Assembly: GCA_015493495.1 (NCBI GenBank)
Contig: WGDB01000077.1
Coordinates: 1-32,297 of the forward strand
From: Helicobacteraceae bacterium
GTDB taxonomy: Bacteria > Campylobacterota > Campylobacteria > Campylobacterales > Sulfurimonadaceae
Length of the DNA: 32,297 nt
Direction of reading: 5' to 3'
Shown: positions 1 to 32,297 of the stretch, in pieces
How positions within the stretch are numbered: position 1 is the first letter of the stretch
How the letters are laid out: each line of letters begins with the position of its first letter
Made by a program: the position numbers and the translations under genes
Notes under the pieces: generated by a model
Seen by the model: the letters and a program-made list of their open reading frames with translations, nothing else
Database searches by the model: none
What the model was told of the DNA's origin: nothing

Positions 1-170
1 ACCTGCTTTTGAATAATCTTGAGGGTTGCTGCATCATCTAGTTCTATACGCTCATCAACTTCTACTTGTTTAAATGCTGATGTAAGAAGTCTAAGAGCAT
101 CTCTACGTAAGGTGTCTTTGGCTTTCATAGCCTCTTTGACTTCATTTTTGATTTTGTCTTTTAATAACAT
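1..170 (-). CDS. GatB/YqeY domain protein, 5' part only
   Basis: This gene is absent from the ORF track because the window edge truncates it. On the minus strand an ATG at 170 opens a frame reading MLLKDKIKNEVKEAMKAKD and continuing without a stop to base 1, about 56 residues. The helical, charged start with a KxAMKAKD-type segment and the following LRRDALRLL stretch is typical of the YqeY family, small proteins of about 150 residues related to the tail domain of the GatB amidotransferase subunit. Its role is not settled; a link to tRNA-dependent amidation is inferred from homology only. AAAGGAAA lies a few bases upstream of the ATG and serves as a ribosome binding site. The missing C-terminal two thirds lie outside the window. 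Confidence 0.8.
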   Translation of the reverse strand, partial: MLLKDKIKNEVKEAMKAKDTLRRDALRLLTSAFKQVEVDERIELDDAATLKIIQKQ

Positions 171-257
171 ATAGTTTCCTTTTTTTGGTGTAGACATTAT
201 AGTAGAGATAGAGTAATAACTGGCAAAGAGAAGGGTGTGAAACAGAGTGTGGAAGAA

Positions 258-277
258 AGAACGCTGAAAAGCGTTCT
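258..277 (-). terminator. Hairpin downstream of the SulP gene, probable terminator
   Basis: AGAACGCT-GAAA-AGCGTTCT is a perfect 8-bp stem with a four-base loop, beginning 10 bases after the SulP stop codon. On the minus strand it is followed by TTCTTCC, a weak U-rich tract. Position and stem fit an intrinsic terminator for the valS-SulP transcript; the short T run leaves some doubt. Confidence 0.6.
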
Positions 278-287
278 ATAGGGAGGT

Positions 288-1826
288 CTAATAGTCGACA
301 GCTACTTTATAAGTAGGGTCATCTTCTTCAAAAGTACAGTGAGGGCCTGCATTTTTCATAAGGGATTTACAGTCCGTACTGAGGTGACGAAGGGTGAGGT
401 TTTTACCAGCTTCTTCATACTTCTTAGTAATGCTGTCCACGGCTTCAACACCTGAAGAGTCCATGACACGGGCACTCTTAAAGTCAATGACTACGCGTGG
501 TGGATCTTGGTCTATGTCAAAGTTATCCATAAAGCTCTGGATAGAACCAAAGAAGAGGGGACCATCCAGCTCATACACCTTTGTACCATCAGGCTCGACA
601 CTTGTTCTAGCGATGATACGTGCATGTTTCCAGGCAAAAACAAGAGCAGAGATGATAACACCAGAGATAACCGCGATAGCAAGGTCAGCAAAGATAGTGA
701 TGACGGTGACAACGACCATCACAAAAGCATCACTTTTAGGCATATATTTCAAGTGACTGCCACTACTCCACTCAAAGGTTCCGATACTCACCATAAACAT
801 AATACCAACAAGAACAGCAACAGGAATGATGTTAAGAAGGTCTGTAAGGGTCGCTACAAGAAGCATAAGGCCGATAGCTGCCGTCACGCCAGAAAGACGT
901 CCCAAACCACCAGAAGTGTAGTTGATAATAGACTGACCGATCATCGCACAACCGGGCATACCACCAAAAAGACCACAGGCAATATTACCTGTACCCTGGG
1001 CGATACACTCCTTATTTCCAGAACCACGTGTACCACTCATCTCATCTAAAACCGAGAGGGTAAGTAGAGACTCTATAAGGCCTACCAATGCAACAATAAC
1101 GGCGTAAGGCAGTACTATGACAATAGCATCGAGACTCAAGAGTGTGTCAGGGATGTGAAAACTTGGTAGGTGACCTTTAAACTGACTAAGATCTGTCAGG
1201 CTTCCAACAGTGATGGTATCAATGTTTCCAAAGTAGACAACAATAGTCAGGGCAATAATCGCGACAAGACCGGCAGGTATCGCCTTGGAAAATTTAGGAA
1301 GAAAATACATAATAGCCATCGTGATGAAGACCAGAACATACATCATATAACCTTGGCCGTCAAAGAACTTGAACTGTGCCATAGCGATAACAATGGCAAG
1401 ACCATTTACAAAACCATACATAGCAGGTTGCGGAACAAGACGGATAAACTTACCGAGTTTGGCAAGACCTGCACCTATTTGTAACATACCGGCCATGATA
1501 GCGGTGAGGGTGATGTATTGCAAGATGGTGAAGGCAAGATCATCACCTCCCATCCCCTGTACAGTGTACATAGCGTTTACTTTAAGTGAAAGTCCCACAA
1601 GAACAACTGCAACAGCGCCAGTAGCCCCAGAGATCATTCCCGGTTTACCTCCGATAAGTGCTGTAATGAGACCTAATATAAAGGCAGTGTAAAGTCCGAC
1701 AATAGGGCTGACATCAGCGATAAATGAGAAGGCGATAGCTTCAGGAACGAGGGCAACAGCAACGACAAGTCCTGAAAGGATGTCGTTTTTGATGTTGGAG
1801 TTTTTATAGTTTGAGATGTTAAACAA
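288..1826 (-). CDS. SulP/SLC26 family anion permease with STAS domain
   Basis: Inner-membrane anion transporter of 512 residues. The first roughly 400 residues form a run of hydrophobic helices that include family-typical segments (VPEAIAFSFIA near residue 27 and GMISGATGAV near 63). A cytoplasmic STAS domain follows from about residue 415 to the end, with the MDSSGVEAVDS loop. SulP proteins carry sulfate, bicarbonate or other anions; the substrate cannot be read from the sequence, and bicarbonate uptake would suit an autotroph but is only a guess. The start codon is TTG. AAGGA sits five to six bases upstream and overlaps the stop codon of valS, only two bases away, so the two genes are very probably translationally coupled. 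Confidence 0.9.
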   Translation of the reverse strand: MFNISNYKNSNIKNDILSGLVVAVALVPEAIAFSFIADVSPIVGLYTAFILGLITALIGGKPGMISGATGAVAVVLVGLSLKVNAMYTVQGMGGDDLAFTILQYITLTAIMAGMLQIGAGLAKLGKFIRLVPQPAMYGFVNGLAIVIAMAQFKFFDGQGYMMYVLVFITMAIMYFLPKFSKAIPAGLVAIIALTIVVYFGNIDTITVGSLTDLSQFKGHLPSFHIPDTLLSLDAIVIVLPYAVIVALVGLIESLLTLSVLDEMSGTRGSGNKECIAQGTGNIACGLFGGMPGCAMIGQSIINYTSGGLGRLSGVTAAIGLMLLVATLTDLLNIIPVAVLVGIMFMVSIGTFEWSSGSHLKYMPKSDAFVMVVVTVITIFADLAIAVISGVIISALVFAWKHARIIARTSVEPDGTKVYELDGPLFFGSIQSFMDNFDIDQDPPRVVIDFKSARVMDSSGVEAVDSITKKYEEAGKNLTLRHLSTDCKSLMKNAGPHCTFEEDDPTYKVAVDY

Positions 1827-1828
1827 AT

Positions 1829-4465
1829 CTATCCTTGTAGTGAGTCAAGTTGATCTTTGATCTTGACCTGCTTCTCTTGTGCATCAGCTAATGCTGCTTT
1901 GTTAGTCTCGATGACTTCTGCAGGTGCATTGGCCACAAAACGTTCGTTGTTCAACATACCGTTGAGTTTTGCTATCTCTTTGTCGAGTTTTTCACTCTGT
2001 TTACTAAGACGGGCGATAATCGGTGCCAGGTCGATAGAACCTGTTGGGATGTAGACTTCAACATATTCACTCACATCACTGACAGAATTTTCTATTTTTG
2101 TGTCGGTGAACTTAAGATCTTCAACTTTTGCGAGACGGGCGATAAATGGCCCCATAAGGTCTTTTGCATCCAGGTCAGTCTTGACATAAGCTTCGGCGAT
2201 CTTCTGGTTCCCCATGTCCACCAAAGTCTTAGCACGACGTACAGCAACGATGGCATCCATGATGATCTCAAACTCTTTCTCTATCGCCTCATCGCGTGGC
2301 GCAACTTCAGGGTAGGCCGCGATCATAATCGATTCGCCTGTCTCAAGAGAGGTACCTGAAAGTTCATGGTAGAGGTGTTCGGTCATAAATGGCATAAATG
2401 GGTGAAGCAGTTTCATAGACTCTTTAAAAATGGCGCCAAGTTCAGGAACACTCTCTTTAGAGACCTTCGAAAGCTCGATACCCCAGTCACAAAACTCGTT
2501 CCATAAAAAGCGGTAAAGTGTTGTTGCCGCATCATTGAAACGGTACTCATCGATAAAGTCACGGGTCTCTGCTACTGCTACGTTGTAACGACTTAACATG
2601 TAACGACCCAGTGGTGTCTCGACTTTGATATCAGCGAGGTCATCAAAGGTCTCTACATTCATCTGTAAAAACTTTGAGGCATTGTAGAGTTTGTTAGTAA
2701 AGTTACGAGATTGCTCAAGTTTTTCGTTACTCATACGGATGTCACGACCCTGCGCTGCAGAGATAGCAAGTGTGAAACGCAGAGCATCTGCACTATACTT
2801 CTCTACCATGTCAAGTGGATCGATGACATTGCCCTTGGACTTGCTCATCTTTTGACCATGTTCGTCACGAACGAGGGCATGAAGATAGATGTCGTTGAAC
2901 GGCAGCTCTTTCATAAAGGTCTCACCCATCATCATCATTCTTGCCACCCAGAAAAAGAGGATGTCAAAACCGGTGATCAACAGTGAGTTAGGATAGAAAT
3001 CTTTAAGGTCCTGGTTTTCAAAAGTTCTGTCCATTTCGGTGTCGCCATTGCCCCAGCCTAGAGTAGAAAAAGGCCAAAGTGCAGATGAGAACCATGTGTC
3101 AAGAACATCAGGATCCTGAGTCAAGTTTTTAGAAGCACATTTTGGACAGCTCTCAGGTGCATCTTCTTGTGAGGCAAACTCGTGGTCACAGTCGTCACAA
3201 TAGAAGACAGGGATACGGTGTCCCCACCAGAGTTGACGGGAGATACACCAGTCACGAAGGTCGCCCATCCAAGCGTTGTACGAGTTGATCCAGTGTGGTG
3301 GGTAGAAAGTAGCTTCACCCTCATTGGTCTTCTCTATAGACTGTTTTGCTACTTCACTGCGTACAAACCACTGCTTAGAGATGTAAGGTTCAACAATGTT
3401 TTTACAACGGTAACAGTGACCCACCTGATGTTGGTGGTCTTCGATTTTAACAACGAAGCCTTCCTCTTTCAGACGCTGTACGATGTAGTCACGGGCTTCC
3501 ATACGCTCCATGCCAGCAAACTCGCCTGCATGCTCGTTGAGGATCCCTTTTTCATCAAAGACAGTGATAAACTCAAGATCGTGACGTTTACCTACCTCGT
3601 AGTCATTTTGATCGTGCGCTGGGGTTACTTTTACCAGACCTGTTCCAAACTCCATATCCACATGGCTGTCAGCAATGATCTTGATCTCTCTGTCGATCAA
3701 TGGAAGTTTGACCATCTTACCAATAAGGTTTTGGTAACGCTCATCATCAGGATGCACCATAACAGCAGTGTCACCAAAATAGGTCTCTGGACGGGTGGTT
3801 GCTACGGTAATGTTACCTGAACCATCAGCCAGTGGATAGTTGATGTGATAAAATTTCCCCATATGGTCTTCATGTTCTACTTCAATGTCAGAAAGGGCAC
3901 CATCATGGGTACACCAGTTGACCATGTAGTTGCCGCGAACGATAAGCCCTTCGTTGTAAAGATGTACAAAAGACTCTTTCACCGAGTTCTTAAGTCCTGC
4001 ATCCATGGTAAAACGCTCACGACTCCAGGCAGGAGAGACACCCATCTTACGAAGTTGTCCAACCATGATCCCGCCGGATTCCTCTTTCCAAGCCCAAACA
4101 CGCTCTAAAAACTTCTCGCGTCCGAGCTCCTCTTTAGTGATACCCTCTGCAAGCAGTTGCTTTTCTACAACATTTTGTGTTGCGATACCTGCGTGGTCAG
4201 TACCTGGCTGCCATAGTGTTTTATAGCCATCCATACGCTTGTAACGTGTAATGATGTCCTGGAGTGTAAAGGTCAGTGCGTGACCGATATGAAGACGTCC
4301 TGTGACGTTGGGTGGTGGCATCATAATAGAGAAGTTTTTGTTCTCTTTTTGGATGGCTTTGTTAGAGTCTACCTCAAAGTAGCCACGCTCTTCACAGATC
4401 TTGTAATAGTTGTCTTCAACGACCTTTGGATCGTATGTCGTTGCTTTTTTTGTTGCTTCAGCCAT
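1829..4465 (-). CDS. valS: Valyl-tRNA synthetase
   Basis: Class I aminoacyl-tRNA synthetase that charges tRNA-Val with valine in the cytoplasm. The HIGH signature (GRLHIGHAL, near residue 60) and the KMSKS loop (GQKMSKSKGNV) are intact. A CP1 editing region, an anticodon-binding domain and a C-terminal coiled-coil arm (LSKQSEKLDKEIAKL) follow, as in full-length ValRS. I place the start at the ATG at 4465 (878 residues, MAEATKK) rather than the upstream 4567 codon in the ORF track. AAGGTC lies seven bases before this ATG, and a TATAAT box lies between the two candidate starts, so the longer form would begin upstream of the likely transcript. The gene is divergent from the helicase gene and followed by the SulP gene. 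Confidence 0.97.
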   Translation of the reverse strand: MAEATKKATTYDPKVVEDNYYKICEERGYFEVDSNKAIQKENKNFSIMMPPPNVTGRLHIGHALTFTLQDIITRYKRMDGYKTLWQPGTDHAGIATQNVVEKQLLAEGITKEELGREKFLERVWAWKEESGGIMVGQLRKMGVSPAWSRERFTMDAGLKNSVKESFVHLYNEGLIVRGNYMVNWCTHDGALSDIEVEHEDHMGKFYHINYPLADGSGNITVATTRPETYFGDTAVMVHPDDERYQNLIGKMVKLPLIDREIKIIADSHVDMEFGTGLVKVTPAHDQNDYEVGKRHDLEFITVFDEKGILNEHAGEFAGMERMEARDYIVQRLKEEGFVVKIEDHQHQVGHCYRCKNIVEPYISKQWFVRSEVAKQSIEKTNEGEATFYPPHWINSYNAWMGDLRDWCISRQLWWGHRIPVFYCDDCDHEFASQEDAPESCPKCASKNLTQDPDVLDTWFSSALWPFSTLGWGNGDTEMDRTFENQDLKDFYPNSLLITGFDILFFWVARMMMMGETFMKELPFNDIYLHALVRDEHGQKMSKSKGNVIDPLDMVEKYSADALRFTLAISAAQGRDIRMSNEKLEQSRNFTNKLYNASKFLQMNVETFDDLADIKVETPLGRYMLSRYNVAVAETRDFIDEYRFNDAATTLYRFLWNEFCDWGIELSKVSKESVPELGAIFKESMKLLHPFMPFMTEHLYHELSGTSLETGESIMIAAYPEVAPRDEAIEKEFEIIMDAIVAVRRAKTLVDMGNQKIAEAYVKTDLDAKDLMGPFIARLAKVEDLKFTDTKIENSVSDVSEYVEVYIPTGSIDLAPIIARLSKQSEKLDKEIAKLNGMLNNERFVANAPAEVIETNKAALADAQEKQVKIKDQLDSLQG

Positions 4466-4493
4466 AAGGTGACCTTCATAAAAATTTAGGCGA

Positions 4494-4499
4494 ATTATA
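4494..4499 (-). promoter_or_regulatory. Candidate -10 box for valS
   Basis: On the minus strand CTATAATTC gives a perfect TATAAT about 28 bases upstream of the chosen valS ATG. No convincing -35 hexamer is visible, which is common for the main sigma factor of Campylobacterota. It supports the shorter valS start. Confidence 0.5.
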
Positions 4500-4554
4500 G
4501 CTAAATGGAGGTAATATTCGGCTAAATATTTGCCATGCAAATTCTCTAAATTTT

Positions 4555-4570
4555 CTCTTGTTACCAAGAG
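4555..4570 (+). other. Hairpin in the leader of the helicase gene
   Basis: CTCTTG-TTAC-CAAGAG is a perfect 6-bp stem with a four-base loop ending 29 bases before the helicase start codon, in the divergent region between valS and the helicase. No T run follows on the plus strand, so it is not an obvious terminator. It could be a leader structure or operator; function unknown. Confidence 0.35.
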
Positions 4571-4599
4571 CTATTAACCAAGCTACCTAAGGACTCTAT

Positions 4600-6717
4600 T
4601 TGCCTCTTTCGCGTTTAAATGATGACCAGTATAAAGCAGCAACTGCACCTTATGGTGAGAACCTTATCATCGCTTCTGCCGGAACGGGTAAGACCTCTAC
4701 CATTGTTGGAAGAATAGGCCACCTGTTAAACAATGGTGTCAAGCCTGAAGAGATTCTTCTGTTGACTTTTACCAACAAAGCAGCAGCAGAGATGGTCGAG
4801 CGTGTGGCACAGTACTTCGGAAAGCAGACAGCAGGCAAGATCGATGCGGGGACCTTTCACGCGATTAGCTACCGTTGGTTAAAACGATTTAATGGAAAAG
4901 TGGTACTTAAACAGCAGCGTGAGCTTAAAACCCTGTTTCGCAGTGTCTTTGAAAAACGCTCTTTTTCTCATCTCAGCACCGACAGTGAACCTTATGGTGC
5001 CAACTACCTCTATGATCTCTACTCATTTTTTCAAAATACAGAGATGTTAGAAGACTTTGAGACCTGGATCACCAAAAAACAGCCTGACCACCGTATTTAC
5101 GCACTGATCTACTCAGATGTTATTGATGAGTTTGAAGAGTTGAAATTGCAATATGGATTTTTAAACTTTAATGATCTGCTGATACAGATGCGTAACATCG
5201 CAAAAGAGAAAGAGTTGGGGTACAAAGAGGTGCTTATAGATGAGTACCAAGATACAAATGCACTGCAAGGCTCTTTAGTAGAAGCGATGCGACCGCCATC
5301 ACTTTTTTGTGTGGGGGATTATGATCAGAGTATTTATGCATTTAATGGCGCAGACATTGGTATCATAGGCTCTTTTACAAAGAAGTTTGAAAATGCAGAG
5401 GTGCATACGCTGCGTAAAAATTACCGCTCTACTGTGCCTATTCTCTCATTGGCAAACAGAGTGATCTCTCATAATGAACGTATTTATCCTAAAGAGCTGG
5501 AAGTGACCCGTCAAGGTGAAGCCCAGAGTCCTAAGTTATTGGTTTATGATGAACTGTTTGATCAGTATCATGCTATTACCGAGATGATCAAAAAGACAGC
5601 GACGCCCCATGAAGAGATCGCTGTGATCTTTCGAAACAACTCTACAGCAGATGGTATTGAAGCAGCGATGAGAGAGCAGGGTGTAGCGTGTCGTCGTAGA
5701 GGTGGCACAAGCTTTTTTGATGCTAAAGAGATCAAAGCTATATTAGATATCTACACCTTGATGGTCAATGAAAATGATATGATGGCATTTATCCATCTTT
5801 TTGAATTTGCTAAAGGGATAGGAAGTGCAATAGCAAAAGAACTTTTTATCGCCTTACAAAATGTAGGTTCCGGGTCACTACTGTATGGTGTTTTCTCTCC
5901 CGATACCAGTATTTCAAACCCTTTTGAAAAACGTAAGTTAAATCAGCAACTTGGTCTTTTTGATGACTTTTTAGAGTTGGGTTCAGCAGGACGTTTTGGT
6001 GCTTTGGGATTTGATGCGAAGTTTTTGAAAAACCCTGTATTAAAACATCCTAAGTTGACCAAAGATGGGGCCAAATTCCTTTTCAATTTTACACAACTAT
6101 TGCGTTCTATTCACGGATTGAAACAGCCCAAGACTATTGTGACTAAGATTAGAACATCTGAGTTTTATCATGGCATTGTTGATGTACTGAGCAGTAAACG
6201 TGCTGTCCTTGCAGATGGGACCATTGATGAGAAGCAGAAAAAAGAGTCCACAGAACGTATCCATAATAAGTCTCAGATACTGGTTGAGTTAACCCGTCCT
6301 TACAGCGAGCATGAACGTTTTTTAAATGCTATGATACTAGGCTCTCAAGATCTGACGCAAGGTGAGGGTGTTCACCTGCTCAGTATTCACGCCTCAAAAG
6401 GCTTAGAATATAAAGAGGTCTATGTTATAGACTTGATGGATGGACGTTTTCCAAACCGTAAACTGATGGTACGTGGGGGGAGCCTGGATGAAGAGCGTAG
6501 ACTCTTTTACGTCTCTGTTACTCGGGCAAAAGATATTTTATATCTGAGTTTTGCCAAATATGACAAGATTAAAAAAAGTGACTTTGTAGCTTCGCAGTTT
6601 TTATATGAAGCGGGGATGATGCAAGAGGATGAAGCCTATCAAAAGATGTTAAAGGTTGAAGAGAAACGTAAAGAGAAGTTAGAAGCTCAAAAGGCGGAAC
6701 AAGCACTTTTAGAGTAG
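4600..6717 (+). CDS. UvrD/Rep family (SF1A) ATP-dependent DNA helicase
   Basis: A 705-residue 3'-5' superfamily 1 helicase with all the main motifs: Q motif region (LNDDQYKAA), Walker A (ASAGTGKT, about 25-32), motif Ia (LTFTNKAAAEM), DEAD-like IDEYQD (about 213-218), motif III (GDYDQSIYAFNGA), motif IV (RKNYRS), motif V (SIHASKGLEY) and motif VI (RRLFYVSVTRAK). Such enzymes unwind DNA in repair or displace proteins from it; which of UvrD, Rep or PcrA it replaces cannot be told from the motifs. The C-terminus is a charged, lysine- and glutamate-rich helix. The start is TTG, with CTAAGGA seven bases upstream. Divergent pairing with valS matches what I recall for Campylobacter (Cj0775c/Cj0777). 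Confidence 0.93.
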   Translation: MPLSRLNDDQYKAATAPYGENLIIASAGTGKTSTIVGRIGHLLNNGVKPEEILLLTFTNKAAAEMVERVAQYFGKQTAGKIDAGTFHAISYRWLKRFNGKVVLKQQRELKTLFRSVFEKRSFSHLSTDSEPYGANYLYDLYSFFQNTEMLEDFETWITKKQPDHRIYALIYSDVIDEFEELKLQYGFLNFNDLLIQMRNIAKEKELGYKEVLIDEYQDTNALQGSLVEAMRPPSLFCVGDYDQSIYAFNGADIGIIGSFTKKFENAEVHTLRKNYRSTVPILSLANRVISHNERIYPKELEVTRQGEAQSPKLLVYDELFDQYHAITEMIKKTATPHEEIAVIFRNNSTADGIEAAMREQGVACRRRGGTSFFDAKEIKAILDIYTLMVNENDMMAFIHLFEFAKGIGSAIAKELFIALQNVGSGSLLYGVFSPDTSISNPFEKRKLNQQLGLFDDFLELGSAGRFGALGFDAKFLKNPVLKHPKLTKDGAKFLFNFTQLLRSIHGLKQPKTIVTKIRTSEFYHGIVDVLSSKRAVLADGTIDEKQKKESTERIHNKSQILVELTRPYSEHERFLNAMILGSQDLTQGEGVHLLSIHASKGLEYKEVYVIDLMDGRFPNRKLMVRGGSLDEERRLFYVSVTRAKDILYLSFAKYDKIKKSDFVASQFLYEAGMMQEDEAYQKMLKVEEKRKEKLEAQKAEQALLE

Positions 6718-6766
6718 AAATATTAATCTATTTAAATAATAGGTTATTTTAAAAAAGACGTGAGAA

Positions 6767-6780
6767 GGAGTGATTACTCC
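6767..6780. terminator. Small hairpin between convergent genes
   Basis: GGAGT-GATT-ACTCC is followed by CTCTTTTATC on the plus strand. It lies between the ends of the helicase gene and the GspF-type gene, which converge here. The 5-bp stem is short, so a terminator, possibly acting on both transcripts, is plausible but weakly supported. Confidence 0.4.
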
Positions 6781-6785
6781 CTCTT

Positions 6786-8030
6786 TTATCTTCCTTGAGC
6801 AGCATCTCCAAGACTCCACATTGGTAAGAAGATACCCAGTGCCAGAAGTAAAACAAGACCGGCAATAACACCCAACATAATAGGCTCAATAGCTTCTGCC
6901 AAACCATCGATAATAGCATCGAATCGCATTTTATAGTACTCTGTTACCTTATCGAGCATGGCATCAAGCTGACCAGATGATTCACCTGCCTTGACCATCT
7001 GTATAACCATGTTTTCAAAAAGTCCTGTCTCTTCAAGGCCCTCTTTAAGACTGCCTCCCTTTTCAACAGTCGCAAGGATTAGACCAAACTTCTTTTTCAT
7101 TGGCAAGTTGTCCGTCATATTAATAGCGGTCTCAAGAGCCTCAGAAATTGGAATACCTGAACGTACCAATTCAGAGAAGACCAGAGTGAATCGGCTTAAA
7201 GAAGAGTATAAAATAATCCCTTTAATGATTTTGGTACGAAGTAAAAGTTGATGAAACCTATATCTGAATTCCATGTTATTGTCGACCATGTATTTGATAC
7301 TTAAATAAATAGTAACAACACCTGCTAGTACATAGAGACCGTACTGTGTCAAGGCATCAGACAAAAATAGAAGGATCAATGTAGGTAGTGGTAACTCTGC
7401 ACCCAAAGAGGCAAAGATACTTTTAAACTGAGGAACAACAAAACTTAGTAGAATAGTAAAGGCCACTGCCATAGCTATCATAACATTACGAGGATAGGCC
7501 ATTGCTTTTTTAAATTTGATCACGTTTTTACGGATCTCTTCGAGCATATCACCCAAGTTGTTCAGAGCTTCTGCCATGTTACCAGTTTTCTCACCCAGAT
7601 CGATCATGGCTAGGGTAAGTCCACCTACTTGAGAACGGTAGGTATCCATAGACTTATAGAAACTTGAACCCGCATTAATATCTTCGGCACAGTTACTAAG
7701 AATATCTTTAAGGGTGGGATCGTCTGTTGCTTCTGCAAGATCCGAGAGAGACTGATGCAGAGAGATACCGGCATTGGTCATTACAGCAAGTTGTTGTATA
7801 GCTGCGATCAAGGCATCGGGTTTAAGTTTTTTCTTTTTAGCATTTTTAAAGATGTTGTCTTTAAACTGCGCAAATTGGTCTTCAAGCGGTGCAGAAGTTT
7901 CATCAAGTTTGACCAAGATACCGGAGTATTTGGCTTTGGCCATATAGTGAGCCTCTTTCTTGCTCTCTGCATAAAAGTTGTGCTCAGTCTTTTTACCACG
8001 CGCCAATACGGTAGCTGTAAAGTGTTTCAT
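6786..8030 (-). CDS. GspF/PilC/MshG-type inner-membrane platform protein
   Basis: Polytopic membrane protein of 414 residues that in type II secretion and type IV pilus machines forms the base on which pilin subunits are assembled, working with the cytoplasmic ATPase. Two copies of the T2SSF domain are visible: the first about residues 85-205 with a hydrophobic segment after AYPRN, the second about 285-410 ending in a long hydrophobic stretch (LGVIAGLVLLLALGIF). The conserved GEKTGNMAEAL and GESSGQLDAML segments occupy the same place in each repeat. An N-terminal cytoplasmic extension of about 80 residues precedes them. The start overlaps the end of the ATPase gene by four bases (ATGA). It is the last gene of the nine-gene operon and corresponds to mshG, or to ctsF of Campylobacter. 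Confidence 0.93.
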   Translation of the reverse strand: MKHFTATVLARGKKTEHNFYAESKKEAHYMAKAKYSGILVKLDETSAPLEDQFAQFKDNIFKNAKKKKLKPDALIAAIQQLAVMTNAGISLHQSLSDLAEATDDPTLKDILSNCAEDINAGSSFYKSMDTYRSQVGGLTLAMIDLGEKTGNMAEALNNLGDMLEEIRKNVIKFKKAMAYPRNVMIAMAVAFTILLSFVVPQFKSIFASLGAELPLPTLILLFLSDALTQYGLYVLAGVVTIYLSIKYMVDNNMEFRYRFHQLLLRTKIIKGIILYSSLSRFTLVFSELVRSGIPISEALETAINMTDNLPMKKKFGLILATVEKGGSLKEGLEETGLFENMVIQMVKAGESSGQLDAMLDKVTEYYKMRFDAIIDGLAEAIEPIMLGVIAGLVLLLALGIFLPMWSLGDAAQGR

Positions 8031-9769
8031 GATTTTACCACCCTTAAGATCTCTTCTAAGGTTGTTACGCCGCTAGCAACCTTCTTCATTCCATTAACAA
8101 ACATAGGTTCAAAGCCCTCTTTAAGTGCCTGTTCTATCATAGCATCTTTTGAAGCACTTTGGGCGATCATACTCGAAAGTGTCTCAGAAATAGGTAATAC
8201 TTCTGAGATCATCTCTCGTCCTGTATAACCTGCACCGTTACACTCTTTACAACCGGCCCCTTTATAAAAAATGGTATCGTCTGGAAAGTATTGTTTATAA
8301 GGTGCTAAGACAGAAGCTGGAAGCTGCTCTTCAACTTTGCAGGCTGGACAGATCTTACGGATAAGACGTTGTGCCTGAATAGCGACAACTGAGCCACTGA
8401 TAAGGTAAGGCTCTATCCCCATATCGACCATACGAGGAATGGAACTGACGGCATCGTTGGTGTGCAGGGTAGAGATAACCAAGTGACCGGTCAGTGCTGC
8501 TTTAATAGCAATCTCCAGTGTCTCTTGGTCACGGATCTCACCGATCATGATCTTGTCGGGATCCTGACGAAGGATAGAGCGGAGAGCATCAGCGAAGCTA
8601 AGTCCAACGCTGGCCTTAACCTGAACCTGTTGAATCAAGTTCATACGGTACTCTACAGGGTCTTCGACGGTAATGACTTTCTCTTCAACACTTCTCAGTT
8701 CATTTAGTGCACCATAAAGTGTCGTGGTCTTACCTGAACCGGTAGGACCGGTTACCAAGATAATACCGTAAGGTGTCATCAGAGCTTTGTGAAGCTTTTT
8801 GTATCCGGCCTCATCCATACCTGCATCTTCAAGTTTGACCAAGGCTTTCTCTTTGTCGAGTACACGCATAACGATAGACTCACCATACATAATTGGCAGT
8901 GTAGAGAAACGGAAGTCATACTCACGTCCACCAACTGGTGTAGAAAAACGTCCATCTTGAGGTTTGCGTTTTTCAGCAATATCCAAGTTGGCAAGGATCT
9001 TCAGTCTTGAGGCAAGCGGCGGGTAGATGTCTTTGTCGAAGATAAAGACTTCAGAGAGTTTGCCATCAATTCTGGCACGGACCGTACAGTTATTCTCTGT
9101 AGGTTCAATGTGAATATCACTTGCACGTGCTTTAATACAAGCTTTTAAGATGACTTCGATGAGTTGCAAGATAGAAGAAGCTTCAGCAGCATCTTTGGTC
9201 TGTTCTCTACCTATGGAGTTTAACTCGTTACGAATGTTGATCACAAGCTCTTTGACACTGTCTTTAAGTTCAACTTTAAAAAGATAAGCCTGGATCTGCT
9301 TTTCAGTTGCTACGGCAATATCTATAGGTTTTCTAGGGAAGAGTCGTTGAATGGCCTCTTGTGCTTCGATATTAAGAGGATCTAAAAAAGCAATAGTGAC
9401 AGAGAGGTCGTTCTCTTTAATAGGGAGGGCATTGAAACGTTTGAGCTGTGAAAGAGGTATGCGGTCTGTTAATCTATAGTCCATGTCGATCGAATCTAGA
9501 TCTAAAAATTGGAAGTCCATCACTTCTGCAAGGTGCTGCATCACCGATTGCGCATCTAAAAAATGGTATTGTTTAATGATTGATATATCATATTGCCCAG
9601 AGCGTATCTGCTCAACTACAAATCTTTTGACAAAGTTGACAGAGACTGCACCGACTTTAGTCAATGTCTCAAGCAGAGTATCGTTATCTACACCTGCCCG
9701 TTGAAGTCTGTCGATTTGCTCTTTAGAGATATGACCTTGGGCTAATAAATCGGTGGTGATTCTATCCAT
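8027..9769 (-). CDS. GspE/PilB/MshE-type assembly ATPase
   Basis: Cytoplasmic hexameric ATPase powering pilus or pseudopilus assembly, 580 residues. The N-terminal 150 residues resemble the MshEN/T2SSE N-domain. The catalytic part shows Walker A (GPTGSGKTTT, 341-350), an Asp box (VEDPVEYR, about 369-375), Walker B (PDKIMIGEIRD, about 404-414) and a His box (GHLVISTLHTND, about 428-439). Four cysteines in two CxxC pairs (474/477 and 507/510) form the zinc site of assembly ATPases, which retraction ATPases of the PilT type lack. No second ATPase of the PilT type is in the window. Placed between a small periplasmic protein gene and the platform gene; equivalent to mshE or ctsE. Confidence 0.95.
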   Translation of the reverse strand: MDRITTDLLAQGHISKEQIDRLQRAGVDNDTLLETLTKVGAVSVNFVKRFVVEQIRSGQYDISIIKQYHFLDAQSVMQHLAEVMDFQFLDLDSIDMDYRLTDRIPLSQLKRFNALPIKENDLSVTIAFLDPLNIEAQEAIQRLFPRKPIDIAVATEKQIQAYLFKVELKDSVKELVINIRNELNSIGREQTKDAAEASSILQLIEVILKACIKARASDIHIEPTENNCTVRARIDGKLSEVFIFDKDIYPPLASRLKILANLDIAEKRKPQDGRFSTPVGGREYDFRFSTLPIMYGESIVMRVLDKEKALVKLEDAGMDEAGYKKLHKALMTPYGIILVTGPTGSGKTTTLYGALNELRSVEEKVITVEDPVEYRMNLIQQVQVKASVGLSFADALRSILRQDPDKIMIGEIRDQETLEIAIKAALTGHLVISTLHTNDAVSSIPRMVDMGIEPYLISGSVVAIQAQRLIRKICPACKVEEQLPASVLAPYKQYFPDDTIFYKGAGCKECNGAGYTGREMISEVLPISETLSSMIAQSASKDAMIEQALKEGFEPMFVNGMKKVASGVTTLEEILRVVKS

Positions 9770-9777
9770 AATAACTC

Positions 9778-10326
9778 CTACCAGTAGATATGACGTTTTG
9801 TCATCTGCTTGTTTTGATACTCTTCTATGATCATTTTAGGAGAAGGACCACTTTTGGTGACATAAAGACGGTACATCTTAGTAGGGTCCTTCGGGTCTTT
9901 GTAATTGTAACGACGTTTTTGTTTAGATCCGCTGTCATGTGTGTAAAGATCAAAAACTGTAGACAAGACATACTCTGTAGTTGGGAGTCTTACAGGTTTA
10001 AGGTCGTATTGATCGCTTAAGGCATGTATCAATAGCTTTTTCTGCATTAAAATTACCGAAAAGTAGGCAGCATTTGCACGAGACTCAGGTGTTGCCTTGA
10101 GTGCGACAATAGGAAGTGCCAATTTGTCAATACGATCAGCGTTAAGACAAGAAAATGCATAGATAGAGAGCAACTCTTCATCTGTAATATTCTGACGTAA
10201 TATATTTTCGTCTGTTTTACAAACCTCTTGAAATTTCTCTGCCTGATAGAGTTTAAAAGTATCTGTCTTTAAATCTGCTAAGAGAAGCAGGGGAGTTAAA
10301 GAGAGTAGAGCAATTAGTCTTTTCAT
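9778..10326 (-). CDS. Small periplasmic protein of unknown function in the pilus operon
   Basis: A 182-residue protein I do not recognise. The first 17 residues (MKRLIALLSLTPLLLLA) are a signal peptide, so it probably acts in the periplasm. The mature part is helical in its first two thirds, with two cysteines (in EVCKTDEN and FSCLNAD) that could form a disulfide, and a basic C-terminal part ending in RHIYW. Its ATG overlaps the stop of the preceding TPR protein gene (ATGA), and it sits just upstream of the assembly ATPase, so it is almost certainly produced with the machine. The standard MSHA order has no gene at this position; I infer an accessory or lineage-specific part of the apparatus. 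Weak TPR/Sel1-like helices are possible. Confidence 0.75.
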   Translation of the reverse strand: MKRLIALLSLTPLLLLADLKTDTFKLYQAEKFQEVCKTDENILRQNITDEELLSIYAFSCLNADRIDKLALPIVALKATPESRANAAYFSVILMQKKLLIHALSDQYDLKPVRLPTTEYVLSTVFDLYTHDSGSKQKRRYNYKDPKDPTKMYRLYVTKSGPSPKMIIEEYQNKQMTKRHIYW

Positions 10327-11237
10327 TTGAATGTTCCTTTTTTTATCTCAGTTAGCAGGGCCTTAGCTTTTATAGAACGAGATTTTTTATAATAACTGTT
10401 CAGCTTGTTAACTGCTTTGTCTTTTCTTCCTAGTTTTACTAAGGATTTAGCGTACAGTATGACACCGTCTTCAATCTTAGGGTTTAGCTTAAGGGTCTCT
10501 CTCGCATATTTATAGGATTGCGTATAGTCGCCTTTTCCATAATATTTATTAGCAATAAAGAGACTTAGTGCCGGCTTCTTCTTTCGATTGAAACGTTTAA
10601 TAACCCCTTTTAATTCATCATCAGAAGTCTGAACATGACCGACCTTCACCTCTTCTTGAGCTTGTTTGAGCACCGCCGTATTATGGGCGTCTAAGACTAC
10701 CACTTTAGTTATCTCTTTTTTAGGTGCTATAGGTTTAGTAGCAGCACTTTTTTTAGCAGCATGTCTTTTGGCAGCAAGGATTTTGGCTTTTCGACGTTTT
10801 AGAGCTTCTTTTTTACGTTGTGCTGCCTCTCTTCTTTTGAGTGCAAGTTCACGTGCACTTTGAGCGGCTTGTGTCTGTCGTTCTAACCGTTCTTGCTCTA
10901 GTTGAGCACTCAGAATCTCCCCTTTGACAATAGAAGTAAAGACAAATGAAGGCTGTAAGATATTTTGTGGAATATCTATTTTTTTGGTAACTGTAGCAAC
11001 TTCTCTCTTTGACGTAACAGTTTTTGTTTGAACGACTTTCGTAGTAACAGAGGGCTTTTTTGTTGAGAGCGTTATTGTCTTGTCTACACTGCTCTGTAAG
11101 ATGTCTGTAGCTAGATAGAAATAGCCAGAAACACCGGCAAGCACGGATATAAAAACGGCAGCACCAACATAACGCGGTAACATCTTTTTAAAGTGGTATT
11201 TAGACCATCTCTTTTCTAATTCAGGGACATCAAGCAT
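10323..11237 (-). CDS. Membrane-anchored TPR protein, MshN-like (possibly CtsX-like)
   Basis: About 304 residues: a short cytoplasmic N-terminus, one transmembrane helix near residues 24-45 (YVGAAVFISVLAGVSGYFYLA), a linker rich in Thr, Val and Lys, a long basic alanine/lysine/arginine helix or coiled coil about 110-175, and two or three TPR-like helix pairs about 205-300 (KYYGKGDYTQSYKYARETL). This matches MshN, a TPR protein encoded between mshM and mshE. In Campylobacter the position is taken by CtsX, a membrane protein reported to partner CtsP; whether the two are homologous I cannot tell. I choose the ATG at 11237 over the TTG at 11240 because AGGA lies seven bases before it. The start lies inside the end of the AAA ATPase gene. 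Confidence 0.8.
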   Translation of the reverse strand: MLDVPELEKRWSKYHFKKMLPRYVGAAVFISVLAGVSGYFYLATDILQSSVDKTITLSTKKPSVTTKVVQTKTVTSKREVATVTKKIDIPQNILQPSFVFTSIVKGEILSAQLEQERLERQTQAAQSARELALKRREAAQRKKEALKRRKAKILAAKRHAAKKSAATKPIAPKKEITKVVVLDAHNTAVLKQAQEEVKVGHVQTSDDELKGVIKRFNRKKKPALSLFIANKYYGKGDYTQSYKYARETLKLNPKIEDGVILYAKSLVKLGRKDKAVNKLNSYYKKSRSIKAKALLTEIKKGTFK

Positions 11238-12042
11238 CAATAAATCCTGTGTGTATAGCAGCCATCTCTATAAGTTTGGTAGGAATAGCATCAAATTTTA
11301 CGGCTGATGGGTTATTGTCTTCATACCAACTACAGATTTCAAAAAGTCCATAAAGCAACTTGTTTGTATCACGATAGTTTCCATTTGTAAATTGGTGTAT
11401 CGTTTTAACTGCCTTGTCGCTAAACATATTGGCAAGATCAAAAAAGTTAGCACGTAACAACTTCTTTTGTATATAGATCGTTAATTCAGAGGGAAGGGCA
11501 TTTTGTAACTCTTGACTCTCCCATATACGTGTTTGAAAGTGCTCTTTTGCGATCAAGTCCTCTTTTTGTGTTTTATGAAGTGCAAAAATAAACTTCACTT
11601 TTCTAGAATCAGAGATCAGTCTAATCTTTTCCATCAAGGATTCAGAATAAAGTTGGGCCTCATCCAAGATAACCACTGGTGTTACCTCCACCTCAAAATG
11701 GTTAGCAAGTTCCATGAACTGTGTAAAATTCAGATGCTCGTTGGTATTGAAGCGAAAGATCTCATATGCAAGTACTTTGAAAAACTCTATCTCGTCTATA
11801 ATAGGTGTTTGAATATAGACGACCTTCTGCTTAGGTGAGAGCTCTTTGTACAGCTTGTTAAGCATCATACTTTTACCCGTTCCAGGTTTACCAAAAACAA
11901 GGATCATCTTAAGTGGTTTTTGAATAGCCTCTTTTAAGGCGTGATAGATGGCAACACTACGGTCTAATTGAACGTAGTCTTTTGAGTCAACAATATCCTG
12001 AAAGACCTCTTTTGAATTGTGAAATACTTTAGAGCTCTTCAT
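11230..12042 (-). CDS. ExeA/MshM-type AAA ATPase (CtsP-like)
   Basis: Cytoplasmic or membrane-associated P-loop ATPase of 270 residues with Walker A (GKPGTGKS, about 51-58) and Walker B (PVVILDEAQ), followed by a sensor region and a helical lid (FTNGNYRDTNKLLYG). This is the AAA_22 type found in ExeA of Aeromonas, which helps assemble the secretin, and in MshM. Campylobacter CtsP, needed for DNA uptake, is a nucleotide-binding protein in the same position. ExeA itself has an extra C-terminal peptidoglycan-binding domain; this protein ends without one, as MshM does. It overlaps the secretin gene by 14 bases at its start and the TPR gene by 8 at its end, indicating coupled translation. Confidence 0.88.
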   Translation of the reverse strand: MKSSKVFHNSKEVFQDIVDSKDYVQLDRSVAIYHALKEAIQKPLKMILVFGKPGTGKSMMLNKLYKELSPKQKVVYIQTPIIDEIEFFKVLAYEIFRFNTNEHLNFTQFMELANHFEVEVTPVVILDEAQLYSESLMEKIRLISDSRKVKFIFALHKTQKEDLIAKEHFQTRIWESQELQNALPSELTIYIQKKLLRANFFDLANMFSDKAVKTIHQFTNGNYRDTNKLLYGLFEICSWYEDNNPSAVKFDAIPTKLIEMAAIHTGFIDA

Positions 12043-13711
12043 CAGCCTCTTTACTTTCTAACGTGACATCATCTTCAGCAGTGACATTATCATCTTCGCT
12101 AAATGTAGCTTTGAGTCCCGCTTCCTCTTTAGTTACAGAAGTGTATCCAAGGTCTGCAATGGTAAGTGTATTACCTTCAGGCTTAATGATGTGTGGTTCA
12201 ATAACTATAACAAGTTCTTCCACATTTCTTACTTTTTCTTCATATTTAAAGAAATAACCAAGACCTGGTATGTCTCCTAAAAGAGGTACTTTGTTGGTCT
12301 TAAAGTTTTCCCGTGAACCAATAAGTCCACCTAGGATGATGCGGTTACCATCTTTAACGGTGACCACTGCAGAGAGTTGACGACGGTCAAGGTCAGGCGG
12401 CATAGTACGGTTTTCTTGATCCGCTGTATCACTAGAGATCGGCACACGTGTCTGACTTAAAGATGGATTCACCTTAAGCGTAATTGTGTCATTTTCACCA
12501 ATTTCAGGGGTGATATCTAATAAAACACCGGCAAAAACAGAGTTTATCATGTTGTTCTGTGTGGTGAAATTGCCACCAGCACTTGCAGAGTTTGATGCTT
12601 GCTCAATAGTGTAGAAGTACTCAGTACCTACTGTTATTAAGGCAGGTTGGTTGTTTAGGGTTAAGACTTTAGGGTTAGAAAGTGCCCGAACTTCACCTTG
12701 TTCTTTAAGGAACTTGATTACTTCGTTTAAAGACCCACCACCTGTTATTTGAACCATACCAGCGGCTTTGGTTGTAAGGGTCAAGAGATTACCAGTAGGA
12801 GTATATGTTCCTGATCCCGAACGAGAGACACTGTCAATAGCTACTTTGAAATTGGTAAGACCATAAAGTTGCGACCAATCTATACCTGTTGCTGATTTAT
12901 CATCAAAAAGGACGGCCATCATACTTACGTCAATAAGGACTTGGCGCTGGACCTTCTCTTGTAAAAGTTTAAGATAAGCATCAATACGTGCTTGCTGACG
13001 ACCTGTTGCTGAGATAGTGATAAGACCTGCATTTTTGTTGATAATAGGGGCTTCTGCCTGATACGCATCTTCAGGACGATTGAGCACACGTTGAAGTTCA
13101 AGATCTAACTCTTCCCAAAACTTCACTTCATCAGTAGACTCAATGGAAATACCAGACTTGTTGGAACCTGATTGGGAGTCCATACCACCCATACCGCCGC
13201 CACCAGGCATACCACCACCCATAGCACCACCGCCACCCATAGCACCGCCGCCCATAGCACCACCGCCCATACCACCTTGAGCGCCCATCTGTCCACCTAT
13301 AGAGGCAGAACTGGAACTTAACATAACATCAGTTGAACCCTTACTTTTACGTTGAGATAAAATATAATCGATGTTATATGTGATTGTTTTAAGGTATGAA
13401 ATACGTAAAATATCATTATCTATGGTAAAGTTCAGATTGTTCTCTGTTAAAAGAATCTCAAACACTTCATCAATAGTAAGGTTCTTAATATGGGTTTTAT
13501 TAAGTTTCTTGTCCATAAGCTTTTCAGTTTCACTGTCAGCAACAACCAAACTGTACTCACATGCTGTTGTTAGTTGATCAACATACTCACCAATAGTGGT
13601 TCCTTTTGCAGAAGAGATGCTAAAGAGTTCATAAGTACAATCGGCTTGCATAGAAGATGCTAAGATGACTGAAGCAGCTAAAGAGATCAGCTTTTTATTT
13701 AGGTTTTTCAT
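12029..13711 (-). CDS. Outer-membrane secretin, MshL/PilQ/GspD type (CtsD-like)
   Basis: Secretin that forms the outer-membrane channel of the machine. A signal peptide (about residues 1-25, ending SSMQA) is followed by an STN-like N-terminal domain (about 35-105). A glycine/methionine-rich linker comes next (about 140-180), then a secretin N-domain with IISATGRQQARIDAYL-type sequence. The C-terminal secretin barrel contains ALSNPKVLTLNNQPALITVG and GNRIILGGLIGSRE...VPLLGDIPGLGYFF, a strong family signature. The protein ends in an acidic tail. Two ATGs lie six bases apart; I use the second (13711), eight bases from AAGGA, though 13717 is possible. It corresponds to mshL, or ctsD in Campylobacter. 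Confidence 0.95.
   Translation of the reverse strand: MKNLNKKLISLAASVILASSMQADCTYELFSISSAKGTTIGEYVDQLTTACEYSLVVADSETEKLMDKKLNKTHIKNLTIDEVFEILLTENNLNFTIDNDILRISYLKTITYNIDYILSQRKSKGSTDVMLSSSSASIGGQMGAQGGMGGGAMGGGAMGGGGAMGGGMPGGGGMGGMDSQSGSNKSGISIESTDEVKFWEELDLELQRVLNRPEDAYQAEAPIINKNAGLITISATGRQQARIDAYLKLLQEKVQRQVLIDVSMMAVLFDDKSATGIDWSQLYGLTNFKVAIDSVSRSGSGTYTPTGNLLTLTTKAAGMVQITGGGSLNEVIKFLKEQGEVRALSNPKVLTLNNQPALITVGTEYFYTIEQASNSASAGGNFTTQNNMINSVFAGVLLDITPEIGENDTITLKVNPSLSQTRVPISSDTADQENRTMPPDLDRRQLSAVVTVKDGNRIILGGLIGSRENFKTNKVPLLGDIPGLGYFFKYEEKVRNVEELVIVIEPHIIKPEGNTLTIADLGYTSVTKEEAGLKATFSEDDNVTAEDDVTLESKEADEEL
13181..13297 (-). repeat. Gly/Met-rich tandem repeat inside the secretin gene
   Basis: The minus strand encodes a low-complexity stretch of about 39 residues built from GGGAM and GGMGG units. 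At DNA level it is an imperfect tandem of about 15 bases (plus strand CCCATAGCACCACCG and close variants). It falls between the STN-like domain and the secretin core, so it is probably a flexible linker. Slipped-strand length variation between strains would be expected and could stay in frame when whole units are gained or lost. Confidence 0.75.
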
Positions 13712-13727
13712 TTTCATTTTCCTTTTA

Positions 13728-14153
13728 TCAATTCACGTTAAATTGGATCTTGTCATTTTTGTTGTTAAGGTAAAGTACTAGATCTTTCTTTTTACTTTTA
13801 AGATGTGCTTCGCCACCAGAGACTTTTATAATAGTGTATTCTCTAATGCGATCTCCCTCTTTATACCATTTACCATTAACTTTAATATTTTTATTAATAG
13901 CTGATTCAAGTTTTAGCGGTTTGAGTCTGATACGTTTTTTTGCTTCTATAACTGTACGTGTCTTGCCACTTTTTGTCTTGATCGTCTTAAGATATAAAAA
14001 AGGACTTTTCACTTTTGCAATAGCTCTGTTACTTACACCAACACGAGGAGGCTTTATCTCTTCTATCTGCGTGTTAATGGTTTCATGCGAAGTACTAATC
14101 GGATCCGCATAAACGGCAAGTGGCAATAAGGCCACAAATAGTAACTTTTTCAT
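13728..14153 (-). CDS. Small periplasmic protein, PilP/MshK/CtsR-like by position
   Basis: About 141 residues with a signal peptide (MKKLLFVALLPLAVYA). The mature protein is basic and its C-terminal half looks like a small beta domain (NGKWYKEGDRIREYTIIKVSGGEAHLKSKKK), similar in style to PilP/GspC HR domains and to MshK: a 'work level' loop followed by repeated short strands. Such proteins link the inner-membrane PilN/PilO pair to the secretin. I use the ATG at 14153, whose A is shared with the TAA stop of the PilO-like gene (TAATG), rather than the upstream start of the ORF track, because it puts the signal peptide at the N-terminus. In Campylobacter the small gene next to ctsD is ctsR. Homology is suggested by place and architecture, not by a strong motif. 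Confidence 0.75.
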   Translation of the reverse strand: MKKLLFVALLPLAVYADPISTSHETINTQIEEIKPPRVGVSNRAIAKVKSPFLYLKTIKTKSGKTRTVIEAKKRIRLKPLKLESAINKNIKVNGKWYKEGDRIREYTIIKVSGGEAHLKSKKKDLVLYLNNKNDKIQFNVN

Positions 14154-14785
14154 TAATATGTAATCCCCCAAACTGATAGATTTAGGTCAAGGTTGATCTT
14201 TCTAGATGCATTCATATCCAAATCATGAATATCAACAACCAACTTGCTTTTTTCAATTGAGTTCATAAACTTCATGATGTTTTTATAATCACCTTCTGAA
14301 CTAATGTTGATATTAAGTACGTGACCGAACTTCGTTTTATCACTAGCAAGTTTGTTAGAGAAGAAATTTAGTTTTACCTTGTTGCGTCTCGCATGCTCGG
14401 AAATGGAGTCAATAAATGAACCCCAAATCTCTTCATCATAAAAGAGCTCGGGGATCTTTTCGATCTCTGCTTTAATATAGACGTTTTCACCCTTAAGCAT
14501 CTCTAAGTTTTGATTGAGTTGCGCGATCTCTTGATTTAACTTGGTAATCTGGCTTTCCGGGTGTTGTGCAAGATACTGCTTGTCAACAGTGATCTTCTCT
14601 TGCACAGCCTTTGATGCTGCTAGAATATCTTGATACCCCTTCTCAGCAGAGTCCCAAAAGACAAGATAAGAGAATGTAACCAAAGCAACAAATACCATAC
14701 CATAGATAAGTTTGACGTCTTTGTCACTCTTCTCGGCAAAACTCTGATCGATATCATAGAGATATTTTTCAATTATTGCACTCAT
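14153..14785 (-). CDS. PilO/MshJ-like inner-membrane alignment protein
   Basis: Bitopic membrane protein of 210 residues: about 25 cytoplasmic residues, one transmembrane helix (about 27-45, LIYGMVFVALVTFSYLVFW), a periplasmic coiled coil (about 55-110, with heptad-like LNQEIAQLNQNLEMLKGE) and a C-terminal alpha/beta domain (NINISSEGDYKNIMKFMNSIEKS) of the type found in PilO, GspM and MshJ. In these machines it pairs with PilN to connect the cytoplasmic ATPase platform to the periplasmic PilP and secretin. It overlaps the preceding PilM-PilN-like gene by four bases (ATGA) and the next gene by one, so the proteins are likely made in matched amounts. Confidence 0.82.
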   Translation of the reverse strand: MSAIIEKYLYDIDQSFAEKSDKDVKLIYGMVFVALVTFSYLVFWDSAEKGYQDILAASKAVQEKITVDKQYLAQHPESQITKLNQEIAQLNQNLEMLKGENVYIKAEIEKIPELFYDEEIWGSFIDSISEHARRNKVKLNFFSNKLASDKTKFGHVLNINISSEGDYKNIMKFMNSIEKSKLVVDIHDLDMNASRKINLDLNLSVWGITY

Positions 14786-16317
14786 TTTAGCACCGCCTTC
14801 ATCTCACTTAAGTAGCGATTTTTATCTTCATCAAATGTGATCTCTTCTAACACGAAGTGGAATCGTGTTGTCTTCTTTTTTGTCAAATACTCAAGTAGAC
14901 GAGTTATCTCTTTATCTTTATGAGAGATCATATGGAAGGTAAACCCTTTGAAATCTTTAGCTTGATTGTATGAAAGTTTTTCTAACTTGACGTTAAATTT
15001 GTTCAAATCAGCTGCAAATTCAGTTATAAGTTTGGCTTTCATAGGGTAGTCGACTTTGACATCATGAATCTTTTCAAGTGTATTCATCTGTCTGTCTAGC
15101 TCTGTTTGCTCGGCCAGTACAAGTTTGGTAACAGCAGTTTTCTCAACTGTTTTGAGGTTTATAGTTGCTTCTCTTGTTGTCTTGATACTGTGAATTTCAT
15201 TATATTCGGTGTCAAGGAGTGATTTGTTTAGCTCTTCAGCAAAAGTCAAACTCCAAAAAGCAACAGGATAAGAGAAGGCAACTACAAGGGCAAGTCCAGA
15301 GATAGCGATGAGTTTACCACTGGCGCGTTGCATGAACTTTGGTGGACGTGGATAAAGAGAGAAGTTACACTCATAACGTTCATCACTCTCTGTCATTGTA
15401 TAGAGGTGCATAAGTTGATGTACTTGATCTACATACTGACCGTTAGTATCAAAGCCATAGTCGAAGTCAAAAGTCTTTGAGATAAGACCTAGATAGGTCT
15501 GTGAGTACTCATCCAGACCTGCAATAGTACCGATCTGTGAACCGATGTAGATCTGGTCAATAGTCTCAAGTTCAAAGGCACGTTTAGAATAGGTAAGTAC
15601 ATCATTAATATGTAAAAAGAGTTCACCAAAAAGCTTAATAAGGTCGCGTTGGTACTCTTTGTTTTCAGCACCAAGTCCCTCTCCAGACAACATCTGTATG
15701 AAGAGTGGCATACCGATCTGCTCACCATAAAGCTCACTAAAACGTTCATACATCATACTGATAGAGTACTTTAGTGATTTGGTATAGACAAATTCTTGGT
15801 CGTTATAGATTGTGAAAAAAGCATCATTGTCTTGAAAATAGATATAACAGTGAACACCTACGTCTTGAATGATCTCTCTTTGGTAAAGACCTTTTATAAG
15901 TAATGGTACGGGTACGATCTGATCGATATACTTTATCTTTTCCACTGTGACTTCAAAGGTCTCATCCATCGTAATTGGGTCAACAATAAAGACATGGAAG
16001 TATCGCTCTTTGTCATTTAGTTGATGACTTGATTCGATATATTGGATGTTATAGGCAATCGCCATGTCTAGGGCAAGATCTTCATAAACCTTGTTCTCAA
16101 TGGCGAATGCCAGATCATCATCTGGTATGTTTTTACTTACGCCAACAAGTGCTGTTAAAAAATCATTGGTGTTAAGGTAGGACATTGCATACTGGGTTTT
16201 AGAAAAAGATATTGATCTAGCTTGCTCTAATTTACCAGATGCACCTACGTAGTAAGTCTCTTTGTAAGGGTTAATAGAAAGGACACTTGTAAATGCCGGT
16301 TGTTGCGTTTTACTCAT
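14782..16317 (-). CDS. PilM-PilN-like fusion (MshI/GspL type)
   Basis: First gene of the pilus/secretion operon, 511 residues. The N-terminal part (about 1-325) has no membrane segment and looks like the actin-like PilM/GspL cytoplasmic domain (VLSINPYKETYYVGAS at the start, later QIYIGSQIGTIAGLDEY). One transmembrane helix follows at about 336-362 (LIAISGLALVVAFSYPVAFW), then a coiled coil (about 365-425) and a PilN-like periplasmic alpha/beta domain. In classical type IV pili, PilM and PilN are separate proteins; joining them resembles GspL, and this is the place of mshI. It should recruit the assembly ATPase to the membrane. The ATG has TAGGA eight bases upstream. Confidence 0.82.
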   Translation of the reverse strand: MSKTQQPAFTSVLSINPYKETYYVGASGKLEQARSISFSKTQYAMSYLNTNDFLTALVGVSKNIPDDDLAFAIENKVYEDLALDMAIAYNIQYIESSHQLNDKERYFHVFIVDPITMDETFEVTVEKIKYIDQIVPVPLLIKGLYQREIIQDVGVHCYIYFQDNDAFFTIYNDQEFVYTKSLKYSISMMYERFSELYGEQIGMPLFIQMLSGEGLGAENKEYQRDLIKLFGELFLHINDVLTYSKRAFELETIDQIYIGSQIGTIAGLDEYSQTYLGLISKTFDFDYGFDTNGQYVDQVHQLMHLYTMTESDERYECNFSLYPRPPKFMQRASGKLIAISGLALVVAFSYPVAFWSLTFAEELNKSLLDTEYNEIHSIKTTREATINLKTVEKTAVTKLVLAEQTELDRQMNTLEKIHDVKVDYPMKAKLITEFAADLNKFNVKLEKLSYNQAKDFKGFTFHMISHKDKEITRLLEYLTKKKTTRFHFVLEEITFDEDKNRYLSEMKAVLK

Positions 16318-16381
16318 CGCAATAAATCCTAATGCTGTAAATTATTCAAAATTAATTGAACGTAACTCTCTATACTGTTTT

Positions 16382-16387
16382 ATTATA
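16382..16387 (-). promoter_or_regulatory. Candidate -10 box for the pilus/secretion operon
   Basis: The minus strand reads GATTATAATAAAAC, giving a perfect TATAAT about 65 bases before the first ATG of the operon. AT-rich sequence extends upstream, as in sigma-70 promoters of this phylum that lack a -35 box. The same region also contains a TATAAT on the plus strand (16384-16389), so orientation is not certain. Confidence 0.4.
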
Positions 16388-16419
16388 ATCAACAGACAAT
16401 TTAAATAGAGAAGATAATA

Positions 16420-16497
16420 ATGAAAACTTATCTATCTTCTGTTTCTAACTTCATTTTAGCCATATTAAACTTAAATATATTCTTATGTGTTAAATAA
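16420..16497 (+). CDS. Possible 25-residue hydrophobic small protein
   Basis: This frame is too short for the ORF track. An ATG preceded six bases earlier by AGAGAAG, itself about 20 bases after a plus-strand TATAAT, opens MKTYLSSVSNFILAILNL and ends at TAA after 25 codons. The middle is hydrophobic enough for a short membrane helix. The arrangement promoter-SD-ORF is suggestive, but in such AT-rich sequence it could arise by chance. Function unknown. Confidence 0.2.
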   Translation: MKTYLSSVSNFILAILNLNIFLCVK

Positions 16498-16688
16498 AAA
16501 GATAAATATTGGAATATTTATACGTTTATGCGCAAAGTATGTCAATGAAACGTGTGTGAGGCGTGTTCAAATAGTAGTTATGGCTATTTTAAATACAGAG
16601 ATAATATATTGTTATCAAACTCAGATTGATGGTCAACTTTTTTAAAGAACCATTTTCAAAGAGTTTGTGTTTATTACAATAGGGTCTG

Positions 16689-17582
16689 TTAGTTGATATA
16701 GCCTAGCTCTTCGAGCATCTGTTTATCATTGGTCCACCCTTTTTTCACTGAGACAAAAAGTTCAAGAAAGACTGTTTTGCCAGCGAGTTGTTCTATCTTT
16801 TGACGGGCACCTTGACCAATGCGTTTAATGGCAGCACCACCTTTACCAATAATAATCCCTTTTTGACTCTCTTTTTCAATAATTATAGTGGCACGAATAT
16901 GCTCAATTTTGCCTTTTTCTTCGATTTTATCGATCACGACATCAGATTCGTAAGGAATCTCATCGCTTATGTTGTCAAAAATTGCTTCGCGAATAAACTC
17001 TCTATATATATCACGCAGTCGCTCATCTGTTAGATCATCAGGATCAAAGAGGTATGGTGAGTTGTCAAGTTGTTTTGCAATTAGATCAAGAAGATTATTT
17101 TTCCCTACATTCTTTGTTACAGACATAGGAATCAGTGCCTCGAATGATGATGAAAAGGCATTGTACTCCATAATACGAGATAATAGCTCTTTTTGAGAGA
17201 CTTGATCTATCTTGGAGAGGGCAATAATATGTTTACGGCCTTTAGCCGTAACCTCCAAAAAATGCTTGTAGTGTTTAACTGAATCTGCTGCAGGCGCTAA
17301 GTAGACAAGCACATCACAATCACCAATGGCTTTGAGGGCCTCTTCAAGCATAAATTGGTTGAGTACTTTCTCTTTTTCATGTAAGCCCGGGGTGTCAACA
17401 AAGATAAGCTGATCATCATTGTGCATCACTATAGCGTTGAGACGACGGCGTGTTGCATTTGCTTTTTGTGACGTCATGGCAATCTTTTCACCAAGTATCC
17501 AGTTAAGCATGGTACTTTTTCCAGCATTAGGACGACCTACTAATGCAACGAAGCCAGCCTTATGCGCAGTAACGTTACTCAC
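16689..17582 (-). CDS. era: GTPase Era
   Basis: Essential GTP-binding protein that binds the 3' end of 16S rRNA and helps mature the small ribosomal subunit. Of its 297 residues, the N-terminal GTPase domain shows G1 (GRPNAGKS, about 16-23), G3 ([11 protein letters not shown]) and G4 (LSKIDQV). The C-terminal KH domain contains [21 protein letters not shown], the RNA-binding signature. The start is GTG, lying inside the last codons of rplI (GGTGAGTAA), an 8-base overlap, with GAGGT placed six bases upstream. In Campylobacter and Helicobacter, as I recall, hslV and hslU lie between rplI and era; here they are absent. Confidence 0.97.
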
Positions 17583-18021
17583 CGATGACCTCTAAGTGAA
17601 TTGTTCCGTGCATACCGTGGCCAAGTTTAAAGTCAAGGTCATGAATTCCTGTACTTTTAATCGCTTCTTTGTGGTTTATATGCTTTTTGTCGATCTCTAA
17701 ATTATGCTGCTCTTTAAGTGCATGTGCGATCTCATCTTTAGTTACTGCTCCAAAAAGGTGACCTGTATTACCCAGCTTTTTAGTGATGGTTACTTTAACT
17801 TTGTCAAGCTTTTCAGCAAGTACTTTCAGGTCAGTAAGCTCTTGTGCCTCACTTTCAGCTTTTTTGCGTTCTGCTGAAGCATGCTTTTTAAGGACTTCAT
17901 TAGTTGCGACTTTAGCAAGACCTTTTCCTACTAAGAAGTTTTGACCATAGCCATCTTTAACTTCCTTGACTTCACCTGCTTTTCCAAGCCCTTTAACATC
18001 TTTGATCAATAATACTTTCAT
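17575..18021 (-). CDS. rplI: Large ribosomal subunit protein bL9
   Basis: Ribosomal protein L9 of 148 residues, the usual length. The N-terminal rRNA-binding domain reads [28 protein letters not shown], the family signature including the conserved DGYGQNFL. A long connecting helix (about 40-75, [22 protein letters not shown]) and the C-terminal domain ([13 protein letters not shown], later [23 protein letters not shown]) follow. AGGA precedes the ATG by six bases. It heads a two-gene unit with era and lies downstream of the FTR-rhodanese gene, from which a hairpin separates it. Confidence 0.97.
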
Positions 18022-18098
18022 TTTGGTTCCTAAATTTTATATTGTTGAAGGTATTGTAGCGTGAGTAGGTAAAGAGGGAGATAACTTATAAAGAGGGG

Positions 18099-18117
18099 AG
18101 GTGGCAAAAAGCCACCT
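18099..18117 (-). terminator. Hairpin after the FTR-rhodanese gene
   Basis: AGGTGGC-AAAAA-GCCACCT is a perfect 7-bp stem with a five-base loop starting about 20 bases beyond the FTR-rhodanese stop codon. On the minus strand the stem is followed by CCCCTCTTT rather than a clean T run, so it may be a terminator or simply a 3'-end stabilising structure. It separates this transcript from rplI-era. Confidence 0.45.
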
Positions 18118-18137
18118 TATGTAAAAACTACTAGGTT

Positions 18138-18857
18138 TTATTGCTCTTTTTCACCAGGAAATGAGACAATTCCATAAGAGAGATTACCAACTTTAGTGTA
18201 ACCCATGTCTGCCAAGATACGGGCACAGTGTGCACTACGGCTACCAACGTGACAGTAGACGATGACATTTTCATCTTGTGCCAGTTTAGCATCATCCAAG
18301 GCAGCAAAGAAGTTACTGGTTGGAATGATCTTGTCTGCTCCCTTAATATGACCCATCTGCCACTCCATTGGCTCACGAACATCTACAAGCGTAAAGTTGA
18401 CCATACCCAAGTCTCTTGCTTCGAGTAGGGCAATAAGCTCATCACCATCAAGTTCATCTTTGTCCACTAAAACAGTACACTCCTCTTTACTAAGACCACG
18501 TGAGTGTTGGTGTACTACCTCTTCGATGACCTCTTCTTGTGCTTGTGCAGCAGCATATTCAGGCGTACAGAAGATCTGACAGTGACAAACACCATCTTCA
18601 GGGATCTCTTTTTCAATAGCTGGAGGGCAAGGACAGACTCTGTCATCTGCCTCACCTGTGACAAAGAAACAAGGACAGTAGCGTTTGCCATGCATCAACT
18701 TGTTTCTTGTGAGTCCATACTGTATACCTTGGTTGATCTCTTGGTCTGGGTTATACGCCCAACCAAACTGTGCAACCACCTTGTCGGTAAAACGGACGGT
18801 CTTTTCTAATGTGTCTTTAAACTCTTGTGATTCTGGATCGATTTTTACAGTACTCAT
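18138..18857 (-). CDS. Ferredoxin-thioredoxin reductase catalytic domain fused to rhodanese
   Basis: A 239-residue fusion. Residues about 10-105 are an FTR catalytic (beta) domain: CPC at 61-63, CPC at 75-77 and CHC at 91-93, followed by QIF. By analogy with plant FTR, C61, C75, C77 and C91 should hold a 4Fe-4S cluster and C63 with C93 form the redox disulfide; the spacings (11 and 13) differ from the plant 16 and 8. Residues about 125-239 are a rhodanese domain with LVDVREPMEWQMGHI and the active-site loop YCHVGSRS (C202). No FTR variable subunit is nearby. It may reduce a thioredoxin-like partner or pass sulfur through the rhodanese cysteine; both are inference. AAAGG lies six bases before the ATG; argG ends 58 bases upstream and may share its transcript. 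Confidence 0.9.
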   Translation of the reverse strand: MSTVKIDPESQEFKDTLEKTVRFTDKVVAQFGWAYNPDQEINQGIQYGLTRNKLMHGKRYCPCFFVTGEADDRVCPCPPAIEKEIPEDGVCHCQIFCTPEYAAAQAQEEVIEEVVHQHSRGLSKEECTVLVDKDELDGDELIALLEARDLGMVNFTLVDVREPMEWQMGHIKGADKIIPTSNFFAALDDAKLAQDENVIVYCHVGSRSAHCARILADMGYTKVGNLSYGIVSFPGEKEQ

Positions 18858-18915
18858 AATGTGCCTTTATGGAAATATTTTTAGAGGAAAAGTGCCCAGA
18901 GATTGGGCAATGAAA

Positions 18916-20151
18916 TTACTTGTTACGTGTCTTACCCGCAATAATAAAACGAAGTGCATTAAGTTTAATAAACCCTTCTGCATCTTTTTGGTTATAGACT
19001 TCATCTTCTTCAAATGTAGAGTACTCAGGGTTGAAGAGGGTGTCAGCAGACTGACGCCCCACTACAATAACATTACCCTTATACAGTTTAAGACGTACGA
19101 CACCGTTGACAAAGGTTTGTGTCTTGTCTATAGATGCTTGTAACATCTCGCGTTCAGGAGAGAACCAAAAACCGTTATAAATTAGTTTTGCATAACGTGG
19201 CATCATCTCATCTTTAAGGTGTGCCGCTTCACGGTCAAGTGTGATCGATTCGATGGCACGGTGAGCTTTAAGCATGATCGTTCCACCTGGAGTCTCATAG
19301 CAGCCACGTGCCTTCATACCAACAAAGCGGTTCTCCACGATGTCAATACGGCCAATACCATGTTTGTTACCGTAGTCGTTGAGTGTCTTCAGCATTGTTG
19401 CCGGACTTAGTGCTTCACCGTTAAGTGTTACAGGGTCACCATGTGCGTAACCGATCTCGATGTACTCTGCTTCATCTGGAGCGTTTTCAGGAGAGTTGGT
19501 CCACAACCACATCTCATCTTCTGGTTCTGCGTTAGGGTCTTCGAGGTGAAGACCTTCATAAGAGATGTGCAGAAGATTGGCATCCATAGAGTAAGGACTT
19601 ACCGTTGGGTTACCATCTTTGTCCATGTGCTTCTGATCAATAGAAATACCATGCTCTTTTGCATATGAGAGCAGTTTCTCACGAGAGTTAAGGTCCCACT
19701 CTCTCCATGGTGCGATAATGGTCAGAGTAGAGTCTTGACCCAAGTAACCCATCTCAAAACGTACTTGATCATTACCTTTACCTGTAGCACCATGGCTTAC
19801 ACCATCCGCACCAGTGATCTTCGCGATCTCTGCTTGACGTTTGGCGATTAGTGGACGGGCGATAGAAGTACCTAGAAGATACTCACCCTCATAGATCGCA
19901 TTGGCACGGAACATTGGGTAGACAAAATCTTTTACAAACTCTTCACGAAGATCGTCAATGAAAATATTTTCAGGTTTGATCCCAAGCTCTAATGCTTTAA
20001 CACGTGCTGGTTCTAGCTCTTCACCTTGACCGAGGTCTGCAGTAAAGGTTACGACTTCACACTTATACTCATCTTGGAGCCACTTTAAAATAACACTGGT
20101 GTCGAGTCCGCCTGAGTAGGCAAGTACAACTTTTTTGACTTCTTTTTTCAT
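18916..20151 (-). CDS. argG: Argininosuccinate synthase
   Basis: Cytoplasmic enzyme joining citrulline and aspartate with ATP, the penultimate step of arginine synthesis. The 411-residue protein has the nucleotide-binding [10 protein letters not shown] loop at 11-20, [15 protein letters not shown] (citrulline/aspartate binding) near 120-135, and the usual C-terminal segments ([19 protein letters not shown] and YETPGGTI). Length is standard. The ATG has GAGGG six bases upstream. The gene is divergent from the MFS gene; a CATAAT -10 candidate and an 18-base palindrome lie in between. As I recall, Campylobacter jejuni also has argG next to rplI. Confidence 0.97.
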
Positions 20152-20179
20152 TGAAAACCCTCATAAAAATGGAAAATAA

Positions 20180-20185
20180 ATTATG
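20180..20185 (-). promoter_or_regulatory. Candidate -10 box for argG
   Basis: The minus strand reads CCATAATTT, a CATAAT hexamer about 30 bases before the argG ATG. It would place the transcription start about 20 bases before the ATG. The 18-base palindrome at 20191-20208 begins immediately upstream of it, where a repressor would interfere. Confidence 0.4.
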
Positions 20186-20190
20186 GAATT

Positions 20191-20208
20191 TTACCTTAAA
20201 AAAGGTAA
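20191..20208. promoter_or_regulatory. 18-base palindrome between argG and the MFS gene, candidate operator
   Basis: TTACCTT-AAAA-AAGGTAA is a perfect 7+7 inverted repeat in the divergent intergenic region. It lies just upstream of the argG -10 candidate and about 50 bases before the MFS gene. It does not resemble an ARG box as known in Escherichia coli. A dimeric regulator site is plausible; a transcribed stem-loop is the alternative. Confidence 0.4.
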
Positions 20209-20260
20209 TGAAAAGGTTAATCTAGCACACTATTAATGCATCTTGGATATCCTTGCAGTT

Positions 20261-21502
20261 ATGAATCACTATATTACACTTTTAAAAGCAGAGCCACTGT
20301 TGAGAAGACTCTCTCTCATTCAACTTATCGCCTATTTTGGGGCATGGTTTTCCAACGTAGCGATCTATACGCTGCTTATTCAGATGGAGGTCTCGCCCTT
20401 TGTCATAGCGATGACTGCTGCACTTCACTTCTTACCAGGAGTCTTGCAAGCCCCTCTCAGCGGGGTACTCATCGATAAGATCGCACCTAAAAAACTTATG
20501 ATAGGTTTGATCGTCATTGAGATATTGGCTACTTTGCCACTGATGTTAGTAGAAAACAGTACGCTTCTGTGGCTACTCTTTACTTTAGTCTTTATCCGTA
20601 TGGGTGCCTCTAGTTTCTACTTTACTTTAGAGATGTCGCTGCTTCCCAGGATTTTAGAGGCAAACAGTTTGAAACTTGCCAACGAGATACACTCTGTCAT
20701 TTGGTCCTTCTCTTACACCTTTGGTATGGCGATTAGTGGATTTGTTGTCTATCTAGTAGGTGTTAAAATAGCCTTCTTACTGGATGCCTCACTTTTTGTG
20801 GTCGCATTGATGTTACTCTTGCCCGTTCTCTTTCCTGCAGCGGAGGAGAAAGAACATGAAAGTTTTGGTGTTATGTTTAAAGGAAGTTTTGCCTATCTGA
20901 AATCAGTACCCCATATTAAGCATCTCATGTTCCTGCACGCCTTTGTCGGTTTTACAGCCTTTGATGCTTTAGTCGCTTTAATGGTAGAGAAGTATTACAC
21001 ACAAGTAGTAGCGATCGCCCTTGGATTAGGTCTTATACATTCATTACGTGCTGTCGGTCTTGTCATTGGTCCCATCGTCATTGGCAAATGGATCAACGTG
21101 AAAACCTTGCCCTATCTCTTTGTCTACCAAGCACTGAGTATTATAGTCTGGGCGCTTGTCATAGAGAACTTTTATCTCTCATTGGTTGCTTCTGTCTTTG
21201 TAGGGTTTGCGACAACAACACTCTGGTCTTATACCTACACACTGTTACAACAACATACAGACAAGGCCTATTATGGGCGTATTGTGGCTTACAACGACAT
21301 GGTTTTTCTGCTCACTGTAGCTGTTATTTCAGTCGCCATAGGCTTTTTGGTTGAAGCGGGGCTCTCTTTAGCAATGATCACGATGCTGCTCGGAAGTGTC
21401 TTTATTGTGGCGGCCTTTTACTTTGTCTGGTTGCGCCAACGTTTTGACATAAGCGATACCAACCAAAGAGATGATAAAATGTCACCCGAATTGGAGTTAT
21501 AA
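20261..21502 (+). CDS. MFS transporter
   Basis: Inner-membrane permease of the major facilitator superfamily, about 413 residues with ten to twelve hydrophobic helices spread over its length. The loop GVLIDKIAPKKLM between helices 2 and 3 is the MFS motif A region (G-x-L-x-D-R/K). It resembles the DHA3/enterobactin-exporter-like branch, but the substrate is unknown. I choose the ATG at 20261 (MNHYITLLKAEPLLRR); the ORF track begins six codons earlier at TTG 20243. Neither has a strong ribosome binding site, so the start is uncertain. It is followed three bases later by the small unknown gene and then by a MATE exporter, apparently one operon. Confidence 0.88.
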   Translation: MNHYITLLKAEPLLRRLSLIQLIAYFGAWFSNVAIYTLLIQMEVSPFVIAMTAALHFLPGVLQAPLSGVLIDKIAPKKLMIGLIVIEILATLPLMLVENSTLLWLLFTLVFIRMGASSFYFTLEMSLLPRILEANSLKLANEIHSVIWSFSYTFGMAISGFVVYLVGVKIAFLLDASLFVVALMLLLPVLFPAAEEKEHESFGVMFKGSFAYLKSVPHIKHLMFLHAFVGFTAFDALVALMVEKYYTQVVAIALGLGLIHSLRAVGLVIGPIVIGKWINVKTLPYLFVYQALSIIVWALVIENFYLSLVASVFVGFATTTLWSYTYTLLQQHTDKAYYGRIVAYNDMVFLLTVAVISVAIGFLVEAGLSLAMITMLLGSVFIVAAFYFVWLRQRFDISDTNQRDDKMSPELEL

Positions 21503-21505
21503 ACT

Positions 21506-21787
21506 ATGAAAAATATGATTTTTGAGTCACAAGGCAAGCAGATAGACCTTACCCAGATCACCCGTCTTTATCCTGCTGCAACAGTAGATGTACAAGGAGA
21601 GCTGGCGCAGGTCTCTTTAGAGTGGGCTAATATGGAGAAAAAACAGGTAGTTCCTATACACTCATATGTTCTTATTTTCGATATCGACCCATTGGGAGAG
21701 GTACCCAACAACCGGATTGAACTCATCTATGAAAGCGAAGCTGAACTCATAGAGGCCATGAAAGAGGTCGCTCAGTACTTTGAGTAA
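21506..21787 (+). CDS. Small conserved-looking protein of unknown function
   Basis: A 93-residue acidic, soluble protein that I do not recognise. It has no signal peptide or membrane segment. The sequence suggests mixed alpha/beta structure: several short strands (AQVSLEWAN, IHSYVLIFDIDP, NRIELIYES) and a C-terminal helix (ESEAELIEAMKEVAQYFE). Its ATG follows the MFS stop by three bases, and its last codons overlap the TTG start of the MATE gene by eight, so it is translated as part of a transporter operon. A small cytoplasmic accessory protein is the simplest reading. Confidence 0.75.
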   Translation: MKNMIFESQGKQIDLTQITRLYPAATVDVQGELAQVSLEWANMEKKQVVPIHSYVLIFDIDPLGEVPNNRIELIYESEAELIEAMKEVAQYFE

Positions 21788-23099
21788 AACCTCACATCTC
21801 CGTGATGTGTTAAAGATCGCGCTTCCCGCCGCATTTAAACACCTTCTTGACATCTTACAACTGCTCATCGACATGATCATGGTCGGTATGATCAATGTAG
21901 CGGCCTTGGCTGCAGTGGGCATGAGTATGCAATTTATGATGGCCATTAATGTCATTATGACCCTCTACATCGTGGGTGGCAATGCCATCATTTCACGACT
22001 CATAGGTGAGGGGCGAAAACATCGTGCCTCATCTCTGCTCTATACCCTGACACTTTTTGCAGTAGTACTCTCTATCCCTGTTACGATATTTGGTTATTTG
22101 AATGCAGAGAACTTTTATGTTTGGATGGGTGCGAAAGCTGACTTGGCACAGTATGGCCATGCCTACTTTCAAGTCATCATGATAGGGATGCCACTCATCT
22201 TTTTAGACGCGCTGATGTACAACGCTCTCTCTGCCGCAGGAGACACCAAGTCGTCGCTCTACATCAAAATCTTTTCTGCCATCATCAACCTTATCCTGAA
22301 CTATCTCTTTATCTTTGGCCATGGCGGGTTTGAACCCATGGGTATTGCGGGAGCAGCATATGCTACGATCATCGCTTATGGGGTCAACCTTATTATCTAT
22401 TTTTTGCTGTTGCAAAAGAGAAATAGTCATCTTAACTTCATTAAGCGTTGGAGTCTTGTTGACCTATACCGTGCCTTAAGTGTAGGTAAACATGCAGCCT
22501 TAGACCGCCTCATCAGTGTCTCCTCTTTTATCCTGTTTGTCTGGGTTATTACTGCTTATGGAACAGCTGCGATCGCTGGGTATCAGGTAGGCCTGCGTAT
22601 AGAGGGACTGGCCTTTATGCCGGGCTTTGGTTTTGCTATCGCAGCAACCGCATTGGTGGGACAGAACCTAGGTGCTAAACGTCTGGAAGCCGCTTATGAG
22701 ACTGGGCTTTACGCCATTAAAATTGCGGCTGCTTTTATGGGGACGCTTGGTATTTTCTTAGCACTCTTTCCTGCATTTTTTATAAGCTTTTTCACTCAAG
22801 ATCTTGAGACGATTGAAGCTGCTTCCATCTACTTACAGCTGGTTGGTATTTCTCAAGTTCCCTTAGCCATGACCTTTGTCATCAATGGGGCGCTTCGTGG
22901 TGCCGGTGCCACCAAGACTACACTCAAGGTGAATGTCACATCACTGTGGGTTCTTCGTGTTATACCTTCTCTTATTCTCTACACTTTAGGGTTTGAATTG
23001 ATTTGGATCTTTATTGCTATGACGGTTGAGACCTTTATTAAGGGTGGGGTGTTTTTATACATTTATCAGAAGAAGGGGTGGCAGCAGACTGCAGTTTGA
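21780..23099 (+). CDS. MATE family efflux transporter
   Basis: Inner-membrane multidrug/toxin exporter of the MATE (NorM/DinF) type, 439 residues with about twelve hydrophobic helices in two similar halves. Family-like segments include IALPAAFKHLLDILQLLIDMIMVG at the N-terminus and, in the second half, AATALVGQNLGAKRLEAAYETG, which is the typical VGQNLGAxRxxxA stretch. Such proteins swap Na+ or H+ for organic cations; the substrate here is unknown. The start codon is TTG, overlapping the stop of the 93-residue gene by eight bases, with GAGG about 12 bases upstream. Confidence 0.93.
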   Translation: MSKTSHLRDVLKIALPAAFKHLLDILQLLIDMIMVGMINVAALAAVGMSMQFMMAINVIMTLYIVGGNAIISRLIGEGRKHRASSLLYTLTLFAVVLSIPVTIFGYLNAENFYVWMGAKADLAQYGHAYFQVIMIGMPLIFLDALMYNALSAAGDTKSSLYIKIFSAIINLILNYLFIFGHGGFEPMGIAGAAYATIIAYGVNLIIYFLLLQKRNSHLNFIKRWSLVDLYRALSVGKHAALDRLISVSSFILFVWVITAYGTAAIAGYQVGLRIEGLAFMPGFGFAIAATALVGQNLGAKRLEAAYETGLYAIKIAAAFMGTLGIFLALFPAFFISFFTQDLETIEAASIYLQLVGISQVPLAMTFVINGALRGAGATKTTLKVNVTSLWVLRVIPSLILYTLGFELIWIFIAMTVETFIKGGVFLYIYQKKGWQQTAV

Positions 23100-23188
23100 T
23101 TTTTAGAAAAAGTTCAAAGAAAGTTCCAACAGAGAAAACAAAGACTGAAAGAACTTTTGAATTGATATCTATATAGGAAAGAGAAACT

Positions 23189-24385
23189 CTACTTGATCAG
23201 CGTCATAGGATCGATATGATAACTGTCTTGTGTCACCTCAAAAGTAAGCTCATTATTCACCCGCCCAATAGTAGCCCCTCTTTTTACTTTTTTCCCTTTT
23301 CTGATCGTAGGGGCGATCTGGTCTAAATGGGCATAGATCGTATGAAGACCATTAGAATGTTTGATGATCACAACATTGTCAAGCAGTTGAGTCTTTTTGG
23401 CCAGTATGACCTTTCCGTTAAGAATGGTTCTAACCTTGGCGTTACGCTGTTTTGGCTGCAGAGAGACGGACTCGTTATAGATCTTGATCTTATAAATAGG
23501 ATCGGTGTACGGTCCAAATTTCTTTACCAACTTATAGTTGGAGAGTGGCGCAATGGTCTTTTTACCACGATACTTTTTGGAACGGACACTTTGATAACTT
23601 GAACCCTTTTTAGTTACTTTGGCATGAGAGTTTTTCTTATGCCTACGAGGCTTTTCAGCTTTTTTTTGTGCCTCTGTCTTAATAATGTTAAGTCTTGCCA
23701 GTGTGTTTTTTAAGGCGCTCTTCTGAGCAATTAGTTTGTCCATAGAACGTCGATATCTCTTTTTCTCTTTTTGCATCTTTTTCAGAGAACTTTTACTCTC
23801 TTGGGTCAGTTTTAACAGCCTTGCCTTTTTTTTGTCTATGCTGCTGATCTCTGTTTTAAGCTTTTTTGTACGGCTTTGATAAGAGCTGATATCTTTGGCA
23901 TTGGCACTGTAATTCTCTTCCAAACGTGTGATCTTATGCTGGATGTCTCTGTTGAGAGCTTCGAGGATCTCTTCGGTCATTACAGACTCAGTTGTAGCGT
24001 TATACTTCTCTTTGACTAAGTCATTTATTGAGATGTTCCTGGCGATGGCATTAATCAGCTCTTTTTCAATGAGGCCCTGTTTTCCTTGAAGGAGCAACTG
24101 CTTGTCTTGAAGTTGTGCCAACTCTTTTTGGTTGGATGCATAGTGGTTTTGTGAGACCTTTAACTGTTCACTGAGTTTGGAGATCTCTTTCTCCTGTCGG
24201 CTGAGGTCTTTTTCTGTTTTCTTGATCTCTTTGGCAGTATGAGAGAGCTTTTTATGAAGACTGGAGTACTTTCTGTCATAACTGTGGATCTCTTTAGTCG
24301 TTTTTTTGATCTCTTTGGTAACATTTTGTGCTTTAGCACAAAGAGAGGTTGTTATAAGAAGTAGGGCCAGTAAGAGTATGCGCAT
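23189..24385 (-). CDS. EnvC-like M23 (LytM) protein, probably catalytically inactive
   Basis: Periplasmic protein of 398 residues: signal peptide about 1-19 (MRILLLALLLITTSLCAKA), a long coiled coil rich in Lys and Glu (about 20-235), and a C-terminal LytM domain (about 275-398). In active M23 enzymes zinc is held by HxxxD and HxH motifs. Here the first motif region reads IYNESVSL, without the His and Asp, and the final HLHFEV is ELTFEV, so the metal site is largely gone. This is the EnvC layout, an activator of cell-wall amidases controlled by FtsEX in Escherichia coli. It is the next gene after ftsX, starting in a TGATG overlap, which supports that role. Confidence 0.88.
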   Translation of the reverse strand: MRILLLALLLITTSLCAKAQNVTKEIKKTTKEIHSYDRKYSSLHKKLSHTAKEIKKTEKDLSRQEKEISKLSEQLKVSQNHYASNQKELAQLQDKQLLLQGKQGLIEKELINAIARNISINDLVKEKYNATTESVMTEEILEALNRDIQHKITRLEENYSANAKDISSYQSRTKKLKTEISSIDKKKARLLKLTQESKSSLKKMQKEKKRYRRSMDKLIAQKSALKNTLARLNIIKTEAQKKAEKPRRHKKNSHAKVTKKGSSYQSVRSKKYRGKKTIAPLSNYKLVKKFGPYTDPIYKIKIYNESVSLQPKQRNAKVRTILNGKVILAKKTQLLDNVVIIKHSNGLHTIYAHLDQIAPTIRKGKKVKRGATIGRVNNELTFEVTQDSYHIDPMTLIK

Positions 24386-25197
24386 CAGACCTCTTCTTTA
24401 TGACCAATAACAATTAGTATTGCCAAGATGATGGAGAGACTAAGTGCCACACCAAAGATCAGCAGGCTATCATTAAGGGTGTCAAAGACAAGTACATCAA
24501 TTCCGATCTCATGCAGTTGCTCACTGCCTATGTGAATGAAATCTGCATAGGCAAAGGTACCTACGGCCAAGATCGAGGCTATGATGGCATCAACTATAGA
24601 GAGTCTAAACAAAACAGCAGACCGCATCCAGACAGGTGCACCAAACATCGCCATAATACTCATTCTCTCATTATGCTGGAACTGCCAAATACGCATCTCT
24701 TTTAAGATCAGAAGTGAGGTGACGGCAAAAATACCGATGGCAAAAAGTATAGATATGGACTTGTAGAGCAGTAGCAGTTTATAGATGGTGTCATGACTTT
24801 TGGAAAAGTCTTCGATTCGGGTAATGTTTTGGTTCTGCTGTAGTTTTTTACGTAGTGAGACGATCTCATCAGGTGTAGGATAGTGGTTGAGATGTAAGGA
24901 GTAAAAGTGTGGAAGTGCAAGTTTTAAAAGGTCGATATGTCTCTGTTTCATCTGTGACTGCAGATGCTCTAATACCTTTTTTGTTGAGAGCTCTTCTGCT
25001 GCTAAGATGGTAGGGCTTATGGCGACTAAAGCCTCTGGTTTGACACTTTTTTTTGTGACAACGACGATGCTGTAGTTTTTGTTGAGATCTTTTTCATAAG
25101 CACTGACTGTACGCTCGATCACTATATAGACCTGCATAGTAAAGACAATAGTGAAAAGTGCAATGATCAAAGAGAGGTGGTTTTTAACTGATCTCAT
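24385..25197 (-). CDS. ftsX: FtsX-like cell division permease
   Basis: Inner-membrane partner of FtsE, about 270 residues. Four hydrophobic segments are visible: one near the N-terminus (LSLIIALFTIVFTMQVYIVI), then a periplasmic domain of about 120 residues, then three towards the C-terminus (ILFAIGIFAVTSLLIL, IIASILAVGTFAYADF, LLIFGVALSLSIILAIL), the FtsX topology. FtsX passes the ATPase state of FtsE to a periplasmic hydrolase regulator. I use the ATG at 25197, not the track's upstream start, because GGGAGG lies seven bases before it and the hydrophobic N-terminus follows directly. It overlaps the end of ftsE by 14 bases. Confidence 0.9.
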   Translation of the reverse strand: MRSVKNHLSLIIALFTIVFTMQVYIVIERTVSAYEKDLNKNYSIVVVTKKSVKPEALVAISPTILAAEELSTKKVLEHLQSQMKQRHIDLLKLALPHFYSLHLNHYPTPDEIVSLRKKLQQNQNITRIEDFSKSHDTIYKLLLLYKSISILFAIGIFAVTSLLILKEMRIWQFQHNERMSIMAMFGAPVWMRSAVLFRLSIVDAIIASILAVGTFAYADFIHIGSEQLHEIGIDVLVFDTLNDSLLIFGVALSLSIILAILIVIGHKEEV

Positions 25198-25840
25198 AAA
25201 CAGTACCTCCCTCAATGTTAAAGTGTTTATAGCTAACACCCAAGTCCTCTGGTATGTGGTGTGTGACGATAACAACTGTTGCTTTTAGTTGGGTGTTGGC
25301 TCCCTCTAGCAGGTTCCAAATGAGTCTTGAAGAGTAGTCGTCCAGGTTTCCTGTAGGCTCATCGGCCAAGATCAATATAGGGTTATGTGCGAGTGCTCTT
25401 GCCATAGCAACACGCTGTTGCTCACCACCGCTTAACTCTTGTGGATACTTCTCTTTTTTATGCGAGAGTTTGACATGGTTGAGCAGTTTATCTACCTGAA
25501 TATCGCTAATGTCTTTGGCATAACCGTTGATAAGCAGTGGCAAGGCTACATTTTTCTCTATGTTCCAATCTTTGATCAACTTATAGTCTTGAAAGACAAT
25601 CCCAATATGGCGGCGTAAAAAATTGAGTCTAGCATTAGTGATGTTGTTGACCTCTACTCCTCCCACTACCAGGGAGCCATTTTCAGGTCGTAATGCCCCG
25701 TAAAACGAACGAAGCAGGGTAGACTTACCACTACCACTTGCCCCGGTAATAAAAACAAAGTCACCAGAACTGACCGAAAAGTTAGCTTTGGAGATGATCG
25801 TCTCTTCACTGTTATAGGCAAGAGAGATATCTTCTGCCAT
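25184..25840 (-). CDS. ftsE: FtsE-like ABC ATPase
   Basis: Cytoplasmic ABC-type ATPase of about 218 residues. Walker A (GASGSGKST), Q-loop (VFQDYKLI), signature ([15 protein letters not shown]), Walker B with D-loop ([13 protein letters not shown]) and switch His (VTHH) are all intact. It pairs with FtsX encoded immediately downstream. Two starts are possible: ATG 25855, overlapping the trmB stop, or ATG 25840 ([10 protein letters not shown]). I prefer the second because AAGG sits five bases upstream of it, while the first has no clear binding site. Its last codons contain the strong ribosome binding site of ftsX. Confidence 0.92.
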
Positions 25841-25847
25841 GATCACC

Positions 25848-27020
25848 TTATCCATGGATGAGACCGTCTAAATGTTTGTGTACCGCAAAGTTTATCTGTG
25901 AAGGTACCGGCTGTGTTGGAAAGTAGTAGCTTTTATCACTGCCTACTATGACATAGAGATGTTCCGGTCGCTCAAAACTGCCCATAGAGATACGGAGCAT
26001 CATACGGTTGTCATCTGTTTTATATAGACGCTCAAAATGGATGAACCCACCCTCCGTTTTTTCAGTGGTACTATTGAGTGCCATGATACGTGCTTCATCG
26101 AGACCTGTTGAAAACTCAAAACTGCCGCCAACCTTGATCTTTGGACTGATCTCTTCGTTGATAAGGGTGATGTCATAGATGTTTTTTTCCATCTTCTTCC
26201 ATCGGTCTTCATACTTGGAACTGATGGCGATCTCTTGGTTTTTGTTCACCATCAGTTTGGCTTTGTTCAGAGAGATAAAGGTCTCCCAAGAGTAAGCAAA
26301 ATAGTTTTCACTGTCGGTACGCAGTTCAAGTTGTCCCTGGAGGGCAAGTACCCGAGTAGACTCGTTGATAAAAGCGGTAGAGATAACACGGCGATGAGGC
26401 TTTTTGTCCCAAGGCACCGGAAAGTGGACATATATCTTACTGACAATGTTCGAAGGCACCAACTCCAAAAATAGACGGGCATCATAGTCAAGCAAGATGA
26501 CATTTTTGAGTCCCAAAATATTGATCTGTTTCAGTGCTTGTTCCACTGAAGGTTTATGGATCTCTATCCCAATAAAAAGAACATCAGGGTTCTCTTGTGC
26601 CTGGTGTAAAAGATGGCGTCCTGAACCGAAACCGACCTCTATGCGCACATCTTTAGCTTCAGGAAAGCCTTTGGCAAAGTCATGAATGCTCCATAAAGCT
26701 TCATCTTTTTCCAAGTGGATGTTTTTAGAGGTGTCATCAACATTAGAAGAGAGGACCTCACTTTCAGAAAGTGCTGCATAAGCATTAAGTGCGCGTTTGA
26801 CGATGTAGGTAGGTGAAGGACGGGAGATCTTTTCACTTTTTAGCAAGACATCCTTTTCACCATCTTTGACTAAAAGAAAAAAAGATTTATCTTCGAGTGT
26901 TACAGAAATAAGGTGCTCATCTTTGTAGACAACATTACTGGCTAAAAAGTTAAAAGCAGTCTCCTCATGACGAGCAGGCATAGCAACGGGTTTAAATGAC
27001 TTTATATGGATATGTGGCAT
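25848..27020 (-). CDS. trmB: tRNA (guanine-N7)-methyltransferase, long Campylobacterota form
   Basis: S-adenosylmethionine-dependent enzyme making m7G46 in tRNAs. The methyltransferase core occupies the middle: the SAM-binding EVGFGSGRHLL (about 128-138), GIEIHKPSV (about 151-159) and YVHFPVPWDKKPHRR (about 197-211), which corresponds to the PDPWPKKRHxKRR family signature. The protein is 390 residues, against about 210-240 in most bacteria, with an N-terminal extension of about 110 residues and a C-terminal extension of about 130. I recall the same long form in Campylobacter and Helicobacter. The ATG lies three bases after the lipoprotein stop. Transcribed with ftsE and ftsX. Confidence 0.92.
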   Translation of the reverse strand: MPHIHIKSFKPVAMPARHEETAFNFLASNVVYKDEHLISVTLEDKSFFLLVKDGEKDVLLKSEKISRPSPTYIVKRALNAYAALSESEVLSSNVDDTSKNIHLEKDEALWSIHDFAKGFPEAKDVRIEVGFGSGRHLLHQAQENPDVLFIGIEIHKPSVEQALKQINILGLKNVILLDYDARLFLELVPSNIVSKIYVHFPVPWDKKPHRRVISTAFINESTRVLALQGQLELRTDSENYFAYSWETFISLNKAKLMVNKNQEIAISSKYEDRWKKMEKNIYDITLINEEISPKIKVGGSFEFSTGLDEARIMALNSTTEKTEGGFIHFERLYKTDDNRMMLRISMGSFERPEHLYVIVGSDKSYYFPTQPVPSQINFAVHKHLDGLIHG

Positions 27021-27023
27021 GGG

Positions 27024-28283
27024 CTATTTTTTGTCCTCTAATTTGACATGAACGCTGTTGGATGGTGCTGAACGGATACCATTTTTGTCTACTGAGACAA
27101 CACTGAAGGTGTAAGACTCGCCCGGTTTCAGCGAACTGTCTATCATCAAGCTTTTTTTGATGTTTTTAAACTCTTTGGTCTCACTTGAGATAAAGTTCTT
27201 TTCTGTCTCTTTGATCACAATAAATGAGACAGTCCTTGCATCTGTTGACTTCCAGGTGAGCTGCACTGTAGCATTTTCTACCATTGCCACCAGGTTTTTA
27301 GGAGGACGTGGTGCATCGAGTGTTGTGCCTACTGTTGGTGTTACGGCCTTGAGCTCACCCTCAAGATGATCTTTACTGACACCCACCACTTTATAAAAGT
27401 AGCGTTTAGAAGGCTCTGCCACTTGGTCTTTGTATCGCATGCCTTTTTGTTTGGTGGCGATCAGTTTGTAAGAACCGTTTTTACTGCTTGAGCGGTAGAT
27501 GTTATAGTAGGCGACATTGGCACGGTTGGCATCTTGCCAGCTTAGCTCTATATATCCGGGTTTGCCTTGAGTAGCTCTGAGTTGAGAGACGGCAGTTGGC
27601 AGTGCTTTGGTCAAGACAGCAACCACCTTGGAAGGTTTAGAGATCAGGTCATTATAGGTGACGGCTCGAAGACGGTACTCATAACGGGTACTGTCTTTGA
27701 GTTTTGTATCTATATATTCAGCATTGAGGCGACCTTCGATGTTTTTTATCTTTTTCCAACCCTCTGCACCATTGGTACGGCGTTCAAGAATATATCCAAC
27801 TACGGCGCTGTTGGTATGAGGACGCCAAATCAGTTTGGCAGCACGGGCCATAGGCTCTGCACCGCTGAAAAAACTGACAGATGCTAAAAGTGGTTTTGTC
27901 TTGACAGCGATCTTTTTGGTAGCTAAAGAGGTGTTTCCCTTTTCATTATAGGTCGCAAAACTGTAGTAGTAGAGTGTCTCTGGTTTCAGTTCATCGTTCA
28001 GATAGTGGGTGATATTGCGATTAGTGACAGCATCGATGTTATGCAGTTTGTTTGGTGTATCTGACTCTGGGTCGTTGCGGTAAACATAGACGCCCTGAAC
28101 ACGTGCATCGGTAATAGGTTTCCACTCAAAAGCAGCAGCAGTCATGTCGGTGAGAAAACCATTGAGGGCTACCTTGGGTAGAGATTTGTCTACTTTAGCT
28201 GGTTTTGGTGCACTTCCATTACAAGCGCTAAGAAGCACTAATATTGAAGTGGCGCTCAAAATTTTCATGAGGTAGTTGTTCAT
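27024..28283 (-). CDS. Fibronectin type III lipoprotein, FlpA-like
   Basis: Predicted lipoprotein of about 419 residues: signal peptide with lipobox LLSAC (MKILSATSILVLLSAC), so the mature chain would start at that Cys and be lipid-anchored. The rest consists of about four fibronectin type III-like modules of 90-95 residues, each with a late Tyr-rich strand (LYYYSFATYN, RYEYRLRAVT, RYFYKVVGVS, SYTFSVVSVD). The place between rluD and trmB is that of Campylobacter jejuni FlpA (Cj1279c), a fibronectin-binding adhesin; in a probably free-living organism the role may be in the envelope. I use ATG 28283 because AGGAG lies seven bases before it. The start lies about 50 bases inside rluD. Confidence 0.87.
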   Translation of the reverse strand: MNNYLMKILSATSILVLLSACNGSAPKPAKVDKSLPKVALNGFLTDMTAAAFEWKPITDARVQGVYVYRNDPESDTPNKLHNIDAVTNRNITHYLNDELKPETLYYYSFATYNEKGNTSLATKKIAVKTKPLLASVSFFSGAEPMARAAKLIWRPHTNSAVVGYILERRTNGAEGWKKIKNIEGRLNAEYIDTKLKDSTRYEYRLRAVTYNDLISKPSKVVAVLTKALPTAVSQLRATQGKPGYIELSWQDANRANVAYYNIYRSSSKNGSYKLIATKQKGMRYKDQVAEPSKRYFYKVVGVSKDHLEGELKAVTPTVGTTLDAPRPPKNLVAMVENATVQLTWKSTDARTVSFIVIKETEKNFISSETKEFKNIKKSLMIDSSLKPGESYTFSVVSVDKNGIRSAPSNSVHVKLEDKK

Positions 28284-29199
28284 TGATGATCTCCTGTTCA
28301 AAGTTTTTAGTTATATAATCTTGCATATGGGCACTGAGTGGTGCAGTAAACTGGCACTTCTCTTTTGTGGTCGGGTGGATAAAATAGAGGACATAAGCAT
28401 GAAGCATGATCTGCTCCAGCTTGTCATTTTTGACACCATAAAGGTGGTCTCCCAGAATGTGGCGTGAAAAGGTCTCCAGGTGGACACGGATCTGATGGGT
28501 CCGTCCGGTAAAGAGTTTGCAGGCGATCAGCTCATTTTTCTCATCGTTAGTATAGGCGAGATGTTGAAAATGGGTCTTAGCTGCTTTTGCCCCTTCGACT
28601 TCTGCCATCTTCAGACGGTTTTGTGCACTGCGACCTATAGGTTTGTCTATGATGACGGTCGTTTCTTTAAGCGGTGGATTGATGATGGCCAGGTAAAAAC
28701 GCCCCATTGACTTGTCCTGGAGTTGGGCAGAGAGTCCCTCGTGCGCTTCATTGCTCTTGGCAACGACCATGACACCTGAAGTGCCCTTGTCCAGACGGTG
28801 AACGATGCCGTGACGCTCTTCTCCGCTGATGGTAGAGAGACGGATCCCTTTATGTTTAAGCCAGTCTACTAATGTAGCCTCTTTGACACTTGGAGCAGGG
28901 TGGACGGTCAGCCCAGAGGGTTTGTTGATGACTAAAAGGTCGTCATCTTCAAAAAGGATCTCGACATCAAAATCGATCTCAAGGGCTTCGGTTACTTTTG
29001 GTTCAGGAAAGGTGATGATGACCTCTTGGTCGACCTTGAGTTTGAGTCCAGGTTTGGAAGTGCTGCGTCCATTGACGCTAACAGCATCCTGTTTGATAAG
29101 CTGCACAACTTGGTTGCGCGTGACGTTAAGTTGTTCACTTAAAAAGGCATCAAGACGTGATGCTTGAGCTACGAGATAGGTACTTGTTTTTGGTGCCAT
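28228..29199 (-). CDS. rluD: RluD-family 23S rRNA pseudouridine synthase
   Basis: RNA-modifying enzyme converting uridines to pseudouridine, probably in 23S rRNA. It has 323 residues: an N-terminal S4 RNA-binding domain (about 13-68, RLDAFLSEQLNVTRNQVVQLI) and a catalytic domain with GIVHRLDKGTSGVMVVAK, where D137 of HRLDK is the expected catalytic Asp. Further conserved segments are LLVINKPSGLTVHPA and FTGRTHQIRVHL. The S4 plus HRLDKGTSG combination fits the RluD/RluC group; which uridines are modified cannot be deduced. It is the first gene of the operon and is divergent from rodA. Its final part carries the ribosome binding site and start of the lipoprotein gene. Confidence 0.93.
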   Translation of the reverse strand: MAPKTSTYLVAQASRLDAFLSEQLNVTRNQVVQLIKQDAVSVNGRSTSKPGLKLKVDQEVIITFPEPKVTEALEIDFDVEILFEDDDLLVINKPSGLTVHPAPSVKEATLVDWLKHKGIRLSTISGEERHGIVHRLDKGTSGVMVVAKSNEAHEGLSAQLQDKSMGRFYLAIINPPLKETTVIIDKPIGRSAQNRLKMAEVEGAKAAKTHFQHLAYTNDEKNELIACKLFTGRTHQIRVHLETFSRHILGDHLYGVKNDKLEQIMLHAYVLYFIHPTTKEKCQFTAPLSAHMQDYITKNFEQEIINEQLPHENFERHFNISAS

Positions 29200-29214
29200 T
29201 ATTGTCCGTTATGT

Positions 29215-29220
29215 TACAAT
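29215..29220 (+). promoter_or_regulatory. Candidate -10 box for rodA
   Basis: GTTACAATCT contains TACAAT 41 bases before the rodA GTG, within the 62-base divergent region between rluD and rodA. No -35 hexamer is apparent. Only positional and sequence support. Confidence 0.35.
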
Positions 29221-29261
29221 CTGCCAATTAAAAAAAATATGATATTAAAAAGGTACTAATT

Positions 29262-30371
29262 GTGTTTAGAATTGATCGCCGTATTTTAGCACATTTTGAT
29301 TATCCCACCATTATATTACTTTTGCCTCTTATAATTATCTCTCATTGGCTCATTGGTGAAGTGCATCCGGTCTTAGCGCAGAAGCATTTTGTCTATGTCA
29401 GTGTCGGTATTGTGGTCTTTGCTTTTTTCTTTATGTTGCCGTTACGGCGGTTTAACTGGCTGATCCCATTTTTTTACTGGTTTAACATCATACTTCTTAT
29501 CTCTGTAGAGTTTTTTGGACATGCCCGTCTTGGTGCCAAACGGTGGATCGAGATCCCATTCACACACTTTACCCTTCAGCCTTCTGAATTGATGAAACCG
29601 GCATTTATCCTGATGTTGGCTTATATTATCAGTAAAAACCCGCCGCCTAAAGATGGTTACCAACTTATGGACTTTTTGAAGATCAGCTTCTATATTTTGT
29701 TGCCTTTTATCCTTATTGCCAAAGAGCCTGACCTTGGTACGGCGACGGTACTGCTTCTTATTGGAGTGGGGACCCTTTTTTTAGTAGGTGTCAACTGGAA
29801 GATCTGGGCGACATTGGCAGCAGCTGTTCTTATTTCAGCACCTCTTTTATACACCCAACTCCACGCCTATCAGAAACAGCGTATTTCAGATTTTTTAGCT
29901 GAAAAGCCTTCGTATCATGTGCAACAATCCATTATTGCTATAGGCTCCGGAGGTGTTATAGGTAAGGTAAAAGATGAGGCAACACAGACTCAGATGAAGT
30001 TTTTACCCATTGCTTCAAGTGATTTTATTTTTGCCTATGTCTCTGAGCGTTTTGGTTTTGTAGGTGCTTTTTTACTGATAGCACTCTACGCTGCTATTAT
30101 TTTACATCTGTTAAGTCTGAGTACTTACAATAGTGACATGTACATCAAGGTGGTCGCGGCAGGGATCTCGCTGATGATCTTTATCTATACTTCTGTCAAC
30201 ATTGCAATGACGATGGGCTTGGCACCAGTAGTAGGTGTGCCTCTGCCTATGTTCAGCTATGGAGGCAGTAGTTTTGTCAACTTTATGATCCTTTTTGCCA
30301 TCTTGGAGAACCTTTTGTCTTTTAGATTTCAAGAAATGTACACAGGACGGGGTAAAAAAAGTTTTGTCTAA
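29262..30371 (+). CDS. rodA: RodA (MrdB) SEDS peptidoglycan glycosyltransferase
   Basis: Integral membrane enzyme of the SEDS family that polymerises glycan strands during cell elongation, together with a class B penicillin-binding protein. The 369-residue protein has about ten hydrophobic helices. Typical segments are ARRW-like GAKRWIEIP in the first third, IAKEPDLGTATVLL (containing the conserved catalytic-type Asp), QQSIIAIGSGGVIGK, and PLPMFSYGGSSFVNFMI near the C-terminus. The FtsW alternative is less likely given size and the rluD neighbour, which matches mrdB placement recalled from Campylobacter. The start is GTG with AAAAGG eight bases upstream. Confidence 0.92.
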   Translation: MFRIDRRILAHFDYPTIILLLPLIIISHWLIGEVHPVLAQKHFVYVSVGIVVFAFFFMLPLRRFNWLIPFFYWFNIILLISVEFFGHARLGAKRWIEIPFTHFTLQPSELMKPAFILMLAYIISKNPPPKDGYQLMDFLKISFYILLPFILIAKEPDLGTATVLLLIGVGTLFLVGVNWKIWATLAAAVLISAPLLYTQLHAYQKQRISDFLAEKPSYHVQQSIIAIGSGGVIGKVKDEATQTQMKFLPIASSDFIFAYVSERFGFVGAFLLIALYAAIILHLLSLSTYNSDMYIKVVAAGISLMIFIYTSVNIAMTMGLAPVVGVPLPMFSYGGSSFVNFMILFAILENLLSFRFQEMYTGRGKKSFV

Positions 30372-30383
30372 AGAAACTTTGCC

Positions 30384-30389
30384 TATAAT
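30384..30389 (+). promoter_or_regulatory. Candidate -10 box for the tRNA gene
   Basis: CCTATAATCT gives a perfect TATAAT 17 bases before the first base of the mature tRNA, so transcription would start roughly 10 bases upstream of it. The box lies just after the rodA stop codon. Confidence 0.5.
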
Positions 30390-30406
30390 CTCGCTCTCTC
30401 AACTGT

Positions 30407-30483
30407 GGGTCTTTAGCTCAGTTGGTTAGAGCCCTCCGCTCATAACGGAGTGGTCGCGAGTTCGAGTCTCGCAGGACCCACCA
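30407..30483 (+). tRNA. tRNA with CAT anticodon, Ile2 (lysidine type) or Met
   Basis: A complete cloverleaf of 77 bases with encoded CCA. The acceptor stem GGGTCTT pairs with AGGACCC (one G-T pair), followed by discriminator A. The D arm reads AGCTCAGTTGGTTAGAGC, the anticodon stem CTCCG/CGGAG closes loop CTCATAA with anticodon CAT, and the T arm is GCGAG-TTCGAGT-CTCGC. CAT occurs in elongator tRNA-Met, initiator tRNA and the tRNA-Ile2 that TilS converts to read AUA. The TTTAGCTCAGTTGGTTAGAGC start and CTCATAA loop resemble Bacillus Ile2 as I remember it, so Ile2 is my preference, but Met cannot be excluded by eye. It follows rodA by 35 bases. Confidence 0.93.
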
Positions 30484-30941
30484 CTTTCAAACCCCCAAAA
30501 CATAGACATTCAACAAACATTTACATTCACCAACTATGCCTTAAGGTTACACTAGGGTACGTCTTGGGGTACGTCCTGAATATTAAAACGTTAAAAATCT
30601 ATATTTATATCTTTCGAGAAATTTGCTTGATTTCGACCACTAATCTTGATTATGACTCTTTTATGTTGCAAAACCTAATCGAAAAGACAACAAATATGTA
30701 ATTTGTATTACTAACCTTGATTTAGTTAGTGTATAGAAATTGACGGAACCATAGAATATTAACCATATTAAAGACACAAAATATGTCAGCTAAACATTGT
30801 TGATAGGTTGATTATCTCTTTCAGAGTAGAGTTATAATCTCTTATTCTTGGAGGTTGATACTAATTTTAGATGTACTTCAATGAGAATATAGTCGTTTCT
30901 TTTTTTCAAGTCTAGCAAAACAAGTTTTAACTACACCACCA
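30484..30941. other. AT-rich region without credible gene after the tRNA
   Basis: This 458-base stretch differs from the sequence before the tRNA in being strongly AT-rich. It holds a tandem 12-mer (30555-30578) and small inverted repeats such as ACTAAC-9-GTTAGT at 30710-30730. The 83-codon track ORF at 30450 begins inside the tRNA and shows no protein-like features. I find no integrase remnant in any frame. It may be the left flank of an integrated element. Confidence 0.5.
30555..30578 (+). repeat. Tandem 12-base repeat near the tRNA
   Basis: GGGTACGTCTTG is followed directly by GGGTACGTCCTG, two 12-mers differing at one position, 72 bases after the tRNA CCA. Short direct repeats of the GGGTA type close to a tRNA 3' end recall integrase binding arms near attachment sites, but this is only a resemblance. 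Confidence 0.6.
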
Positions 30942-32291
30942 TTAATCCATATTCTCTTTTTGATAGTTTGAAAGTTTTTTATTTAATTCATCATTACTAA
31001 TAGAGTATATTGGGCTAATGGGTATTCTATCCCACATACTTGGAATTTCTATTGTTTCAGAACCCGTAATAAGTTCTTTATACCTTTCACCCTCTATATA
31101 TTCTCGCATTAACTTGTATAGTCTTTCAACTTCATCGCTTTTTTTTAGCTCATCGGTCTTTTTATTTTTACTCATCTTGACAGTAGAATTTCTTAGAAAA
31201 AAATTATGTGCATCGGAAATACCACTCGCAAGTGAAACATCAATATGAAGATTGTACTTGCTATAATCATTATCCTTTTTTGACTTCTTTTCATATATGT
31301 TTTCAAAGTATTTATATAAATCGTAGATATAAATCGCATCAGCAAAATCTTTTTTTGAAGCATTCTTCTTTTTACTTTTTGGTTCTTGTGCATCTATAAG
31401 AGATTCTCCAAATATTTCTAATGTACTTTTGACAACATTTCTGTCGCGATCAAAATCGTCTTTAATCTTGGAGATATACTCGTTAAGCTCTTTTTTGTTT
31501 AAATTTAGATTGATAGGAACATTTACTGTTTTTTCATATTTAAATTTTAACGTAGGTACGGAGTAGTTTATTTTAACGTGTGGTATTTTATTCTGAGTTC
31601 GTATCATGGTTAAACCTTTCAAGAAGTCTTCATCGAGTATCTCTAAAGGCATGTCTTTTGATAAGGCAGTTAACCTTAGTTTACCACTATGCTTATCTTT
31701 ACAATTAGCAGCATACTTATGTGGATCTTTCATAATATCATGAATTTGTTTTTCAGCTTCAATTTTACCAAGTAATTTACATTCCATCAGTGTTAAGGTG
31801 CGATCTGCACCCTCATTATTGGGACAAACATATAAGTTTTTCGTATCTATTAAATATGCAACAAGCTTCCAAAGTCCTATATGCTCTACATCTGGGTCGA
31901 GGTTAAATATTAGTATATCGTTTAAGGTAAGGTTTGAATCAATGATTTCAAAAAATGAGTCACTTCCAGATGAATCCTCTTTTGCTTCTAAAAAGCCACT
32001 ATATCCTAGATCGATTGCATCTCTCTGAAAATCAGTAAAGTTTAAAGTGTCACAGTATTCTTCTGGATTTTTTTGAAAATATTTTGCTTTATTAAATAAT
32101 TGTTTAACTTTTTCATTTTTTTGAGATAGTACATAAGCTAGTACATATGTATATTCATAGTCTGGTATTTTTTCCATTCTTAGATATAGATTATTATATC
32201 TTTTAGGTCTATTCTTAAATACTTCATCGTCTATGTACTCGTCAAATAACTCTGAAAGCTCTTCAAGCTCTTTAAATTCTTTTTTATTCAT
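30942..32291 (-). CDS. Unrecognised 449-residue protein in low-GC region
   Basis: I do not recognise this protein. The frame is complete: ATG at 32291 with an in-frame TAA six bases earlier, and TAA at 30942. It has no signal peptide or membrane segment and is soluble, rich in Lys, Asp, Glu, Asn and Ile. Visible features are an acidic N-terminus (KEFKELEELSELFDEYIDDE), a helical central part (LWKLVAYLIDTKNLYVCPNN), a segment NVPINLNLNKKELNEYISKIKDDFD, a lysine-rich stretch (KSKKKNASKKD) about three quarters through, and a helical C-terminus. No catalytic motif stands out. Codons are markedly AT-rich compared with the genes left of the tRNA, suggesting transfer. Its ribosome binding site lies beyond the window. 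It may be cargo or an accessory protein of an integrated element. Confidence 0.72.
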   Translation of the reverse strand: MNKKEFKELEELSELFDEYIDDEVFKNRPKRYNNLYLRMEKIPDYEYTYVLAYVLSQKNEKVKQLFNKAKYFQKNPEEYCDTLNFTDFQRDAIDLGYSGFLEAKEDSSGSDSFFEIIDSNLTLNDILIFNLDPDVEHIGLWKLVAYLIDTKNLYVCPNNEGADRTLTLMECKLLGKIEAEKQIHDIMKDPHKYAANCKDKHSGKLRLTALSKDMPLEILDEDFLKGLTMIRTQNKIPHVKINYSVPTLKFKYEKTVNVPINLNLNKKELNEYISKIKDDFDRDRNVVKSTLEIFGESLIDAQEPKSKKKNASKKDFADAIYIYDLYKYFENIYEKKSKKDNDYSKYNLHIDVSLASGISDAHNFFLRNSTVKMSKNKKTDELKKSDEVERLYKLMREYIEGERYKELITGSETIEIPSMWDRIPISPIYSISNDELNKKLSNYQKENMD

Positions 32292-32297
32292 ATATTA

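Follow-up and report, generated by a model that had tools for sequence, protein, structure and literature searches.

The stretch of DNA analyzed here (32,297 nucleotides in full; hereinafter the window) contains a nine-gene operon that quite likely encodes the assembly machine of a retractable type IV pilus (T4P) of the MSHA clade, which is uncoupled from c-di-GMP, has some of its parts encoded in trans and probably also takes up DNA. By membership, the machine is of the MSHA type, a split and c-di-GMP-uncoupled variant that is orthologous to the Cts system of Campylobacter jejuni. Comparison of sequences establishes the homology of the products, the gene order, the phylogenetic position, the parts present and the loss of a motif from the extension ATPase. 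The source is a metagenome-assembled genome (MAG) with a total of 2.57 Mb on 173 contigs (completeness 99.88%, contamination 4.6%); this genome is Sulfurimonas-like, and the closest named loci belong to a Campylobacterales MAG (secretin identity 80%) and to Sulfurimonas-like contigs.

The operon and its products

The nine-gene operon is real: positions 6786-16317 hold nine co-directional, mostly overlapping open reading frames on the minus strand in the order I-J-K-L-M-N-X-E-G (Table 1). The preliminary description of nine such genes in MSHA order agrees with the map of open reading frames and with the order in the Aeromonas (L066) and Legionella (L067) loci. Overlaps occur at the J/I (4 bp), K/J (19 bp), M/L (14 bp), N/M (11 bp), X/N (4 bp) and G/E (4 bp) junctions, and gaps separate L from K (10 bp) and E from X (8 bp). 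Within the operon, there is no pilin gene and no prepilin peptidase gene; upstream of I, promoter-like matches were found only at a near-chance level.

Table 1. Coordinates and assignments of the operon genes and of two conserved upstream neighbors
Gene	Coordinates	Strand	Length (aa)	Product and evidence
I	14782..16317	-	511	predicted PilM-like actin-fold domain, long helix and C-terminal alpha/beta domain
J	14153..14785	-	210	PilO/MshJ-family inner-membrane alignment protein; Pfam PilO 1.4e-8
K	13728..14171	-	147	small exported protein at MshK/CtsR position; iterated profile
L	12029..13717	-	562	MSHA-type secretin, MshL = CtsD; TIGR02519, Pfam Secretin 4.9e-45
M	11230..12042	-	270	MshM/CtsP AAA ATPase; AAA_22 7.4e-13
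N	10323..11240	-	305	MshN-position membrane protein, C-terminal TPR; corresponds to CtsX
X	9778..10326	-	182	extra exported protein; helical repeats and 4-stranded sheet (model)
E	8027..9769	-	580	MshE/CtsE extension ATPase; T2SSE 5.7e-130, MshEN 1.6e-16; c-di-GMP motif absent
G	6786..8030	-	414	inner-membrane platform protein MshG/CtsF; T2SSF 2.5e-55
era	16689..17582	-		GTPase; conserved upstream neighbor of window-type operons
rplI	17575..18021	-	148	conserved upstream neighbor of the operon

The search of the products against protein families, which had been proposed earlier, bore out the assignments for most genes, with an MshL match over the cut-off and matches to T2SSE and MshEN, T2SSF, PilO and AAA_22; no significant Pfam or NCBIfam match was obtained for I, K or X. 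The secretin scores 267.1 bits with the TIGR02519 MshL model against a curated cut-off of 250.2 bits.

For the remaining proteins, structural models and iterated profiles were used. The AlphaFold model of I (pLDDT 85.9; alignment of 35 sequences) comprises an actin-like domain, a long helix that probably includes a membrane span, and, at the C-terminus, an alpha/beta domain; among solved structures, the top Foldseek match is PilM of Pseudomonas aeruginosa (2.0e-14), followed by other PilM proteins. The C-terminal half of I is read as PilN-like from its topology only, so that I would be a fusion of PilM-like and PilN-like parts that in Aeromonas are separate genes (291 and 197 aa). The J profile captures the Aeromonas protein at the MshJ position, and the K profile captures CtsR-position proteins along with those that occupy the MshK position in Aeromonas and Legionella. 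Through the P-loop common to E and M, E proteins were also pulled in by the iterated M profile, so the M assignments rest on phmmer matches to ctsP and mshM and on the position, which agrees with both. The Pfam TPR matches of N are weak; its profile reaches the 195-aa protein at the CtsX position (8e-46, final inclusive round) and gave no significant match to Aeromonas MshN. The X model (pLDDT 92.1) combines helical repeats with a four-stranded sheet and has no significant match among solved PDB folds. X is kept in most window-type loci and in three class C loci (see below), and iterated profiles found no counterpart in cts or MSHA loci.

The era-I neighborhood recurs in loci L079 and L087 and, with two intervening genes, in L068 and L071; in window-type loci of most families examined, the order is rplI-hslV-hslU-era-(msh). 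The hslV and hslU genes, which most relatives have between rplI and era, are missing here (16318-18857), and a gene for a protein with ferredoxin-thioredoxin-reductase-beta and rhodanese domains (18138-18857) is located between rplI and argG.

Three locus types in Campylobacterota

Operons retrieved from 12 families and annotated with iterated profiles fall into three arrangements, denoted class A (window-type), class B (jejuni-type Campylobacter) and class C. Among 80 loci on named Campylobacterota contigs, 44 have the complete order IJKLMNXEG and 8 have IJKLMNEG.

Class B loci consist of K-L-M-N-E-G adjoining a gene for a 1186-aa protein. The published C. jejuni operon is ctsRDPXEF (PMC10893306), which corresponds to K-L-M-N-E-G in the same order; unlike the window operon, the cts locus lacks I, J and X and adjoins the 1186-aa gene rather than era. 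Locus L080 encodes proteins of 202, 195 and 519 aa, and its open frame for the secretin has 472 aa; these are the sizes of ctsP, ctsX, ctsE and ctsD as tabulated in PMC8308473. A DNA search for the jejuni-type locus among plasmid records returned nothing, so its identity as cts rests on protein sizes and neighbors; the 1186-aa neighbor agrees with the pyruvate:ferredoxin oxidoreductase listed beside the C. hepaticus locus (PMC6371046). The match of the core genes to F-E-x-P-D-R of cts that was put forward in the preliminary description thus stands with respect to order and orthology, but the extra gene is not the "x" because, according to the profile, CtsX is gene N.

Class C is a second, fully clustered MSHA-type locus present in some genomes (L088, L090, L091, L092, L094, L096, L097 and L099). 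Its machine genes, I-J-K-L-M-N-(X)-E-G, follow the order seen in the window, but here the pilins are linked: where readable, the region immediately upstream of I consists of a giant gene followed by three minor-pilin-like genes and a pilin gene (giant-D-O-P-pilin).

Several loci depart from these types. One genome (G129) with both class A and class C loci has a third, very divergent MSHA-like locus (L089), and in family f2 outside genus g18 (L075-L078, L107), the machine is reduced and fast-evolving, with M or I missing from some loci. No MshL match was found in the listed members of g18, which is taken to be Helicobacter because the machine is missing there.

Phylogenetic position

The main tree was built from the concatenated ATPase E, secretin L and platform G (38 systems, 1442 columns), with gammaproteobacterial MSHA represented by two loci only, those of Aeromonas and of a Legionella plasmid. 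The Campylobacterota loci and these two MSHA-type systems are separated from type II secretion systems (T2SS) and T4aP with support of 100/99. The three proteins lie beside MSHA and Cts proteins, and the outcome named beforehand as contrary to the proposal, placement within T2SS or T4aP, was not observed. The same tree upholds the earlier suggestion that the MSHA pilus and the Campylobacterota competence machine come from one ancestral locus. Class C is the sister group to classes A and B, and class B is nested within class A next to the class A loci of Campylobacteraceae type (89/95). In constraint tests, class A without B was rejected (AU p=0.015), as were class B with T2SS (p=9e-68) and class C with gammaproteobacterial MSHA (p=3e-6). 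Given that cts is nested in the group of the window operon, it is a relocated, stripped descendant. In a quick tree of the ATPase only, the backbone is unresolved, several branches are long and gammaproteobacterial MSHA groups with T2SS at 93; hence it is the combined data and the MshL profile that support the MSHA placement.

These results bear on the possibility that the operon encodes a T2SS or an ordinary T4aP, to which the PilB/GspE-like and GspF-like domain matches would correspond. This appears very improbable: the operon belongs to the MSHA clade, the grouping of cts with T2SS is rejected, the MshL cut-off passed by the window secretin is passed by none of 14 control genomes, and the same genome carries separate T2SS genes. 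In particular, its second secretin is a T2SS GspD with an N0 domain, and a GspG-type pseudopilin is encoded on contig C113; both are located on contigs other than that of the operon, so the T2SS is encoded separately.

Agreement with and departure from MSHA systems

The window operon shares with the Vibrio/Aeromonas type the order I-J-K-L-M-N-E-G, the MshL family and membership in the MSHA clade, and differs from it in the extra X gene, in the absence of the c-di-GMP motif from E and in that no MshA or MshB was identified. The genome also has homologues of MshD, MshO and MshP, but its pilins are unlinked to the machine. MshE, MshG and MshM, which are mandatory in the MSH model of Denise 2019 (described in PMC6668835), are encoded in the operon. 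MshA, the major pilin, likewise mandatory but allowed to lie alone, might possibly correspond to either of two lone pilins, on contigs C101 and C168. MSH loci have no prepilin peptidase (PMC6668835), and the sole peptidase gene found here is on contig C33. MSH systems are almost exclusively single-locus (PMC6668835); with pilins on C164, C101 and C168 and not in the machine locus, this system is therefore a variant rather than a typical MSH member.

MSH systems have been reported previously in Epsilonproteobacteria (PMC6668835; the word Campylobacter was not found in its text), and some Campylobacter genes already carry the label mshL (PMC6371046). In a literature search that was thin in subscription papers, we found no paper deriving Cts from MSHA.

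Loss of the c-di-GMP motif

The relaxed c-di-GMP-binding motif of the MshEN domain is known from Vibrio cholerae MshE (PMC5013675) and is a feature of that protein that is not demanded of every MSHA member. At least one copy is present in all 8 class C ATPases and both gammaproteobacterial MSHA ATPases, in contrast to 1 of 21 in class A (the early-branching L102), none of 4 in class B and none of the 59 E proteins of named loci. The window E retains the MshEN fold match and lacks the motif, from which we infer that its c-di-GMP binding has probably been lost.

Components encoded elsewhere in the genome

We searched the genome for N-terminal pilin motifs, prepilin peptidase, T2SSE-family ATPases and secretins. 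The tally is one prepilin peptidase (C33), four T2SSE-family ATPases, two of which exceed the PilT cut-off (C7 and C117), two secretins and the two lone pilins. The earlier expectation that pilins and the peptidase would be encoded elsewhere is thereby borne out. Because the other secretin belongs to a T2SS with its own pseudopilin, no other machine was found for the pilins and the tip module described below.

On contig C164, a gene for a giant protein of 1836 aa that has Ig and cadherin-like domains is followed by D-, O- and P-like genes. In relatives, the giant protein has LamG or Calx-beta domains, and the giant-D-O-P cluster likewise lies apart from the machine genes; most of the 12 loci read have hpf and recG at one end of the cluster and lon further out past the opposite end. 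In one genome, a protein that looks ComEA-like by eye (helix-hairpin-helix; L289:7843-8286) adjoins the unlinked cluster. Compared with Aeromonas, the D, O and P profiles match the proteins at the MshD position (3.3e-10), MshO (8.2e-10; another pilin scores equally, probably via the common N-terminus) and MshP (2.7e-6). The giant protein is not named MshQ here because nothing encoded in the Aeromonas or Legionella locus matched it significantly. In the tree of D, O and P, the unlinked modules, including that of the window genome, group in one clade and those linked to class C loci in another (100/100), even in genomes that have both, which implies that each type of machine has its own module.

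The lone pilin family is represented in 118 of 150 genomes, including jejuni-type Campylobacter (g14), with no member found among the Helicobacter-like genomes listed. Cj0683 was considered as its equivalent and rejected, given a length of about 145 aa (PMC10046745) against about 190-250 aa in the family. In Campylobacteraceae-type genomes and in family f7, a gene for a multi-pass protein of ~400 aa with weak similarity to PMT_2 glycosyltransferases accompanies that of the lone pilin (L290:2617-4573, L292:3160-5079, L297:2729-4536), a partner that might possibly glycosylate the pilin.

Possible functions: retraction, attachment and DNA uptake

The operon products probably form one envelope machine, with I, J and K as the alignment complex, L as the secretin, M and E as the ATPases, N as the TPR protein and G as the platform. 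The C164 cluster, with its adhesin-like giant protein and minor pilins, probably initiates and caps the fiber, the shaft of which would consist of one or both lone pilins, processed in trans by the C33 peptidase, and the two PilT-type ATPases would drive retraction. That these parts cooperate, and that the fiber is a retractable pilus freed from c-di-GMP switching via MshE, we infer from this inventory.

Co-occurrence across the phylum was assessed in 150 Campylobacterota genomes, counting MshO at a profile E below about 1e-8, which excludes N-terminal-only matches, and PilT over its cut-off. MshO and PilT are both present in 72 genomes, PilT alone in 5 and MshO alone in none, counts that are phylogenetically non-independent given that the genomes are related, so that a Fisher test overstates what they show as a probability. 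Neither was found in the 24 jejuni-type genomes or in the 16 g18 genomes counted. The cts genomes lack PilT and full-length MshO, whereas the window genome keeps PilT and an MshO homologue.

This pattern is most relevant to a pure DNA-uptake pseudopilus exactly like that of C. jejuni, with no long surface fiber, a pseudopilus having been the alternative raised in the preliminary description. Such a device would be in line with the orthology to cts, the lone pilin family common to both, the presence of ComEC in nearly all relatives and the uncoupling from c-di-GMP. Nevertheless, we regard it as unlikely and disfavor it relative to a real retractable pilus because window-type genomes retain the two PilT-type ATPases and the MshD/O/P-giant module, which were lost together in the jejuni group. 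For the same reason, "cts DNA-uptake type", the label given at the outset, is correct as to orthology but too narrow.

Conversely, the machine might be an attachment pilus only, DNA uptake having been acquired later by cts. The adhesin-like domains of the giant proteins point in that direction, as does the ComEC search of the window's MAG, in which no PF03772 match was found. This MAG, fragmented into 173 contigs, is the one exception among the 150 genomes, all 149 others having ComEC (in relatives, the gene follows one that resembles dnaB), and the missing gene is likely an assembly gap. The near-universal presence of ComEC argues against a role limited to attachment, as does the loss here of the c-di-GMP attachment switch that is kept in the paralogous class C, and we consider this possibility doubtful. 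In C. jejuni, ctsD (pilQ) and comEC are needed for DNA uptake and transformation (PMC10046745). The retractable pilus favored here would, by orthology, include DNA uptake among its functions, since the C. jejuni cts, its reduced descendant, performs it.

Implications for the evolution of competence

The family itself is known; what is new is the link between MSHA and Cts provided by the tree tests and the inventory of parts. Environmental relatives hold a fuller ancestral form of the reduced C. jejuni machine, and candidates for its missing parts can now be named: the lone pilin family, the MshD/O/P-giant tip, two PilT motors and gene X. Under a scenario that seems to us evenly balanced between right and wrong, the ancestral competence apparatus of Campylobacterota was a complete retractable pilus of the MSHA type that had a tip module of its own and was separate from the c-di-GMP-controlled MSHA pilus retained by some relatives; the loss of the c-di-GMP switch would have marked its specialization, and the jejuni-type lineage would then have shed the tip, the retraction motors and the alignment proteins to arrive at the minimal cts. 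The phylum would thus offer a natural experiment in the conversion of a c-di-GMP-switched attachment pilus into a DNA-uptake device.

Follow-up and report, generated by a model that had tools for sequence, protein, structure and literature searches.

A single 239-residue protein encoded in a Sulfurimonadaceae genome joins the catalytic domain of ferredoxin-thioredoxin reductase (FTR) to a rhodanese, and of the 298 Campylobacterota genomes sampled, at least 87 were found to encode the same fused form. Sequence comparisons support the view that the two domains make up a lasting functional unit. Our preferred reading, to which we give a probability of roughly 0.4, is that the fusion acts as a cytoplasmic ferredoxin-dependent reductase of persulfides (or of thiosulfate sulfur). 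Both domains and fusions of the FTR catalytic subunit (FTRc) are already known; the pairing of FTRc with a rhodanese in one chain appears to be new. No description of an FTRc-rhodanese fusion was found in the open-access literature searched.

The window, i.e., the whole stretch of 32,297 nucleotides that was analyzed, carries the gene and its elements at the following positions.

18138..18857, minus strand: FTR catalytic domain-rhodanese fusion protein, 239 aa, ORF from ATG to stop
18513..18809, minus strand: FTR catalytic (FeThRed_B) domain, residues 17-115, from Pfam PF02943 and alignment to 1DJ7, 4TPU, and 7PWE
18579..18677, minus strand: six FTR cysteines C61, C63, C75, C77, C91, and C93, arranged as CPC-x11-CPC-x13-CHC
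18567..18569, minus strand: C97, the extra cysteine of the fusion family, found in 119/119 distinct fused sequences
18435..18512, minus strand: interdomain linker, residues 116-141, with a drop in AlphaFold2 confidence at residues 111-120
18159..18434, minus strand: rhodanese domain, residues 142-233, from Pfam PF00581 and fold matches to rhodaneses
18234..18257, minus strand: rhodanese active-site loop YCHVGSRS with the catalytic C202, from sequence and the conserved loop

The sequence-only reading had placed an FTR catalytic domain and a rhodanese in one 239-residue protein, and both Pfam scores lay far above their cut-offs. FeThRed_B matched residues 17-115 with an E value of 6.5e-31 (107 bits against a cut-off of 22) and Rhodanese matched residues 142-233 with an E value of 3.1e-16 (60 bits against 22.2). 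These were the only Pfam domains of the protein, and a whole-genome search with the PF02943 profile gave a match at the same place as its FTR domain. Cysteines occupy positions 61, 63, 75, 77, 91, 93, 97, 127, 202, and 211. The six FTR cysteines and the YCHVGSRS loop, both described before, were located residue by residue: C61-P-C63, C75-P-C77, and C91-H-C93 pair one to one with the six cysteines of Synechocystis FTRc (1DJ7), in the CPC/CPC/CHC order of the PF02943 family, and Y201-C202-H-V-G-S-R-S contains the six-residue loop, opening with the catalytic cysteine, by which rhodaneses are recognized. From established FTR biochemistry and the alignment with 1DJ7, we take C63 and C93 to be the redox-active pair and C61, C75, C77, and C91 to be the 4Fe-4S ligands. 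The spacing of the CxC motifs is unlike that of plant FTR, as had also been claimed, with x11/x13 in the fusion versus x16/x8 in the plant and cyanobacterial type (1DJ7). What had been overlooked is the invariant C97, the presence of two more FTRc genes in the same genome, and the fact that absence of the FTR variable subunit (FTRv) is the rule outside oxygenic phototrophs. The N terminus is hydrophilic, and inspection of its sequence revealed no signal-peptide-like stretch, so the protein is most likely located in the cytoplasm. Assignment to the FtrB double-selenoprotein model (NF041072) was rejected, as the score was 70.5 bits against a cut-off of 160, the redox-active positions that hold Sec in that model are occupied by cysteines, and there is no in-frame TGA.

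The PF02943 profile search covered all 298 Campylobacterota genomes and returned a match in 101 of them. The same domain pair, sought in other genomes, was found in the at least 87 mentioned above, a tally obtained from frame lengths and extracted proteins, and conservation on this scale rules out chance and gene-prediction error. Across 119 distinct fused proteins, the spacing followed CPC-x(11-18)-CPC-x13-C[H/R]C. The six FTR cysteines, C97, and the rhodanese cysteine were invariant in all of these, CHC with its active-site H92 was kept in 118, and the rhodanese loop read YC[HYLF]xGSRS in every one; C127 and C211 varied among fused relatives. All FTR cysteines, C97, and C202 were invariant again in a set of 67 sequences. 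At least 543 relatives were found in the GTDB contig collection, the best 80 of which all belonged to Campylobacterota. The fusion is kept across most free-living members of the phylum, and many host-associated relatives among the 298 genomes do without it.

Some individual loci deviated from this pattern. Two deep-branching stand-alone FTRs (L110 and L117) lack C97, reading CHCGIF[IV]KK, whereas every fused FTR retains it. Sulfurimonas sp. UBA6014 carries two tandem full FTR-rhodanese fusions between argG and rplI (L107:5001-6475). In one genome of the Nautiliaceae-like family f5 (G039:C1:187723-188386), the fusion frame is apparently interrupted by stops in the FTR part, and the rhodanese part is open.

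The two domains were also encountered as separate adjacent genes. When plasmids were searched with the fusion as the query, the sole match over most of its length was on a plasmid of Sulfurovum mangrovi, where FTR and rhodanese are neighboring genes on the same strand; each has its own clean ORF, and the two ORFs are in different frames and 65 bases apart. The S. mangrovi rhodanese was compared with the 298 genomes, and its six best matches (64 to 71% identity; G204, G219, G221, G225, G264, and G284) each lay directly downstream of a stand-alone FTR gene on the same strand. Two of these genomes, G204 and G284, held the linked pair and no fused copy. That the domains are joined in most genomes and encoded side by side in others argues strongly that they act in concert. 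The functional link originally suggested thus gained from phylum-wide fusion, invariant catalytic residues, and adjacency in Sulfurovum-like genomes, whereas the missing variable subunit, which had been counted as a further clue, did not hold up. The FTR- and rhodanese-domain trees were too short to distinguish one fusion event from several, and trees in which all fused rhodaneses were held together were not rejected (p-AU 0.57). In the public record of S. mangrovi, the halves are named separately, as ferredoxin-thioredoxin reductase and rhodanese; judged by this one record, the pairing is easy to overlook. The record itself is 395 kb long and labelled as a plasmid, and at the locus in question (L076; 371907-384649) the usually chromosomal genes gatC, pilT, and dapE stand beside the FTR/rhodanese pair, in the gene order seen at loci of related genomes.

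The host genome (2.57 Mb, 99.9% complete, 4.6% contamination) contains three FTRc genes, namely the fusion, a stand-alone FTR of 124 aa, and a divergent form of 205 aa. The divergent protein (L003:1210-1827, G000:C44), which was also seen at L068, L069, and L070 with a length of about 205 aa, has the CPC/CPC/CHC cysteines without C97 and a C-terminal region of roughly 100 residues that matches no Pfam family. FTRv (PF02941) was not found in the host genome, nor in 101 Campylobacterota genomes searched with a Synechococcus control that was detected. The heterodimer with a variable subunit that distinguishes plant-type FTR, therefore, has no counterpart here, as the genome offers no FTRv partner. 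The observation that no variable subunit lies nearby was correct and extends to the entire genome. However, it carries no functional meaning, because FTRv is exclusive to oxygenic phototrophs (PMC9025218) and its absence from 101 of 101 genomes makes it the expected state.

A TrxB-like thioredoxin reductase is encoded in the host genome (341 bits, just below the cut-off of 343.5), and the fusion is thus not needed as a general thioredoxin reductase. This bears on the alternative that it reduces thioredoxin as plant FTR does, with the rhodanese as an incidental passenger. The homology of the FTR domain and the active-site H92, shared with plant FTR and kept in 118 of the 119 sequences, are compatible with such a role. 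Nevertheless, we consider it improbable, since the genome has both the TrxB-like reductase and a stand-alone FTRc, and a passenger would neither keep an invariant loop throughout the phylum nor reappear as a linked separate gene. The genome also contains three genes for POR-gamma-type ferredoxin-linked oxidoreductases. A PAPS/APS reductase was not found in it, the sole PF01507 match looking like MnmA by sequence, and the host therefore probably draws its sulfur from already reduced or sulfane forms.

The AlphaFold2 model, based on 67 sequences, showed two well-formed domains with a mean pLDDT of 89.5, a dip at residues 111-120, and a pTM of 0.64. We read it as two confidently predicted domains whose mutual orientation is unsettled. 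Foldseek returned rhodaneses first, including CoADR-RHD, Npsr, and a persulfide dioxygenase-rhodanese, and matched the FTR half to the glutaredoxin/FDR fusion of Desulfotalea (7PWE) and to 1DJ7. With 1DJ7 the fusion shares the PF02943 domain, the six aligned cysteines, and the CHC histidine; the fused rhodanese and C97 are found in the fusion only. The best solved relatives of its FTR domain are the FDR of Methanosarcina acetivorans (4TPU) and the Grx-FDR of Desulfotalea psychrophila (7PWE), which, like the fusion, belong to the FDR pattern of a monomer-type FTRc that lacks FTRv and is fused to a partner. The second cysteine gap is close (x12 out of x14/x12 in these two proteins versus x13). 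They have CYC, however, whereas the fusion has CHC in 118 of 119 sequences and so lacks the active-site tyrosine of FDR. The partner is glutaredoxin in 7PWE and, going by the entry name, presumably rubredoxin in 4TPU, versus rhodanese in the fusion. C97, invariant in the fusion family, is absent from archaeal FDR as it is from Synechocystis FTRc.

These relatives raise a second alternative, a ferredoxin:disulfide reductase acting on the disulfide of a protein or a small molecule. The rhodanese would then serve as a docking, sensing, or thiol-relay module and not carry a persulfide, comparable to the glutaredoxin of Desulfotalea Grx-FDR. The closest solved relatives of the FTR domain are indeed disulfide reductases, a fusion of FTRc to a thiol-relay domain is already known (7PWE), and a flexible linker would suit a relay arm. 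However, the loop is of the full sulfurtransferase type (YC[HYLF]xGSRS in 119/119), and the rhodanese has a single catalytic cysteine and no CxxC pair. An invariant loop of this type favors persulfide chemistry over docking, and we regard the docking or relay function as unlikely.

Precedents for a rhodanese attached to a persulfide enzyme are available. Npsr and CoADR-rhodanese (3NTA, 3ICR, and 6PFZ) likewise carry a C-terminal rhodanese on a disulfide-reductase-type module and are probable functional analogues of the fusion. In these enzymes electrons pass from NADH to FAD and then to CoA within an unrelated reductase fold, whereas ferredoxin and a 4Fe-4S cluster are proposed here. Membership of the fusion in this group was rejected, as no FAD/NADH module was detected by Pfam, and the likeness is one of functional analogy. 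GlpE/PspE and Wolinella Sud (1QXN) resemble the fusion in rhodanese fold and six-residue loop; unlike it, they stand alone and have no built-in reductase. Sud of Wolinella is periplasmic. The persulfide dioxygenase-rhodanese BpPRF (5VE3) also combines a rhodanese with a persulfide-consuming enzyme, as the fusion is proposed to do. It oxidizes persulfide to sulfite with O2, and its non-rhodanese module has an unrelated metallo-hydrolase fold. In Npsr, sulfur is described as being taken up first by the rhodanese cysteine, where an FAD/CoA module reduces it (PMC7969121).

Chemically, the domain pair lends itself most naturally to reducing a persulfide on the rhodanese, and we propose the following sequence of steps. 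As suggested by the rhodanese fold and loop, C202 would be converted to a persulfide by accepting sulfane sulfur, for which thiosulfate, polysulfide, or a low-molecular-weight persulfide could be the donor. In analogy to FTR chemistry, reduced ferredoxin would deliver single electrons to the 4Fe-4S cluster on C61, C75, C77, and C91, and the C63/C93 disulfide beside the cluster would be opened to give a reactive thiol. In the step that would be novel, this thiol would attack the persulfide on C202 of its own chain or of the other chain in a dimer, so that sulfide leaves and C202 is restored. This sulfide may feed cysteine and Fe-S synthesis, or excess sulfane sulfur may be cleared in this way.

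Several observations argue for a persulfide reductase. All 119 distinct fused sequences retain both active sites intact and without variation, and FTR and rhodanese form a unit even when unfused, as linked genes. By analogy, the fusion of rhodanese to other persulfide enzymes (CoADR-RHD and Npsr in 3icr, 3nta, and 6pfz; 5ve3) and of FTRc to other partner domains (rubredoxin in 4TPU and glutaredoxin in 7PWE) points in the same direction. The three POR-gamma genes, the separate TrxB-like reductase, the lack of a detectable PAPS/APS reductase in the host genome, and the missing signal peptide are consistent with it as well. On the other side, the predicted structure, with its pTM of 0.64 and low-confidence linker, does not show facing active sites, the gene context holds no sulfur partner, and the stand-alone FTR paralog in the host genome demonstrates that such an FTR also occurs without a fused rhodanese. 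The more specific version, a self-contained single chain whose 4Fe-4S disulfide reductase directly reduces its own rhodanese persulfide to yield sulfide from thiosulfate or sulfane sulfur across free-living Campylobacterota, is more doubtful.

FTR-type reductases are known to reduce thioredoxin and other disulfides, and to our knowledge none has been reported to act on a persulfide. The fusion suggests that 4Fe-4S enzymes of the FTR type handle sulfane sulfur, too. If true, this would add a third way of supplying the electrons that release rhodanese-bound sulfur, next to NADH/FAD/CoA and thioredoxin, and it would tie the assimilation or detoxification of sulfur to the pool of ferredoxin on which CO2 fixation runs in Campylobacterota of vents and sediments. 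Since the protein is small and probably soluble, the reaction is directly testable.

The genes flanking the fusion, which provide context outside the mechanism, are as follows.

18916..20151, minus strand: argG (argininosuccinate synthase), upstream neighbor, conserved in Sulfurimonadaceae
17575..18021, minus strand: rplI (ribosomal protein L9), downstream neighbor
16689..17582, minus strand: era (GTPase), downstream neighbor

The order argG-[fusion]-rplI-(hslV-hslU)-era was restricted to Sulfurimonadaceae and family f8. Other families had other housekeeping neighbors, e.g., alaS or genes resembling panB and ruvB, and in Nautiliaceae and deep relatives the fusion comes immediately after a stand-alone FTR and before small unknown proteins. 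No sulfur-oxidation genes were found beside the fusion in the neighborhoods compared across families, and a sulfur-oxidation operon was therefore rejected.

The sequence-only reading had suggested a possible link between electron flow and sulfur handling in a sulfur-oxidizing lineage. As part of dissimilatory sulfur oxidation, the rhodanese would gather sulfane sulfur from the oxidation of thiosulfate or S0, and the FTR domain would couple it to ferredoxin, into which electrons might even flow. SoxB was found in 47 of 87 fusion carriers versus 7 of 211 non-carriers (298 genomes; one truncated SoxB counted), so that many carriers are likely sulfur oxidizers, although host-associated relatives without both drive this figure. 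Fisher's test of fusion against SoxB was strong phylum-wide, with the same families as the confounder, and the association breaks down within the carrier families. SoxB was missing from 40 of the 87 carriers, including 11 of 13 in family f10 and 5 of 5 in f5, and seven SoxB genomes had no fusion. SoxB was not found in the host genome, which does have one SoxY. Sox is periplasmic, whereas the fusion has no signal peptide, and no sulfur-oxidation gene adjoins it. A direct part in sulfur oxidation is thus very improbable, and the proposed link is weak. That the fusion is retained with or without Sox points instead to a core function in the cytoplasm, for instance in assimilating sulfur or in controlling sulfane sulfur.

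Such retention, together with the argG-rplI-era neighbors, would also fit a core biosynthetic role as a sulfur relay. The rhodanese would then hand on its persulfide sulfur as S0, without releasing sulfide, to an acceptor in a biosynthetic pathway (tRNA thiolation, thiamine, or molybdopterin), and the FTR domain would only restore this acceptor or the rhodanese cysteine once either has formed a disulfide or become over-oxidized. The rhodanese domain scores against the rhodanese tails of MoeZ/MoeB, and MnmA is present in the host genome. However, no recognizable ThiF, MoeB, or MnmA gene lies directly beside the fusion in the neighborhoods read, and host-associated Campylobacterota keep tRNA thiolation, yet many of them have no fusion. 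We therefore judge a pure relay to be rather unlikely.

Further features of these neighborhoods should be noted. In the Nautiliaceae (L047, L048, L049, and L077-L088), the stand-alone FTR and the FTR-rhodanese are followed by proteins of 97 aa and roughly 110 aa that match no family and then by CiaB (DUF7897), so that the cluster links the CiaB family to FTR proteins. The genes hslV and hslU, which most Sulfurimonadaceae have between rplI and era, are missing from this place in the window (16689-18021), as they are from several Sulfuricurvum loci. No hslU above the cut-off was found in the host genome, the best score (90 bits) belonging to a ClpX-sized frame of 415 aa. Positions 6786-16317 of the window hold a secretion/pilus-like cluster with T2SSF, an MshEN-T2SSE ATPase, an AAA ATPase, a secretin, and PilO-like genes. 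A protein of 511 aa that matches no Pfam family is encoded there as well, and its position beside era is conserved.
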